A DNA stretch of 56,482 nt from Desulfonatronum sp. (GTDB taxonomy: Bacteria; Desulfobacterota; Desulfovibrionia; Desulfovibrionales; Desulfonatronaceae). The stretch covers positions 1 through 56,482 of the forward strand of contig DSBL01000008.1 in assembly GCA_011049455.1 (NCBI GenBank). Direction: 5' to 3'. Positions within the stretch are counted from its first letter, which is position 1. Each line of letters opens with the position of its first letter. Positions 1 to 56,482 of the stretch are shown one piece after another. The position numbers and the translations under genes were made by a program. Below the pieces are notes generated by a model that saw only the letters and a list, made by a program, of their open reading frames with translations, had not been told where the DNA came from and did not search any database.

Positions 1-66
1 TCCCTGGCCATTTACGCCCTGGTCGTGAACCTGATCCTGCTGTTCGCCAACCCCTTCATCGGCTAA
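1..66 (+). CDS. atpE: ATP synthase F0 subunit c, C-terminal fragment
   Basis: Only the last 21 codons and a TAA are inside the window, so the gene is truncated by the window edge. The fragment reads as one hydrophobic helix ending LLFANPFIG, which matches the C-terminal membrane helix of the proteolipid ring subunit c of F-type ATP synthase. The ion-binding carboxylate would lie upstream and cannot be seen. A strong terminator follows about 30 bases after the stop. The call rests on a short but characteristic tail, so an unrelated membrane protein is not fully excluded. Confidence 0.7.
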   Translation, partial: SLAIYALVVNLILLFANPFIG

Positions 67-95
67 CGACAGACATCGACAAAACAGTGGTTGAA

Positions 96-125
96 AAGAC
101 CGTCCCCGCGGGGACGGTCTTTTTT
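96..125 (+). terminator. Rho-independent terminator after atpE
   Basis: A perfect 26-bp palindrome (13-bp arms, AAGACCGTCCCCG and its complement) occupies 96-121. A run of T continues to 125. It separates the atp genes from rex. Confidence 0.9.
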
Positions 126-135
126 CACCCCGTGC

Positions 136-153
136 TTGTTCACTATTTCACAA
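136..153. promoter_or_regulatory. Candidate Rex operator in front of rex
   Basis: The 18-bp sequence TTGTTCACTATTTCACAA ends one base before the GTG start of rex. The right half (ATTTCACAA) is identical to the Rex consensus half-site TTGTGAAAT in reverse complement. The left half keeps TTGT and has substitutions after it. Autoregulation by Rex is known in other bacteria. The extreme closeness to the start codon implies either a roadblock or a somewhat downstream true start. Confidence 0.5.
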
Positions 154-154
154 C

Positions 155-826
155 GTGTGCCCTGCATCCAAAAGCAAACATATCCCACGGGCCACTATTC
201 AACGCCTGGCCATCTATCTTCAAGTTCTTGACGCACTTGACAACGAAAACGTTGAGGTCATCTCTTCCGAACGGCTGGCCGCGGCCTGCGACGTCAATCC
301 CTCTCAAATCCGCAAGGACCTTGCGTATTTCGGCGAATTCGGCGTCCGCGGCGTGGGCTACAATGTCCCCAAACTCATTCAATCCATCAAGGAATCCCTC
401 GGCACGGACAGAATTTGGCGCGTAGCGCTCATCGGGGTTGGCAACCTCGGTCGATCCCTTTTGCGCTACCAGGGCTTTCTCAAACGGGGCTTTCAAATCG
501 TGGCTGCCTTTGACTGCGACCCTTTCAAGATCGGGGATACCGTCGCCGGCCTTGAAGTGATGTGCCCCAGGCGCATGAAGGAGCATGTCCGTGACTTGCA
601 TATCGAAATCGGCATCATCACCACACCTGCGGAGCGCGCCCAGCGCGCGGCGAACCATCTCATAGAGGCGGACATTCGCTGCATCCTGAATTTCGCCGCG
701 GCCAGAATCCAGGTTCCCGAACACATTTACGTTGAATACGTCGATTTTTTTCATCACATGTATGCGCTGACCTTCAAGTACTGTATCGGGGAGGCTCAAC
801 GCGCCGAAAAAACTCCATCTTCCTAA
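155..826 (+). CDS. rex: Redox-sensing transcriptional repressor Rex
   Basis: The 223-residue product matches the Rex family in length and layout. An N-terminal winged helix (about residues 10-75, including the stretch [17 protein letters not shown]) precedes a Rossmann NAD(H)-binding domain starting at about residue 88 with the nucleotide loop [12 protein letters not shown]-terminal swapped helix follows. Rex senses the NADH/NAD+ ratio in the cytoplasm and releases its operators when NADH is high. The GTG at 155 has no clear Shine-Dalgarno sequence. A Rex-like palindrome sits immediately upstream. The stop lies one base before rfaE2, so the two are probably co-transcribed. Confidence 0.95.
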
Positions 827-827
827 A

Positions 828-1325
828 ATGACCGCCTCGCTCCTGTCGCATTCAAAGATCCTCTCGTTACAGGAATTCTTGACCAAGTCCGCGGGACAAT
901 CCCTGGGGACCATCGTATTTACCAACGGCTGCTTTGACCTGCTGCACGCCGGCCACGTGCACCTGTTGCGTCGTGCCCGGGCTTACGGGGACGCATTGAT
1001 TGTCGGCCTGAATAGTGACGCATCGGTTCGCCGCCTCAAAGGACGAAGCCGCCCGATTTTCTCCCTGGTTGAAAGGGCCTATGTTCTCTCCGGCCTGGAA
1101 TGCGTGGACAGGGTTCTGCCCTTTGAGGAAGACACCCCCCTGGAATTGATCCGGGCCGTTCATCCCCACGTGCTGATCAAGGGCGGAGACTGGCCGAAGG
1201 AACGCATCGTCGGCGCCTCGGACGTGGAATCCTGGGGCGGAAGCGTGTTCAGTCTGGAACTGCTGCCAGGCTATTCCACCACCTCGACGGTTCGCCGGAT
1301 TATACAGTTGGCTGATCAATCCTGA
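828..1325 (+). CDS. rfaE2: D-glycero-beta-D-manno-heptose 1-phosphate adenylyltransferase
   Basis: The 165-residue protein is a stand-alone cytidylyltransferase-fold enzyme equivalent to the C-terminal half of HldE. The signature [16 protein letters not shown] carries the HxGH nucleotide-binding motif near residue 40, and a second block ([11 protein letters not shown]) is typical of the family. It activates heptose-1-phosphate with ATP for ADP-heptose synthesis, the LPS inner-core precursor. The epimerase acting at the end of the same pathway, hldD, is also in this window at 41694. It starts directly after the rex stop, so it is likely translated from the same message. Confidence 0.93.
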
Positions 1326-1337
1326 ACCCCCGGCCGG

Positions 1338-1367
1338 TTGACACCCCGTTGTCTTCCGTTCAATACA
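1338..1367 (+). promoter_or_regulatory. Possible sigma-70 promoter for trpB2
   Basis: A perfect -35 hexamer TTGACA lies at 1338-1343. The best -10 after an 18-bp spacer is AATACA (1362-1367), which is poor. It lies between rfaE2 and trpB2, where a new transcript would be expected. Weak evidence. Confidence 0.25.
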
Positions 1368-1450
1368 ACTCGCGTGCAGGGGACAAATGCACGCCTTGCA
1401 ATCCTTCTTTCCTCGGCAAAATCAACCCGACATCCATGGGGGAATCATCA

Positions 1451-2797
1451 ATGGATTACCGTATCATCCTGCCGGAAAAAGACATGCCCAAACAATGGTT
1501 CAACATCCTGCCGGACCTCTCGCCTCCTCTTGCCCCGCCGCTGGATCCGGCCACCGGCCAGCCTTTGGGTCCGGAAAAACTGGCGACCATTTTCCCCATG
1601 GCCGTGATCGAACAGGAAATGTCCCCTCACCGCTGGATTGATATTCCTCAACCGGTCTGGGACATCTATCGCCTGTACCGTCCCACGCCCCTGGTCCGCG
1701 CCCACCGACTGGAGGCTGCCCTGGGCACCAAGGCCCGTATCTACTACAAAAACGAATCCCTCTCACCGGCCGGATCCCACAAGCCGAACACCGCTATTGC
1801 CCAGGCGTATTACAACAAGATGGAGGGAGTGCGTCGGCTGACCACGGAAACCGGAGCCGGACAATGGGGCACTGCACTGTCCTTTGCCTGCAAAATGTTC
1901 GGCATGCAGTGCACGGTGTATATGGTCCGGTGCAGCTACGAGCAAAAACCCTACCGCGGCGTGCTGATCCGCTCCTATGGCGCCGAAGTTTTCCCCTCAC
2001 CGTCGCCGCGCACCGCTGCCGGCAGGGCCGTACTGGCTGAAAACCCCGATTCCGGCGGCAGTCTGGGCCTGGCCATTTCCGAAGCCGTGGAGGATGCAGC
2101 CACCCATGAAGATGCCAAATACTCCCTGGGCAGCGTGCTCAACCACGTGCTTCTGCATCAAACCATCACCGGCTTGGAAACACAAAAGCAGCTGGCCATG
2201 GCCGGAGAAAAACCCGACGTGCTCGTGGGCTGTGTGGGAGGGGGCAGCAATTTCGGCGGCCTGATTCTGCCTTTTGTCCCCCAAAAAATGGCTGGAAAGG
2301 GACCCCGCCTCGTGGCCGTGGAACCCAAGGCCTGCCCGACCCTGACCAAGGGTGAGTTTCGGTACGACTACGGCGACATGGCCAAAATGACTCCGCTGTT
2401 GAAAATGCACACCCTGGGTTCCGGCTATTTTCCACCGCCCATCCATGCCGGGGGCTTGCGCTACCACGGCGATGCTCCGATCCTGTCCCATCTTGTGAAC
2501 CAGGGACTGGTGGAATCCACGTCGTATTTTCAAACCGAGGTGTTCGAGGCGGCCCGGTTCTTTCTGCAAAATGAAGGGTTTCTGCCCGCTCCGGAAACCG
2601 CCCACGCCGTCAAGGCGGTCATGGATGTGGCCCGAAAGAGCGATCCAGGCACGGTCATCGTCTTTCTATACTCCGGCCACGGTCTGCTGGACCTGGGCGC
2701 TTACGATGCCTTCAACCAGGGCAACCTCAAGGACGACGAATTCGCCGAGGAGGACATCAGGAAAGCCTTGGCGTCCTGTCCCCAAGTCGGTTTTTGA
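1451..2797 (+). CDS. trpB: TrpB2-type tryptophan synthase beta chain
   Basis: The 448-residue PLP enzyme belongs to the long TrpB2 branch, not the TrpA-partnered TrpB1 branch. The Schiff-base lysine sits in [11 protein letters not shown], followed by [11 protein letters not shown], and the phosphate-binding glycine loop is [11 protein letters not shown]. It condenses indole with serine to give tryptophan. TrpB2 enzymes often lack a TrpA partner and may salvage free indole, and no trpA is in the window. The ATG at 1451 is chosen because a purine-rich GGGGGAA lies about 8 bases upstream. In-frame ATGs at 1349 and 1435 are less well supported. The indolepyruvate oxidoreductase at 34804-37238 is another aromatic-metabolism enzyme here. 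Confidence 0.93.
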
Positions 2798-2847
2798 TTT
2801 TCCGGATCATTCAACATACATGCAAAAGGAGGGCGCAAACCACCCTT

Positions 2848-4596
2848 ATGTTCCGCATTCGCCGCATCCATGACGCCGCATGGCCCGGTGATGCCCGGGT
2901 CATCTCCCAGGTCCAGGGTATTTTGCGGGAGCAATTCCCCCTGCTGGCCTCCGAGGATGTCGAAAAACTGCCGGAACAACTCCGAAATCCTCTGAAATTC
3001 AGGTTTCGCAGCATTCTTTACGTCGCTGAGGGCGCAAACAGCCGTCTGAAGGGTTTTGCCTTGTTTATGCACGCCCCTGACCTGCATTTCGGTTATCTGG
3101 ATTATGTCTCCGCAGCCAAGCTGCAGACCGGCGCAGGCGTGGGCGGAGCCTTGTACACCCGGGTTCGTGAAGAGGCCAAAGCACTTGAGCTGACGGGCCT
3201 ATTCTTCGAGTGCCTGCCCGACGAGCCGGCTCTTTGCCCCGACCCGATGACCCTGAAACAGAACAAGGCTCGGTTGCGTTTTTACGAACGCTTCGGAGCC
3301 AGGCCCATCGTGGGCACGGCCTATGAAACGCCGCTTACGCCCGAAAGCACCTGTCCTCCGTATTTGGTCTTCGATGCCCTGGACCAGGGCAAGCCCCTGC
3401 GCCGCAGGGACGCCCAAAAAGCCGTCAGGGCTATTTTGGAGCGCAAATACGCCGAATGCTGCCCTCCGAACTATGTGGACATGGTGGTGCACTCCTTTGC
3501 CGACGACCCGGTCCGTCTTCGGGAACCGAGGTATGTCCTGACCGCAAAGCACCAAGCATCCGCGGTCCGGCCTGTCCTGTACACGGATAAGACGATCGCC
3601 TTGGTCGTCAACGACCAGCACGACATTCATCACGTTCCTGAACGCGGATATGTGCAGGCCCCGGTGCGCATCCGCTCCATTCTGAAGGACATTGAACCGT
3701 TGGGATACTTCCAACCCGTTTCCGTGCGTCACTTTGGCGAGGAGCACATTCTGGCCGTGCATGATCGCAAACTGGTGGAATACCTGAAACGGGCCACGGC
3801 CCTGCTGGGACCCGGGGAATCGGTATACCCGTACGTCTTTCCGATTCGCAACGCGGCCCGTCCGCCCAAGGAACTGCCTGTGCGCGCCGGATACTTCTGC
3901 ATCGACACCTTCACGCCCATCACTCGCAACGCCTTCCTGGCGGCCAAACGGGCCGTGGACTGCGCCCTGACCGCGGTCCAGTGCCTGCGCGAGGAATACC
4001 GCGTGGCCTACGCCCTGGTCAGGCCACCGGGGCATCATGCCGAGCGCAGGGTCTTCGGCGGGTTTTGCTATTTCAACTCCGCGGCAGTGGCCGCGCATTG
4101 CATGAGCGCGCTGGGCCGAGTGGCCGTGCTGGACATCGACTACCACCATGGCAACGGCACCCAGGACATCTTCTATCGCCGCGCGGACGTGCTCACCGTG
4201 TCCTTGCACGGCCATCCGCGCTTCGCCTACCCGTACTTCAGCGGCTATGAAGAAGAAAAAGGTGAGGGGGAGGGCGAGGGGTATAATATGAACATCCCCC
4301 TGTCGGAGCAGGTGGACGGCGCCGCCTACCGCGAGGCCTTGGCCAGGGCTTTGCGCCGCATAATCCGGTTCGCGCCGCGAATCTTGATCATCGCCCTGGG
4401 CCTGGATCCGGCCAAGGGCGATCCCACGGGCTCGTGGAGTTTGACGGCCAAGGATTTTGAACGCAACGGCCGGATGCTCGGAGAATTGCGTCTGCCCACA
4501 TTGATAATCCAGGAAGGCGGCTACCGCATCCGCTCCCTGGGCACCAACGCCAAGTATTTTTTTCAGGGCTTTGCCGCCGGTGCCTTTGCCCGGTAA
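2848..4596 (+). CDS. GNAT acetyltransferase fused to acetylpolyamine/HDAC-type deacetylase
   Basis: The 582-residue protein has two domains. Residues about 1-175 form a GNAT domain with an acetyl-CoA loop QTGAGVGGAL (residues 93-102). Residues about 240-582 form a class II HDAC-like amidohydrolase with the catalytic His dyad H396-H397 (RPPGHHAE), zinc ligands D431 and H433 (DIDYHHGNGT), a third Asp near 520-525 and catalytic Y559 (EGGY). The YPYFSGYEEE...GEGEGEGYN segment resembles acetylpolyamine amidohydrolases more than protein deacetylases. Coupling acetylation and deacetylation in one chain suggests polyamine or lysine acetyl turnover; the substrate is inferred. The start at 2848 follows an AAGGAGGG with rather long spacing, and an ATG at 2794 overlapping trpB2 is the alternative. 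Confidence 0.88.
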   Translation: MFRIRRIHDAAWPGDARVISQVQGILREQFPLLASEDVEKLPEQLRNPLKFRFRSILYVAEGANSRLKGFALFMHAPDLHFGYLDYVSAAKLQTGAGVGGALYTRVREEAKALELTGLFFECLPDEPALCPDPMTLKQNKARLRFYERFGARPIVGTAYETPLTPESTCPPYLVFDALDQGKPLRRRDAQKAVRAILERKYAECCPPNYVDMVVHSFADDPVRLREPRYVLTAKHQASAVRPVLYTDKTIALVVNDQHDIHHVPERGYVQAPVRIRSILKDIEPLGYFQPVSVRHFGEEHILAVHDRKLVEYLKRATALLGPGESVYPYVFPIRNAARPPKELPVRAGYFCIDTFTPITRNAFLAAKRAVDCALTAVQCLREEYRVAYALVRPPGHHAERRVFGGFCYFNSAAVAAHCMSALGRVAVLDIDYHHGNGTQDIFYRRADVLTVSLHGHPRFAYPYFSGYEEEKGEGEGEGYNMNIPLSEQVDGAAYREALARALRRIIRFAPRILIIALGLDPAKGDPTGSWSLTAKDFERNGRMLGELRLPTLIIQEGGYRIRSLGTNAKYFFQGFAAGAFAR

Positions 4597-4670
4597 CGGA
4601 TAAAATTCGCAAAAAACAGGATGTGAAAGCAGCTCAGAAAATCGCAAGGGAAATGAAAAGAGTCGGCAAC

Positions 4671-4689
4671 GTCGTTAAATGACAACGAC
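4671..4689. terminator. Weak hairpin between convergent genes
   Basis: A 6-bp stem (GTCGTT / AACGAC) with a 7-base loop lies between the plus-strand deacetylase and the minus-strand phosphoesterase. No clear U-tract follows, so a terminator role is only a guess from position. Confidence 0.25.
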
Positions 4690-4702
4690 TTGATCCTTTC
4701 GT

Positions 4703-5167
4703 CTACTTTTCGAAGCTGAGAATTTCCGGCTGCATGGACCCGTCCGCGATGTGAATCAGGGCCATGGACACCGGACGCCCGCGGCGTTTGGGGCCAATGC
4801 TGCCGGGGTTAAGATACAACACGCCGTTTTTCATGATGATGTCCGGCAGATGTGTGTGGCCGTGGATCACCGCGTCCAGCCCTGCGGCAGCGGGGTCCAG
4901 ATTCAGGGTGTACAGATCGTGCAGGACGTAAAAACGCTTGTCTGCGAATTCAACGACTTCCGTTTTCTGAATGGCCGCATCCGGATACACCCGGTCCATG
5001 TTGCCCAGCACAAAAACTGCTCGCTGCATGGACTGCAAGACAGTGATGATCTCTCGGCCGCAAATGTCGCCGGCATGAATGATCAGATCACAGCCTTGCA
5101 ATATCTTGCAGGCTTCATTGCGCAATAGTCCGTGAGTGTCCGAAATAACCCCGATGGTTGCGTGCAT
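4703..5167 (-). CDS. YfcE/MJ0936-type metallophosphoesterase
   Basis: The 154-residue protein has the compact calcineurin-like fold motifs in order: GVISDTHG near residue 10, HAGDI near 34, a GNMD block near 56, HGHTH near 104 and a terminal NPGSI. These supply the two-metal site. Relatives are phosphodiesterases of 150-180 residues with uncertain physiological substrates. The ATG at 5167 is the first start. It lies just downstream of the glutaminyl cyclase gene on the same strand, 4 bases after that gene's stop at 5172, so the two are probably co-transcribed. Confidence 0.9.
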   Translation of the reverse strand: MHATIGVISDTHGLLRNEACKILQGCDLIIHAGDICGREIITVLQSMQRAVFVLGNMDRVYPDAAIQKTEVVEFADKRFYVLHDLYTLNLDPAAAGLDAVIHGHTHLPDIIMKNGVLYLNPGSIGPKRRGRPVSMALIHIADGSMQPEILSFEK

Positions 5168-5171
5168 TAAA

Positions 5172-5993
5172 CTATTCCCGTGCTCTGTCAGTGTTCAGCG
5201 GAGCGGCAGTGATTTCAATCTCAAAAAGCACGGGCCAAAGCTTGCCGGTCACGAAAATACGCTGTTCGTGTTGATCCCAGGCAATGCCGTTGGCCACTGC
5301 CTCCGGGGGGAGACGCCTGCGAATGCCCAAAACCCCGGACAGATCCAGCCACCCCGTCACCTGCCCGCTTTCAGGGTCAATGCGGGCGATCCGTTTTGTG
5401 GGAAAAACATTGGCCCAGATCTCACCGTCAATGTATTCCAGCTCGTTCAGGCCGGACAGCGGACGACCCTGGTCAAAAACGGCGAACCGTGAAAGCTCCC
5501 CGCAGGTTCGCCCATCCAGGCGACGCAACCAGCTGGTGCCGTCGCTCATGATCAAGCCCTGTTCGTCTCCGGTCAGTCCCCAGCCCTCGCCGGAGTAAAG
5601 AAACGTCCCCTGCTGTTCAAGGCCTGCCAGATCATAGACAAAACCCGTACCAGAACGCCAAGTGAGCTGAATCAGCCGATCCTCCCACAAGGCCAAACCT
5701 TCGCCGAAATAGTTATGCGGCAGATTGCGCTTTTGAAGCACCCGCCCGGTTTCCAATTCCACCTTACGAAGGGAGGATGTGCCCCAGCCGCCCGTGCTCT
5801 CGTAAAGCAGGCCTTCGTGAAACAACAGCCCTTGAGTAAAGGCGTCGGGATCGTGGGGAAAGGTGTGCAGGATCTTGAAAGAAAGGAGATTTTTGGTGCT
5901 TCCCGGCAGGAACGCCAAAACCGTTGAGGGACCAAAAAAAACCGGTCCCGTCAGCATTGTCGCAACAGTGCGCACGAAATCACGGCGGTGCAT
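5172..5993 (-). CDS. Glutaminyl-peptide cyclotransferase, exported
   Basis: The 273-residue product matches the plant/bacterial beta-propeller glutaminyl cyclase family (glutamine cyclotransferase), with the blocks HTFPHDPDAFTQGLLF and LNELEYIDGEIWANVFPT. These enzymes convert N-terminal glutamine to pyroglutamate. The N-terminus, MHRRDFVRTVATML followed by a hydrophobic stretch, is a Tat-like signal, so action in the periplasm is likely. The start at 5993 is preferred because the reading frame upstream of it is occupied by the CPBP protease gene in another frame. It lies between that protease and the phosphoesterase in one minus-strand cluster. Confidence 0.85.
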   Translation of the reverse strand: MHRRDFVRTVATMLTGPVFFGPSTVLAFLPGSTKNLLSFKILHTFPHDPDAFTQGLLFHEGLLYESTGGWGTSSLRKVELETGRVLQKRNLPHNYFGEGLALWEDRLIQLTWRSGTGFVYDLAGLEQQGTFLYSGEGWGLTGDEQGLIMSDGTSWLRRLDGRTCGELSRFAVFDQGRPLSGLNELEYIDGEIWANVFPTKRIARIDPESGQVTGWLDLSGVLGIRRRLPPEAVANGIAWDQHEQRIFVTGKLWPVLFEIEITAAPLNTDRARE

Positions 5994-6007
5994 GGTTGTT
6001 CTCGTTC

Positions 6008-6406
6008 CTACAATCGATAAAAAAACCAAAAGTTGAATAAAAAATGCGCCAGCCAGCACGGTGCAATCCGCTGGTAACGGTCCCAGATCCAACCGAAAAT
6101 CAGCGAAGGCGCAAAAACCGCCGCGGCCCACACCAGCGGCTGGGCAATCAGGTGGACTGCCGCGAAAACCGCTGAGGCCAAAACATTCGCCAGACTCAAA
6201 GGGCCAATCCGTCGGCTCAAAAAAACAACGCGCGACAACTCGCGCTGCAACAGCCCCCGGAAAACAATCTCCTCGGCCAAAGCCAGAACGGCCAGCCGCC
6301 ACCAGGCAATGCGCAAGGCTGGCTCGGGCAATGCCCAAGCCAGCAGGCCGAGCGCGAGGACGGCGAAATATCGCCAATCCCGGTACCACGACTCGCCTGT
6401 GTTCAT
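6008..6406 (-). CDS. Compact CPBP-family glutamic intramembrane protease
   Basis: At 132 residues this is short for the CPBP (Abi/CAAX protease-like) family, which usually exceeds 200 residues. All three catalytic motifs are nevertheless present in order: EEIVFRG (EExxxR) near residue 46, FAAVH (FxxxH) near 85 and HFLFN (HxxxN) near 123. Hydrophobic segments indicate three to four membrane helices. It may process a membrane peptide or act as a sorting protease; very short relatives are known from protein-sorting systems. Substrate unknown. The stop lies 14 bases before the start of the glutaminyl cyclase gene, so they form one transcription unit. Confidence 0.75.
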   Translation of the reverse strand: MNTGESWYRDWRYFAVLALGLLAWALPEPALRIAWWRLAVLALAEEIVFRGLLQRELSRVVFLSRRIGPLSLANVLASAVFAAVHLIAQPLVWAAAVFAPSLIFGWIWDRYQRIAPCWLAHFLFNFWFFYRL

Positions 6407-6430
6407 AAATCCAGGCTTTTCAACGGACGG

Positions 6431-7321
6431 CTAAAGTTTACAGGGATATCCGCAAATCCATAAGCTGGCCTTGGTCAAAGTCCGTGCCAAGCGCAGGCTG
6501 ACCGACCCGAACTGGCGCTCATACATCATGCCCCGGCCCGTACCGGCCCGGCCCACGGCTACCACGGCGTAGCGACCCTGATCGGCCTCGCGCAAAATGC
6601 CTTGAACATAATCCTTTTCAGCCAGCACTTTAGTGGATATTCGCTTTGCGGGGATTTCATTGACCTCGAGCATGCGCACGGCATTCTCAATGATCAATTT
6701 CTCGTCGCGCGGGTCCCTCTGCAACGGATCGGCAAGATAGGCCACGCAAATGGAATGACGACCTTCATTTTGGCACATGAATCCGACATGATCCGCCGCG
6801 CACAGGCCCTGTTTTGATCCGTCTACGCAAAGCAGAACATTGTCGCGGGTCAAATCCGGCTCCCGGCAGACCCAAAAAGGAAAATCCAGGTTTTCGTCGA
6901 AAACGGCCTCCTGATACCGCTCCACCAGGTACTCTTCCAGGCGGGCCGCCCCCCTGCGGCCCAGCACCACGGCGTCATAATGCCCTTGCTCGGCAAGGCC
7001 CGCCAGTTCATTAATTGTTGGGCATTGCTGAAGGCCTTCCTCGATTTGCAAAGCGGATGTCTCAAACCCCTTTTCGAAAAACATTTTCTCAGCCAGGGCC
7101 ACGGCCTTTTCCAAAAGCAAGGGGTTGGCCGAAATTCCCGCGGAGGATGTGGGCGGCATCAGGACCAGATCCAGTTTCAGGTCCGTGGCCGGTGAGAAAA
7201 AATGGATGATAAAGCGCATTCCGTGAAGAAAAGCGGCATCCTCGCTGACGGTTATCAGCAATCTTCTTGGCATGGGAGTTCCGTCATCCATGGGTTGAAG
7301 CACGTGACAATACCTGGACAC
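6431..7321 (-). CDS. Tandem universal stress protein
   Basis: The 296-residue protein carries two UspA-like domains. The first (about residues 18-155) begins RRLLITVSEDAAF and ends YDAVVLGRRG. The second (about 160-296) begins DNVLLCVDGSKQ and ends with YAVVAVGRAGTGRGMMYERQFGSVS, which resembles the ATP-binding G2xG9xG(S/T) signature. Tandem Usp proteins are cytoplasmic and generally stress-induced; the actual role is unknown. The GTG at 7321 is supported by an AGGAG five bases upstream. An ATG 11 codons in is the alternative. Confidence 0.85.
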   Translation of the reverse strand: MSRYCHVLQPMDDGTPMPRRLLITVSEDAAFLHGMRFIIHFFSPATDLKLDLVLMPPTSSAGISANPLLLEKAVALAEKMFFEKGFETSALQIEEGLQQCPTINELAGLAEQGHYDAVVLGRRGAARLEEYLVERYQEAVFDENLDFPFWVCREPDLTRDNVLLCVDGSKQGLCAADHVGFMCQNEGRHSICVAYLADPLQRDPRDEKLIIENAVRMLEVNEIPAKRISTKVLAEKDYVQGILREADQGRYAVVAVGRAGTGRGMMYERQFGSVSLRLARTLTKASLWICGYPCKL

Positions 7322-7333
7322 CTTGACTCCTGA

Positions 7334-7741
7334 TCAGTTAAGCGGACTGAAATTTTGCCATTGAACCCAGATCCTGCGCGTACGCGGTCCGTCGAATTCA
7401 GCCAGAAAAACCCCCTGCCACGTTCCCAGAACAAGCCGCCCGCCCTGAACCAGAACCCGTATATCCGCGCCCATCAGGCTGGCCTTGACGTGGGCGTCAC
7501 TGTTGCCCTCGGCGTGTTGATAATCGCCCTGATTGGGGATCAAACGGCGCAAAGTGGTCAGGATATCCCTGGCCACAGCGGGATCCGCGGCCTCATTAAT
7601 GGTCAGCCCGGCTGTGGTGTGCGGACAAAAAAGCACCACCATTCCGTCCTGCCATTGCTTCTCCGCGACGACTTCCCGCACTCGGGCCGTAATATCCACC
7701 ATGGTTTCCCGTTGCAGCGTACTGATACGCAATTCATGCAT
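7334..7741 (-). CDS. YjbQ/UPF0047 family protein
   Basis: The 135-residue single-domain protein has the family's conserved blocks: FCPHTTAGLTINE near residue 45 with the invariant His, and GNSDAHVKASLMG near 80, plus the terminal GTWQGVFLAEFDGPR. Length is normal (130-140). Members have been described as secondary thiamine-phosphate synthases by a side activity, and the true function is unsettled. It is directly upstream of the tandem Usp gene on the minus strand with a 12-base gap, so the two are probably co-transcribed. Confidence 0.9.
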   Translation of the reverse strand: MHELRISTLQRETMVDITARVREVVAEKQWQDGMVVLFCPHTTAGLTINEAADPAVARDILTTLRRLIPNQGDYQHAEGNSDAHVKASLMGADIRVLVQGGRLVLGTWQGVFLAEFDGPRTRRIWVQWQNFSPLN

Positions 7742-7790
7742 TCTCGGTGCTCCTGAATGTCATTCGTCTTGCAAAAAACAGATCAAAGAT

Positions 7791-7810
7791 TGACAGAAAA
7801 AAGACTGTCA
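7791..7810. repeat. Short inverted repeat upstream of YjbQ gene
   Basis: TGACAG and CTGTCA form a 6-bp inverted repeat separated by eight A/G-rich bases in the 201-base gap between the YjbQ gene and the redox operon. It could be an operator or the end of the redox operon transcript. There is no U-tract. Confidence 0.3.
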
Positions 7811-7942
7811 GACAAGGGAAAAGAATGAGCCGGGGGACAAGATATGAGAGGTCGTGAAAGAACAAACAGGTGGATGAAAATCATATATCCGCAATGATGA
7901 AGCCCGGGGAGCATTACGCCTCGAAGCCCTGTCCCCTGATCG

Positions 7943-8410
7943 TCATTTCTTGGGAATCAGATAGGTCGCATTCCCGGAAAGCTTTGCCGTCAGGGCAAGA
8001 AGGCCGAAAAGCATCGCCGCGGCCAGGTGGGACCAGCCGATGACCATGGTGGCTTCAGGAGAAAAAGACCAGCTGGGCAGATTTTTAAGAACTCGGAAAA
8101 AACCCGACCCGATGATCAAAACTACAGCACTGACACGCAGCCATCCCCAAAGGGTCAACGAGTAGCTCCGCTTGAACCGCGGGAAAAACGCGGCCCACTG
8201 CAACACAAGGAAAAGAAAAACCGATGCCCCCAGGTAATGCAGCACGTGTTGCACATAAAAGTCAGCGGTCCAGGCCATGCCCGGGATGTCCGAGACGGCG
8301 TAGCGCTTGAACAGCGGCATCTGCCCCAGACCGGAAACAATCAGCACAAGAATGCTCAATTGATAAATGCGGATTTGCCAGCGGAGAACAACGGAGGATT
8401 TTTTATTCAT
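7943..8410 (-). CDS. Cytochrome b-like four-helix membrane subunit
   Basis: The 155-residue product has four predicted membrane helices (about residues 12-33, 50-76, 86-108 and 118-142). Histidines occur in helix 2 (VQHVLHYLG) and helix 4 (GWSHLAAA), positions compatible with b-heme ligation as in formate dehydrogenase gamma-type subunits. Helix 1 lacks the usual histidine. It probably anchors the preceding Tat-exported Fe-S protein and exchanges electrons with the quinone pool; this is inference. The ATG at 8410 overlaps the end of the Fe-S gene by 8 bases, indicating translational coupling. It is the last gene of the six-gene redox operon. Confidence 0.7.
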   Translation of the reverse strand: MNKKSSVVLRWQIRIYQLSILVLIVSGLGQMPLFKRYAVSDIPGMAWTADFYVQHVLHYLGASVFLFLVLQWAAFFPRFKRSYSLTLWGWLRVSAVVLIIGSGFFRVLKNLPSWSFSPEATMVIGWSHLAAAMLFGLLALTAKLSGNATYLIPKK

Positions 8411-9404
8411 CAGCGTTGTCCTCCCGCGACAGCGCCCTGGCTCCAGTAAGCAGCCCCGCGGCGATTCCGGCCAGCGGCGCCGCAAACACGGCCCAGGTCA
8501 GGTTCCCCGCCTTGGCCATGGAGTCCTGCACTGGGGCCAGGTGCGGTCGGCCGGGCCCCTTTTCAGCGGCCTGGTCCAGCAGGTCGAACGGCACCGGGGA
8601 AACATAAAAGGTATTGGTTCCGCCGTTTTCTTGTTCACCGTAAACAAAGCCGTTCATATCCTCGGCCAGGGCATGGGCTTTGGCGAGCATCTCGGAGCGC
8701 GGCCCGATGCTCTGGATCTGCATCGGGCAAACCTCGATGCAGGCCGGCAGACCGCCCTGGGCCAGAAGGTCGTAGCACCGGTCGCACTTGTACATCACCC
8801 CGTTGCCGGCAAAACGGGGCATCAGCTTCAGGTACAGCCCCACCCCGGTCTGGCGTTGCGGGATGTGCCACGGGCACACGTCCCGACACTTGCCCCCGCC
8901 CAGGCAAATATCTTCGTTGATGCGCACAATGCCGTTGGACTGGCGCAAGGCCGAGCCCCAGGGACAAAGATTGGCGCAGGGAGGGTTCTGGCAGTGCAGA
9001 CAGCGCCGGGGAATGTGCAGTTCAAAGGGCTTGCCCTGGTACTCGCCGCTCACGGTCTGGATATACAGCCAATTGTAAGGCGTGAGGCGGTTGTCAGTGA
9101 ATCGCCTGTCCGACCAGTCCTCCACCTTGACCCGCTCCGGGAACATGGCCGGAAAAGGTTTTTTTGGTTCTGGATACTTGTGCGCGTTCACCTCGCGGCA
9201 GGCTTCCACGCAGGCCGCGCATCCAATGCACTGGCTCAGATCCAGAACCGTGGCCAGCTCCTCGGTTTGCGAGGATGTCGTTGCGGCAGTCGATGACGCC
9301 CCTGGCAATGCCAGGACTGCCGCGCCCATACCGGCCGTTTGCAGAAAACAGCGGCGTGAAATGGCGCCTTTGCAGAGGGGGATCTTGTCTGCTGTCTCAT
9401 GCAT
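8403..9404 (-). CDS. Tat-exported 4Fe-4S dicluster electron-transfer protein with C-terminal anchor
   Basis: The 333-residue protein begins with a Tat signal, SRRCFLQ at residues 16-22 followed by a hydrophobic stretch and an Ala-rich region. Ferredoxin-type cysteine groups follow in the HybA/DmsB/NrfC order: CIGCAACVEAC, CLHCQNPPCANLC, CLGGGKCRDVCPW and CDRCYDLLAQGGLPACIEVC, enough for up to four cubanes. Near the C-terminus a hydrophobic segment (about 295-320) could anchor it in the membrane. Such proteins carry electrons between a periplasmic catalytic subunit and a membrane cytochrome. No Tat-exported catalytic subunit is encoded here; upstream genes are cytoplasmic. It overlaps the cytochrome b-like gene. 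Confidence 0.85.
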   Translation of the reverse strand: MHETADKIPLCKGAISRRCFLQTAGMGAAVLALPGASSTAATTSSQTEELATVLDLSQCIGCAACVEACREVNAHKYPEPKKPFPAMFPERVKVEDWSDRRFTDNRLTPYNWLYIQTVSGEYQGKPFELHIPRRCLHCQNPPCANLCPWGSALRQSNGIVRINEDICLGGGKCRDVCPWHIPQRQTGVGLYLKLMPRFAGNGVMYKCDRCYDLLAQGGLPACIEVCPMQIQSIGPRSEMLAKAHALAEDMNGFVYGEQENGGTNTFYVSPVPFDLLDQAAEKGPGRPHLAPVQDSMAKAGNLTWAVFAAPLAGIAAGLLTGARALSREDNADE

Positions 9405-9518
9405 ACGCTTCGTTCCTCCGGTAAAAACAGCTGGATTTCAGCCTGAGCAGTTACGACGCTTTCCAGAAAACACTTCCCCAAGATTTTGATTGCGGGTCCG
9501 CTGTTAATTGTTGCCCAT

Positions 9519-10979
9519 CTAGAGACACGGCGCCTCCTCGCCCGTCATATAGGCGTGCATGGCCCTGGCCGCCTGCTTCCCCTGGCCCATGGCGCTGATC
9601 ACTGTGGCCGCGCCGGAGACGATGTCCCCGCCGGCAAACACGCCCGGCTTGGAGGTCATCATGTTTTTTTTGTCCGTGACAATGGTCCCGCGCTTGCCCA
9701 CCTCGATACCCGGAGAGGTTCTGGGCACAAGGGGGTTGGGCCGGTTGCCCACGGCCACGATAACTGTGTCCGCCTCTACTACGAATTCACTGCCAGGCAC
9801 TTCCACCGGTCTTCTGCGACCGGAGACGTCCGGTTTTCCCAATTCCATGCGCAGGCACTTCACGCCTGTAACCCGGTTTTGGTCATCCACAAGAATGCGT
9901 TTGGGCGCGGTCAAGAAATTCAGAGCGACCCCCTCCTCCTGGGCGTGATGCACCTCTTCGGCCCGGGCCGGCAACTCCTCCAGGCTGCGACGGTAGACAA
10001 TGGTCGATTCCGCACCCAGGCGCAGGGCCGTGCGGGCTGAATCCATGGCCACATTGCCCCCGCCCACGGTCACGGCCCGTTGCGGACGGATCGGCGCGGT
10101 GGCGTATTTCGGAAAATCATAGGCCTTCATCAGGTTCACACGGGTCAGAAATTCGTTGGCTGAATATACTCCGACGGCATTTTCCCCAGGAATGTGCAAA
10201 AAAATGGGCAATCCGGCGCCCGTGCCCACGAACACGGCGTCATACCCGTCCTCCAGAAGCTGATCCACGGTTCGGGTCATGCCGATGGCCGTATCCGTGC
10301 GGATTTCCACGCCGAGTTTTTTCAAATTGTTGATCTCGTACTGAACGATCTCTTTGGGCAGGCGGAATTGGGGAATGCCGTACATGAGCACCCCGCCGGC
10401 CAAGTGCAGGGCCTCGAAGACCACCACCTTGTGCCCCCAACGGGCCAAGTCTCCGGCCACGGTGATGCCCGAAGGACCGGCCCCGACAACAGCCGCCTTC
10501 CTGCCTGTGGGATCGACGGCGCAGGCCAACTGCTGATGCCCGGCTTCGCGAGCGTAATCCGCGGCAAAACGCTCCAACCGGCCGATGGCCACGGGATCGT
10601 CCTTCTTGCCCAGGATGCAACCGGCCTCGCACTGGCTTTCCTGGGGACAGACCCGGCCGCACACCGCAGGCAGGGCGTTTTGCTCCTTGAGCTTTTCCAG
10701 GGCTTCCACAAAATGCCCCTTGGCGATCAAGGCGACAAAGGCCGGGATGTTGATATTCACCGGACATCCGGCAACACAGCCGGGCTTTTTGCACTGTAAA
10801 CAGCGGGAAGCTTCCAGTCTTGCGGTTTCCTCGGAATAGCCCAGGGGCACCTCTTCGAAATTGAAACGTCTGCGCCTGGGGTCCTGCTCCGGCATGGGTT
10901 GGCGGGGGATTGCCGGACGCTTGGGACGTTTTGCTGGTGACTTGCCGGGTACAGTTTTCATTCGTGTTTTTTTGTCCAT
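9519..10979 (-). CDS. NfnB/GltD-type NADPH-binding flavoprotein
   Basis: The 486-residue protein is a GltD-like FAD/NAD(P)-dependent oxidoreductase. N-terminal cysteines (ASRCLQCKKPGCVAGCPVNINIP and VCPQESQCEAGCILG) bind two [4Fe-4S] clusters. The FAD-binding dinucleotide loop is VVGAGPSGITVAGDL and the NAD(P) loop VGGGNVAMDSARTA. Directly after the NfnA-domain fusion this is better read as NfnB of the NADH-dependent ferredoxin:NADP+ oxidoreductase than as glutamate synthase small subunit, since no gltB is present. The ATG at 10979 has GGGAGG five bases upstream; an ATG five codons earlier would overlap the preceding gene. Confidence 0.88.
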   Translation of the reverse strand: MDKKTRMKTVPGKSPAKRPKRPAIPRQPMPEQDPRRRRFNFEEVPLGYSEETARLEASRCLQCKKPGCVAGCPVNINIPAFVALIAKGHFVEALEKLKEQNALPAVCGRVCPQESQCEAGCILGKKDDPVAIGRLERFAADYAREAGHQQLACAVDPTGRKAAVVGAGPSGITVAGDLARWGHKVVVFEALHLAGGVLMYGIPQFRLPKEIVQYEINNLKKLGVEIRTDTAIGMTRTVDQLLEDGYDAVFVGTGAGLPIFLHIPGENAVGVYSANEFLTRVNLMKAYDFPKYATAPIRPQRAVTVGGGNVAMDSARTALRLGAESTIVYRRSLEELPARAEEVHHAQEEGVALNFLTAPKRILVDDQNRVTGVKCLRMELGKPDVSGRRRPVEVPGSEFVVEADTVIVAVGNRPNPLVPRTSPGIEVGKRGTIVTDKKNMMTSKPGVFAGGDIVSGAATVISAMGQGKQAARAMHAYMTGEEAPCL

Positions 10980-10981
10980 TG

Positions 10982-13489
10982 CTACCTCCCGCACCCGCGG
11001 CCTTGGCAGGTCGTCCCCGGAAACATCAGGGCGTTCAGGTCCACGGTCTGGGGCAAGGCTTCCACTTCCTCCCGGGCATACGCGTTCTTGCGGCAGGCCA
11101 GCTCGTCCCAGTCCACGCCATGGGCGTCGAAAAACGGTCCGTCAATGCAGGCGAACTTGGTTTCCTCGTGCACGGAAACCCGGCAGGCCCCGCACATCCC
11201 GGTGCCGTCGACCATGATCGGATTCAGGGCTACAAAGGTGGGGACATTCCAAGGCTTGGTCTGCTCGGCGACCATACGCATCATGAAGGTGCAGCCCATG
11301 GCGATGAACATATCCACCTGCCCCTGCTGGTCGACGATCTGTTGAAAAACCTCCTGCACCCCGCCGAGCGTGCCCCGGCTGCCGTCCTTGGTGGCCACGC
11401 GCACCTCATGGCTCACCGTGCGCAGCTCTTCCTCCCAGAAAAGCAGATAGGCGCTGGCCGCCTCGATCACGCTGATCACCCGGTTGCCGGTCTCGCGCAG
11501 GGCTCGGGCCAGAGGCAGAATTCCGCCGATCCCGTAGCACCCCCCGCCCAGAACCACGGTTCCCTTCTTTTCAATGGGGAAGGCGTTGCCCAGCGGTCCG
11601 CTGACATGGGCCAGACGATCACCCTTCGTCAAGGAGACCAGTTCCCGGCTGGAACGGCCCACCTCCTCGATGATCAGGCTGATGCTCCCATCCTTCGCAT
11701 CCCAGTCGGCCAGGGTGAAGGGCGTTCGTTCCGAGGTTTCCCTGGCCATCAGGATCACGAACTGGCCGGGTTTGGCATAAGCCGCCACTTGAGGAGCCTT
11801 GATTCGGAGCAGATGCATGTTCGGCACCAGCTCGCGTTTTTCCAGCAATGCAAAGCCGTCAGCCGCGTCACTCTTCTCTGACAACGAAGCTGCGGCAGGC
11901 AGGCCGAAGGCCGTCAGTGCCGGGACCAGGTCAGCGGTGCGATGCCCCCGGAAAAAGGCCGGCACGCGGCGCACATCGTGGCGCGGTCCGCCCTTGAAGG
12001 CCTTTGGCGCTCGGTCGTTCCCCACTGCTGCGCTGATCTCCGCAAGGGAGTCAAAAGCCAAGGCTTTCAGTCCCAGTCTCTGGCCCAGGGCCCGCAAGAT
12101 TTCCCATTCCGGTCTGGCCATGCCCGGCGCGCGGCTGGTTTTCACCAGGGTCTTGACCCGACCGGCGGCTGTACGAAAGGTGCCGGCTGTTTCGAAAAGC
12201 AGGGCAGCGGGCAGAAGAACGTCGGCCCGCTCCTGGACCGGCGAAAGCAGGCCGTCGATGATCAGAAGAAAGCCCAGGCCGGCCAATTGTTCTTCATCCA
12301 GAAAGTTTCCGCCTAAAATGAGGCCGGTGACGTTTTTGTCCTTGATCCCTGCCAGCCATTTGGGCAGAGGCTGCTTTCGACCGGCGGGCACCGTGGGAAT
12401 GACGGCGATTTTCGCTCCTAAAGCTCGAGCCAGCCGACGATACAGGAAACGATCCTCCCTCGACGTGGCCTGACTAACCAGAATACCCAGAGATCCTGAA
12501 TGGTTGCGCAATCCATCAGCTGCCGCGTCCAGGGCCGAGTCCCAATCCACGGCAAAGGGTTTTCCGTTGTCCTTGATGGCCGGACGCAACAAGCGGACCG
12601 GCGCGTTGACGATTTGGGCGCAGCCGAACCGGCCCAAAGCGCACAGGCTGGCCTCGGGTTCAAATGCGGTCATGGCCGTGGAAACGAGCTGCCCGCCCTT
12701 GGTATAAGCCGTCAAAGAACATCCCTCGGGACAGAGAATACAGGTCGACACCTCGCGGGCATCCGGACGTCCCTGCCACCTGGCGAAGCGGTCCGACAGC
12801 GTGCCTGTGGGACAGATGTCGATGCAGGAACCGCAAAACGTGCACCCGGAGTGGACGTGGCTCTTGTTGAACGCCGTGCCCACCCTGGCCTGCTTGCCCC
12901 GATTGATGATGCTGATGGCCGGTTTGCCGTGAATCTTTTCGCAAATCCGCCAGCACCGGGCGCAAAGGATGCACAGGTTGTAGTCCCGATCCATGAAGGG
13001 ATCGTCGCGCTCCAGATTATGCGCGGCGTACAGCGTGGGCAGACGCAGATCCCGCTGCCCGGCTTGCAGAGCCATGGACCGTAGAGCACACTCCTCCCTG
13101 TTGCTGCAAAACCCGCAGCGCGTGGTCCGCCCGGCCTTTGTCGGCCGGGGCCGCAAAGCCTCGCAAGCCTTGCGGTGCACGCAGACCAGACAACTGTTGG
13201 GATGACCGGAAAGCATCATCTCCAGGGTCCGCCTCCGCAGCGTCTCCAGCTCCGGGGAACGGGTTCTCACCTGCATGCCTTCGACCGCGGGCGTGGTACA
13301 AGACGTGGGATACCCGCGCACCCCCTCGATTTCCACGATGCACATTCGGCAGGCCCCGTACGGGCTCAAGTCCTTGTGGTCGCAGATGGTGGGAATGGGG
13401 ATGTTGGCCTGCCTGGCGGCCTGGAGCACCGTGCTTCCCGCCTTTGCCTCCACGTCTTTGCCGTCAATGGTCAAATTGATCACAGCCAT
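10982..13489 (-). CDS. NuoG-like Fe-S subunit fused to NfnA
   Basis: The 835-residue fusion begins like NuoG/HydA: [2Fe-2S] cysteines C36, C47, C50 and C64; a His-Cys3 site H96, C100, C103 and C109; and two ferredoxin clusters C173-C183 and C216-C226. A molybdopterin-oxidoreductase-like region (about 247-490, with CILCPEGC) follows; it is much shortened and probably vestigial. From about 550 the sequence is NfnA: an FAD domain with RTPFTLADWD, an NAD loop GGGCYGIGG and the [2Fe-2S] ligand set around GTGMCGACR (C766, C769, C781). An extra Cys triplet C125, C128, C134 lies between clusters. The ATG at 13489 fits the ferredoxin fold start. NfnB follows two bases after the stop. Confidence 0.85.
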   Translation of the reverse strand: MAVINLTIDGKDVEAKAGSTVLQAARQANIPIPTICDHKDLSPYGACRMCIVEIEGVRGYPTSCTTPAVEGMQVRTRSPELETLRRRTLEMMLSGHPNSCLVCVHRKACEALRPRPTKAGRTTRCGFCSNREECALRSMALQAGQRDLRLPTLYAAHNLERDDPFMDRDYNLCILCARCWRICEKIHGKPAISIINRGKQARVGTAFNKSHVHSGCTFCGSCIDICPTGTLSDRFARWQGRPDAREVSTCILCPEGCSLTAYTKGGQLVSTAMTAFEPEASLCALGRFGCAQIVNAPVRLLRPAIKDNGKPFAVDWDSALDAAADGLRNHSGSLGILVSQATSREDRFLYRRLARALGAKIAVIPTVPAGRKQPLPKWLAGIKDKNVTGLILGGNFLDEEQLAGLGFLLIIDGLLSPVQERADVLLPAALLFETAGTFRTAAGRVKTLVKTSRAPGMARPEWEILRALGQRLGLKALAFDSLAEISAAVGNDRAPKAFKGGPRHDVRRVPAFFRGHRTADLVPALTAFGLPAAASLSEKSDAADGFALLEKRELVPNMHLLRIKAPQVAAYAKPGQFVILMARETSERTPFTLADWDAKDGSISLIIEEVGRSSRELVSLTKGDRLAHVSGPLGNAFPIEKKGTVVLGGGCYGIGGILPLARALRETGNRVISVIEAASAYLLFWEEELRTVSHEVRVATKDGSRGTLGGVQEVFQQIVDQQGQVDMFIAMGCTFMMRMVAEQTKPWNVPTFVALNPIMVDGTGMCGACRVSVHEETKFACIDGPFFDAHGVDWDELACRKNAYAREEVEALPQTVDLNALMFPGTTCQGRGCGR

Positions 13490-13494
13490 GGTCT

Positions 13495-15351
13495 TCACTC
13501 CACGATCACCGCGTTGAACTTGCACGCCTGGCGGCAGGCCCCGCAACGGATACACAAATCAAAATCAATGCGGTGCGGCTTTTTCTTTTTTCCGGAAACG
13601 GCTCCCACCGGGCAGGCCTTGGCGCAGGCCATGCACCCGGTGCAGAGTTTTGGATCTATCCTGAAGCGGATCAATGCCCGGCAGACTCCGGCCGGACACT
13701 TGCGGTCCTTGATATGGGCCAGGTATTCGTCCATAAAGGAGTCCAGGGTGGTCAGGGCCGGATTCGGAGCGGTCTGGCCCAGGCCGCACAGGGAAGCCTT
13801 TTTCATGGTTTCGCCGATCTTGCGGATCGACTCCAGGTCCTCCACGCTGCCTTTGCCTTCGGTAATGGCCGTGAGAATGCGCAGCAAATGCTGGGTGCCC
13901 ATGCGGCACGGAACGCATTTACCGCAGGACTCGTTTTCCGTGAAACCGAGAAAATACTTGGCCACATCCACCATGCAGGACTCATCGTCAATGACGATCA
14001 TCCCTCCGGAACCCATGATCGAGCCTACCTGGGCCAGATGCTCATAGTCCACGGGCAGGTCTAAATGCTTGGCCGGCACGCAGCCGCCGGAAGGCCCTCC
14101 GGTCTGCACGGCCTTGAAGCCCTTTCCGTCGAGCACGCCGCCGCCGATGTCCTCGATGATGGTTCGCAGGCTGATGCCCATGGGCACTTCGATCAGCCCG
14201 GTGCGGGTGATTTTGCCGGCCAGGGAGAAGGTTTTGGTGCCCTTGCTCTTCTCCGTGCCGATGCCCGCGTACCACTGCCCGCCCTTTTCCATGATCGCCG
14301 AGACAGCGGCCAGGGTTTCCACGTTGTTGATGTTCGTGGGCTTGCCGAAAAGACCGGAGACGGCCGGGAACGGCGGTCGGGAACGAGGCATGCCCCGCTT
14401 GCCCTCAATGCTTTGCATCAGGGAGGTTTCCTCTCCGCAGACGAACGCGCCGGCCCCTTTTTTGATTGTGATTTCAAAAGCAAAAGGCGAGCCCAAAATT
14501 TTCCTGCCCAGGAGCCTTTTCTCCCGCATCTGTTGGATGGCTTTTTGCAGACGCTCGATGGCCAGGGGATACTCGGCCCGGCAATAGACATAGCCATGGG
14601 TCGCGCCGATGGCGTATCCCGCGATGAGCAGCCCCTCCAGCACGGCATGCGGGTCGCCCTCCAGCACGGAGCGGTCCATGAACGCGCCCGGATCACCCTC
14701 GTCAGCATTGCAGATCACGTACTTGATCTTTCCTGCGGACTTGCGGGCAAATCCCCATTTCAAGCCCGTGGGGAATCCGGCCCCACCCCGACCACGCAAT
14801 CCGGACGCCTTGATCTCCTCGATCACGGCATCGGAGTCCATGCCCAAGGCCCGGGCAAACCCGGAATAGCCGCCCCGGGCGATGTAATGATGGATATTCG
14901 TGGGGTCGACGATCCCGCAATTGCGCACCACCACCCGGAGCTGGTGGCGGATCATGGGCAGTTCCTGAAACAGGGGCAGATCCTCCACAGGAGGACCTTC
15001 CATCATGCAAACGGCGTGGTTGAACACTGGGCGTCCTCCCACCAGATGCTCGCGCACCAGGTCCGGGACCATGTCCCCCCTCACCCCCTGGTACAACACC
15101 CGGCCGCCTCCCGGCCCTCGAATTTCCACCAGGGGCTCGGCATAACACATGCCCAGGCAGCCCACCTCATGGATATGCACGTCGTCCAAGGCCGGATCTC
15201 CCGCGCACGCCTCCCGGAAGGCCCGCAACACGTCCAGGGCTCCGGCGGCCCGACCGCAGGTGGCTGACCCGACCAGCACCCTCGGGGCGTCCGGACGCGC
15301 AAAGCGTTCCCACGATTGCCGCGACTGTTGCTTAATGTCGGTGAAATTCAT
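13495..15351 (-). CDS. NuoF/HndC/HydB-type NADH-binding flavoprotein
   Basis: The 618-residue protein has the long HndC/HydB layout. A thioredoxin-like [2Fe-2S] domain (C32, C65, C69) is followed by the NuoF FMN/NADH core with GRGGAGFPTG (187-196) and CNADEGDPGAF (214-224). A [4Fe-4S] site at ESCGKCVPCR plus C522 comes next, and two C-terminal ferredoxin clusters lie at C570-C580 and C600-C610. It oxidises or reduces NAD(H) in the cytoplasm and passes electrons through its Fe-S chain. Its start overlaps the NuoE stop by ATGA, and only five bases separate its stop from the NuoG-NfnA start, so the three subunits are almost certainly one complex. Confidence 0.93.
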   Translation of the reverse strand: MNFTDIKQQSRQSWERFARPDAPRVLVGSATCGRAAGALDVLRAFREACAGDPALDDVHIHEVGCLGMCYAEPLVEIRGPGGGRVLYQGVRGDMVPDLVREHLVGGRPVFNHAVCMMEGPPVEDLPLFQELPMIRHQLRVVVRNCGIVDPTNIHHYIARGGYSGFARALGMDSDAVIEEIKASGLRGRGGAGFPTGLKWGFARKSAGKIKYVICNADEGDPGAFMDRSVLEGDPHAVLEGLLIAGYAIGATHGYVYCRAEYPLAIERLQKAIQQMREKRLLGRKILGSPFAFEITIKKGAGAFVCGEETSLMQSIEGKRGMPRSRPPFPAVSGLFGKPTNINNVETLAAVSAIMEKGGQWYAGIGTEKSKGTKTFSLAGKITRTGLIEVPMGISLRTIIEDIGGGVLDGKGFKAVQTGGPSGGCVPAKHLDLPVDYEHLAQVGSIMGSGGMIVIDDESCMVDVAKYFLGFTENESCGKCVPCRMGTQHLLRILTAITEGKGSVEDLESIRKIGETMKKASLCGLGQTAPNPALTTLDSFMDEYLAHIKDRKCPAGVCRALIRFRIDPKLCTGCMACAKACPVGAVSGKKKKPHRIDFDLCIRCGACRQACKFNAVIVE

Positions 15352-15812
15352 TCCAGTCCCTCGATCAATTTTTCGATTTTGCGCGCGCTCATGCGTCCGT
15401 AGACCTTGTCGTCCACCACCACCACCGGGGGCAAGGCGCAGGAGCCGAAACAGGCCACCCGTTCAAGGCTGAAGTTTCCGTCTTCCGTGGTCTCGCCGGG
15501 AAAGATGCCGATCTTGCGCACAATGGCCTCCAAGACCTGGCCGCCCCCGCGCACATGGCAAGCCGTGCCTTGACAGACCTTGATCCGGTGGCGGCCCGGC
15601 GGATGGAAACGGAACTGGGCATAGAACGTGGCCACGCCGTAAACGTCGTTCTCCGAAAGGTGAAGATGTTCAGCGACCATGTGAAGAGCCTCTGGAGAGA
15701 GGCAGGACATCCTCTCTTGGATGTCCTGGAGAATGGGGATCAGGTTGTCCCGCTTTTGGCCGTGGGCCTTGAGAACGGCATTGATGGCTTTTCTGGCCTT
15801 GCGTGCTTGCAT
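15348..15812 (-). CDS. NuoE/HndA-type [2Fe-2S] subunit
   Basis: The protein (154 residues from the chosen start) is the thioredoxin-like 24-kDa subunit of NADH-dehydrogenase/hydrogenase diaphorase modules. Conserved blocks are VYGVATFYAQFRF, VCQGTACHVRGG and CFGSC, which supply the four cysteines of the [2Fe-2S] cluster. It partners the NuoF-like protein encoded next, with an ATGA overlap. The ATG at 15812 is preferred because GGAG lies six bases upstream; ATGs at 15848 and 15866 would add 12 to 18 residues. It is the first gene of the minus-strand redox operon. Confidence 0.93.
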   Translation of the reverse strand: MQARKARKAINAVLKAHGQKRDNLIPILQDIQERMSCLSPEALHMVAEHLHLSENDVYGVATFYAQFRFHPPGRHRIKVCQGTACHVRGGGQVLEAIVRKIGIFPGETTEDGNFSLERVACFGSCALPPVVVVDDKVYGRMSARKIEKLIEGLE

Positions 15813-15885
15813 GGGGCGCTCCGTTACGTGGGGGATGTGTTGCTCCATTCTGAGCGTTCGACGCAATTCTACGTATTCTATTCTC

Positions 15886-15913
15886 GTTATTCTGTCATCC
15901 GTCTTCTTGTGAA
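15886..15913 (-). promoter_or_regulatory. Candidate promoter of the redox operon
   Basis: On the minus strand a -35 TTCACA (15908-15913) and a -10 AATAAC (15886-15891) are spaced by 16 bp upstream of the NuoE-like gene. The -35 element lies inside the half-site TTGTGAATA (plus strand 15907-15915), which resembles one arm of a Rex operator; the other arm is poor. Confidence 0.35.
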
Positions 15914-16052
15914 TACTCGTATCATTTTGCCTCCGTCACCCCAAAATACCATTCTCCATGTGAACATGGGCCTTTGACCCGTGCGGACAACCACAAACAA
16001 AGACGCGCACATTTGGTTGACGGATCATCCCGGACGGCCTCATACTCGGGCC

Positions 16053-18635
16053 ATGCGCACGGCCCATCACGGCGGAAACGTCTGGCGTCTGGCCCGGCAA
16101 TTGAGATGCCGGCCCGAAGAGATCCTGGACTTCTCGGCCAGCATCAACCCCTATGGCCCGCCCTTCTGGCTGAACACACTGCTCGCCGAAGCTTCCGAAA
16201 CGTTGCGTCACTATCCGGACCCGGACTGCCATGACCTGCTCCAGGCCGCTGCAGGGCACTACCGCGTTCAGCTTGACGAACTGGTGGCGGACAACGGCAC
16301 CGCCGAGATCATGCACCGGCTGGTTCCGCTTCTGGGCCTGACCCGGGCCGTGGTGCCCGTGCCGTCTTACGGCGACTATGAACAAGTCTGCGTTTTGAAC
16401 AACATTACTGTCCAGCGGATGGCCCTTTGTCCGAAAAACGGTTTTGCCCTGGATTGGGATCAATTACACGCCAGCCTTGCCCAGCCCGCCCTGGTCTTTC
16501 TGGGCCAACCCAACAATCCGACAGGCCAAATTTTCACAGCCGAGACATTGCGCCGAACCGCTCTGGCGCATCCCCAAAGCTGCTTCATCGTGGACGAGGC
16601 CTTTGCGGACTTCGCGCCGGACCTGGAACGCCTGACCGAAAACCGGCCGCCCAATGTTGCGGTGCTCCTGTCTTTGACCAAGTTTTACGCCCTGCCAGGG
16701 CTGCGCATCGGCATGGCGGCAATGGACGCCCAACTGGCACGGCGTTACAAGAAACATTGCCCCGCCTGGTCCGTGAACACCCTGGCCCAGGCGGCCGGGA
16801 CGCGGTGCATGGACGACGAGGTTTTTCGCTGCCTCACTCGTGAACGGATAACAACCGAAGCTCAACGATTGCGGCAACGCATGGAGCATCTGCCCCGGCT
16901 GCGCGTCTTTCCTTCGCATGCCAACTTTCTGCTCTGCCAAACCCTTTCATCTGATCTCAACGCGCCCATCCTGGCCCAAAAACTGCTGCAGAAGCGCATC
17001 GCCATCCGGGCTTGTCACAATTTCATCGGCCTGGATCAGCGTTATTTTCGCGTGGCCGTGCGCCTGCCCGAGGAGAATGACCTGCTCTGCGAAGCACTGG
17101 AAGGGATTCTTTGTCCTGCCAAAACCATACACCGTGCTAAGCGCGCCACCCCGGCCCTGATGCTCCAAGGCACCTGCTCCAACGCAGGCAAGAGCCTGCT
17201 CGTAGCGGCCCTGTGCCGCATCCTGCGCCAGGACGGCTTTTCCCCGGCGCCGTTCAAGGCCCAGAACATGGCCCTCAATTCCGCGGTCACCCCGGACGGC
17301 GGGGAAATCGGCCGGGCCCAGGCCCTGCAGGCCCAGGCATGTGGTTTGGAACCGGACCGCCGGATGAACCCGATCCTGCTCAAGCCCGATTCCGAGACCG
17401 GCTCCCAGGTCGTTGTCCTGGGCCGGCCCCGGGGCAACATGGACGTGGGGGCCTACATCAGGGCCAAGGAGGAACTGCGGAGCTTGGTTCTGGAAGCCTA
17501 CGACGCCCTGGCGTCCGAGCACGGCGTGATGGTTTTGGAAGGAGCCGGCAGCCCGGCGGAAATCAACCTGAAAAGCCACGATCTGGTGAACATGGCCATG
17601 GCTCGTCACGCCCGCGCCGCCGTGCTTCTGGTTGGCGACATTGACCGGGGCGGGGTGTTCGCGGCCCTGACCGGGACCCTGGACCTGCTTGATGCGTGGG
17701 AGCGCGAGCTGGTACGCGGCCTGGTGATCAACAAGTTTCGCGGCCGTCGTTCCCTGCTGGACCCGGCCTTGGAGTGGATCACCCAGCGCGCGGGCAAGCC
17801 GGTGCTGGGCGTTGTTCCGCATATCCCGGACCTGGACCTGCCCGAGGAAGACTCGGTCGCTTTCAAGCAGGGCGGCTTGTATCACCGCAAAAACGGCCCC
17901 GCCGAGCTGGACGTGGTCTGCTTGGATTTCCCGCATATTTCCAACTTCACGGACCTGGACCCCCTGGCAAGGGAGCCGGACGTGGCCCTGCGTTTGGTAC
18001 GGCAAGTCCAGGACCTGGGCCGGCCGGACCTGCTGATCCTGCCCGGGACGAAGAATGTTTTTGCGGATCTGCTCTTTTTGCGCGAACGCGGCCTGGACGC
18101 GGCCATATGCGACTTGGCCCGCTCTCAAGCAACGCACATCGTGGGCATCTGCGGTGGCCTTCAACTGCTGGGCCGAACCGTCAGCGACCCGCACGAACTG
18201 GAATCATCAAGCGCCGAAGAGGTGCAGGGCCTGGCCATTCTCCCGATTCGCACCACGCTTGAGCGGAATAAGACCCTTTGCCGGACCAAGGCGGCGCACT
18301 TGCCTTCCGGCCTGACCCTTTCAGGCTATGAAATACATCACGGACGCACCGACCTGGAAGGCCCGGGGCTGGAAGTCGTATTCCGCACGGAGGACGACCG
18401 CTTCATCGGGTGCTCCCTGCCAGGCGGCAACGTCTGGGGCACGTATCTGCACGGCGTGTTTGACGACGACGCGTTTCGCCGCCACGTGTTGAACACCGTC
18501 CGGGAACGCAAGGGGCTTGCGCCGCTGGCGTCTTGCGTGGTTCGCGACGTGGAGGCGGGCCTGGACCGGTTGGCCGACATCGTCCGCGCTCATCTGGACT
18601 TGGACCGTATCTATGATTTTTTGGGAGTTCGATAA
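16053..18635 (+). CDS. CobD-CobQ fusion: threonine-phosphate decarboxylase plus cobyric acid synthase
   Basis: This is one reading frame of 860 residues (884 if the GTG at 15981 is used). The N-terminal ~370 residues are a PLP-dependent HisC/CobD-type enzyme with HHGGN, DFSASINPYGPP and the Schiff-base lysine in LTKFYALPGLRIG. The C-terminal ~500 residues are CobQ: LMLQGTCSNAGKS (P-loop), PFKAQNMALNS, and a glutamine amidotransferase domain with the Cys nucleophile in GICGGLQLLG. Thus aminopropanol-phosphate supply and corrin-ring amidation in cobalamin synthesis are joined in one chain. The start at 16053 gives the usual CobD N-terminus, although no good ribosome site is visible. The stop overlaps the zupT ATG. 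Confidence 0.9.
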   Translation: MRTAHHGGNVWRLARQLRCRPEEILDFSASINPYGPPFWLNTLLAEASETLRHYPDPDCHDLLQAAAGHYRVQLDELVADNGTAEIMHRLVPLLGLTRAVVPVPSYGDYEQVCVLNNITVQRMALCPKNGFALDWDQLHASLAQPALVFLGQPNNPTGQIFTAETLRRTALAHPQSCFIVDEAFADFAPDLERLTENRPPNVAVLLSLTKFYALPGLRIGMAAMDAQLARRYKKHCPAWSVNTLAQAAGTRCMDDEVFRCLTRERITTEAQRLRQRMEHLPRLRVFPSHANFLLCQTLSSDLNAPILAQKLLQKRIAIRACHNFIGLDQRYFRVAVRLPEENDLLCEALEGILCPAKTIHRAKRATPALMLQGTCSNAGKSLLVAALCRILRQDGFSPAPFKAQNMALNSAVTPDGGEIGRAQALQAQACGLEPDRRMNPILLKPDSETGSQVVVLGRPRGNMDVGAYIRAKEELRSLVLEAYDALASEHGVMVLEGAGSPAEINLKSHDLVNMAMARHARAAVLLVGDIDRGGVFAALTGTLDLLDAWERELVRGLVINKFRGRRSLLDPALEWITQRAGKPVLGVVPHIPDLDLPEEDSVAFKQGGLYHRKNGPAELDVVCLDFPHISNFTDLDPLAREPDVALRLVRQVQDLGRPDLLILPGTKNVFADLLFLRERGLDAAICDLARSQATHIVGICGGLQLLGRTVSDPHELESSSAEEVQGLAILPIRTTLERNKTLCRTKAAHLPSGLTLSGYEIHHGRTDLEGPGLEVVFRTEDDRFIGCSLPGGNVWGTYLHGVFDDDAFRRHVLNTVRERKGLAPLASCVVRDVEAGLDRLADIVRAHLDLDRIYDFLGVR

Positions 18636-19438
18636 TGGAAAGCAATCTGCTTCTGGCCTTTTCCCTGACCGCCATGGCCGGTTTGTCCACGGGTTTCGGC
18701 AGTATTCTGGCCTTTTTTCCCAAGCGCGAGAACAAGCTTTTTTTGGCCCTCGCCCTGGGCTTTTCTGCCGGGGTGATGATCTACGTATCCTTCGTGGAAA
18801 TGCTGCCCGAGGCCCTGGAACTGCTGGAACCGGTGCACGGGGAACACGCGGCCGCCTGGATCATGGCCGCCGGTTTTTTCGCCGGGATCCTGTTCATCGG
18901 CGTCATCGACCGTCTGGTCCCGGAATACGAGAATCCCCATGAGATTCGTTCGGTCACGGACATGCGCCAACCGAACGCCTCCAGGAGCAAACTGCACCGC
19001 ATGGGCATTTTCGCGGCCTTGGCCATTGCCATTCATAATTTCCCCGAGGGCATGGCCACATTTTTCGCCACCCTGCACGACCCGGCCCTGGGCGTGGCCA
19101 TTGCCGTGGCCGTGGCCCTGCACAACATCCCCGAGGGCATTGCCGTGGCCGTGCCCATCTACTACGCCACAGGCAGCCGCAAAAAGGCCTGCTGGCTTTC
19201 CTTTTCATCCGGCCTGGCCGAGCCCCTGGGCGCGGTCATCGGCTATCTGCTCCTGCGGCCGTTCTTCTCGGACACGGTGTTCGGCCTGGTCTTCGCAGGC
19301 GTAGCCGGGATCATGGTCTTCATCTCCATTGATGAGCTTTTCCCGGCTGCCAAGGAATACAACCAGGGCCATGCGCCCATCTACGCCCTGATCGCCGGGA
19401 TGATGGTCATGGCCTTGAGCCTGCTGCTTTTGATGTGA
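18635..19438 (+). CDS. zupT: ZIP-family metal transporter ZupT
   Basis: The 267-residue inner-membrane protein has about eight predicted helices and the two ZIP metal-binding motifs HNFPEGMATF (helix 4) and HNIPEGIAVAVPIYYATGSR (helix 5). A charged linker (about 105-130) separates helices 3 and 4. It would import Zn2+ or other divalent metals. Its ATG shares a base with the TAA of the cobD-cobQ gene, so it is translationally coupled to a cobalamin gene. Cobalt or nickel transport is a possible but unproven link. Confidence 0.92.
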   Translation: MESNLLLAFSLTAMAGLSTGFGSILAFFPKRENKLFLALALGFSAGVMIYVSFVEMLPEALELLEPVHGEHAAAWIMAAGFFAGILFIGVIDRLVPEYENPHEIRSVTDMRQPNASRSKLHRMGIFAALAIAIHNFPEGMATFFATLHDPALGVAIAVAVALHNIPEGIAVAVPIYYATGSRKKACWLSFSSGLAEPLGAVIGYLLLRPFFSDTVFGLVFAGVAGIMVFISIDELFPAAKEYNQGHAPIYALIAGMMVMALSLLLLM

Positions 19439-19798
19439 TCGCGGCTTGCAATCGCTTCCGCCCGAGCAGTGGTCAACGACGTAAAGCCGGTCCATCAGAC
19501 CAGAAAAATGAACTTTTCTTTTCATGAATGAAGCTGCCTCGGTTCAACGCCCTGTTGCCCGGAGATGCAAATAACCTCCGGCCTTACGCATCCCAACCAT
19601 TGCCAAAAACAATTCCCGCATTACTCTAATTTTTATCGAGTAACCCTTTTGTTTCCGGATGCAGACGCGGACGGTTTTCGATTCAAGCATCACTCTTTAC
19701 TTCTCCGTAGTAACGGGGCATGATATATACAACCTCATCGAAGGAGCAGCGAACGGACCAGCTTTGCCCACGCTGCCCCAAGACATAAAGGAGAGGCC
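19439..19798 (+). other. Intergenic region, 360 bases, promoter likely
   Basis: No coding region is supported here. A small hairpin (CCGGAG / CTCCGG, loop 11) lies near 19559-19581. AT-rich stretches around 19615-19635 and an ATGATATATAC block near 19719-19729 could hold a promoter for the gene at 19799. A clean AAGGAG precedes that gene. Confidence 0.4.
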
Positions 19799-20128
19799 AT
19801 GGAAAAACACAGATGCGATCATGCACAAGGCTGCAGGAACGGCTCCCCGGTGCCGGCCTGCAAGGCGGATTCGCAGAGACAAAAAATCTTTGACCCGGAA
19901 CTGATGTTCGTGGAATGCCGCAAATGCGGTCGACCGTTGCTCTGGAACGAGGGCGATGCCAGCCAAATCATTGAACAGTCCGGAATCGATGTGAAAAAGC
20001 TTGACGCTCAATGTTTGATTTTAGCCGAAGGCTGCCCGCAATGCTCTCCCGGCGAGGGAGGATACATGGTCCGGGTCGTCCGGCTCAAAAAAGACGGCTA
20101 CAAGGATCTCAAGGAGCAGGGAAACTGA
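19799..20128 (+). CDS. Small Cys-rich protein of unknown function
   Basis: The 109-residue soluble protein has a strong AAAGGAGAGG ribosome site. Cysteines occur as CRKCGRPLLW (residues 40-49) and CLILAEGCPQC (about 76-86), suggesting a zinc ribbon; extra cysteines lie in the first 25 residues. No signal peptide or membrane helix. It sits 15 bases before lipA, so it probably shares a transcript with the lipoate genes. I do not recognise the family, and no function is assigned. Confidence 0.75.
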   Translation: MEKHRCDHAQGCRNGSPVPACKADSQRQKIFDPELMFVECRKCGRPLLWNEGDASQIIEQSGIDVKKLDAQCLILAEGCPQCSPGEGGYMVRVVRLKKDGYKDLKEQGN

Positions 20129-20143
20129 TTTTTTGCGTCAACC

Positions 20144-21046
20144 ATGCTCCATCAACCTCAACCGATCTCTTTTGCCGGCACGCGGCGCAAGCCGCCCTGG
20201 TTGCGGGTGCGTCTGCCCCAAGACCGGCGCTTTGCCGATTTGAGCAAGGCTCTGCGTGGCTTGGGCCTCTCCACGGTCTGCCAAAGCGCGCGATGTCCGA
20301 ACATCGGGGAATGCTTTTCCAACGGCACAGCCACCTTTCTCATCCTTGGCGAAATCTGTACGCGGGGGTGTGCCTTTTGCAACATCCCCTCGGGCCGACC
20401 CGGGCCGCCCAGCCCGGACGAACCCGAAAGAATCAGCAGGGCCGTGGGGCAGATGGGCATTTGCCACGCGGTGATCACCTCGGTGACCAGGGACGACCTG
20501 CCCGACGGTGGAGCCGACCACTTTGCGCGGGTGATCTCCCGGCTGAAGTCCGACCATCCCGGCTTGTGCGTGGAGGCATTGGTCCCGGATTTTCAGGGCG
20601 ACAGACAGGCCCTGGCCATGGTTCTGGAGTCCGGAGTGGACATCCTCAACCACAACGTGGAAACCGTGCCCGAGCTTTACGCCTCGGTCCGGCCCGGGGC
20701 CGTGTATCGACGCAGCCTGGAATTGGTGGATTCAGTGCGCCTTCTGGCGCCTGAAGTTCGCCCCAAAAGCGGACTGATCCTTGGTCTCGGCGAAACCAGG
20801 AGTCAAGTGGCCCACGTTTTGGAGGATTTAGCCCGGATCGGCTGCCAAATTTTAACCATGGGCCAGTATCTGCCTCCTTCGTCCAAGCATTATCCGGTGG
20901 ACCGCTTTCTGCCTCCGGAGGAATTCGAGGAGCTTGGCCAATTGGCCCGCAAGGCGGGTATCCCGGTGGTCTTTTCCGCGCCCCTGGTGCGCAGCAGCTA
21001 TCATGCGGCAGAGGTGGCCGCGATTCCAAACGAACCATGCTCATGA
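20144..21046 (+). CDS. lipA: Lipoyl synthase
   Basis: The 300-residue radical-SAM enzyme has the auxiliary-cluster motif CQSARCPNIGECF (CX4CX5C) near residue 47, the SAM-cluster motif CTRGCAFC near 73 and a terminal RSSYHA carrying the serine that ligates the auxiliary cluster. It inserts two sulfurs into octanoylated lipoyl domains. Length is normal. Its stop overlaps the aguB start (ATGA at 21043). lipB, which supplies the octanoyl substrate, lies at 23307 after the two agmatine genes. Confidence 0.96.
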   Translation: MLHQPQPISFAGTRRKPPWLRVRLPQDRRFADLSKALRGLGLSTVCQSARCPNIGECFSNGTATFLILGEICTRGCAFCNIPSGRPGPPSPDEPERISRAVGQMGICHAVITSVTRDDLPDGGADHFARVISRLKSDHPGLCVEALVPDFQGDRQALAMVLESGVDILNHNVETVPELYASVRPGAVYRRSLELVDSVRLLAPEVRPKSGLILGLGETRSQVAHVLEDLARIGCQILTMGQYLPPSSKHYPVDRFLPPEEFEELGQLARKAGIPVVFSAPLVRSSYHAAEVAAIPNEPCS

Positions 21047-21930
21047 GCACCCCCTTTACCATTGCTCTCGTCCAAATGTCCGTCCCAGCGGATCCAACAA
21101 AAAGCGTGGCCAAGGCCGAGCAATTCATACGCCGGGCGGCCCGGCAGGGCGCTGACGTGGTCTGCCTGCCGGAACTCTTCCGCACCCCGTATTTTTGCCA
21201 GCATGAAGATCCGGACAATTTCAATCTGGCCGAGCCTGTGCCCGGGCCGACCACGCGCCTCCTGGCCGCGACGGCCCGCGAGGAGCAGGTGGTTGTCCTG
21301 GCTTCCCTGTTCGAACGTCGCGGTCCTGGCGTGCACCACAACACCTTGGCCTTGCTGGATGCTGACGGCGAACTGGCCGGGTTGTACCGCAAAATGCATA
21401 TCCCGGATGATCCAGGCTATTATGAAAAATACTACTTTGCCCCCGGCGACACGGGCTTCAAGGCCTTTACCACCCGTTTCGGCCGGATCGGCGCGCTGGT
21501 CTGCTGGGACCAGTGGTTTCCGGAGGCTGCCAGGCTTACCGCCCTGCAGGGGGCTCTCGCCCTGGTCTACCCCACGGCCATCGGCTGGCATCCCGAGGAA
21601 AAGAGCGAGTACGGGGACGAGCAGCTGGAGGCCTGGGTCACGGTGCAACGCGGCCACGCCGTGGCCAACGGCATCTATGTGGCCGCGGTCAACCGCATCG
21701 GCCACGAAATCCCGGCTACGGGCGGACAGGGGATTGAATTCTGGGGCAACTCCTTTGTGGCCGGTCCCATGGGCGAAATCCTGTGCCGCGGCCACGCAAA
21801 GAACGAAGAAATCCTCATGGCCCGAATTGATCCTCAGCGCGTGGAAACCGTGCGCCGCCATTGGCCCTTTCTACGCGACCGGCGGATTGACGCCTACGAC
21901 GAATTGACCCGCCGGTTTTTGGACCCATAG
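21043..21930 (+). CDS. aguB: N-carbamoylputrescine amidase
   Basis: The nitrilase-superfamily enzyme is 295 residues. The Glu-Lys-Cys triad is visible as CLPELFRTPYF, YRKMHIPDDPGYYEKYYF and VCWDQWFPEAARL. The GWHPEEKSEYG block is typical of N-carbamoylputrescine amidases rather than other nitrilases. It hydrolyses N-carbamoylputrescine to putrescine, CO2 and ammonia. The ATG at 21043 forms an ATGA overlap with lipA; an ATG two codons earlier is possible. The pathway partner aguA is the next gene. Confidence 0.94.
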   Translation: MSTPFTIALVQMSVPADPTKSVAKAEQFIRRAARQGADVVCLPELFRTPYFCQHEDPDNFNLAEPVPGPTTRLLAATAREEQVVVLASLFERRGPGVHHNTLALLDADGELAGLYRKMHIPDDPGYYEKYYFAPGDTGFKAFTTRFGRIGALVCWDQWFPEAARLTALQGALALVYPTAIGWHPEEKSEYGDEQLEAWVTVQRGHAVANGIYVAAVNRIGHEIPATGGQGIEFWGNSFVAGPMGEILCRGHAKNEEILMARIDPQRVETVRRHWPFLRDRRIDAYDELTRRFLDP

Positions 21931-22140
21931 GGCAATGCCTTCGATTTGGCCTTGCATCAAAGCAACGTCGGTTGAACGCATCCTCGCGGCTGCCGCCTCA
22001 ACACAAGTCGTTTCTGATGTGTTGAATCCGCCAAATGTTTCACCTTCAGGCCGGCGAAGCAGAATTGCCGGAGTCGGCTGTGCTACCGCGAACAGCGCCC
22101 GGATGTTGAACTAACTCACTGAAAAATGTTGTCTAACGCA

Positions 22141-23190
22141 ATGCCGCACTCCCTGCGCCTGCCCGCGGAATGGGAAGCGCATCAGGCCACCTGGCTGGCC
22201 TGGCCCCACAACGCCCGGGACTGGCCGGGCAAATTCGCCCCCATCCGCTGGGTCTATGCCGAAATCGTCCGCCATCTAACCGCGTCCGAATTGGTGCGCA
22301 TTTTGGTCAGTTCCCAACGTCAGGAACACGATGCCAGGAAGATGCTGGCCAGGGCCCACGCGAACCTTGACCAGATCGCCTTTTTTCAAATCCCCACAAA
22401 CCGGGTCTGGACCAGAGACTACTGCCCGGCCTTTGTCCTGGACGAAAGGGGGCAATGTCGAGCCGTGCGCTTCGGCTTCAATGCCTGGGCCAAGTATCCG
22501 GACTTCGCGTTGGACGCGGCCGTGCCTGAACACATCTGCAGGGCCATGAACATTTCCATGATCACGGCCGCACACCGGGGCAGGCCCGTGATTCTGGAGG
22601 GCGGGGCCATTGACGGCAACGGTCGGGGCAGCCTGCTGACCACGGAGGAATGCCTCCTGGATCAGCGCGTCCAGGTCCGCAACCCCGGCCTGACCAAGAA
22701 AGACATGGAGTCCGTGTTCCTCCAAACCCTGGGCGCGACCAACGTCATCTGGCTGGGACAAGGCATTGCCGGCGATGACACCCACGGCCACGTGGACGAC
22801 CTGTGTCGCTTCGTCAATCCGCGAACCGTGGTCCTGGTCCGGGAAAACGATCCGGCGGACGCCAATTTCAAGGCCCTGGAGGAGAATCGCGAGCGTTTGG
22901 AAGGAGCGCGCTTGGAGGACGGTTCCAGGCTGGAGGTGGTCTTCCTGCCCATGCCCGAGCCCCTGTATTTCGAAGGTTACCGGGTACCGGCCAGCTACGC
23001 CAATTTCTACATCGCAGATCAGGTCGTGCTTGTGCCCACCTTCAACGACGCCCAGGACCGCATCGCCCTGGGCGTTTTATCCGAGCTCATTCCGGACCGT
23101 CGGGTGGTCGGCATCCATGCCGTTGATCTGGTCTGGGGCTTTGGCACCTTGCACTGTCTGACCCATGAACATCCCCTCGCGGACCGTTGA
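22141..23190 (+). CDS. aguA: Agmatine deiminase
   Basis: The 349-residue pentein-fold enzyme shows family blocks in order: WEAHQATWLAWPHN at the N-terminus, TNRVWTRDYCPAFV, EGGAIDGNGRGSLLTTEECLL, DDTHGHVDDLCRFV and the catalytic Cys near the end in GTLHCLTHEHP. It converts agmatine to N-carbamoylputrescine, the substrate of AguB. The start at 22141 gives the usual N-terminus; no clear ribosome site is seen, and an ATG at 22126 is in frame. A 210-base gap with no evident feature separates it from aguB. Confidence 0.95.
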   Translation: MPHSLRLPAEWEAHQATWLAWPHNARDWPGKFAPIRWVYAEIVRHLTASELVRILVSSQRQEHDARKMLARAHANLDQIAFFQIPTNRVWTRDYCPAFVLDERGQCRAVRFGFNAWAKYPDFALDAAVPEHICRAMNISMITAAHRGRPVILEGGAIDGNGRGSLLTTEECLLDQRVQVRNPGLTKKDMESVFLQTLGATNVIWLGQGIAGDDTHGHVDDLCRFVNPRTVVLVRENDPADANFKALEENRERLEGARLEDGSRLEVVFLPMPEPLYFEGYRVPASYANFYIADQVVLVPTFNDAQDRIALGVLSELIPDRRVVGIHAVDLVWGFGTLHCLTHEHPLADR

Positions 23191-23306
23191 AAATTTCTCG
23201 CCGACAGCGTTGTCGACACTCTTTTTAAAAGGTCCGCGACGTTTTCCCGCATTAAGTGGCGGTCATTCCCAAACGAGTTCACGGAGAACATGGGGCATAC
23301 ACGGTC

Positions 23307-23981
23307 ATGAATTTGAAAGATTGCAAAAAACCGGACAAATGCCTTCTTGTCCTCGACCTGGGCCTGATGCCCTTTGATCAGGTTTTGGACGTCCAGATGG
23401 CTGCGGTGGATGAGGTCGCCAATGGCGGACAGGAACGCATATTTCTTGTGGAACATCCACCAGTGATCACCCTGGGCCGCAACAGCGGCCGCGAACACTT
23501 GCTCGTGGCCCCCGAGAATCTGAAGCAACAGGGCATCAGCCTGGTCCAGACCTCCAGGGGCGGGAGCATCACCTGCCACTATCCCGGCCAGTTGGTGACC
23601 TATCCCGTCCTGCGGATGGCCCGGCGTCCGGGCGGTCTGCGGGTGCTGGTGCGGGACATGGAGGAAGCGGCTCTCCGGTCTTTGGCTTGGTTTGGCCTGC
23701 ATGGGCAACGCCTCCCCGGTCGGCCCGGCGTATGGATTGGAAAACGCAAGATCGCCTCCATCGGACTGGGCCTGCGCAAATGGGTAAGTTATCATGGGAT
23801 GGCCCTGAACCTTTGCCGGGACACCAGTTTGTTCGACCTGATCACCCTCTGCGGATTGTCCGGAGTGCGGCCCGCGTCCGTCCACGGGGAACTCCAACAA
23901 GAGCGGCCGAACATGGAAGAAATGAAAGAGATCTTGGCCAGGGCCTTGCGCGACGTCTTGTCCGCATGCGTTGCCTGGTAG
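23307..23981 (+). CDS. lipB: Octanoyltransferase
   Basis: The 224-residue protein has LipB landmarks: VLDLGLMPFDQVLDVQ, EHPPVITLGRN near residue 46, RGGSITCHYPGQLVTYPVL, GVWIGKRKIASIGL with the conserved Lys, and HGMALNL. The catalytic Cys position falls in the final third (LITLCGLSGV). It moves octanoate from ACP to lipoyl domains, the step before LipA. The ATG at 23307 is used because the family's core starts a few residues later; an in-frame GTG at 23256 would add 17 residues with no homologous feel. Confidence 0.92.
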   Translation: MNLKDCKKPDKCLLVLDLGLMPFDQVLDVQMAAVDEVANGGQERIFLVEHPPVITLGRNSGREHLLVAPENLKQQGISLVQTSRGGSITCHYPGQLVTYPVLRMARRPGGLRVLVRDMEEAALRSLAWFGLHGQRLPGRPGVWIGKRKIASIGLGLRKWVSYHGMALNLCRDTSLFDLITLCGLSGVRPASVHGELQQERPNMEEMKEILARALRDVLSACVAW

Positions 23982-24077
23982 AGGAAAATCTCAAAAATGA
24001 TGCCGCGGGACTTGACTTTCATTTCGCTTGCTTTCAGCATCACCACATCTCTTGATAGAGATTGTGTTGTTTCAATG

Positions 24078-24093
24078 GCTTGAACCGTCAAGC
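24078..24093. repeat. Inverted repeat upstream of SH3 gene
   Basis: GCTTGA-ACCG-TCAAGC is a perfect 6-bp inverted repeat in the leader of the SH3-domain gene. It lacks a T tract and could be an operator or a small RNA hairpin. Confidence 0.35.
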
Positions 24094-24150
24094 AAGCAAA
24101 CATCCTTGAGTACAATCCCTCCAAACAACTTACTCCCCGGGAGGTAAACC

Positions 24151-24567
24151 ATGTCCACTCCACGCACCATGAGCGTTCAGGTTAAGACCGGACAGATCCG
24201 CTCCACGCCTTCCTTTCTCGGAGCAATCGTTGCCGAGGCGCCCTATGCCCAGCAAGTCCAGGTGCTGGAAGAAAAAAGCGGCTGGATGCGCGTGTCCGTA
24301 CCCGGCCGCAACGTGCAAGGCTGGATGCACGGCTCGGCCTTGAGCGCCAAGCGTATTGTATTGCAGGCCGGGGCCGATGATGTCCAAAAGGCCGCTACTA
24401 CGGGCGAAATCGCCCTGGCCGGCAAGGGTTTCAACAAGCAGGTGGAGGACCAATATCGCGCCCAAAACAAGGACGTCGACTTCACCTGGATCGACCGAAT
24501 GCAAAAATCCAGCGCATCCATGACGCAACTGCGGCAATTTGCCAAGGACGGTCAATTGAACATGTAA
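24151..24567 (+). CDS. Bacterial SH3-domain protein, cytoplasmic
   Basis: The 138-residue protein starts with a SH3_3-type domain (about residues 6-68) showing VKTGQIRSTPSFLGAIVAE and the terminal GWMRVSV...GWMHGSAL pattern. The C-terminal half is helical and rich in charged residues. There is no signal peptide, unusual because bacterial SH3 domains mostly face the cell wall. A GGGAGG ribosome site lies just upstream. A 50-base gap precedes the M48 protease lipoprotein gene, so they may function together. Confidence 0.8.
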   Translation: MSTPRTMSVQVKTGQIRSTPSFLGAIVAEAPYAQQVQVLEEKSGWMRVSVPGRNVQGWMHGSALSAKRIVLQAGADDVQKAATTGEIALAGKGFNKQVEDQYRAQNKDVDFTWIDRMQKSSASMTQLRQFAKDGQLNM

Positions 24568-24617
24568 TTCTTTTTTTTAAACCGCTGTCACAAGCTGTTA
24601 AGCCTTGGAGCAAAGCC

Positions 24618-25556
24618 ATGAGACACTGGAACAGACGACAATTCCTGGGATGGGGCGGCAAGGCCGGGCTGATCGGCATCTGTTCAGGGCCGTTGTGGAC
24701 TGCCCTGCTCGCTGGTTGCAAAACCACGGAAATCATCGCCGGCATGGGGCAATCCGTGGGCGTTTTGGATGAACGCCAGGCCCAATCCGTGATCCGAGCC
24801 GGCGGAGCAGTGGCCCGCAGCTTTGAGGATATCACGCCGGAGCAGGAATACTATATCGGCCGGACCGTGGGCGCGGTCATCCTCTCCAAATACACACCCT
24901 ACCAAAATGATGAGGCCAACCGCTACGTAAACATGGTCGGCACTCTGGCCGGCCTGGCCTCGGATCGGCCCGAGACCTTCGGAGGATACCACTTCCTGAT
25001 CCTGGATTCCGAGGAGATCAACGCCTTTGCCGCGCCCGGCGGGCTGATCTTCGTCACCAGGGGCATGCTGCGGTGCTGCGGCTCAGAGGACGCAGTGGCC
25101 GCGGTGCTGGCCCACGAGGTCGGACATGTGCAGCACCAGCACGGCCTGCAAGCCATCAAAAAATCCCGTGTCACTTCGGCTTTGACCATTCTTGCGGCCG
25201 AGGGGGCGAAAACCCTCGGCGGACAGGAGCTGGCGCAGCTCACCGAGGTCTTTGAGGAGTCCGTTTCGGACGTGGTTTCCACTCTGGTCGCCAACGGCTA
25301 TTCCCGGGCCTCTGAACGCGAGGCGGACCGGGCCGCCGTGACCGTTCTGGCCCGCCTTGGATACGACAGCGCGGCCCTGGTGGACATGCTGGAAATCATG
25401 GGGGCCCGGCTCACGCCCGGCGGCTCGGACTTTGCCAAGACCCATCCATCGCCCCAAAGCCGCATCGCGGACATCCGCCCCTTGTTGCCCAAAACCCGGC
25501 CGGCAGCGGTTGCGCCGCGCCAGCGGCGCTTTGAACAGGTTCTGCGCCAAGTGTAA
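24618..25556 (+). CDS. M48-family metalloprotease, Tat/lipoprotein signal
   Basis: The 312-residue protein begins with RRQFLG at residues 5-10 and has LAGC near residue 33, so it appears to be a Tat-exported lipoprotein. The peptidase core has HEVGHVQHQHG with the HExxH zinc motif near residue 167, and a downstream SEREADRAAV segment supplying the third ligand. It resembles periplasmic BepA/LoiP-type M48 proteases involved in envelope quality control, without a TPR tail. It lies between the SH3 gene and the CHASE2 cyclase, with only four bases to the latter. Confidence 0.88.
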   Translation: MRHWNRRQFLGWGGKAGLIGICSGPLWTALLAGCKTTEIIAGMGQSVGVLDERQAQSVIRAGGAVARSFEDITPEQEYYIGRTVGAVILSKYTPYQNDEANRYVNMVGTLAGLASDRPETFGGYHFLILDSEEINAFAAPGGLIFVTRGMLRCCGSEDAVAAVLAHEVGHVQHQHGLQAIKKSRVTSALTILAAEGAKTLGGQELAQLTEVFEESVSDVVSTLVANGYSRASEREADRAAVTVLARLGYDSAALVDMLEIMGARLTPGGSDFAKTHPSPQSRIADIRPLLPKTRPAAVAPRQRRFEQVLRQV

Positions 25557-25560
25557 TCCC

Positions 25561-27699
25561 ATGGCCCGCCCCGCGCCCCGGCAACTCCTGCGCCAAGTTC
25601 TGCTTACAGGGCTGGGTGCGGCCCTGCTGACCCTGATTCCCTGGCACCTGGGGCTTTGGGAGCGCTGGGAAGCCAAGACGTGGGACATGCGTGCGGCCTG
25701 GATGGCCAAGCCCGGCCCGGCCACCGAGGACATTGTTCTCATTCTCCTGGACCAGCAAAGCCTGGACTGGGGGCAGGAGCAAAGCGGACTAAGCTGGCCC
25801 TGGCCTCGGGAAGTCTATGGGGTTGTCGTGGATTTCTGCCGCCGCAGCCAGGTCAGGACCATGGCCATGGATGTCCTGTTCCTGGAACCTTCGGCATACG
25901 GGGTGGACGACGACTTGGCCCTGGCCCGGGCCTTGCGGGAATATTCAAAAACAGCATCGGCCCTTTTCCTGAGCCATGGTGAAACTGGCGGGCTCACTGC
26001 CTGGCCCGAGGACATTCCCGTCACCAGCCTTGCTCTGCAAGGCCATGTTGCCGGGGATGCACGGCTTCCAGGGCCAACGGCAGCACGAGTCAGTTTGCCC
26101 GTGCCTGAACTGGCCAGAGCCTCATCCGTCCTGGGCAATGTCCAGTTGCGGCCTGACCCCGACGGCGTATTCCGGCGGCTGCGGCCTTTGACGGTCTTTG
26201 ACGGCCGCGTTATCCCGGCCCTGGGGCTGGCGGCCTTCATGGCGGACAACCCAGACACAATCTGGAGATTCACCGACCGCAATCTTGCCCTGCACTCACA
26301 CAGCATTCCCCTGGACTCCGACGGCCGCGCCCTGCTGCGCTTCCGCGGTCCCTCGGGCACGCACCGGGCGTACAGCGCAGCTGCGGTACTGCAATCAGAA
26401 CTGCGGCTGCGCGAAGGTCTCGAACCGACCATCAACCCCGGCGAACTCACGAATAAATACGTGCTCTTCGGCTTTTCCGCGCCGGGCCTGTTCGATCTCC
26501 GGCCCACGCCCGTGGGCGGGATTTATCCCGGTGTGGAAATCCAGGCCACGTTTCTGGACAATTTTCTGTCCCATGATTTTCTGCGCAACGCTTCCATGGC
26601 CGTTGTCACCGCCCTGGTGCTGGGCTTCAGTCTGCTCACCGCCCTGGTCTTGGCCCTGTTCCGGGCGCCCCTGATCGGCGCGGTCATCGGCGCGGTCATG
26701 CTGGCCGCGCCCCTGGCCCTGGCCCTGTTCGCCTACAAATGGGGATACTGGCTGCCAATGGTGGTTCAGGAAACCGGCGTGGCCGGTGCGGCGCTTCTCG
26801 GCCTGCTCTACAACTACTCCACCGAGGGCAGGCAGCGGCGGTTCATCAAAGGCGCTTTTCAACAATACTTAAGCCCCCAGGTCATTGAACAGCTTATCGC
26901 ACACCCGGAAAAGCTGAAACTGGGCGGAGAGCGCAAGGTCCTGACCATCTTCTTCTCCGATTTACAAGGCTTCACCTCCATTTCCGAAAACCTGGCCCCT
27001 GAGGCTTTAACCTCGCTGCTCAATGATTACCTCTCGGCGATGACCGAGATCATCCATCAGGAACAGGGCACCGTGGACAAATACGAGGGCGACGCGATCA
27101 TTGCCTTCTGGAACGCCCCGGTGGACGTGCCAAACCACGCCCTGCACGCCGTGCGCGCGGCCGTGCACTGTCAGTCCCGGCTGGCCGAGCTGCGTCCGGT
27201 CTTCCGCCAGCGCACCGGCCATGATTTGTACATGCGCATTGGTATCAACACCGGTCTGGCCGTGGTCGGCAACATGGGCTCGCACAACCGCTTCGACTAC
27301 TCCATGCTCGGGGACGCCGTGAACCTGGCCGCCCGGCTGGAGGGCGTGAACAAGCAGTTCAACACCTACACCATGGTCTCCCAAACCACCAAGGACGCCG
27401 TGGGTGATGCCGTGCCCATGCGCGAATTGGGCCGGGTGGCAGTGGTCGGGCGCAAGGAGCCGGTGACCGTATTCGAGCCCTTGTCCGAGGAATTCGCCAG
27501 GATCAATGCCCCGACTTTGGAGCGCTTTGACCGGGGCCTGCGGGCCTATTACCAGGGAAGCTTTGGCGAAGCCGCCCAAATTTTCAGTACCCTGGCCAAG
27601 GATGATCCGGTTGCGGCCAAATACCTGGACGTGTGCCGCGATTTGCCCCCCGAGCCGCCTGAGGAATGGGACGGTGTGTGGAGGATGAGCACCAAGTGA
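25561..27699 (+). CDS. CHASE2-domain adenylate/guanylate cyclase
   Basis: The 712-residue membrane protein has an N-terminal helix, a periplasmic CHASE2 sensor (about 45-330), three C-terminal membrane helices (about 335-415) and a class III cyclase catalytic domain (about 460-640) with FFSDLQGFTSISE, YEGDAIIAFWNAP and the GINTGLAVVGNMGS block. Metal-binding aspartates are in place (FSDLQGF and EGDAI). CHASE2 cyclases transduce unknown external signals into cAMP. The start at 25561 is preferred because the frame upstream runs through the protease gene. Confidence 0.92.
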   Translation: MARPAPRQLLRQVLLTGLGAALLTLIPWHLGLWERWEAKTWDMRAAWMAKPGPATEDIVLILLDQQSLDWGQEQSGLSWPWPREVYGVVVDFCRRSQVRTMAMDVLFLEPSAYGVDDDLALARALREYSKTASALFLSHGETGGLTAWPEDIPVTSLALQGHVAGDARLPGPTAARVSLPVPELARASSVLGNVQLRPDPDGVFRRLRPLTVFDGRVIPALGLAAFMADNPDTIWRFTDRNLALHSHSIPLDSDGRALLRFRGPSGTHRAYSAAAVLQSELRLREGLEPTINPGELTNKYVLFGFSAPGLFDLRPTPVGGIYPGVEIQATFLDNFLSHDFLRNASMAVVTALVLGFSLLTALVLALFRAPLIGAVIGAVMLAAPLALALFAYKWGYWLPMVVQETGVAGAALLGLLYNYSTEGRQRRFIKGAFQQYLSPQVIEQLIAHPEKLKLGGERKVLTIFFSDLQGFTSISENLAPEALTSLLNDYLSAMTEIIHQEQGTVDKYEGDAIIAFWNAPVDVPNHALHAVRAAVHCQSRLAELRPVFRQRTGHDLYMRIGINTGLAVVGNMGSHNRFDYSMLGDAVNLAARLEGVNKQFNTYTMVSQTTKDAVGDAVPMRELGRVAVVGRKEPVTVFEPLSEEFARINAPTLERFDRGLRAYYQGSFGEAAQIFSTLAKDDPVAAKYLDVCRDLPPEPPEEWDGVWRMSTK

Positions 27700-27770
27700 G
27701 TGCGAAAACGCCACAGCGCCTTTGGAACTGCAGGCCTTTACAAGACCGCTGGAAATCACTGCGAAGCACC

Positions 27771-28529
27771 ATGTCCAAAATCACCCTCATGGTTCTGCTC
27801 GTCCTGTTCTGGCCGGGTTTTGCCCCGGCCAGCGGGCAAAAGCACGTTGACCTGCCCTTTCCCATCGGCGAAAAGCTGCTCTATGAGGTCAGATGGGGCG
27901 TGATTCCAGCAGCCCATGCCACCCTGGAAGTCCTGCCTGCAACCGAGGACAACGGCGCTCGCGGCCTGCACTTCGTCATGACCGCGCGGACCAACGAGTT
28001 CGCGGACATGTTCTACAAATACCGCAACCGGATAGACAGTTTCACCGATCCGATTCTGAGCCGCTCCCGTGGTTTCAGCAAGCGCGAACAGGAGCGCTCG
28101 CGCATCCGCAACGAGGATGTGCGCTTCGACTGGGAACGCATGGAAACACGAATCACGAAAAACGAGGAAGAGGAAAGGCGAGGCGTTGCTCTGGTTCCCG
28201 GCGCCTTTGATCCCTTGTCCGTATTCTATGCCTTTCGCATCCGGACCTTGAAAACCGGCAAAATTCTGGAGGTTCCGGTGACGGACGGCAAGAAACTGGC
28301 CCAGGGCAAGGCCACGGTGGTGGGCCGTGAGGAGATCACGGTCCATGGACAGACTTATGATTGCTACGTAGTGGAGCCGGATCTCAAGGATTTAGGCGGG
28401 GTATTCCGCAAGAGTCCGGGCGCGACCATGCGGATATGGGTCACCACGGACGAACTGCGTCTGCCGGTGCGGGTCCGCAGTAAGGTCATTGTCGGATATT
28501 TCACCGCAGACCTGGTTGCCGTGGAATAA
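27771..28529 (+). CDS. DUF3108-like exported protein
   Basis: The 252-residue product has a signal peptide (about residues 1-23, hydrophobic then PASG) and a beta-rich body with GEKLLYEVRWGVIPAAHATLEV near 35 and a NRIDSFTDP block, the pattern of DUF3108 periplasmic proteins. Function in the family is unknown. The ATG at 27771 is chosen because it begins the signal peptide. It is the last gene of the unit that starts with the SH3 protein and is followed by a palindromic repeat element. Confidence 0.8.
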   Translation: MSKITLMVLLVLFWPGFAPASGQKHVDLPFPIGEKLLYEVRWGVIPAAHATLEVLPATEDNGARGLHFVMTARTNEFADMFYKYRNRIDSFTDPILSRSRGFSKREQERSRIRNEDVRFDWERMETRITKNEEEERRGVALVPGAFDPLSVFYAFRIRTLKTGKILEVPVTDGKKLAQGKATVVGREEITVHGQTYDCYVVEPDLKDLGGVFRKSPGATMRIWVTTDELRLPVRVRSKVIVGYFTADLVAVE

Positions 28530-28860
28530 ATCCCTGCCCGTGACTTTTGGGTGCGTGAAGAGTTCGTCCCAACGGGCTGCGCTTTGCTTTACAGTGCCGT
28601 CGCAAATTCCCTCGCCGGCTCCGTATATCCAAACGATTGCGCGATTTGAACCAAACATTACACTGGATGCGCCGGGCAACCGTTTGGGCTGACGAAGCCT
28701 GGCTCGGTCAGACAGTGCGCCAGCACTGAAAAGCAAAGCGCAGCCTGGAAACAAGTGAATGGATCGTAGGGGACAAATCCCTAATGCTCCCGTGACTTTT
28801 CGCCACGTCCGGCTGATGGATGGATTGCCGTATCTGGGCATCGCTTCATGGTCGCTCTTC
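28528..28860. other. Intergenic region with repeat copy and imperfect direct repeats
   Basis: This non-coding stretch of about 330 bases is between convergent genes. It holds palindromic copy 1 (28566-28747). Outside it lie two similar segments, AAATCCCTGCCCGTGACTTT (28528-28547) and AAATCCCTAATGCTCCCGTG followed by ACTTTT (28775-28800), which share CCCGTGACTTTT. They look like imperfect flanking direct repeats, but they are not adjacent to the palindrome. Confidence 0.6.
28566..28747 (+). repeat. Palindromic dispersed repeat, copy 1
   Basis: A ~182-base element has imperfect terminal inverted repeats: GGGCTGCGCTTTGCTTTACA at the left and its near complement (AAAAGCAAAGCGCAGCC) at the right. 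Its inner part, including CCAAACGATTGCG and GGCTCGGTCAGACAGTGCGC, recurs at 30329-30510 in the opposite orientation with about 85% identity by eye. It looks like a non-coding REP/ERIC- or MITE-like element rather than a transposase gene. Confidence 0.85.
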
Positions 28861-30138
28861 TCATTCACCGGCTAAAGCCGCCTCCCTCTCCAGAAGCGTG
28901 GGATGGGAGTAGTAGAACGCACTGTACAAGGGATGCGGGGTCAGGTTGGACAAGTTTTTCTCACTCAGCCTGCGCAGGGCATTGGTCATGGGATTCGCCC
29001 CCCCGGCGTGTTCACGTGCAAAACGATCCGCCTCGTACTCGTGCCTGCGGGAGAAAAAATTCAGCAAGGGACTCAACCAGAAACCGAATGGTCCGGCCAG
29101 CAGGGCGAACAGCACAAAGGCCGGGCCCGCCCCGTCAACTGCATGGGAAAAGCCGAAGGCCTGCACAAAGGCCGGGCTCTTCAACAGCCAGGCCAACCCG
29201 GCAAAGGCCGCCAGTCCCAGGCCCGCGGAAAGTGTCAGCATCTTCGGCACATGGCCCAGCTTGTAATGGCCGATTTCATGGGCCAGAACAGCTTCCAGCT
29301 CCCCCTCGGACAACTGCTCCATGAGTGTATCGAAAAGCACGATCCTCCGGAACCTGCCGAAACCGGTGAAAAAGGCGTTGGAATGGCCGGAGCGCCTGCT
29401 GCCGTCCATGACCTGGATGGTGCGGGCTTTAAAACCTACTCGTTGGGCCAGATCTATGAGCCGCTGGCGCAATTCGCCCTCGGGCAGCGGGGTCAGCTTA
29501 TTGAACCAGGGCAGGATGAGCATGGGATAAAGCACCAGCATCAGCAGCTGGAACGCGAAAAACACGGCAAAGGCCCAGACCCACCACAACGGACCGGCAA
29601 AGTCCACCAGGAAAAAAAACAGCGCCAGCAAAGGCGCGCCGACTGTCAGAGCGATGAGCAGGCCCTTGAGCTTATCCGTGGCCCAAAGCCTGAAGGTGCT
29701 TTTGTTGAATCCAAAGCGCTCCTCAAGGCAAAATTGCGCGTGATGCTCCAATGGCAGACCGGACATCGCCAGGAGCAGAAACACCAGGATCACGTAAAAG
29801 GTTTCCCGCCATACCGACGCCTCCATGAAAGTGCCCAACCAGCCGTAAAGCAACGGCAGCACGCCGGAAAAGAGCACCGCCGCCAGCAAAAGCATGCCGT
29901 AGACATTGCTGAAAAGAGCGAACCTGGCCTTGACCAGGGTATAGTCCACGGACTTCGCGTAGGTCTGTTCGTCCATGACCTCATGCAGGGCCGGCGGCGG
30001 CGCCTGGGCATGCCGTCGGACCTCGGCCATGTTCAGCCGGATCAGGTACGCTTCCCAGACAAGCTTGCCCGCCAGGACAGTTATGACCGTGACAATGATG
30101 AAAACATGCATAAAAGTGGCACCGGGAATATCGAGCAT
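28861..30138 (-). CDS. Ste24/CAAX prenyl protease 1-type M48 metallopeptidase
   Basis: The 425-residue membrane protein has about seven predicted helices, the zinc motif HEIGHYKLGH near residue 289 and a third ligand in the HEYEADRFAREH segment near 370. The blocks LEHHAQFCLEERFGFN, GSRRSGHSNAFFTGFG and RIVLFDTL match the bacterial Ste24 branch. It likely degrades or processes membrane proteins; prenylated substrates are not expected in bacteria. It sits alone on the minus strand, between two inverted copies of a palindromic repeat, and is a second M48 protein 3 kb from the first. Confidence 0.93.
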   Translation of the reverse strand: MLDIPGATFMHVFIIVTVITVLAGKLVWEAYLIRLNMAEVRRHAQAPPPALHEVMDEQTYAKSVDYTLVKARFALFSNVYGMLLLAAVLFSGVLPLLYGWLGTFMEASVWRETFYVILVFLLLAMSGLPLEHHAQFCLEERFGFNKSTFRLWATDKLKGLLIALTVGAPLLALFFFLVDFAGPLWWVWAFAVFFAFQLLMLVLYPMLILPWFNKLTPLPEGELRQRLIDLAQRVGFKARTIQVMDGSRRSGHSNAFFTGFGRFRRIVLFDTLMEQLSEGELEAVLAHEIGHYKLGHVPKMLTLSAGLGLAAFAGLAWLLKSPAFVQAFGFSHAVDGAGPAFVLFALLAGPFGFWLSPLLNFFSRRHEYEADRFAREHAGGANPMTNALRRLSEKNLSNLTPHPLYSAFYYSHPTLLEREAALAGE

Positions 30139-30680
30139 AGGGGTTCGAACCGTGGGTTAAGGGCTTGTTCTTTGATGACAGGCGCAGTATCTGCCCAAAA
30201 AGTCCTTTTATGTCTTCCAGATGTCAATGCAAGCGAGCATCTGATCCTGAAAAGCACAAAAATGCAAACAACACTCTTCACAATCGACTTGCGCACACCT
30301 CATGCCGCAACGGGTGCATTAGGAGTATGTCCCAAACGGGCTGCGCTATGCTTTTCTGTGTTGGCGCACTGTCTGACCGAGCCAGGATTCGTTCGTCCAA
30401 ACGATTGCCCGGCGCATCCACCGCAATGTTTGGTTGAAATCACGCAATCGTTTGGACATACGAAGCCGACAAAGGAGTTTGCGTCAGCACCGAAAAGCAA
30501 AACGCCGTTCGTGAACAACGGATTGGATCTCACGGGACAAACTTTTCATATTCCCTGCCACAATAGGCTGGGTTTGTAATGCGAAGATGGTGTGATTGAG
30601 AACTTTGCGCGAAATTTTGGATAAGAAAAAATTTCTTTTTACCGTCCATGGCGGATATTTTTGCAAGGAGTAATAAAAAA
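30139..30680. other. Intergenic region, 542 bases, with repeat copy 2
   Basis: There is no supported gene. It holds the second palindromic copy (30329-30510) and, before thpR, an AT-rich leader (30560-30680) that is probably the promoter region. A CAAGGAG (30667-30673) lies 9 bases upstream of the thpR ATG. The rest shows nothing recognisable. Confidence 0.6.
30329..30510 (-). repeat. Palindromic dispersed repeat, copy 2 (inverted)
   Basis: Read on the minus strand, the internal segment around 30360-30470 aligns to copy 1 almost base for base. The shared blocks are CCAAACGATTGCG, TTGAACCAAACATT-like and GGCTCGGTCAGACAGTGCGC. Terminal arms (CAAACGGGCTGCGCTATGCT at left, GAAAAGCAAAACGCCG at right) are again imperfect inverted repeats. 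Together the copies flank the Ste24-type gene in opposite orientation. Confidence 0.85.
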
Positions 30681-31232
30681 ATGCGCTGTTTCATCGGATT
30701 GCCCATGCCCGAGCAGTACCAGCAGGGCTTGCGGCGACTGACTGCGACATGGCGACCCAAACTCCATTCCAAGCTTTCCTGGACCAGGCCGGGCAATTGG
30801 CATCTGACATTAAAATTTTTGGGGGAGGTTCCGGAAAACACGTTTTCCCCGCTCGTCCAGATCCTGCGCCCTCCCCTGGGCAAACGCTTTGTGTTGCAAG
30901 CCCAAGGAGGAGGGTTCTTTCCCGATCCCACACGCCCGCGCGTGCTTTGGGTCGGGGTGGGCCGGGGCGACGACGCCTGCCGCAGCCTTGCCCAGGAAAT
31001 TGCCCGCCGTTGCGAGGCTGTTGGATTCCCCCTTGAACATCGCCCTTTTTCATCCCACCTGACCATTGCCCGAATCAAACAACATAAGCCCGACCCCTGG
31101 CCCCAAGTGCTGCAATCCCTGCACGCCATAACGTGGCCCGTAGCGGAAATGAACCGCGTTGTCCTCTGGAAAAGCAGTCTGGACAATAATGGGCCGATTT
31201 ATACGGCCATGGAGAAATTTCCATTATTGTAA
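30681..31232 (+). CDS. thpR: RNA 2',3'-cyclic phosphodiesterase
   Basis: The 183-residue 2H phosphoesterase has its two HxTx motifs: HLTLKFLGE (near residue 38) and HLTIARIK (near 127), and begins MRCFIGLPMP as in typical ThpR/LigT proteins. It opens 2',3'-cyclic phosphates on RNA ends or ligates tRNA halves in vitro. The ATG at 30681 is chosen on the family N-terminus and AAGGAG ten bases upstream; an ATG at 30648 would add 11 unlike residues. Confidence 0.9.
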   Translation: MRCFIGLPMPEQYQQGLRRLTATWRPKLHSKLSWTRPGNWHLTLKFLGEVPENTFSPLVQILRPPLGKRFVLQAQGGGFFPDPTRPRVLWVGVGRGDDACRSLAQEIARRCEAVGFPLEHRPFSSHLTIARIKQHKPDPWPQVLQSLHAITWPVAEMNRVVLWKSSLDNNGPIYTAMEKFPLL

Positions 31233-31352
31233 GGCCGTATTTATGTCCATTGGCAACCACTGTTGACGAGCCATGACCTGAAAAACAGCCTGAAAGCTTG
31301 TCGCAGCTACTACTTGTCCCCGAGCAACCAGATGCGATAAACCGGCAACGCA

Positions 31353-33089
31353 ATGACTGACCCGATCTCCAGCAAGACCGATTCCATTGGAACCTCAGGC
31401 AATGAGATTCACACTGCCGGAAAAGCAAAAAAGCTTGGCCGCAACACCAGCCTCAGGCGCTACCTCCTGGCAGGATGGGCGGCCCTTTGCCTGCTTATGG
31501 TTTCCGCTCCCTTGAACAACCAGGATACCTTTGTTTCCTCTTCCCCCGACCTGGCCGCATTCCCTCCAGAATATCCGGACTCAGGCGATCACTCCGAACC
31601 GGTTCATTCACAGAATGCGCGGGCTGAGAGCGTGCATGAATTGCGACGACCTGTTTTTTGGGACGGCAATGGATACGAGAACCATGAACCTGAACACGAG
31701 CCGGATTCGCTGGATCAGGATGCTGTTTTCCCTCCTTTTCGGGAAATGGACCTGATCTCAGACGAAATGAATAAAGAAGCACAGGACCAGTATCTACGCG
31801 ATGCCGAAAAACAATCCGATATGGCGGCTCTTCCCTCCTCTGCGGTTTCCAATGCAACCAACGGCGCGTTTTTCTCGGAGTTTGAAACAAGTACAATTCC
31901 TGCCTTGCTGGGATCAATCACGGTCGGTCCGGCAGACACCGTCTCCGATATGATCTACCAAATCTACGGAACCGTGAATAATATTCTTCTCGATCTCGTT
32001 GCCAAGGCAAATCCGCAAATCCAGGACCTGAATAATGTTCCCGTGGGATCAACGATTCATTTTCCAGCCCTGACGCCTCGTCGATTCAGCACCCCGTTTC
32101 AGGAATTCTGGCTCAGCGCGGGTCGTTTCGACTCTCTGGAACAAGCCGCCTGGACACTGGTGGATTTGCGCAAGCACCACGAAAGCCTCGTTCTCTTGTC
32201 AGGCTATACTGCAACCTCGGGGCTGTCTTTTGAAATCATGGATCTCACAACTTTCTCCGATCCTGTTGCAGCCCGGCAAGCAGCCGAGGAACTACATCAA
32301 AAACTCGACGTTCCCGTGGATGTTTCCGGCAATTGGTGGGAAAAGGCACTGTTCCTAACAGATCTCCCTGCAAGCAAATCACCTTTTTTTCAGGAAACAT
32401 ATAATGATGAATCAGATTCTGCTGCCGATCAAAAGGCGATCATGTCCGAGAAAATCGCATCAGTTGAATCCGTGAAAATACCGATCCCCCCAAAAAGGGC
32501 AGATGGGATACCCAGGCCGCAAACCTTTCAACAAGGAGGGCATATTCATACATACACCCTTTTGGCTGATGGTTTTCAGCGCGTCTATCGATTACGGGAG
32601 GCGGGCAGGAGCGAACAAGACGCGGGATTCATCCAGGTCGTCGCGCACGCGCATCGAGATCTCGCGGACAAAGAGGTTGATGTGTTCCTGGGACAGGGAT
32701 GGCCGGCGGCGGTTTTTGCCGTGGAGGTGGATGGCCGCATTTACCATCGCGTTCTGATCGGCCCTTTTGCCTCGCCTGACCAAGCCCAAAAAATCCAGCA
32801 GCATGCCCGGGATTGCGTGCAGGGCCTCACGTTCATCAAGCAGGCAATGAAGGATGCCCAAATTGCACCCCTTGGGGACTCCGATGAGGCGCACGTCATT
32901 CTGCTCAAAACCGCGAACCCTCAGCAGGCGGCCGAACTGCTCGAGGATTTTGGATGGCCGGTGTTCCGCATCAGCGGAAACACCCTGTCCATTGGACCCT
33001 TGCGCGATGAGATCAGTGCCCGCGCCTATCAAAAAAAAGCCCTTGAGGGAAATGGCTGGGGCCCCCTGCATCCTTCCAGCAGCAACTGA
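31353..33089 (+). CDS. Membrane-anchored LysM-like/SPOR-domain protein
   Basis: The 578-residue protein has one N-terminal membrane helix (about 36-56) after a charged cytoplasmic stretch. A long acidic, disordered-looking region (about 57-190) follows. A LysM-like segment (about 191-245, ITVGPADTVSDMIYQIYG to PVGSTIHFPAL) resembles the C-terminal domain of GspA/ExeA-like proteins. SPOR-like repeats follow, with YHRVLIGPFASPDQAQ near 465. It probably binds peptidoglycan at the division site or secretion apparatus. Its base composition is less GC-rich than its neighbours. No operon partner. Confidence 0.72.
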   Translation: MTDPISSKTDSIGTSGNEIHTAGKAKKLGRNTSLRRYLLAGWAALCLLMVSAPLNNQDTFVSSSPDLAAFPPEYPDSGDHSEPVHSQNARAESVHELRRPVFWDGNGYENHEPEHEPDSLDQDAVFPPFREMDLISDEMNKEAQDQYLRDAEKQSDMAALPSSAVSNATNGAFFSEFETSTIPALLGSITVGPADTVSDMIYQIYGTVNNILLDLVAKANPQIQDLNNVPVGSTIHFPALTPRRFSTPFQEFWLSAGRFDSLEQAAWTLVDLRKHHESLVLLSGYTATSGLSFEIMDLTTFSDPVAARQAAEELHQKLDVPVDVSGNWWEKALFLTDLPASKSPFFQETYNDESDSAADQKAIMSEKIASVESVKIPIPPKRADGIPRPQTFQQGGHIHTYTLLADGFQRVYRLREAGRSEQDAGFIQVVAHAHRDLADKEVDVFLGQGWPAAVFAVEVDGRIYHRVLIGPFASPDQAQKIQQHARDCVQGLTFIKQAMKDAQIAPLGDSDEAHVILLKTANPQQAAELLEDFGWPVFRISGNTLSIGPLRDEISARAYQKKALEGNGWGPLHPSSSN

Positions 33090-33200
33090 AGCACAGGTTG
33101 TCACGCCATTGGCCCAGCGCCGCCGAAATTTGCCCGATGGTTTGGCGAGCTGACTTTTTTTTCACACAGCAAGAGGAAACCCGCCTGGGCCCCATCCCGG

Positions 33201-34820
33201 CTATTTTCCGGAAGGCCGCATGGAAAATTTTTTGGGGTCTATCCTGTATTTCTTGATCTTGTAATTCACAATGCGATAGCTGATGCGCAGATCCCGCGCG
33301 GCCTGGAGCATGTTGCCCTTGGCTTTTTTCAGGGCGTCAACGATGATTTCCTGTTCGAATTTGGCCACGGCCTCTCCAAGGGGCAGGTTGGTGTCCGTGG
33401 CGGAACTCTCGGCTGTCTGCAGGGTGGGGGACAGGTGGTAGGTCCGGATGACTTCCTCGTTGCACAACAGGACGGCCCGCTCCAGGCAGTTGCGCAATTC
33501 CCTGGCGTTGCCCGGCCAGTGGTACTGGTTCAGCAGGTCCAGGGCCGGTGTGGAAATGCGTTTGATCTGCTTGCCGTATTCTTTGGCAAAGGCATGCAGG
33601 AAATGCTCGGCCAGGGGCAGAATGTCCTCCCGGCGTTCGCGCAACGGCTGCACATAAATGGGAAAAACATTGATCCGATAGAAAAGGTCCTCCCGAAACC
33701 CGCCGGTATTGAGCAGATCCTCCAATGATCGGTTCGTGGCGCAAATCAACCGGACATCCACGTTGATGGTCTGCTCGCTGCCCAGACGCTGGATCTCCCG
33801 TTCCTGAATCGCCCGAAGCACCTTGGCCTGGGCGTCCAGGCTGAGCTCCCCGATTTCGTCCAGGAAAAGCGTTCCCTGATGGGCCACTTCAAACCGACCT
33901 CTTTTGTTCTGCACCGCCCCGGTGAAAGCCCCTTTTTCATAGCCGAACAGCTCGCTCTCCACGAGGTCGGCTGGCAAGGCCGCGCAGTTCAGCTTGACCA
34001 AGGGTTTTTGGACCCTGGGACTGGCAGTGTGGATGGCCTCAGCCAAAAGCTCCTTGCCTGTTCCGGATTCTCCCCGCAACAGCACTGTGGCCCGGCTATG
34101 CGCAACCTGCGAAATCTGCTGCAAGACCAGTCGCATGCTTTTGGATACGAAAACAATGTTTTTGGGAGAAAAACCTGGGTCGCAGACAGACAATCCCTGG
34201 GCCAAGAGATGCTCCTCGCGGGCCATGTCCTCCTGCAGATGCGCCACCTGATGCGCGATGATTCTGGCCACCACCTCCAGAAACTCGCGATGGATTTTCA
34301 GAATCAACGTGGGAGCTGTGGGCAGGTCAACGCTGAGTACGCCCAGGATGTCGCGCTCCGGGCCATTTGCTTCCAGCTTTTCCTGCCCCACGGGCACGCA
34401 AATAAAGGCCAGACTGGATTTCTCTGCTTCATCGCGGCCAAAGGCCCAATTCAAAAATTCCGGGTGCTCGCTGATTCTGGGCACGATGATCGCCTCTCCG
34501 GTGGCCAGCACCTGTCCGGTGACTCCCTGACCGGCGGCATACGAAACCTGAGAGGCTTTCTGGAGTCCATGCGTCAGGCTGAGCTTTAAACTGCGGGATT
34601 TTGCGTCGTGAATGGCCAAAAAATTTCGGACATAGCCCAAGTTGTCCGACAAGATGCGCAACACGGCCTTCAGGCTTGTTTCCAGGCCAACCTCAGAACG
34701 CATCTGGCCGAGTATCGCCTTGAGAGTCCGCAGATAGCGTGCATGATCGTCCAAGGACAAGGATCCCGAAGGCAAAGCCCCGGCCGAGGCCTTGGCGCTG
34801 GGCTTATTGTTCTTGGGCAA
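33201..34820 (-). CDS. Sigma-54-dependent transcriptional activator with GAF domain
   Basis: The 539-residue NifA-like regulator has a GAF domain (about 40-185), an AAA+ ATPase domain (about 215-450) with GESGTGKE (Walker A) and the sigma-54 contact loop GAFTGA in GYEKGAFTGAVQNK, and a Fis-type helix-turn-helix (about 485-530). It activates RNA polymerase with sigma-54. The TTG start overlaps the end of iorB by 17 bases, implying co-transcription, so it may control iorAB or another set of genes; no sigma-54 promoter is visible upstream of iorA. The start is uncertain since no ATG fits. Confidence 0.88.
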   Translation of the reverse strand: MPKNNKPSAKASAGALPSGSLSLDDHARYLRTLKAILGQMRSEVGLETSLKAVLRILSDNLGYVRNFLAIHDAKSRSLKLSLTHGLQKASQVSYAAGQGVTGQVLATGEAIIVPRISEHPEFLNWAFGRDEAEKSSLAFICVPVGQEKLEANGPERDILGVLSVDLPTAPTLILKIHREFLEVVARIIAHQVAHLQEDMAREEHLLAQGLSVCDPGFSPKNIVFVSKSMRLVLQQISQVAHSRATVLLRGESGTGKELLAEAIHTASPRVQKPLVKLNCAALPADLVESELFGYEKGAFTGAVQNKRGRFEVAHQGTLFLDEIGELSLDAQAKVLRAIQEREIQRLGSEQTINVDVRLICATNRSLEDLLNTGGFREDLFYRINVFPIYVQPLRERREDILPLAEHFLHAFAKEYGKQIKRISTPALDLLNQYHWPGNARELRNCLERAVLLCNEEVIRTYHLSPTLQTAESSATDTNLPLGEAVAKFEQEIIVDALKKAKGNMLQAARDLRISYRIVNYKIKKYRIDPKKFSMRPSGK

Positions 34821-35400
34821 CGGCTTCGGCTCCGAGAGACAACGCCTTCAGGTTCACGTCCACAAGTTTTGGTGAAAAAAGTTTGGCCACGGTTTTCTCA
34901 AGCCTGTCCAAGCCAAAAGGCAGCCTGCCCAATGCCTGAAGCGCGCCTAAAAGAGCCAGGTTGCCTGCCTGCTCCGCGCCGGCCTGGGCCCCGAGTTCCC
35001 GGCACGCCAGGAAATAAACGTTCTGCGTACATTGACGGATCAGACGCCGGATGTCCTCAGCGCCGGGCGACTGTTCCCGGCCGCAACAGACACCCAGCGG
35101 CGGCAGGGGATCAGTGCTGCATAAAATAAGCCCTCGCATAGCGAGATAGGGAAGAGCGCGCAGCGTTTCCATGGGTTCGAAGCCCAACAGCACATCCGCC
35201 TCCCCCCGGCAGATTCGCGGGCTGACGTATCCGCCCATGAGTACGGTGGATTCCACAATGCCTCCGCGCTGGGCCATGCCATGCACCTCGCCGGCGACCA
35301 CGGGTATCCCCTCGTCCAGCGCTGACTGGGCCAGAAGGCGGGTTGCAGTGACCGTTCCCTGCCCGCCGACTCCGGTAAAAAAGACACGCAGCCGAGACAT
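34804..35400 (-). CDS. iorB: Indolepyruvate ferredoxin oxidoreductase, beta subunit
   Basis: The 198-residue gamma-type POR domain protein has FTGVGGQGTVTATRLLAQ at the N-terminus and GEVHGMAQRGGIVESTVL, as in IorB. It partners the TPP-containing IorA in oxidising indolepyruvate or other aryl pyruvates to aryl-acetyl-CoA with ferredoxin. The ATG at 35400 has AAGGAG five bases upstream. The iorA stop is only two bases away, so the genes are coupled. Confidence 0.93.
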   Translation of the reverse strand: MSRLRVFFTGVGGQGTVTATRLLAQSALDEGIPVVAGEVHGMAQRGGIVESTVLMGGYVSPRICRGEADVLLGFEPMETLRALPYLAMRGLILCSTDPLPPLGVCCGREQSPGAEDIRRLIRQCTQNVYFLACRELGAQAGAEQAGNLALLGALQALGRLPFGLDRLEKTVAKLFSPKLVDVNLKALSLGAEAVAQEQ

Positions 35401-35402
35401 GG

Positions 35403-37238
35403 TCAACTCCTTTTTCGAGGTTTGATGTGGTCGCATATCTGCACGCAAAACATGCACCCGTTGCACTGCGATGGATTCACGGCAATTTTTCCATCCAGCA
35501 CAAAAAAGGCCGGGCAGGCCAGGTTGTCCACACACTCTCGACAGTTGTCGCAGCTTGGTTCAACCACGGCGATGGAGGCCCTCTTGCGGCCCATGACCCT
35601 TCTGGCGAAGAGTGGACAGGGCTCTTCAGCGATCAATACGCGCACGCCCTCGAGGTTTTTCAATTCCTCCAAAACCTTGCGCATCCCGCGGAGATTCAAG
35701 GGATTTTGCATACGCAAATGCTCCACTCCGCAGGCCTTGACCACACCAGCAATGTCGATCCGGGCATTGTTCGGCCCCTTGGCCGTACGTTCCACTCCTG
35801 GATGGGGCTGTTGTCCCGTCATGGCCGTGGTTTTATTGTCCAGGATGATTACCAGCAGGTTGTGGTTGTTGAACACCGCGTTGGCCAGGCCGGTTATGCC
35901 GGAGTGAAAAAAGGTGGAGTCCCCGATATAGGCCACAACTGTTTTGCCGCTGATTTTGGCCAGGCCGGACCCGGTGGAAATGGAAGCGCCCATGCACACG
36001 CAGGTGTCCGCGGCGCGCAGGGGAGGCAAGACACCCAGGGTGTAGCAACCGATGTCCGAGGCGTAAAAAGCGTTGTCTTGAAAAACCTGACGAACCGCGT
36101 AAAATACTGCCCGATGCGGACAGCCCGGGCACATGTTCGGGGGCCGCATGGGCAGCCCCTCGGGCACAGAGCAAGGTTCCACCTGTTCCGTCTCCATGCC
36201 CAGAACCGCGCACATTACCTTTTTAAGCATCAAGGAGGAGTATTCATCGTGACGCGGCAGGTGACTGCCCTTGCCGAATATTTCCGTGGTCAACCCCAGT
36301 CGCTGGGCCAGGGCGCGGACCTCCGTTTCCAGAACAGCTTCGCCCTCTTCCACAATGATCACCTTGGAAAGGCTTCTCAGAAACCCCTCGACCATGCGCT
36401 CAGGCAAGGGATGGGAAAAACCCAGTTCCAGCAGCTGTATTCGACCTGAAAGATCCAGGTCGCTCAGGGCGTCCCGCAAATAAGCCCTGCTGACGCCGGA
36501 CGCAATACAACCCACGTCGCCTTGCCCGGATGTGATGTTGAAGGGAGATATTTCAGCCAGCTCACGCATTTCAGAAAGCTTTTGAAGCAAAACCTGATGC
36601 CTGATCCTGGCCACGGCCGGGACGATCACGAATCGGCGCGGATCGGATGCAAAAGGTTTCACCGAGGAAGGCCGCTCGATCGATCCCAAAAGGACTTCCC
36701 CGCGCTGGTGGTTGACCCGTGTGGTGGTGCGCAGCAACACAGGCTGTTCAAAACGTCGGGAAAGCTCCATGGCTGCTTTGGTCATGTCCTTCATTTCCTG
36801 GGCCGTGGAGGGTTCCAGGCAGGGCAAACCAGCCAGGCGGGCGTAATATCGATTGTCCTGCTCATTCTGGCTGGAATGGCAGCCCGGATCATCAGCACTG
36901 AGCAGCACGAGTCCGCCCGGGGCGCCGAAATAGGCCACGCTCATCAACGGATCTGCGGCAACGTTCACTCCTACGTGCTTCATGGTTACCAGGGTCAAAG
37001 CCCCGGCCAGAGTCGCACCGATGCCCACTTCCAGGGCCACTTTCTCATTGGTGGAGTATTCGAATTGATATTGCCCCGCATCGCTCAGCCGGAAAAACGT
37101 ATCCGGAACCTCGGAAGAGGGCGTGCCCGGGTAGCAGGAGACAAAAGCCACGCCGGCTTCCAGTGCTCCGCGCACTATGGCCTCGTTGCCCAAAAGCAGA
37201 TGTTTTTCCCCTGGTTGTCCGGCAAGCAAAGTATTCAT
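35403..37238 (-). CDS. iorA: Indolepyruvate ferredoxin oxidoreductase, alpha subunit
   Basis: The 611-residue enzyme has the N-terminal POR pyrimidine domain (LGNEAIVRGALEAG), TPP-binding core (MCPGCPHRAVFYAVRQ; GDSTFFHSGITGLANAVFN with IILDNKTTAMTG) and two C-terminal [4Fe-4S] motifs (CDNCRECVDNLACP and CNGCMFCVQICDHI). It oxidises indolepyruvate and related keto acids from aromatic amino-acid breakdown and donates electrons to ferredoxin. It is followed by iorB and the sigma-54 activator on the same strand. Confidence 0.95.
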   Translation of the reverse strand: MNTLLAGQPGEKHLLLGNEAIVRGALEAGVAFVSCYPGTPSSEVPDTFFRLSDAGQYQFEYSTNEKVALEVGIGATLAGALTLVTMKHVGVNVAADPLMSVAYFGAPGGLVLLSADDPGCHSSQNEQDNRYYARLAGLPCLEPSTAQEMKDMTKAAMELSRRFEQPVLLRTTTRVNHQRGEVLLGSIERPSSVKPFASDPRRFVIVPAVARIRHQVLLQKLSEMRELAEISPFNITSGQGDVGCIASGVSRAYLRDALSDLDLSGRIQLLELGFSHPLPERMVEGFLRSLSKVIIVEEGEAVLETEVRALAQRLGLTTEIFGKGSHLPRHDEYSSLMLKKVMCAVLGMETEQVEPCSVPEGLPMRPPNMCPGCPHRAVFYAVRQVFQDNAFYASDIGCYTLGVLPPLRAADTCVCMGASISTGSGLAKISGKTVVAYIGDSTFFHSGITGLANAVFNNHNLLVIILDNKTTAMTGQQPHPGVERTAKGPNNARIDIAGVVKACGVEHLRMQNPLNLRGMRKVLEELKNLEGVRVLIAEEPCPLFARRVMGRKRASIAVVEPSCDNCRECVDNLACPAFFVLDGKIAVNPSQCNGCMFCVQICDHIKPRKRS

Positions 37239-37286
37239 GGCTTTCCTTTGTGTGAATTGAAAAGTTTGTGATTTGATGTGGAAGAA

Positions 37287-37958
37287 TTACGATCTATTGG
37301 TGCCAAGTTGTTCCTGGGCCTGGGTCGCCTTGAAATCCAGAAATCCGGCCTGGGATGGGTCCCCCCTGGTCTTCAACTCTTCGTAAACCGCCAAGGCTTT
37401 TTCCCAGGCCCCGGCCAATTCCGCTGCTTCGGCCAATTGAAGCAGGATAACGGAATGCATGCTCTCAGGAGCCTGGCCGCGCAGTCGCTCAAGTTCTTCA
37501 AGGGCCTCGCGGACCTGGCCGAGGCGAAGCATTGTCGTGCTTTTTCCCAGACGACCCAGCACGGACCAGTTGTCAGGGCCTTCTTGCGCCAGCCTGGCCC
37601 AGGACTCCAGGACCTGGGACCAGTCTTGCAGCTCATGGGCTGCCTTGGCCGTCTCCAGCCTGTACCTCGGCAGCAAAGACGCGGGCAGCGCCCCTTGAAG
37701 CTCGGCCAGGGCAGCCAACCGCTGGGCGCCCTGGTTCTCGAAAATGGCCCGCTCCAGGGCTTGTTCGGCCTTGATCAGTCTGTGATCTTGATACGCGCCA
37801 TACCCGGCGTAGACTGCGGCAAAAACAACAATGGCCGCGGCAAAAACGGCAATGAGACGCCATTGCTCCATGAATTTCTGATAAAGTTGCCGAGACTCCG
37901 ATCCGATTTCGTCCTCAATTCTCTCGACAAGTGCTTTCTGGGCTTCTTTTGTGGACAT
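37287..37958 (-). CDS. Membrane-anchored TPR protein (YfgM-like)
   Basis: The 223-residue protein has one membrane helix near the N-terminus (about 36-58) after a charged cytoplasmic segment, then helical repeats of TPR type in the periplasmic region (about 65-215). The layout resembles YfgM/AncA-type SecYEG-associated proteins, but the match is by architecture only. An ATG at 37958 is preferred with AGGAG eight bases upstream; the GTG two codons earlier is too close to that site. The gap to iorA is 48 bases; co-transcription is possible. Confidence 0.7.
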   Translation of the reverse strand: MSTKEAQKALVERIEDEIGSESRQLYQKFMEQWRLIAVFAAAIVVFAAVYAGYGAYQDHRLIKAEQALERAIFENQGAQRLAALAELQGALPASLLPRYRLETAKAAHELQDWSQVLESWARLAQEGPDNWSVLGRLGKSTTMLRLGQVREALEELERLRGQAPESMHSVILLQLAEAAELAGAWEKALAVYEELKTRGDPSQAGFLDFKATQAQEQLGTNRS

Positions 37959-38040
37959 TTGCACTTCTCCTGATGGATATTACATATTTGTGACAAACGT
38001 TGATCACGTACTCATAATCGCTGTCAAGGTCAAAGGGCGA

Positions 38041-38064
38041 AAAGCCGGGCCAGGCTTTTTTTTG
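38041..38064 (+). terminator. Possible terminator in the rpoZ leader region
   Basis: AAAAGCC and GGCTTTT pair around a six-base loop (38041-38060), with T to 38064. The stem is short. It lies upstream of the rpoZ promoter, so it could block read-through toward rpoZ or act for an unannotated transcript. Confidence 0.35.
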
Positions 38065-38137
38065 AAAAAAAGAACTTGCCACAAATGATTTTTTCCTTTT
38101 TTGGAACAAGGCCATAAAAAACATCGTCACTTGAATA

Positions 38138-38166
38138 TTGACACCTTTTTGTTTGCAGGGTAAAAA
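38138..38166 (+). promoter_or_regulatory. Probable sigma-70 promoter of rpoZ-dnaJ-moaC
   Basis: A consensus -35 TTGACA (38138-38143) is followed after 17 bases by a TAAAAA -10 (38161-38166). The first start codon is 39 bases downstream. No CIRCE element is seen, although dnaJ is downstream. Confidence 0.55.
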
Positions 38167-38204
38167 ATAAAGTTTTGCAAATTCAAAGAGAATCCGGAGG
38201 GAAT

Positions 38205-38426
38205 ATGGCCAGAATTACCGTTGAAGATTGCCTGCAACAGGTGGACAACAGATTTCTCGTGGTTCAAATGGCCATCAAGCGCGTTCAACAATACCGCAAG
38301 GGCTACACTCCACTGGTGGAAAGCGAGAACAAGGACATCGTCACTGCCCTGCGGGAAATCGCCGCGGGAAAGGTCCTGCCGGCGGAAAACATTGAGGAAG
38401 CAGGCATCGTGGGTGTGAACAGGTAG
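38205..38426 (+). CDS. rpoZ: DNA-directed RNA polymerase omega subunit
   Basis: The 73-residue protein has the omega layout: [20 protein letters not shown] followed by AIKRVQQ and a [15 protein letters not shown] helix. Omega supports beta-prime folding and, in some lineages, ppGpp binding. The ATG at 38205 has CGGAGGG immediately upstream; an ATG at 38175 would add ten residues. It is two bases from dnaJ. Confidence 0.93.
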
Positions 38427-38428
38427 CC

Positions 38429-39541
38429 ATGGCTTTGCGCAAGGACTATTACGAAGTGCTGGGGGTATCCCGGGACGCTGCGGACGAGGAAATCAAAAAG
38501 GCCTATCGTCGGCTGGCCATGAAGTTTCATCCGGATCGCAACCCCGATGACCCCCAGGCCGAAACCCGCTTCAAGGAGGCGTCTGAAGCCTATGAAGTCT
38601 TGCGTGATCCGACGAAGCGAGCCCAGTATGACCAATTCGGCCATGAGGGATTAAACGGCACGGGGTTTCAAGGATTTCGGAGCACCGACGACATCTTCAG
38701 CACGTTCAGCGATGTTTTCGGCGAATTTTTCGGTTTCGGTTCCGCTTCACGCGGCCCAAGACCCCAGGCCGGCGCGGATCTGCGCTACAACCTGACTATT
38801 TCCTTCCGGGACGCGGCCAAGGGCAAGGAGTTGGAACTGCGCATCCCGCGCAATGAAAAATGCGCCGAATGCAGCGGCACCGGGGCAGCGCGAGGAACAC
38901 GGCCTGAAACCTGTCGCCAATGCGGCGGCCGCGGCCAAGTTCATCAAACCCAGGGCTTCTTTCGGATCACCGTGACCTGCCCGGTCTGCCAGGGTCAGGG
39001 AGAAATCATCGCCACGCCCTGCGCATCGTGCCATGGACGCGGCATCGTGCGTACGACCCGCGAGCTGAAGGTGCGCATCCCCGCCGGCGTTGACAACGGC
39101 AGCCGCCTGCGGTTGCGCGGCGAAGGGGAGCCCGGCATCTACGGCGGTCCCGCCGGTGATTTGTATGTGGTAGTCCATGTGGAGGAGGACGACGTTTTCC
39201 GGCGCCAGGGACAACATTTGGTGGTAACCAAGGAAATCAGCTTTGTTGACGCGGCACTGGGAGCCCGCATCGAGGTCCCGACCCTGGATGATCCGGTCCC
39301 CATGGACATTCCCAAAGGCACCCAAAGCGGGCATGTCTTCCAGGTCAACGGATTGGGTTTGCCGCATCTGGGCAGCACGCATCGCGGGGACCTGCTGGTG
39401 GAGGTTCAGGTAAAGATCCCCACCAGACTGACGAAACAGCAAGAAGAGTTGCTTCGTGAATTCGCCCGGCTGGAAGAGGACCGGCCCCTGAAAAAAGTCA
39501 AGCGGTTCTTTGGCAAAGCCAAGGAAGCGGTCAAGGGATAA
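38429..39541 (+). CDS. dnaJ: Chaperone DnaJ
   Basis: The 370-residue co-chaperone has a J domain (1-70) with the HPD motif in FHPDRNPDD, a G/F-rich stretch (70-105), four zinc-finger CxxCxGxG repeats ([32 protein letters not shown]; about 145-210) and the C-terminal substrate-binding domains. It stimulates DnaK ATPase. It is not next to dnaK/grpE but between rpoZ and moaC, with a probable shared promoter. Confidence 0.96.
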
Positions 39542-39551
39542 GCAGCCGCCA

Positions 39552-40070
39552 ATGCACGCACAATTTACGCATCTTACCGAGGACGGCGAACTGACCATGG
39601 TGGACGTGGGCGGCAAGCCCGAAACACAACGTGTTGCCGTGGCCAGGTCGGAGATTCTCCTGTCCCCGGCCACCATGGCTTTGCTTGAAGCCAAAGCCCT
39701 GCCCAAGGGTGACGTGTTGGCCACGGCGAAAATAGCCGGAATCCTGGCCGCCAAGAAGACGGCTGATCTGATTCCCCTCTGTCATCCCCTGCATCTCTCC
39801 CATGTGGATTTGCGCTTTCAAGCGGACCGCGATCTCAACCGGATTTGCATCGAATCCGAGGTCCGCTGCGCGGACCGTACAGGCGTGGAGATGGAGGCGT
39901 TGACAGCCGTGCAGGTGGCCGCCTTGACCATCTACGACATGTGCAAGGCCATTCAAAAAGACATGGTCATCACCGCCTGCAGGCTCGTCTACAAGGCCGG
40001 CGGACGCAGCGGCGTCTACCTGGCTCCAGGGGAGACGCCACCCCAATGCGCGGCCCACGCCAAACCTTGA
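39552..40070 (+). CDS. moaC: Cyclic pyranopterin monophosphate synthase
   Basis: The 172-residue protein has the family motifs: [16 protein letters not shown] at residue 16, [19 protein letters not shown] around 73 and [20 protein letters not shown] near 115. It acts with MoaA in the first step of molybdenum cofactor synthesis, turning the 8-cyclo intermediate into cPMP. The ATG at 39552 is the first in the family frame. Convergent with hisF, 8 bases away. Confidence 0.95.
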
Positions 40071-40078
40071 ACGGCCCG

Positions 40079-40858
40079 TCACCAGACTTGGCGCACCTTG
40101 ATCCCCTGCCCCGCCAGATAGCTCTTCAGCTTTGCAATCGAATACTCGCCATAGTGCACAATGGAAGCCACCAGCGCCGCCGAGGCCAACCCCATGGTCA
40201 AGGCGTCGGCCAAATGAACGGGCCTGCCCGCGCCGCCCGAGGCGATCACTGGAATGGTTACGGCCTCGGCCACCAGCCTGGTCAATGTCAGCTCATACCC
40301 CTCTTTGGTGCCGTCCGCATCAATGGAATTCAGACAAATTTCACCAGCCCCCAATTCCTGGACTCTTTTGGCCCACACCAGGGCATCCATGCCCGTAGGC
40401 GTCCGTCCCCCATGGATGACCACCTCGTAGCCCGAGGGGATTTCCAAACTGGGGGGCACCGCAAGCACATCCATGCCCACCACGATGCATTGCGAGCCGA
40501 ACGCAGCGGCCCCCTGGACAATAATCTTCGGATTGCGCACCGCCGATGAATTCACTGAAATTTTTTCCGCACCGGCCAGCAAAACAGCGCGCATATCCTC
40601 AGTATTGCGAATTCCGCCGCCAACGGAAAACGGAATAAAGGTCTGCGCGGCGACGTGTTCCACGACCTTGAGCATGATCCCTCTTTTCTCGCTGGATGCG
40701 GTGATGTCGTAAAACACCAGCTCATCCGCCCCCTCGTCGGAATAAAACCGGGCCATGTCCACGGGATCGCCGATATCCACATTTCCCTTGAATTTGACGC
40801 CTTTGGTCAACCGGCCGTCGCGTACGTCCAGACAGGGGATGATCCGTTTACTGAGCAT
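40079..40858 (-). CDS. hisF: Imidazole glycerol phosphate synthase cyclase subunit
   Basis: The 259-residue TIM barrel begins [20 protein letters not shown] and carries VGGGIRN with the phosphate-binding loop and the catalytic Asp residues typical of HisF. With HisH it makes imidazole glycerol phosphate and AICAR in histidine synthesis. Its start overlaps the hisH stop by 11 bases. Confidence 0.96.
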
Positions 40859-41489
40859 TGTCTTTCTCCTGACAGTAGCTGTAAAAATTGGCCAGCAGTC
40901 TCAGTCCGGGCCGGCCGCTTTTTTCCGGATGAAACTGTACGGCCCACAATCCCGGGCGGCCGAAAATGGATGCGAATTCCCTACCGTAGAAGGTAGTGGC
41001 CATAACCAGTTCAGGAACGGGTGCCGGATAATAGCTGTGCACAAAATAAAATTCAGCTTCATCGGAAATGCCACAGAGCAATGCGCATTCCGTCACGGCG
41101 CGCAAACCGTTCCAGCCCATATGTGGAACAATCAAATTGCGACCATTTTCGTCGTGCCATTCAGGATTAAAACGCCGGCAACAGCCCTCAAAAACACCCA
41201 AGGTTTGGGTGTCGTTTTCCTCACTGTACTCCAGCAGCACTTGGCATCCCACGCAAATGCCCAAAAGGGGCTTTCCGGTGTGAATCAGTTCTCCAAGCAA
41301 CACATCCAGCCCTTTCTGGCGCAGCTCGGCCATGGCCTGGCCTGCGGCGCCCACGCCGGGGAAAATCACCCCCTGGGAATTCTTCAACAAAACCGGGTCA
41401 GCACTGATTCTGCAAGGTATTCCCAGGTAATCAAGGGCGCGGCGGACACTGGTCTGGTTGCCGGCCTCATAATCCAAAACGATGAGCAT
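40848..41489 (-). CDS. hisH: Imidazole glycerol phosphate synthase glutaminase subunit
   Basis: The 213-residue class I amidotransferase begins [19 protein letters not shown] and has the Cys nucleophile in [13 protein letters not shown] near residue 84; a His-Glu pair is in VQFHPEKSG near the C-terminus. It supplies ammonia to HisF. The ATG at 41489 has AAGGAG about six bases upstream. The other his genes are not in the window. Confidence 0.95.
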
Positions 41490-41620
41490 GTCTGTCTCCT
41501 TGCGTCCATGAGAAACAAGCTGCAAAAGGACTTGCCAAAGTTATCCGGAAAAATTCGGTCTCAAACATAAAACCGGGCTCTTGTCACCATAGACAAAATG
41601 ATCGGCACGGGTCTTTCCTG

Positions 41621-41650
41621 TTGCCAGGCAATGGACCTCCAGGGTAGATT
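41621..41650 (+). promoter_or_regulatory. Possible promoter of hldD
   Basis: TTGCCA (41621-41626) and TAGATT (41645-41650) are spaced by 18 bases, about 44 bases before the hldD start, which has its own AAGGAGG. It lies between divergent hisH and hldD. Confidence 0.35.
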
Positions 41651-41693
41651 GCCTTGTGTTTGAGGGACAACAATCGGACACCAAGGAGGTCAC

Positions 41694-42662
41694 ATGTACA
41701 TCGTTACTGGCGGTGCGGGATTCATCGGCAGCGCCCTGGTTTGGAAACTGAATCAGCAAGGGATAGACAATATCCTGGTGGTGGACGATCTGGGTTCCAA
41801 TGACAAGTGGAAAAATTTGGTCAACCGCAGCTACGCGGACTACCTGCACAAGACCACCTTTCTCCAACTCCTGCAAAAAGAAAACCTGGCCGATGTCACG
41901 GCTGTTCTGCACATGGGGGCCTGCTCCTCCACCACGGAGCTGGACGCCGAATATCTTATGGAGAACAACTACCGGTACTCCAAAATCCTGGCAGAATTCT
42001 GTCTGCGAAGGCACATCCGCTTCATTTACGCCAGCAGTGCGGCCACATACGGCGACGGCGATCAGGGCTTTGACGACGAACCGACGCGCATGCCGCGGCT
42101 CAAGCCGTTAAACATGTACGGCTATTCCAAGCAGCTTTTTGATTTATGGGCCCTGCGCAACAACCTGCTGCAAGGCATGGTCGGGCTTAAATTCTTCAAC
42201 GTGTTCGGGCCGAATGAATATCACAAGAACGACATGATGAGCGTTGTCTGCAAGGCATTTTCCCAGATCAAAACCAGCGGACGGCTGCGCCTTTTCAAGT
42301 CCTGCCGGATGGATTTCGCCCATGGCGAACAAAAACGGGACTTCATCTACGTCAAGGATTGCGTTGACGTGATCTGGTGGCTCTTGGAGCATCCGGAGGT
42401 TAACGGTCTCTTCAACCTGGGCCGGGGCAAAGCTCAGAGCTGGAACGAGCTGGCCCAAGCGGTTTTCTCGGCCATGGACCTGCCCTTTGCCGTGGAGTAC
42501 ATCGACATGCCGGAAAACATCCGCCCAAAATACCAGTATTTCACCCAGGCGGTCATGGATCGGCTGAAGTCGCGGGGGTGCCCGGTCCAAAGCGCGGATT
42601 TGGCCGAAAGCGTTGCGGACTATGTGCGCAACTATCTCATGCAAGAAGATCCCTATCTCTAG
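41694..42662 (+). CDS. hldD: ADP-L-glycero-D-manno-heptose 6-epimerase
   Basis: The 322-residue short-chain dehydrogenase-type protein has TGGAGFIGSALVW (Rossmann loop), HMGACSSTTE, and the catalytic S-YxxxK in ASSAATYG and MYGYSKQLFD. The signature FFNVFGPNEYHKNDMMS identifies it as the heptose epimerase rather than a generic sugar epimerase. It completes ADP-L-glycero-D-manno-heptose synthesis, the pathway also served by rfaE2 at 828. A strong AAGGAGG precedes the ATG. Confidence 0.95.
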   Translation: MYIVTGGAGFIGSALVWKLNQQGIDNILVVDDLGSNDKWKNLVNRSYADYLHKTTFLQLLQKENLADVTAVLHMGACSSTTELDAEYLMENNYRYSKILAEFCLRRHIRFIYASSAATYGDGDQGFDDEPTRMPRLKPLNMYGYSKQLFDLWALRNNLLQGMVGLKFFNVFGPNEYHKNDMMSVVCKAFSQIKTSGRLRLFKSCRMDFAHGEQKRDFIYVKDCVDVIWWLLEHPEVNGLFNLGRGKAQSWNELAQAVFSAMDLPFAVEYIDMPENIRPKYQYFTQAVMDRLKSRGCPVQSADLAESVADYVRNYLMQEDPYL

Positions 42663-42830
42663 GCGTTTTTCATGTAATCACCTTGCAGTGAAGATCGCAT
42701 CGACACCAGAAGCACATACCTTATGCGAATCTTGCAACACAACAGCAGCGGCCGACTCAAAATGAATATGTCTTTAACACATTGAAATCACGTAATAAAT
42801 ACAACTTGCCAGCCCTTGCTCGCTCGTTCG

Positions 42831-42855
42831 CCGCTCATTTCCGCCCTTTGAGCGG
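42831..42855. repeat. Inverted repeat upstream of TAXI-TRAP operon
   Basis: CCGCTCA and TGAGCGG form a perfect 7-bp inverted repeat with an 11-base spacer just before the TTGACT -35 of the TAXI gene. It might be an operator for a local regulator or a short hairpin. No U tract. Confidence 0.4.
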
Positions 42856-42861
42856 ATTATC

Positions 42862-42890
42862 TTGACTTTTCCAGGGACATGGTTTCTATG
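42862..42890 (+). promoter_or_regulatory. Possible promoter of the TAXI-TRAP genes
   Basis: TTGACT (42862-42867) and TCTATG (42885-42890) are spaced 17 bases; the -10 is weak. The gene starts 55 bases later after AGGAGGG. Confidence 0.35.
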
Positions 42891-42945
42891 GTTATTCCAG
42901 CAGTATGCTTTATCAGCGTCAATTTCATCTCAACAGGAGGGCAAA

Positions 42946-43935
42946 ATGAAAAAGGGATTATGGTTGTTCATTGTCGGCATGGCGGCATTCTTGCTTTGCG
43001 CCGGCATCACTTCGGCCGAGGCCCAGAAAAAATCCTACCTCGCCTTTGGCGGCGGCCCCACCGGCGGGACCTTCAACTACTTCGCCAACGGCATTGCCAT
43101 TTATTTGTCCAAAGCCCTGCCCGACGTGGAAATTTCCTCGGAGGGTTCAGGCGGTTCCGGAGAAAATCTGAAGAGGGTCCATGCCGGCCAGGTGGATTTC
43201 GGCATTGTTTACTCCGGCGACGCCTACCTCGGCCGGATCGGCCAGCTGCCCAACGACACCACTGAATACGTCAACGCCCGCACCCTCGGCTATCTCTACG
43301 GAGCGCCGGCCCAGCTGGTGGTCCGGGCGGACGCTGGCATTGCTTCGGCCAAGGATCTGGCGGGCAAGCGCGTGGCCGTGGGCAATGCCGGTTCCGGTGC
43401 TGCCCTGTCCGCGGAGCGCTTCTTCCGCCACATGGGTCTTTGGGACCAGATATCCCCGCAGTTTCTCGGTTACTCCCCAGCGGCCGCGGCATTCAAGGAC
43501 CGCAAGATCGACGCCTTCTGGGTCCTTGTCGGCTATCCCAACGCCTCCATCATCGAAGCCGCCACTCAGGACAACATTGCCTTGGTCAACCTGCACCAGG
43601 ACGCCGAGGAAAGCGGTTTCTACACTGCCTTTCCCTTTTATGCCCAGGTGGAAATTCCAGCCGGCACCTACCGCGGGCAGGACGCCGCGGTCGTGACCTT
43701 CCAGGATTCCACCTTCTGGTGCGCCAATGACAAAGTGGACGAGGAAATTGTCTACCAGGCCTTGAAGCAGATCTACTCCCCGGAAGGGTTGCAGCACATG
43801 GTCACGGCCCACTCCGCGGCCCGGGAAATGTCCATTGAAAACGGACTGAAAGGCGCCTCGGTGCCCCTGCATCCCGGAGCACTGAAATTCTGGACGGAAA
43901 ACGGCTTGAGCATTCCGGATGAGCTGAAGCCCTAA
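42946..43935 (+). CDS. TAXI-family TRAP transporter substrate-binding protein
   Basis: The 329-residue protein has a signal peptide (about 1-24, ending SAEA) and the TAXI core: FGGGPTGGTFNYFANGIA near residue 33, SGGSGENLKRVHAGQVDFGIV near 69, GKRVAVGNAGSGA near 140. TAXI proteins bind small organic acids such as glutamate or 2-oxoglutarate in the periplasm; the ligand here is unknown. An AGGAGGG lies six bases before the ATG. A hairpin follows the stop, then the permease gene. Confidence 0.93.
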   Translation: MKKGLWLFIVGMAAFLLCAGITSAEAQKKSYLAFGGGPTGGTFNYFANGIAIYLSKALPDVEISSEGSGGSGENLKRVHAGQVDFGIVYSGDAYLGRIGQLPNDTTEYVNARTLGYLYGAPAQLVVRADAGIASAKDLAGKRVAVGNAGSGAALSAERFFRHMGLWDQISPQFLGYSPAAAAFKDRKIDAFWVLVGYPNASIIEAATQDNIALVNLHQDAEESGFYTAFPFYAQVEIPAGTYRGQDAAVVTFQDSTFWCANDKVDEEIVYQALKQIYSPEGLQHMVTAHSAAREMSIENGLKGASVPLHPGALKFWTENGLSIPDELKP

Positions 43936-43958
43936 GATTGTAAATTCCAGCGGTTGCG

Positions 43959-43984
43959 GGGCCGGCGAAAAAGCCGGCCCTCAT
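43959..43984 (+). terminator. Intercistronic hairpin (attenuator-like) in TRAP operon
   Basis: An eight-base GC stem (GGGCCGGC / GCCGGCCC) with loop GAAAAA ends at 43980, followed by TCATCTTTT. It sits between the binding-protein and permease genes. Partial termination here would make more binding protein than permease, which is common for such systems. Confidence 0.65.
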
Positions 43985-44007
43985 CTTTTCCAGATGACGG
44001 AGAAAAA

Positions 44008-45969
44008 ATGTCGGAGACATTGCCCCCAAGCATCAAAGACAACAAAGAACTAAAAAAACTCCAGAGCAAGGAGGTCAAGACCGGGAGAAAGCTTTCCAAA
44101 TTCTGGAAACTGTTTGTATCCGTCATGGGCTTGATCATGGTCCTGTATTATTTTTACGCTGCGGGTATCGCCCCTGTCGGAGACCAGTATCATCGAGGCA
44201 TGTACGTCCTTTTGACGTACCTGATGATCTTCATCTCTTTTCCCTTGTGGCATCGCTCCAACCAGACCCGACCGACAGTGCTCGACATCCTGCTGGCCCT
44301 CGTTTCAACCGGGGCCGTTGGCTATTGGATTTTGGAGTTTGAAAATCTCAACTATCGGATGGGGGCGGAATCATCACTTGACATCTGGGTGAGCATTGTC
44401 GGGATACTCATTTCCCTGGAGGTCTGTCGCAGGGTGTTGGGCTGGTCCATCACCCTGGTGGGCATCTTTTTTCTCATCTTCGGCTATTTCGGACCGTATT
44501 TTCCTCCGGCCATAGCCCATCGCGGCTTCAGCATCGAGCGCCTGGCCAGTTTCATATTCCTGACCCAGGATGGGGTTTTCGGGGTCATGTGCAGCGTCCT
44601 GGTGACCTACGTGATCCTGTTCATCTTCTTTGGCTCGTTCCTGCATAAATCCGGTGTGGGAAGATTCTTCATTGACTGGCCCATGGCCCTGGCCGGAAAA
44701 ACCGTGGGCGGCCCGGCCAAGGTCGCGGTCATCGCTTCCGGGTTCTTCGGCTCCATCTCCGGATCGGCCATCGCCAACACGGTGTCCACCGGAGCCTTCA
44801 CCATCCCCCTGATGAAAAAAGCCGGTTTCAGGCCCCATGTGGCCGGGGCCATTGAGCCCGCGGCTTCCATCGGCGGGATGTTCATGCCTCCGATCATGGG
44901 CGCCGGCGGATTTCTCATGGCTGAACTGACCAACACGCCATACGTGAAGATCATGGCCATTTCGCTTTTCCCCGCCATCCTCTATTTCCTGGCAGTGTTC
45001 ACCATGATCCATTTCGAGGCCAAGAAGCACAACGTCTGCGGGCTGAGCGCGGAAAATCAGCCCTCGGCCATGTCCATCTTCAAGCGTCATTGGTATAAAA
45101 GTCTGCCCTTGGTGGTTATCGTGTCCATGATGCTCGTGGGCTATTCTCCCGGCAATGCTGCTTTTTGGGCCACCTTGTCCTGCATTTTGATCAGCCAGCT
45201 TGATCCGGAATACCGCATGGGTCCCAAACAGATCTGGGAAGCCATGGTCGGGGGAGCGCAAAACACCCTGGTTATCGGCGCCACGGTGGGCGTGATCGGG
45301 ATTATTGTGGGCACTATTTCTTTGACCGGAATCGGGTTAAAGTTTTCCGACATCATCATCTCCCTGTCCCAGGGCAACTTGATTGTGGCCTTGCTCCTGG
45401 TCGCCCTGGCTTCACTTATCCTGGGCATGGGCGTGCCCGTGACCGCGGCCTATCTCATTGTCGCTGTCCTGGCCGTGCCGGCCCTGCATGAGATGGGGGT
45501 GGCCCTGATTGCCGGACACATGATTGTTTACTGGTTCAGCCAGGATTCCAACATCACGCCGCCGGTCTGCGTGGCTGCCTATGCCGGGGCGGCCATTGCC
45601 GGATCTGATCCGTGGAAAACAGGGTGGACGGCCTTCAAATTTGCCAAGCTTCTCTATATCGTGCCGATATTGTTCGCCTTTGAACCAGCCTTGGTTTTTG
45701 ACGGAACAGTCAGGGAAATCGTCATGGTCTATTTCGCGGCCACCATCGGCACCATTGCTTTTTCAGCCTGGACCATGTTCTATCTTCTGCGCCGGACCAC
45801 GATCATTGAATGGATTACCTTTGGAATCGGCACTTTTTTCTGCTTCCATCCCAACCTGCTCATGGACGTTATCGGCATCAGCCTGATCGGTCTGGTGATT
45901 ATCTGGCAACATCGGAAAAACAAGCGGGACCAGGCCTTGGGCCTGGCCGGAGGGCAGGTCGCAGCATAA
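44008..45969 (+). CDS. TRAP transporter 4TM/12TM fusion permease
   Basis: The 653-residue membrane protein has about 16-17 predicted helices: an N-terminal DctQ-like set (about 40-170) fused to the DctM-like large domain. Its charged N-terminal 30 residues are cytoplasmic. Signature blocks include FGSISGSAIANTVSTGAFTIPLMKKAG, ASIGGMFMPPIMGAGGFLMAE and LILGMGVPVTAAYLIVA. It drives uptake of the TAXI ligand with Na+ or H+. The ATG at 44008 has GGAG six bases upstream. Confidence 0.93.
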   Translation: MSETLPPSIKDNKELKKLQSKEVKTGRKLSKFWKLFVSVMGLIMVLYYFYAAGIAPVGDQYHRGMYVLLTYLMIFISFPLWHRSNQTRPTVLDILLALVSTGAVGYWILEFENLNYRMGAESSLDIWVSIVGILISLEVCRRVLGWSITLVGIFFLIFGYFGPYFPPAIAHRGFSIERLASFIFLTQDGVFGVMCSVLVTYVILFIFFGSFLHKSGVGRFFIDWPMALAGKTVGGPAKVAVIASGFFGSISGSAIANTVSTGAFTIPLMKKAGFRPHVAGAIEPAASIGGMFMPPIMGAGGFLMAELTNTPYVKIMAISLFPAILYFLAVFTMIHFEAKKHNVCGLSAENQPSAMSIFKRHWYKSLPLVVIVSMMLVGYSPGNAAFWATLSCILISQLDPEYRMGPKQIWEAMVGGAQNTLVIGATVGVIGIIVGTISLTGIGLKFSDIIISLSQGNLIVALLLVALASLILGMGVPVTAAYLIVAVLAVPALHEMGVALIAGHMIVYWFSQDSNITPPVCVAAYAGAAIAGSDPWKTGWTAFKFAKLLYIVPILFAFEPALVFDGTVREIVMVYFAATIGTIAFSAWTMFYLLRRTTIIEWITFGIGTFFCFHPNLLMDVIGISLIGLVIIWQHRKNKRDQALGLAGGQVAA

Positions 45970-46078
45970 CTGCGACTTTTCAAAATGCATGGGTCACGGT
46001 TCCAGGCAATCGCCGCGAAGCATTCTTAGAGGGAACACAATACCTGAGAATTTTACGCTGCATGGGGCCAGTCTTCGG

Positions 46079-46531
46079 TCACATTCTCTCCGGCAGGCCA
46101 CGGGACTGGCGCAGGGCCTCATAAAGGACGATCCCGACGCAGGTGGACAGGTTCAGGCTGCGCACCGGGCCCCAGATGGGCACGCGAACGCACCCGGCTG
46201 ATTGCGCAAACAAATTTTCGGGCAAACCCCTGGTTTCCGGACCGAACACCAGCAGATCATCCGATTGAAAGCCGAATTGGTGGTACAGAACCCCTTTCCT
46301 GGCGCTGCTGAACACCAGGCGGCCTGAGGCTGGAATGAATGCCTCCCAGTTCGGCCATACCCGCAGCTGGACATGCTCCCAGTAGTCCAGACCCGCCCGG
46401 CGCAGGTATTTGTCCTCCAAGCTGAACCCGAGTGGTTCAATGAGGTGTAGCGGCGTTGTCGTGGCTACGCACAACCTGGCGATATTGCCGGTGTTGGGAG
46501 GGATTTCCGGCTGATAGAGAACGATCTGCAT
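46079..46531 (-). CDS. trmL: tRNA (cytidine/uridine-2'-O-)-methyltransferase TrmL
   Basis: The 150-residue SPOUT methyltransferase has the TrmL layout: MQIVLYQPEIPPNTGNIARL at the start, FGPETRGLP in the knot and VRSLNLSTCVGIVLYEALRQ at the end. It methylates the wobble base ribose of tRNA-Leu isoacceptors in E. coli. It sits next to a tRNA-Val gene on the same strand, but that tRNA is not a known TrmL substrate. Confidence 0.92.
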   Translation of the reverse strand: MQIVLYQPEIPPNTGNIARLCVATTTPLHLIEPLGFSLEDKYLRRAGLDYWEHVQLRVWPNWEAFIPASGRLVFSSARKGVLYHQFGFQSDDLLVFGPETRGLPENLFAQSAGCVRVPIWGPVRSLNLSTCVGIVLYEALRQSRGLPERM

Positions 46532-46573
46532 GATGAGCAGCTAAAGATTCAGCTCCAGGATTATCCAATAACA

Positions 46574-46598
46574 AAAGGGGTGCGCGATGCACCCCTTT
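46574..46598 (-). terminator. Terminator of the tRNA-Val transcript
   Basis: AAAGGGGTGC and GCACCCCTTT form a 10-bp stem with a five-base loop. On the minus strand it is followed by TTGTTATT. It lies just 3' of the tRNA gene. Confidence 0.75.
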
Positions 46599-46609
46599 GA
46601 TCATTCTGG

Positions 46610-46685
<76 letters not shown>

Positions 46686-46797
46686 GGTGATATTTCTAGG
46701 TGAAACCACGGCGCTTGGCAAGGGGTTTTTATCTTAACTGGACTTGAACGCAGCGAGTGCTTATCATCCAAAACTGCGCAAAGCCAAAGGAGAAGAT

Positions 46798-47562
46798 ATG
46801 CTGCAAATAGAGGATCTTCATGTATCCATTGAGGATCGGGAAGTGCTCAAGGGTCTCAGCCTGGAAATCAAGCCCGGAGAGACGTTCATCCTGTTTGGTC
46901 CCAATGGATCCGGCAAGACATCCCTTTTGATGACCCTGATGGGATTCGCCAACTACAAGGTTACCGCGGGAAAAATCACCTTCAACGGGCATGACATCAC
47001 CCATGCCCCGATTTATGAGCGGGCCCGCCTGGGAATCGGCATGTCCTTCCAGCGCCCGCCGACCATTCATGGCTTGAAAACACGCCATCTGGTGACCATG
47101 TGCGCCAAACACCGCAACAGGGACGTTGACGCGGAGGAATTGGCGCACAAACTCAATTTCGCTCAGTTCCTGGAAAGAGACATCAACTCCGGTTTTTCCG
47201 GCGGAGAGATCAAGCGCTCGGAACTGTTGCAGCTGATGGCCCAAAAGCCGTCCTTGCTGCTGTTCGATGAACCGGAATCCGGAGTCGATCTGGAAAACAT
47301 GGCCCTCATCGGCAATACCGTGCGCGACCTGCTCAACGGGTCTCTGCGTCCGACGCCAAATGCAAGCATGAAGGAGCTGCGCTCCCAACGCTCCACTTCG
47401 GGGCTGATCATCACCCACACCGGATACATTCTGGACTATATTCTCGCGGACAGGGGCCAGGTGCTCTACGACGGCGTGCTCTGCTGCGAGTCCAATCCCC
47501 GGGCGATTTTGGAACATATCGGGAAATTCGGATACAAGGAGTGCGTGCGATGTCTGAAGTAG
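46798..47562 (+). CDS. sufC: SufC-type Fe-S cluster assembly ATPase
   Basis: The 254-residue ABC ATPase has FGPNGSGKTSLLMTLMG (Walker A), FSGGEIKRSELLQL (signature) and LLLFDEPESGVDL (Walker B) with the SufC-typical ESGVD. It powers Fe-S scaffold assembly in the cytoplasm. An AAGGAGAAG precedes the ATG at 46798. It overlaps the next gene by 13 bases. Only SufC and one SufB/D-like partner are present, matching the minimal SUF systems described from archaea and anaerobic bacteria (SmsCB). Confidence 0.9.
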   Translation: MLQIEDLHVSIEDREVLKGLSLEIKPGETFILFGPNGSGKTSLLMTLMGFANYKVTAGKITFNGHDITHAPIYERARLGIGMSFQRPPTIHGLKTRHLVTMCAKHRNRDVDAEELAHKLNFAQFLERDINSGFSGGEIKRSELLQLMAQKPSLLLFDEPESGVDLENMALIGNTVRDLLNGSLRPTPNASMKELRSQRSTSGLIITHTGYILDYILADRGQVLYDGVLCCESNPRAILEHIGKFGYKECVRCLK

Positions 47563-48740
47563 ATACAAAAAAAAATCTTTCCGCCCATGAATCGGACATC
47601 TCCAGATTCGACTTTGCGGGGCAGGATTCAGGGATCACCGATATTCGATCACTCAGCCCTGAAGACAAGGAGCGATTGTTGATGTCCGGCGTGGATGTGG
47701 ACCAGGCCGGCCGCAGCGGAACCTACCTGCAGGTGGATCATCAAAGCGTACATTGCGACGTCTGCGACCCCAACGTGGAAATTCTGGACATCAACAAGGC
47801 CCTTGAAAAATATGACGGGCTCCCCGATTATTTTTGGAAAGCAGTGCACAAGGAGCAGGACGACTTCACCCGCTTGGCCTCGGACCAACGCCTCCACGGG
47901 GGGTACTTCATCCGCGCCAAGGCCGGGATGAAAATCGCCGAACCGGTGCAGTCCTGCCTGTTCATCAAGGGCGAGGCCGTGGCCCAGAACGTGCATAACA
48001 TCATCTTGGTCGAGGAAGGGGCGGAGCTGCATGTGATCACCGGGTGCGCTACGGCCCATGGCCAACAATCTGCCCTGCACCTGGGCATATCAGAATTTTT
48101 CATCAAAAAAGGCGGCACGCTGACGTTCACCATGATTCACAACTGGGGGGAAAAAGTCATGGTCCGCCCGCGCACCGTGGGTGTGGTGGAGGAGGACGGC
48201 TCTTTTCAGAACAATTACGTGCTGCTCAAACCCGTGGAGTCGGTCCAGTCTTACCCCTCGATCTATTTAAACGGTCCCAGGGCCGTGGCCCGCTTCAACT
48301 CGGTCATTGTCGCGCCACAAGGATCCTTGGTGGACACGGGCAACCGCATTTACCTGAATGCCCCGCAAACCCGCGGCGAGATCATTTCCCGGACCATCAC
48401 CACCGGCGGAAAGATCATCGCCCGTGGACACATCATCGGCAACACGGTCCCAGCCAAGGGGCATCTGGAATGCAAGGGTTTGATTCTGGGAAACGGCGTC
48501 ATTCACGCTATTCCGGAATTGGAAGGCACTGTCTCCGGGGTGGAACTGTCCCACGAGGCCGCCGTGGGCAAGATCGCCCAGGAAGAGATCGAATACCTGA
48601 TGGCCCGCGGTCTGGACGAGGAGGAGGCAACCTCCACCATCGTCCGAGGCTTCCTGAACGTGGAAATCATGGGCCTGCCTGCAAAACTTCAGGAAAGCAT
48701 TGAAAAAACCATCCAGGAATCGGAAAAGGACATGTTCTAG
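47550..48740 (+). CDS. SufB/SufD-like scaffold protein of a two-gene SUF system
   Basis: The 396-residue protein has the beta-helical core of the SufB/SufD family. The C-terminal helical part (LSHEAAVGKIAQEEIEYLMA followed by RGLDEEEATSTIVRGFLNVE) contains the SufC-binding element. N-terminal residues include YFWKAVHKEQDDF. It begins inside the end of sufC, so translation is coupled. No sufS, sufE/U or sufA is here; a single B/D-like scaffold homodimer with SufC would be the expected minimal complex. Note that the family's B and D branches cannot be separated by eye. Confidence 0.85.
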   Translation: MSEVDTKKNLSAHESDISRFDFAGQDSGITDIRSLSPEDKERLLMSGVDVDQAGRSGTYLQVDHQSVHCDVCDPNVEILDINKALEKYDGLPDYFWKAVHKEQDDFTRLASDQRLHGGYFIRAKAGMKIAEPVQSCLFIKGEAVAQNVHNIILVEEGAELHVITGCATAHGQQSALHLGISEFFIKKGGTLTFTMIHNWGEKVMVRPRTVGVVEEDGSFQNNYVLLKPVESVQSYPSIYLNGPRAVARFNSVIVAPQGSLVDTGNRIYLNAPQTRGEIISRTITTGGKIIARGHIIGNTVPAKGHLECKGLILGNGVIHAIPELEGTVSGVELSHEAAVGKIAQEEIEYLMARGLDEEEATSTIVRGFLNVEIMGLPAKLQESIEKTIQESEKDMF

Positions 48741-48757
48741 AAAGGGGAGAATTTCCC

Positions 48758-49207
48758 ATGCCCGGTTTCAAAGCGCACCTTTTCGGAGGAGCGCTTTTCT
48801 TTCTCCTGGCCCTGACGGCCGTGCTCTGGCTGGGGATCTATCGGCCCGACTATCAGACACTGGCGCTTTTGGCCGTGATCACTCTGCTCGCCGCGCTTTT
48901 CCCGGACGTGGACACGGACTCCAAGGGCCGGGTGCTTTTTTACGGGGCGTTGCTTGCGCTCTATCTTGTACTGATGATTCAGGGCCGCTATCGCCTGGCC
49001 GCGGTTTTGGGGTTTTGCGCCCTGCTGCCTGCTGTCGCGCACCATCGGGGCTGGACCCACAGCTGGTGGGCCATGCTGCTTGTCCCCCTGCCGATCCTGA
49101 TTCTGCCTGTTGCGTTCTATGAACGCTCCCCGCTTCTTCTGCTTCCTTTCTACCTTGCCGCCGTGCTTGGCTACCTCTCCCACTTGGTCCTGGACAGGGT
49201 CTTCTGA
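48758..49207 (+). CDS. YdjM-like membrane-bound metal-dependent hydrolase
   Basis: The 149-residue protein has about four membrane helices and the family's metal-site residues: the N-terminal KAHLFGG (His-Gly), FPDVDTDS near residue 48, HHRGWTHS near 95 and SHLVLD at the end. The E. coli homologue is LexA-regulated, but no LexA box is evident. It starts 17 bases after the scaffold gene, so it may be the third gene in the SUF unit. Confidence 0.82.
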   Translation: MPGFKAHLFGGALFFLLALTAVLWLGIYRPDYQTLALLAVITLLAALFPDVDTDSKGRVLFYGALLALYLVLMIQGRYRLAAVLGFCALLPAVAHHRGWTHSWWAMLLVPLPILILPVAFYERSPLLLLPFYLAAVLGYLSHLVLDRVF

Positions 49208-49233
49208 CCTTTTCATCTCCTTGGGGGAAAAAA

Positions 49234-49255
49234 ACCGGCAGCCATGGCTGCCGGT
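49234..49255. terminator. Bidirectional terminator between convergent genes
   Basis: A perfect 22-bp palindrome (ACCGGCAGCCA and its complement) lies between the YdjM-like gene and the CsgG-like gene. A-rich sequence to the left and TTCTTC to the right allow termination on both strands. Confidence 0.85.
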
Positions 49256-49283
49256 TCTTCAAAAAAGCTCCCCGGTGGTCGTG

Positions 49284-50108
49284 TCAATTCACTTTGAGCG
49301 TTCCTCCCTTGCCCATGCCGCCCTCGACGTCCTGCGCCTTGTAGTTCCTCAAGGCCCGCACCATATTGTTGTAGGAATCCACAAAGGCGGCCACGATCAC
49401 TTTGCCTTCCGGCGTGCTGGTGTACCCTCCAAGGCCTGCCGCGCCTGACCCGGAGAAGATGCCCCCGCCGACGCCAAAGTCCCAATTTTTTGCATTGCCC
49501 GTGGCTGCTGATACCTGCACGCTGGAACGGTTGTCCACGAGCAGCAACGTGGTCGCGGCCTCATTGCTTTTCAAGCCGCCGGCAATGCCGCCCACTACGG
49601 AACCAAGCAACCCCCCGGCAAAAGCGCCGAGCCCGCCCGTTCCCTTCTCGGAAAACTGGATTGAGGGGCTGATGGTGTAGTCCGCGGCAACCATCTGCCC
49701 TTTACCGTAATTGCTGCCCTCGCGCAGTTCTCCCGACGCCATCAACCTGCGTTCCTCCTGCACCGCGTCCATGGATCGGCCACGTTCGACAAGGACAAAA
49801 CAGTTCGACTGCTGGATCATTGTGCGGATCACGGGGATGGTGCTGCCGAGATGGGGATAGCGAGACCAGTAGTAATGCCACCATGATTCATTTTTGTCTT
49901 CAAAAACAGAAGCTGTTCCCAGCGGCACGTCGCACCTTTCGAATTGGCCGCTTTCCCCTTCAGCAGTCTCGCCGGCCGCAGCACCGGTTACCGTGTGGCC
50001 CCCAGCTCCTCCAGGTTTTGGGGTTGTCACGCAACCTGCGGCAACCAGCATTAAAAAAAGAATCAGTGCCAAAAAATAATTTTTCTTGCTCCTTTGCGGT
50101 GCGCCCAT
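49284..50108 (-). CDS. CsgG/HfaB-family lipoprotein
   Basis: The 274-residue protein has a lipoprotein signal with lipobox VAAGC at residues 22-26 and a CsgG-like body (IPVIRTMIQQSNCFVLVERGR followed by GQMVAADYTISPSIQF, a glycine-rich loop near 160-190, and terminal YNNMVRAL). CsgG proteins form outer-membrane secretion pores for amyloid fibres. No curli subunit genes are nearby, so another exported substrate or a structural role is possible. AAGGAGAGGG precedes the ATG. Confidence 0.85.
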   Translation of the reverse strand: MGAPQRSKKNYFLALILFLMLVAAGCVTTPKPGGAGGHTVTGAAAGETAEGESGQFERCDVPLGTASVFEDKNESWWHYYWSRYPHLGSTIPVIRTMIQQSNCFVLVERGRSMDAVQEERRLMASGELREGSNYGKGQMVAADYTISPSIQFSEKGTGGLGAFAGGLLGSVVGGIAGGLKSNEAATTLLLVDNRSSVQVSAATGNAKNWDFGVGGGIFSGSGAAGLGGYTSTPEGKVIVAAFVDSYNNMVRALRNYKAQDVEGGMGKGGTLKVN

Positions 50109-50256
50109 TGCCCTCTCCTTGTTCGGTTGTTGATATGTATGTGGTCAATTCCTCGAAAATCCGGCCCCCTTCACGAAGCATGGGCGTGTTGGCTGGAATG
50201 GATAAAAAAGTGGAAACATTCCATTTCAGCCTCAAGCCCACGGAAGTGCAAAAACG

Positions 50257-52062
50257 CTATAGCCCGGCATGTCGCTCGATATGATCACGGTAGGCCAGCA
50301 CGCCTTGGACAAGGTTATGAGCCATTGTTTTTAAATATGCATCCGTATTCAACAAGCGGGCTTCTTCCCGATTGGTCAGGTATCCAATTTCCACCAGCAC
50401 CGCGGGCATCTTGGCGCCCATGAGCACATAAAACGGAGCCTCGCGCACCCCGTTGTCAGCCAGACCGGGATGGGTGCGGCGCACCCCCTGGATGGTCCGA
50501 GTGTGAATTTTGGTGGCCAATTGCCGGGATTCGCTGATCTTGGAGTTGAGCATCAGATCAGTGAGAATCAATTGCAGGTCGCTGATTTGCTTTGAAGAAA
50601 CCGCGTTTTCCCGGGCAGCCACGCGTACAGCGTCCTTGGTTTTGGCGAGGTTCAGGGAATAAATCTCAAACCCCTTGGTTTTGGAATTTGGGTGGGCATT
50701 GGCATGGATAGAGACGAAAAGATCGGCCTTTTGAGCGTTGGCCATGGCCGTGCGTTCTTCCAGGGGGACGAAAACATCCTTTGTTCGGGTGTATAGGACC
50801 CGAAATCCCTTGTCCTTGAGCATCTCCCCAAGAATGCGCGCCATGCGTAGATTAATGTCCTTCTCCTTGACACCAAAAGCCACCGCGCCCGGATCTTTTC
50901 CTCCATGGCCGGGGTCGATCATGATGGTTTTGACCTTCAGTCCCAGTTGCTCCACCAAACTTGCGGAAACATCTCCGGTGCCGGGAGTCACCTGGGTTTT
51001 TTGCGGCGATGCGGACGCTTGGCCTGATGTTGATGAAAGAGGCCGCCCCTTTCCGCCGGTGACATCAACCACGATCCTAAACGGCCCCTCCAAGGTGAAA
51101 ATGCGAAAATCCTCCAACCGCTGAATGTCCAAAACCACACGACTGACATGGGGCTGGTTCTGTCCGCTGCGCACCTGCCGTAAGATGCCGTCCGCCACCT
51201 GGAGCTGGGTGGGCGCCTCCGGCCCCAGCACGGTGCCTTCGAGATCGATCATCAATCTGTGTGGCGTGCCCAGGTCGGGATCTGGATTAAGCAGCCGATG
51301 GGAATAGGGAACATCGGCGTCGACATCCAAAACAACCCGTGTGTACTCGTCACTGCTCCAATAACGCACTTGCATCAACTTGGCGTTGTGGTCTCCGGTC
51401 CCGGATGCACCAGGACGGGGAACAGTCGCCGGAGTCAAGGATGCCTGAATTTGCGATGCGGATGCGGACAAGGGGGGATCGTCGGAAGCAGGAGCGGTCG
51501 TGGCCAATGCGGTTCCGGAATTCCCGGAAGTGTTCACCTTGGCCAAAAATAACGCATCCAGTTCCCGCAGCATGGCTTGGGCCTGGCCGACCATATCCCC
51601 TTTGGGATGATTATGCACAATGGCCAAAAGATCGATATAAGCCTGGGCTGAATCCTCCAGATGCTCCAGATGGATGCGCGCCTTGCGCAACAGAGCGTCA
51701 TCCGCCCAAGTATGGCTGGGGAAGCGCAGGGCCACCCGTCCATAGTAGTCCGTGGCCTGGGAAAAATCCGTACGTTGCCCCAGCCTGATGCCCATTTCCT
51801 CATGAACCCGGCCGAGATAGAAAAGGGCTTTGGGAGCCTCCGGCCCATCCAGGGCTTTCTGGTAGGCGCTGTTGAACATGTTGCGCACGGCCACCCAGGC
51901 CGTGCGCTGGCGGGACTGCTTCGGATCCTTCAGCAAACGCTGGAACTCATTCCAGCCGCTGGTATAATCCCGCTGGGCGCTGGCCTGAACTCCGTGCGGC
52001 AAAGAAAAGCCCCCAATCAGCAGGACCGCCAGGATAACAAGGATAAGGCGAAAACAGGACAT
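50257..52062 (-). CDS. AMIN/amidase_3 N-acetylmuramoyl-L-alanine amidase
   Basis: The 601-residue protein has a signal peptide (1-28), a helical TPR-like region (about 30-165), an AMIN domain (about 230-335; VRYWSSDEYTRVVLDVD), and a C-terminal amidase_3 domain (about 375-595). Zinc and catalytic residues are seen in IDPGHGGKDPGA, SIHANAH and the terminal VEIGYLTNREE. It cleaves the peptide side chain from glycan strands during cell separation. The N-terminal TPR-like region is longer than in AmiC. The 113-base gap to rdgB is AT-rich. Confidence 0.92.
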   Translation of the reverse strand: MSCFRLILVILAVLLIGGFSLPHGVQASAQRDYTSGWNEFQRLLKDPKQSRQRTAWVAVRNMFNSAYQKALDGPEAPKALFYLGRVHEEMGIRLGQRTDFSQATDYYGRVALRFPSHTWADDALLRKARIHLEHLEDSAQAYIDLLAIVHNHPKGDMVGQAQAMLRELDALFLAKVNTSGNSGTALATTAPASDDPPLSASASQIQASLTPATVPRPGASGTGDHNAKLMQVRYWSSDEYTRVVLDVDADVPYSHRLLNPDPDLGTPHRLMIDLEGTVLGPEAPTQLQVADGILRQVRSGQNQPHVSRVVLDIQRLEDFRIFTLEGPFRIVVDVTGGKGRPLSSTSGQASASPQKTQVTPGTGDVSASLVEQLGLKVKTIMIDPGHGGKDPGAVAFGVKEKDINLRMARILGEMLKDKGFRVLYTRTKDVFVPLEERTAMANAQKADLFVSIHANAHPNSKTKGFEIYSLNLAKTKDAVRVAARENAVSSKQISDLQLILTDLMLNSKISESRQLATKIHTRTIQGVRRTHPGLADNGVREAPFYVLMGAKMPAVLVEIGYLTNREEARLLNTDAYLKTMAHNLVQGVLAYRDHIERHAGL

Positions 52063-52175
52063 ATATATCTCTCTGATCCCAGGGTATTAAACGCCCGTGT
52101 ATTCAAAAACACCCTTCATCTTGTCGTGTGAAATCCAAAGAAAAAAAAAGTTCTTGGTTCACGGCGTGTCGTCAG

Positions 52176-52838
52176 TCATGGCCCGTCTTCAGGCAAATGC
52201 ATACCCGGCCCGCTGAAGTCAAGATGTCCGGTGATATTTTTAATAAAAATCGGCCAGGATTTTTCCAGCTCGCGCAAGGCAGCTGCTCGGTGGCTGCGTG
52301 CATTTTTTTGCTCCGGTTCCATTTGTGCGGCGGTCAGTCCAAGTTCTTCGTCCAGGAACAACGGGTCGTAGCCGAAGCCGTTCGTCCCAATCATGGTCAT
52401 TGCTATCCTTCCGGACCAAGAGCCCTTGGCCACAAGCTCCCGGCCTCCATATTGCGGTGCATGCACCGCAATCACGCAGACAAATCGGGCCTGCCGATCC
52501 TGCCAGGGAACATCAGCCATCAGTCGCAGCAATTTGGCGTTGTTTTGTTCATCCGTGGATCCGAAACCGTTGAAGCGAGCGGAATAGACCCCGGGGGCTC
52601 CATTCAAGGCTGCCACCTCCAGCCCGGAATCGTCGGCCAATGAAATCAGACCTGTCGCCCGGGCCACGGTCCTGGCCTTGATCAGGGCATTCTCCGCGAA
52701 CGTCGAACCGGTTTCCGGGATTTCCTCAATATCTGGAAATGCTTCCAACGTGTTCACCTGCACATGGAAATCGCGCAACAAGGAGGCAATCTCCACAGCT
52801 TTGCCCCTGTTTCTTGTCGCCAAAACAAGTTCAAGCAT
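52176..52838 (-). CDS. rdgB: XTP/dITP diphosphatase
   Basis: The 220-residue Ham1/RdgB protein starts MLELVLATRNRGKAVEIASLL and has SLADDSGLEVAALNGAPGVYSARF near residue 65, plus GSWSGRIA and NGFGYDPLFL. It removes non-canonical purine NTPs from the pool. The ATG at 52838 overlaps the stop of the preceding kinase gene by 8 bases. Confidence 0.95.
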   Translation of the reverse strand: MLELVLATRNRGKAVEIASLLRDFHVQVNTLEAFPDIEEIPETGSTFAENALIKARTVARATGLISLADDSGLEVAALNGAPGVYSARFNGFGSTDEQNNAKLLRLMADVPWQDRQARFVCVIAVHAPQYGGRELVAKGSWSGRIAMTMIGTNGFGYDPLFLDEELGLTAAQMEPEQKNARSHRAAALRELEKSWPIFIKNITGHLDFSGPGMHLPEDGP

Positions 52839-54273
52839 CCCGGGCGCCCTTGGCCTTTTTGTATTTGGGCAACCGCAGGAGGCTGCTCGTGCCCGTGTCC
52901 GCATTGCTTTCCAAATGCAGCTCTCCGCCCAGGTCAATGATGATCTTGCGGGTCATGGCCAGTTCCAGGCTGGTGAACGGGTTAAAGGGATGTTCCAGGA
53001 CTTCGCGGGGCAGTCCTTCTCCTGTATCCGTCACTTCCACAACGACGTTGTCCACGCCGTTATGGGTGCGGATGTCGAGATATCCTCCCTGGGGCATAGT
53101 GGACAAGGCGTTTTTGATCAAATTGAGCAGGCATTGTTTGATTAATTCAGGGTCTCCCAGCACCAGATCGAGATCATCGGCCAAAAACAGCCTGGTGCGA
53201 ACTTCTGGAGCATCCTTCCCGAAATCAATGAGCTCCAGGACCTGTCGGATCAGGCTGTTGATCTCCACGGAAACCTTGGCCGCATCCAGTTGGCGAGAAA
53301 AATTGATAAAAGTTCGCAAAATATTGTCCAGCCTGGTTGATTCCTTCAGAATTATCTGAATCTTCTGCATGCTGGTGGAATCCAGATTCGGCGTACGCAG
53401 CAGGGTATTGGCAAACCCGCCGATGGCAAACAATGGATTGCGGATTTCATGGGCGATATAGGTTGAGAACTCTCCGATGGCTGCGTATTTTTCCGCCGTC
53501 TGTAGTCTGTGAACCATGGATGAAAGATTTCTGCCCAGTTGGCTGAGCTCGTCGTCGCCGCGAATGGTGAAGTCCGCGGTGTAATTGCCCTGACGGATTT
53601 CCCGACTGATTTTGGACAATTCTCCAATCCGGTTCAAAAGCCTGTGGCGCAGATAAAACAGCATGGTCGTCAAAAGGATAACCAGGCAGCCCAAGGCCAG
53701 CCCCCCTCCATACATCTGCATGGTCCGCAGCTTTTCGAAATCCGGATGCATGTCCTGAAACTCAAAAAGCGCGCCCAAAATGGGCTGGCTGGTCCCATGA
53801 CAATGGTGGCATTCAGAATTGTTGGCAATGCTGCGCACCCGTAAATAATATGGTCGCCCTTCCAGCTCCAGAAGCACACCGGCATCCATTCCGAGCTTCA
53901 GGCTTTGCTCCAGCATGCCCTCGATTTTTTCATGATCATACAAATCGAGAAGATCCTCGCGCAGCACTCCGGATTCCGTGGAATACGTTATGTTGCCACG
54001 AAAATCAGTCATATGCGTCAGGATGTCCCCATACAACTCACCTGCAATACGAAACTGTTCGTGAGTGCCTTGGTTGTCGCCTCGGCGCATGGGGCCGTCG
54101 ATAAGCATGCTCAAAAGATCGGAGACCCTCAGACCAAGGCGATCGATCTGGTGAATGGTGATCTGTCGCATCCAGTAGGAATTGGCCACAAAAAGGCACA
54201 AAAAGGCCATCGCCGTCAGCATGGAAACCAGTCCAAGAATCTTAATGCCCAGCGAAAGTTGAAGCCTTTTCAT
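52831..54273 (-). CDS. Membrane sensor histidine kinase with CxxCH heme motif
   Basis: The 480-residue kinase has helix 1 (8-32), a periplasmic domain (33-185), helix 2 (186-207), HAMP (about 208-262), HisKA with H275 in STYIAHEIRNP and an HATPase domain. The periplasmic part contains C155-H-H-C158-H159, a c-type heme-binding CxxCH, so it may sense redox state or gas. The ATPase domain lacks a perfect G2 box. An alternative ATG at 54330 forms ATGA with the upstream gene. No response regulator adjoins it. It shares its kinase core with the next gene, pointing to tandem duplication. Confidence 0.88.
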   Translation of the reverse strand: MKRLQLSLGIKILGLVSMLTAMAFLCLFVANSYWMRQITIHQIDRLGLRVSDLLSMLIDGPMRRGDNQGTHEQFRIAGELYGDILTHMTDFRGNITYSTESGVLREDLLDLYDHEKIEGMLEQSLKLGMDAGVLLELEGRPYYLRVRSIANNSECHHCHGTSQPILGALFEFQDMHPDFEKLRTMQMYGGGLALGCLVILLTTMLFYLRHRLLNRIGELSKISREIRQGNYTADFTIRGDDELSQLGRNLSSMVHRLQTAEKYAAIGEFSTYIAHEIRNPLFAIGGFANTLLRTPNLDSTSMQKIQIILKESTRLDNILRTFINFSRQLDAAKVSVEINSLIRQVLELIDFGKDAPEVRTRLFLADDLDLVLGDPELIKQCLLNLIKNALSTMPQGGYLDIRTHNGVDNVVVEVTDTGEGLPREVLEHPFNPFTSLELAMTRKIIIDLGGELHLESNADTGTSSLLRLPKYKKAKGARDA

Positions 54274-54326
54274 GACGTTTTCCCATAATTCATTGCGCCA
54301 AGTCCGGCATCCTTGCTCTGCCCTGC

Positions 54327-55862
54327 TCATCCCGCCGGCTGGAGTAAAACATACGGGGGCAGGAGCATGGTCACTGTAGTGCCCAGTCCGACCTGACTTT
54401 CCAGCCGCAAAAAACCGCCCAGATCCCCGATGATCTTCTTGGTCATGGCCAGTCCAAGGCCTGATCCCCCACCTGTTTTTTTTGTGGTGAAAAAGGGGTT
54501 GAAAATCATATCTTGTACTTCGCTGGGAATCCCCACGCCCGTATCCTTCACCGTCACTCGGACATGGTGGGACTCCATGCCAGAACTGACTGTCAATGAT
54601 CCTCCCGCGGGCATCGCTTCAAGCGCATTTTTCACCAGGTTGATCAAGCACTGTTTGAGCAGTTCCGCATCTCCCCGGACCTTGGCGACATCCTCGGCCA
54701 GTTGGATGTCTATGGCGACTCCGCGCTCCTTGCAGCCGATTCCCAGAAGCTGAACAGTCTCCAAAATGATTGTGTTCACATCCACTTCCGCGCTGGCAGC
54801 CGCGGTCGGGCGCGCAAAATTGATAATGCTCTTCAAAATATTGTCCAATCGCTTGGATTCTTCCAGGATGATCCGCACCTTTTCCCTGGCTCCCACAGTC
54901 AATTCAGGGGCGCGCAGCAGCGCATTGGCAAATCCTCCGATGGCGAACAAGGGGTTGCGGATTTCATGAGCGATATAGGTGGACAATTCTCCGATGGCCG
55001 CCAATTTTTCAGCCTGCTGCAGGCGCTTCTCCATCTCCGTTCGCAAGGTGGCGTCCCTGCGGACCTCGATCACCTTTTGCACCTCACCCTGCTTGTTGAA
55101 AATGGGATAGGTGCGGATTTGATGATAATGCGCCTGCCCCTCTGGATCCACCCAGGTTTGCAAAGATTCCGCCCTCCGTCCCTGAAGCAGTGTGGTGCGC
55201 AGAGGGCAGTCGGGATCATCGGTCCTGCAATGGTTGTGATGCGTGCCTGAGGAAATCTCCCAGCAAAACTTGCGTAAAATTTCCTTCTTTTCCTTGCCAA
55301 GGCGCCTGCAAACATGTTTGTTCACATCCAGCACCCGGCCTTTGGCGTCCAGCAAAAAGACGTCGTCGTTCATTTCATCCATCACCGCGTTCAGGAGGGA
55401 TTGCTGTCCCAGCAGATCCACCTTGCATTTGCTCGACATCTCAAACATGATCAACAGGCCGCAGAGAAAAACCGCCGAGGTATGATCAAGAATGGCGATG
55501 TCCGGTGAAACAACTCGACGCAATTCGCGCAACAAATCAGGCTGGTTGGTCAATTCAATGAGCAGATTGATCCCAGGATGGGCCTGGAGCATTTCTTGAT
55601 AGGTTTCATGCCGGACGACTCCCAGGGCATTAAGCTTGTTCAGGGCTTCCGGGCAGATGTTCGAGGCTACGCAAGCAACCAGATGCAGTCGGGGGAAAAA
55701 GTCTTCCAACCCAGGACGAGCCATGAGTTCCAAAATGGACTCAAAACCAGGGCCAATGCCGACAACCCCGATGTAAAAATCCCTTGCCGCCTGCTCCAAA
55801 ATGCAGACCGTGTCATGTTCCGGGTATACGCTGTTCACGAAATCCCTTGTCCTTGCACGCAT
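54327..55862 (-). CDS. Soluble PAS-domain sensor histidine kinase with Rossmann-like N-terminus
   Basis: The 511-residue protein has no membrane helix predicted with confidence. Its N-terminal ~145 residues (with IGVVGIGPGFESILEL at 31) resemble a nucleotide-binding Rossmann fold. A PAS domain (about 152-275) has cysteines C200, C212 and C219 in a spaced CW...CR...CPL pattern common in sulfate-reducer kinases. HisKA with H299 (STYIAHEIRNP) and HATPase with GGGSGLGLAMTKK follow. The kinase core closely matches the next gene. Its product may sense a nucleotide or a metal/redox signal; unproven. Confidence 0.88.
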   Translation of the reverse strand: MRARTRDFVNSVYPEHDTVCILEQAARDFYIGVVGIGPGFESILELMARPGLEDFFPRLHLVACVASNICPEALNKLNALGVVRHETYQEMLQAHPGINLLIELTNQPDLLRELRRVVSPDIAILDHTSAVFLCGLLIMFEMSSKCKVDLLGQQSLLNAVMDEMNDDVFLLDAKGRVLDVNKHVCRRLGKEKKEILRKFCWEISSGTHHNHCRTDDPDCPLRTTLLQGRRAESLQTWVDPEGQAHYHQIRTYPIFNKQGEVQKVIEVRRDATLRTEMEKRLQQAEKLAAIGELSTYIAHEIRNPLFAIGGFANALLRAPELTVGAREKVRIILEESKRLDNILKSIINFARPTAAASAEVDVNTIILETVQLLGIGCKERGVAIDIQLAEDVAKVRGDAELLKQCLINLVKNALEAMPAGGSLTVSSGMESHHVRVTVKDTGVGIPSEVQDMIFNPFFTTKKTGGGSGLGLAMTKKIIGDLGGFLRLESQVGLGTTVTMLLPPYVLLQPAG

Positions 55863-56205
55863 TCTAAGGGTTAGGGGTCAAGGTTCACACTTTTAGATCC
55901 ACGGTTGCGGCACGAAATTCGAGCGAAAATGACGAAGGCGAACAAACCGGCTGCAACTTTCAATAATTTCCCGTGAAGAAAATGTCGCCCAACAAGTCAT
56001 GGCCGGGAAAGCCAACGGCAAAAAACAACGTTTATGGTCCCGGTTGTCGTTGAAAAAATGAAACCTTCTTGCAGTGCAATTTTTCTCTTTTTATTGAAAA
56101 CATCTTTTGCATCAACATGGGAGTTGTTGCATGCCGATTAACCGTGCTGCCAAATGTCCAAAAAACCGTGCATCGTAAGCTCTAATCCCTTGCCCACTTA
56201 AGCAT
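55863..56205. other. Intergenic region, 343 bases, divergent promoters expected
   Basis: It lies between the minus-strand kinase and plus-strand rimO. A stretch from about 56075 to 56130 is AT-rich, including TATTGAAAACATC, and could hold a rimO promoter. I see no clear -10/-35 pair, terminator or repeat. Confidence 0.4.
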
Positions 56206-56482
56206 ATGTGTCCCGCGAATTCAAGCGCATTCAACCCCTCGACGCCCGCATGCACCCGCCCCGATGCAAATCCGGCCGTGTACTGCATCAGCCTGGGATG
56301 CCCCAAAAACCGGGTGGACACGGAAAACATGCTCGCCTCCCTGGGGGTGCTGTGTCCGGTGGATGATATCGGCAAGGCCGAAATCGTGCTGATCAATACC
56401 TGCGGATTTATAGCCCCGGCAGCGAGAGAATCCACGCAGACCATCCTGGAAACCGCCCTGCGCATTCAAGGTATTAAACCCA
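56206..56482 (+). CDS. rimO: Ribosomal protein S12 methylthiotransferase RimO, N-terminal part
   Basis: The frame is open to the end of the window (92 full codons). After about 24 unconserved residues the protein reads YCISLGCPKNRVDTENMLAS, then LINTCGFIAPAARESTQTIL, the N-terminal UPF0004 domain whose cysteines hold the auxiliary cluster. The radical-SAM motif would be beyond the edge. RimO adds a methylthio group to an Asp of S12. The ATG at 56206 has no good ribosome site; a GTG at 56278 would start closer to the conserved region. Confidence 0.85.
   Translation, partial: MCPANSSAFNPSTPACTRPDANPAVYCISLGCPKNRVDTENMLASLGVLCPVDDIGKAEIVLINTCGFIAPAARESTQTILETALRIQGIKP

Follow-up and report, generated by a model that had tools for sequence, protein, structure and literature searches.

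Organization of the locus

The window analyzed here, a 56,482-nucleotide stretch of a Desulfonatronum sp. contig, carries on its minus strand an operon of four genes in the order BfuC/HydC, BfuB/HydB, NuoG-NfnA and NfnB, which overlap or nearly abut one another. The first gene (15348..15866) encodes a BfuC/HydC/StnA- and NuoE-like protein of 172 aa of the thioredoxin-like [2Fe-2S] type (PF01257, 167 bits) and overlaps the BfuB gene by 4 bp. The second (13495..15351) encodes a BfuB/HydB/StnB- and NuoF-like protein of 618 aa that is composed of a thioredoxin-like N-terminus, an FMN/NADH domain, an NADH_4Fe-4S domain and a C-terminal, ferredoxin-like domain with CPAGVC and two [4Fe-4S] motifs. 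Its sequence motifs comprise CTGCMACAKACP, CIRCGACRQAC, SCGKC and CPAGVC, and its closest PDB chains are 7t2r_B, 9bov_B and 8oh5_B. Its match to the bifurcating HydB/StnB proteins (7t2r_B, 8oh5_B) is full-length and extends to the two C-terminal [4Fe-4S] motifs, which are considered a hallmark of bifurcation (Schut et al., PMC9304861). Besides this BfuB, the genome contains one weaker Complex1_51K protein of 435 aa.

The third gene, labeled P0001 (13489..10982), starts with an ATG at 13489, 5 bp past the stop of the BfuB gene, and ends with a stop codon at 10984-10982, giving a reading frame of 835 aa with no internal stops. The fourth (9519..10994, with an alternative ATG possible at 10979) is a separate gene for an NfnB/GltD-like protein of 491 aa. 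At the motif level, this NfnB and its relatives share all eight cluster cysteines, the arginine of the FRLP motif and the NADP-binding YRR.

Across 13 compared loci, only BfuC, BfuB, NuoG-NfnA and NfnB are conserved around the fusion, and no membrane Nuo genes occur among the conserved neighbors. An HmcB/HybA-like ferredoxin with a Tat leader (9404-8403) and a small membrane protein (8485-7943) lie downstream of the operon, also on the minus strand (together 9404-7943). They were considered as extra subunits and rejected, as no homologue was found in the relatives with flanking sequence, including one that is 79% identical. Elsewhere in the window, an 884-aa chain in which a CobD-like aminotransferase is fused to cobyric acid synthase CobQ (15981-18635, plus strand) is divergent from the operon, and a 600-aa ORF (2794-4596, plus strand) ends in a histone-deacetylase-type hydrolase domain and has an N-terminal half with no Pfam match.

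The sequences display the features of the Bfu (BfuABC/HydABC) family, namely the BfuB domain set, a thioredoxin-like BfuC with [2Fe-2S] and a BfuA with 2Fe-2S and 4Fe-4S domains. A complex I NuoG was ruled out by the BfuB/BfuC type and the neighboring genes. Judged by this gene content, P0001 belongs with the HydABC/Bfu electron-bifurcating complexes and not with complex I.

Domain architecture of the fused chain

P0001 (10982..13489, minus strand) is composed of a NuoG/HydA-like (BfuA) half, residues 1-490 (12020..13489), and an NfnA-like half, residues 546-815 (11045..11854). The NuoG half contains ligand motifs for a [2Fe-2S] cluster (C36, C47, C50 and C64), a His-Cys3-region motif (H96, C100, C103 and C109) followed by further cysteines at C125, C128 and C134, eight ferredoxin-type cysteines within residues 173-226 that account for two [4Fe-4S] clusters, and N7-type ligands (C250, C253, C257 and C283). 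The NfnA half contains the [2Fe-2S] ligands D761, C766, C769 and C781. Pfam assigns Fer2_4, NADH-G_4Fe-4S_3, Fer4_Nqo3, a split and partial Molybdopterin domain and DHODB_Fe-S_bind. By PDB sequence matching, the N-terminal half corresponds to the alpha subunit of R. capsulatus formate dehydrogenase (NuoG/Fdh-alpha) over residues 1-357 and 402-474, and the C-terminal half to Pyrococcus furiosus NfnI beta over residues 546-807. These matches, together with the uninterrupted ORF, confirm the initial annotation of NuoG-type clusters and NfnA within a single chain. The proposed shortening of the molybdopterin-like middle was likewise borne out, since P0001 lacks about 300 central residues of R. capsulatus Fdh alpha; its C-terminal part is absent as well.

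An AF2 model of residues 1-360, built on a 62-sequence alignment, reached a pLDDT of 86 and displays a HydA/Fdh/NuoG fold, with 7t30_A, the HydA of NiFe-HydABCSL, as best structural match. The least confident part of this model is the loop described below, in which residues 117-125 fall under pLDDT 50. The first AF2 model, covering the whole chain with 15 sequences, stayed under pLDDT 50 for residues 113-241 and was disregarded for those residues.

A sequence error or frameshift joining two separate genes had been named as a possible threat to the fusion. It is ruled out by 17 distinct homologues from many independent genomes, all fused at the identical joint and forming a single clade. They originate from the Desulfonatronum-like genus of the window, Desulfobulbaceae, Phycisphaerales, Omnitrophota and others.

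A conserved insertion in the His-Cys3 site

The His-Cys3 site of P0001 contains an insertion of exactly 25 residues (101-125; 13115..13189, minus strand), which together with C128 and C134 creates a second CxxCx5C. The motif H-x3-C-x2-C-x5-C-x15-C-x2-C-x5-C thereby spans 39 residues and is identical in all 41 fused or NfnA-linked carriers examined, whereas the single-type NuoG motif, H-x3-C-x2-C-x5-C, spans 14. The three additional cysteines that accompany the insertion are thus invariant in the 41 aligned relatives, and the concern that close homologues might lack them does not hold. Their identity does need revision. The initial annotation had designated C125, C128 and C134 as the added CxxCx5C, but the joint alignment of 62 sequences places the canonical His-Cys3 ligands at H96, C100, C128 and C134, so that C103, C109 and C125 are probably the added residues.

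The presence of the cysteine triplet coincides with that of NfnA in the locus. When loci with at least 3 kb of downstream sequence or with a fused chain were counted, NfnA accompanied 38 of 39 triplet-bearing NuoG proteins and none of the 57 without the triplet, a count that is biased in that part of the loci were found with a query containing NfnA. The split was the same among loci retrieved by searching with only the NuoG half. On the tree, the trait and its linkage to NfnA changed about once, so that the counts do not represent many independent events and the association is one of linkage by descent.

The position of the insertion can be compared with Stn, in which the GltD domain of StnC occupies residues 102-565 and electrons travel from FAD over C7, C6, C5, C4 and C3 into StnB (PMC10482914). 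StnC residues 1-102 align with P0001 residues 1-102 and StnC residues 564-803 with P0001 residues 124-357; PDB chain 9bov_A aligns with a similar gap. By this alignment, the NADPH-binding GltD domain of StnC is inserted exactly where P0001 carries its 25-residue loop. Mainly because the NADPH module of Stn enters BfuA at this position, we infer that the loop probably marks the NfnB docking and electron-entry or relay site.

The extra cysteines could alternatively form a structural zinc knuckle instead of an Fe-S cluster, a sub-question that is compatible with a Stn-like function of the complex. A zinc site is known on the BfuB/StnB linker (PMC10482914), and the extra cysteines number just three: a family-wide search for a fourth ligand yielded no invariant candidate, position 115 being Cys in 3 of 41 sequences. 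The CxxCx5C spacing nevertheless mirrors the motif of the Fe-S ligands at this site, and the cysteines lie at the electron-entry position of Stn. We therefore consider zinc a minority option, though one to be taken seriously.

Other variants of this region were observed. A group of NuoG-like proteins with lengths around 376 aa (373-408; loci L154-L159, L162, L164, L169, L170, L173, L175 and L176) does not match the His-Cys3 pattern; the members included in the joint alignment mostly have Gly for His and an insertion at this point without extra cysteines, which represents a different remodeling of the site. In Dehalococcoidia, NfnB-NuoG fusions with the double Cys-triplet motif (L061:7569-9470 and L072:1671-3875) provide a third arrangement of the same parts, and the one in L061 adjoins a second triplet-bearing NuoG. 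Two deltaproteobacterial MAG chromosomes (L057 and L063) encode BfuC and a triplet-bearing NuoG, truncated in L063, with no NfnA downstream; these are either broken operons or assembly faults.

The NAD site of the NfnA half

The initial annotation described the C-terminal half as a full NfnA, which applies to its FAD and [2Fe-2S] motifs but not to its NAD-binding motifs. In P0001 the NAD(H) pocket motifs are altered to GGGCYGIG, EA, KDGS and GCTFMM. Across the Bfu-linked NfnA proteins examined, GGGxGIA is replaced by GGCYGIG, GAR by EAx, TDDGS, somewhat variably, by TKDGS or TSDGS, and GPxxMM by GCTxMM or GCTQML, while the FAD motif and the [2Fe-2S] ligands (one Asp and three Cys) are preserved. 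The stand-alone NfnA proteins of the order, to which the NfnA half is about 40-49% identical, retain the usual motif forms. Pfam NAD_binding_1 (PF00175) scores above the cut-off in five of five stand-alone NfnA proteins and in none of five Bfu-linked ones, which gave no match even at E-values up to 5. The normal NAD(H)-binding signature thus appears lost from Bfu-linked NfnA, a lost Pfam signature not being proof of lost NAD binding. NfnII/Xfn offers a parallel, as its NfnA-type subunit is reported to be without NAD activity (PMC6405883; also PMC6085437).

Distribution and phylogeny

All eight genomes of the genus of the window contain the fusion. In a sample of 150 genomes of the order, it was found in no others, and nearly all of these others encode a stand-alone NfnA. 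In seven of the eight genus genomes the fused chain is the sole P0001 match at E ≤ 1e-30, so that these have no clear stand-alone NfnA, and PntB was found in none of the eight. A phylum-wide sample of 395 genomes added two with the fusion and about a dozen with an unfused version. Named carriers of the fusion include Desulfobulbus rhabdoformis, Desulfogranum japonicum (two copies), Phycisphaerales and Omnitrophota.

Unfused relatives occur in two gene orders: BfuC-NuoG-NfnA-NfnB-BfuB, with a NuoG of 554 aa often about 10 bp from NfnA, and BfuC-BfuB-NuoG-NfnA-NfnB. The fused chains are monophyletic (support 100/100 in the NuoG tree and 100/99 in the NfnA tree) and lie close to the 554-aa group, and both trees are alike in shape. 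This pattern fits a single fusion event, after shortening of the domain, with subsequent spread across phyla. A plasmid search was negative. Because unfused relatives have NuoG, NfnA and NfnB side by side in one operon with Bfu genes, the fusion is best placed as a late step within a wider Bfu-plus-NfnAB family.

NfnAB and Bfu might still be functionally separate enzymes that are merely co-encoded, in which case the fusion and the extra cysteines would have a role in assembly or stability alone, and NAD(H) would bind in another manner to the altered NfnA pocket. Structural roles of extra clusters do occur, as clusters C1 and C2 in the FdhF-like domain of StnC serve assembly and not transfer (PMC10482914). 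We regard this as very unlikely, given that the NAD signature is gone from the linked NfnA proteins examined and retained in stand-alone ones, and that the agreement of the NuoG and NfnA trees points to functional coupling.

Comparison with known bifurcating systems

Anaerobes balance NADH, NADPH and ferredoxin mainly through Nfn, Stn and HydABC. The inputs with which Bfu cores have been described include hydrogenase, formate dehydrogenase and GltD. Stn has been stated to be without NfnA, and Nfn to be without HydBC (PMC10482914). In the openly accessible literature we found no account of a NuoG-NfnA fusion, of a Desulfonatronum Nfn or of a Bfu core combined with a whole NfnAB. In Schut et al. 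(PMC9304861), 17 BfuB clades are unassigned, and the clade of the BfuB described here may be among them.

The BfuB/BfuC core type is shared with StnABC of Sporomusa ovata (PDB 8oh5/8oh9) and with Nfn-Bfu of Thermococcus sibiricus. The operon further resembles Stn in its NuoG-like BfuA and, as predicted here, in the use of NADP(H) as third substrate via a GltD/NfnB-type flavoprotein and in electron entry at the same BfuA point. Three features of Stn are absent. In Stn, GltD forms an insertion within BfuA, an NfnA homologue is missing and the NfnB-like FAD does not bifurcate, with five of eight cluster ligands left in StnC (PMC7483475), whereas the operon has NfnB as a separate chain with eight of eight cysteines, an NfnA that is fused to BfuA and a shorter molybdopterin remnant.

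With NfnAB (NfnI; PDB 5jca, 4ylf), the operon shares NfnA and NfnB homologues with FAD, [2Fe-2S] and two [4Fe-4S] motifs; at the motif level, the b-FAD region, the arginine, both [4Fe-4S] clusters and the NADP site of NfnB are present, as are the [2Fe-2S] and FAD sites of NfnA. It differs in its replaced NfnA pocket motifs, that is, in lacking the normal NAD(H)-binding domain of NfnA, and in the coupling to Bfu subunits. NfnII/Xfn of Pyrococcus furiosus (PDB 5vj7) also has an NfnA-type subunit with an altered NAD region, but the altered motifs differ, as Xfn retains GP, and the Xfn sources mention no Bfu partner. HydABC and NiFe-HydABCSL (PDB 8a6t, 7t2r) share the BfuBC core and the closest NuoG-like fold, whereas the present complex would have neither H-cluster nor NiFe subunits and NfnAB in their role. 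Two bifurcating modules joined together have precedents in the Bam-Bfu benzoyl-CoA reductase (PMC9304861) and the ANME-1 HdrA-NfnB (PMC9012536), with HdrA in place of NfnA and other substrates.

Proposed function

On balance, we consider it probable that the operon encodes one cytoplasmic, Stn-like, NADPH-linked bifurcating transhydrogenase that contains a whole NfnAB in which the NAD exit on the NfnA side is closed. The fusion, the gene content, the motifs, the co-occurrence, the phylogeny and the alignment at the insertion site are read directly from the sequences; that the four proteins form a complex, which cofactors they hold, and the route, direction and activity of electron transfer are predictions. 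BfuC, BfuB, the NuoG-NfnA chain and NfnB would form a single Bfu-type bifurcating complex with NADP(H) as third substrate, working like Stn but with a complete NfnAB module in place of the GltD domain inserted in BfuA. NADPH would exchange electrons at the FAD of NfnB, whose [4Fe-4S] clusters would connect to the NuoG half at the His-Cys3 site. The 25-residue loop with its three extra cysteines would act there as docking and relay site, replacing the covalent GltD insertion of StnC. From the His-Cys3 site, electrons would reach the FMN of BfuB via the [2Fe-2S] and additional clusters, and this FMN would in turn exchange with NAD(H) and ferredoxin. The NfnA half, which is fused to NuoG, keeps its FAD and [2Fe-2S] motifs, but its normal NAD site appears lost, so that NAD chemistry would be restricted to BfuB. 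In the cell, such a complex would probably produce NADPH from NADH and reduced ferredoxin, reversibly, in place of Nfn.

The initial annotation had suggested that a fused chain would hard-wire electron flow between its two halves. This remains plausible in light of the co-occurrence of loop and NfnA and of the location of the loop at the StnC insertion point; with the normal NAD(H) signature missing, however, the chain is not simply a working NfnA joined to NuoG.

The complete set of NfnB cluster cysteines and the preserved NfnA FAD and [2Fe-2S] motifs would also fit a second working bifurcation site. The FAD of NfnB would then still bifurcate, placing two sites in series with the FMN-FeS site of Bfu: a low-potential branch would run over the NfnB [4Fe-4S] clusters to ferredoxin or the Bfu core, and a high-potential branch over the NfnA [2Fe-2S] and FAD to NuoG instead of NAD+. 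This gains from the retention of the b-FAD-tuning arginine in NfnB, from a known Nfn with a non-NAD high-potential acceptor (NfnII/Xfn; PMC6405883, PMC6085437) and from the serial bifurcation proposed for Bam-Bfu with HdrA (PMC9304861). The homologous FAD of Stn is nevertheless non-bifurcating when coupled to a Bfu core (PMC10482914), and two sites would have no obvious need, for which reasons we think it improbable. A fuller form seems to us a doubtful proposition too; in it, the NfnA flavin would no longer meet NAD, and its high-potential electrons would stay within the enzyme and move to an Fe-S chain that is entered via a new cysteine-rich cluster.

The single Stn-like transhydrogenase that we prefer would, if correct, explain the NADPH supply of the sulfate reducers of this genus, which are without a clear stand-alone Nfn and without PntB. 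A further question is which site still bifurcates once a bifurcating flavoenzyme has been coupled to another bifurcating core. The Bfu-NfnAB family makes this testable, because the NfnA NAD site and the putative NfnB docking loop have changed along the same lineage.

A deep sub-clade of fused loci (L178:8107-11226, minus strand; L051:4753-7905, plus strand) encodes BfuB proteins of 1039-1050 aa that lack the C-terminal two-[4Fe-4S] motif and contain an additional GltD/NfnB-like domain (about 44% identity), so that two NADPH modules may be present in the corresponding complexes. L153, L160 and L163 contain long BfuB-GltD ORFs of a similar kind.
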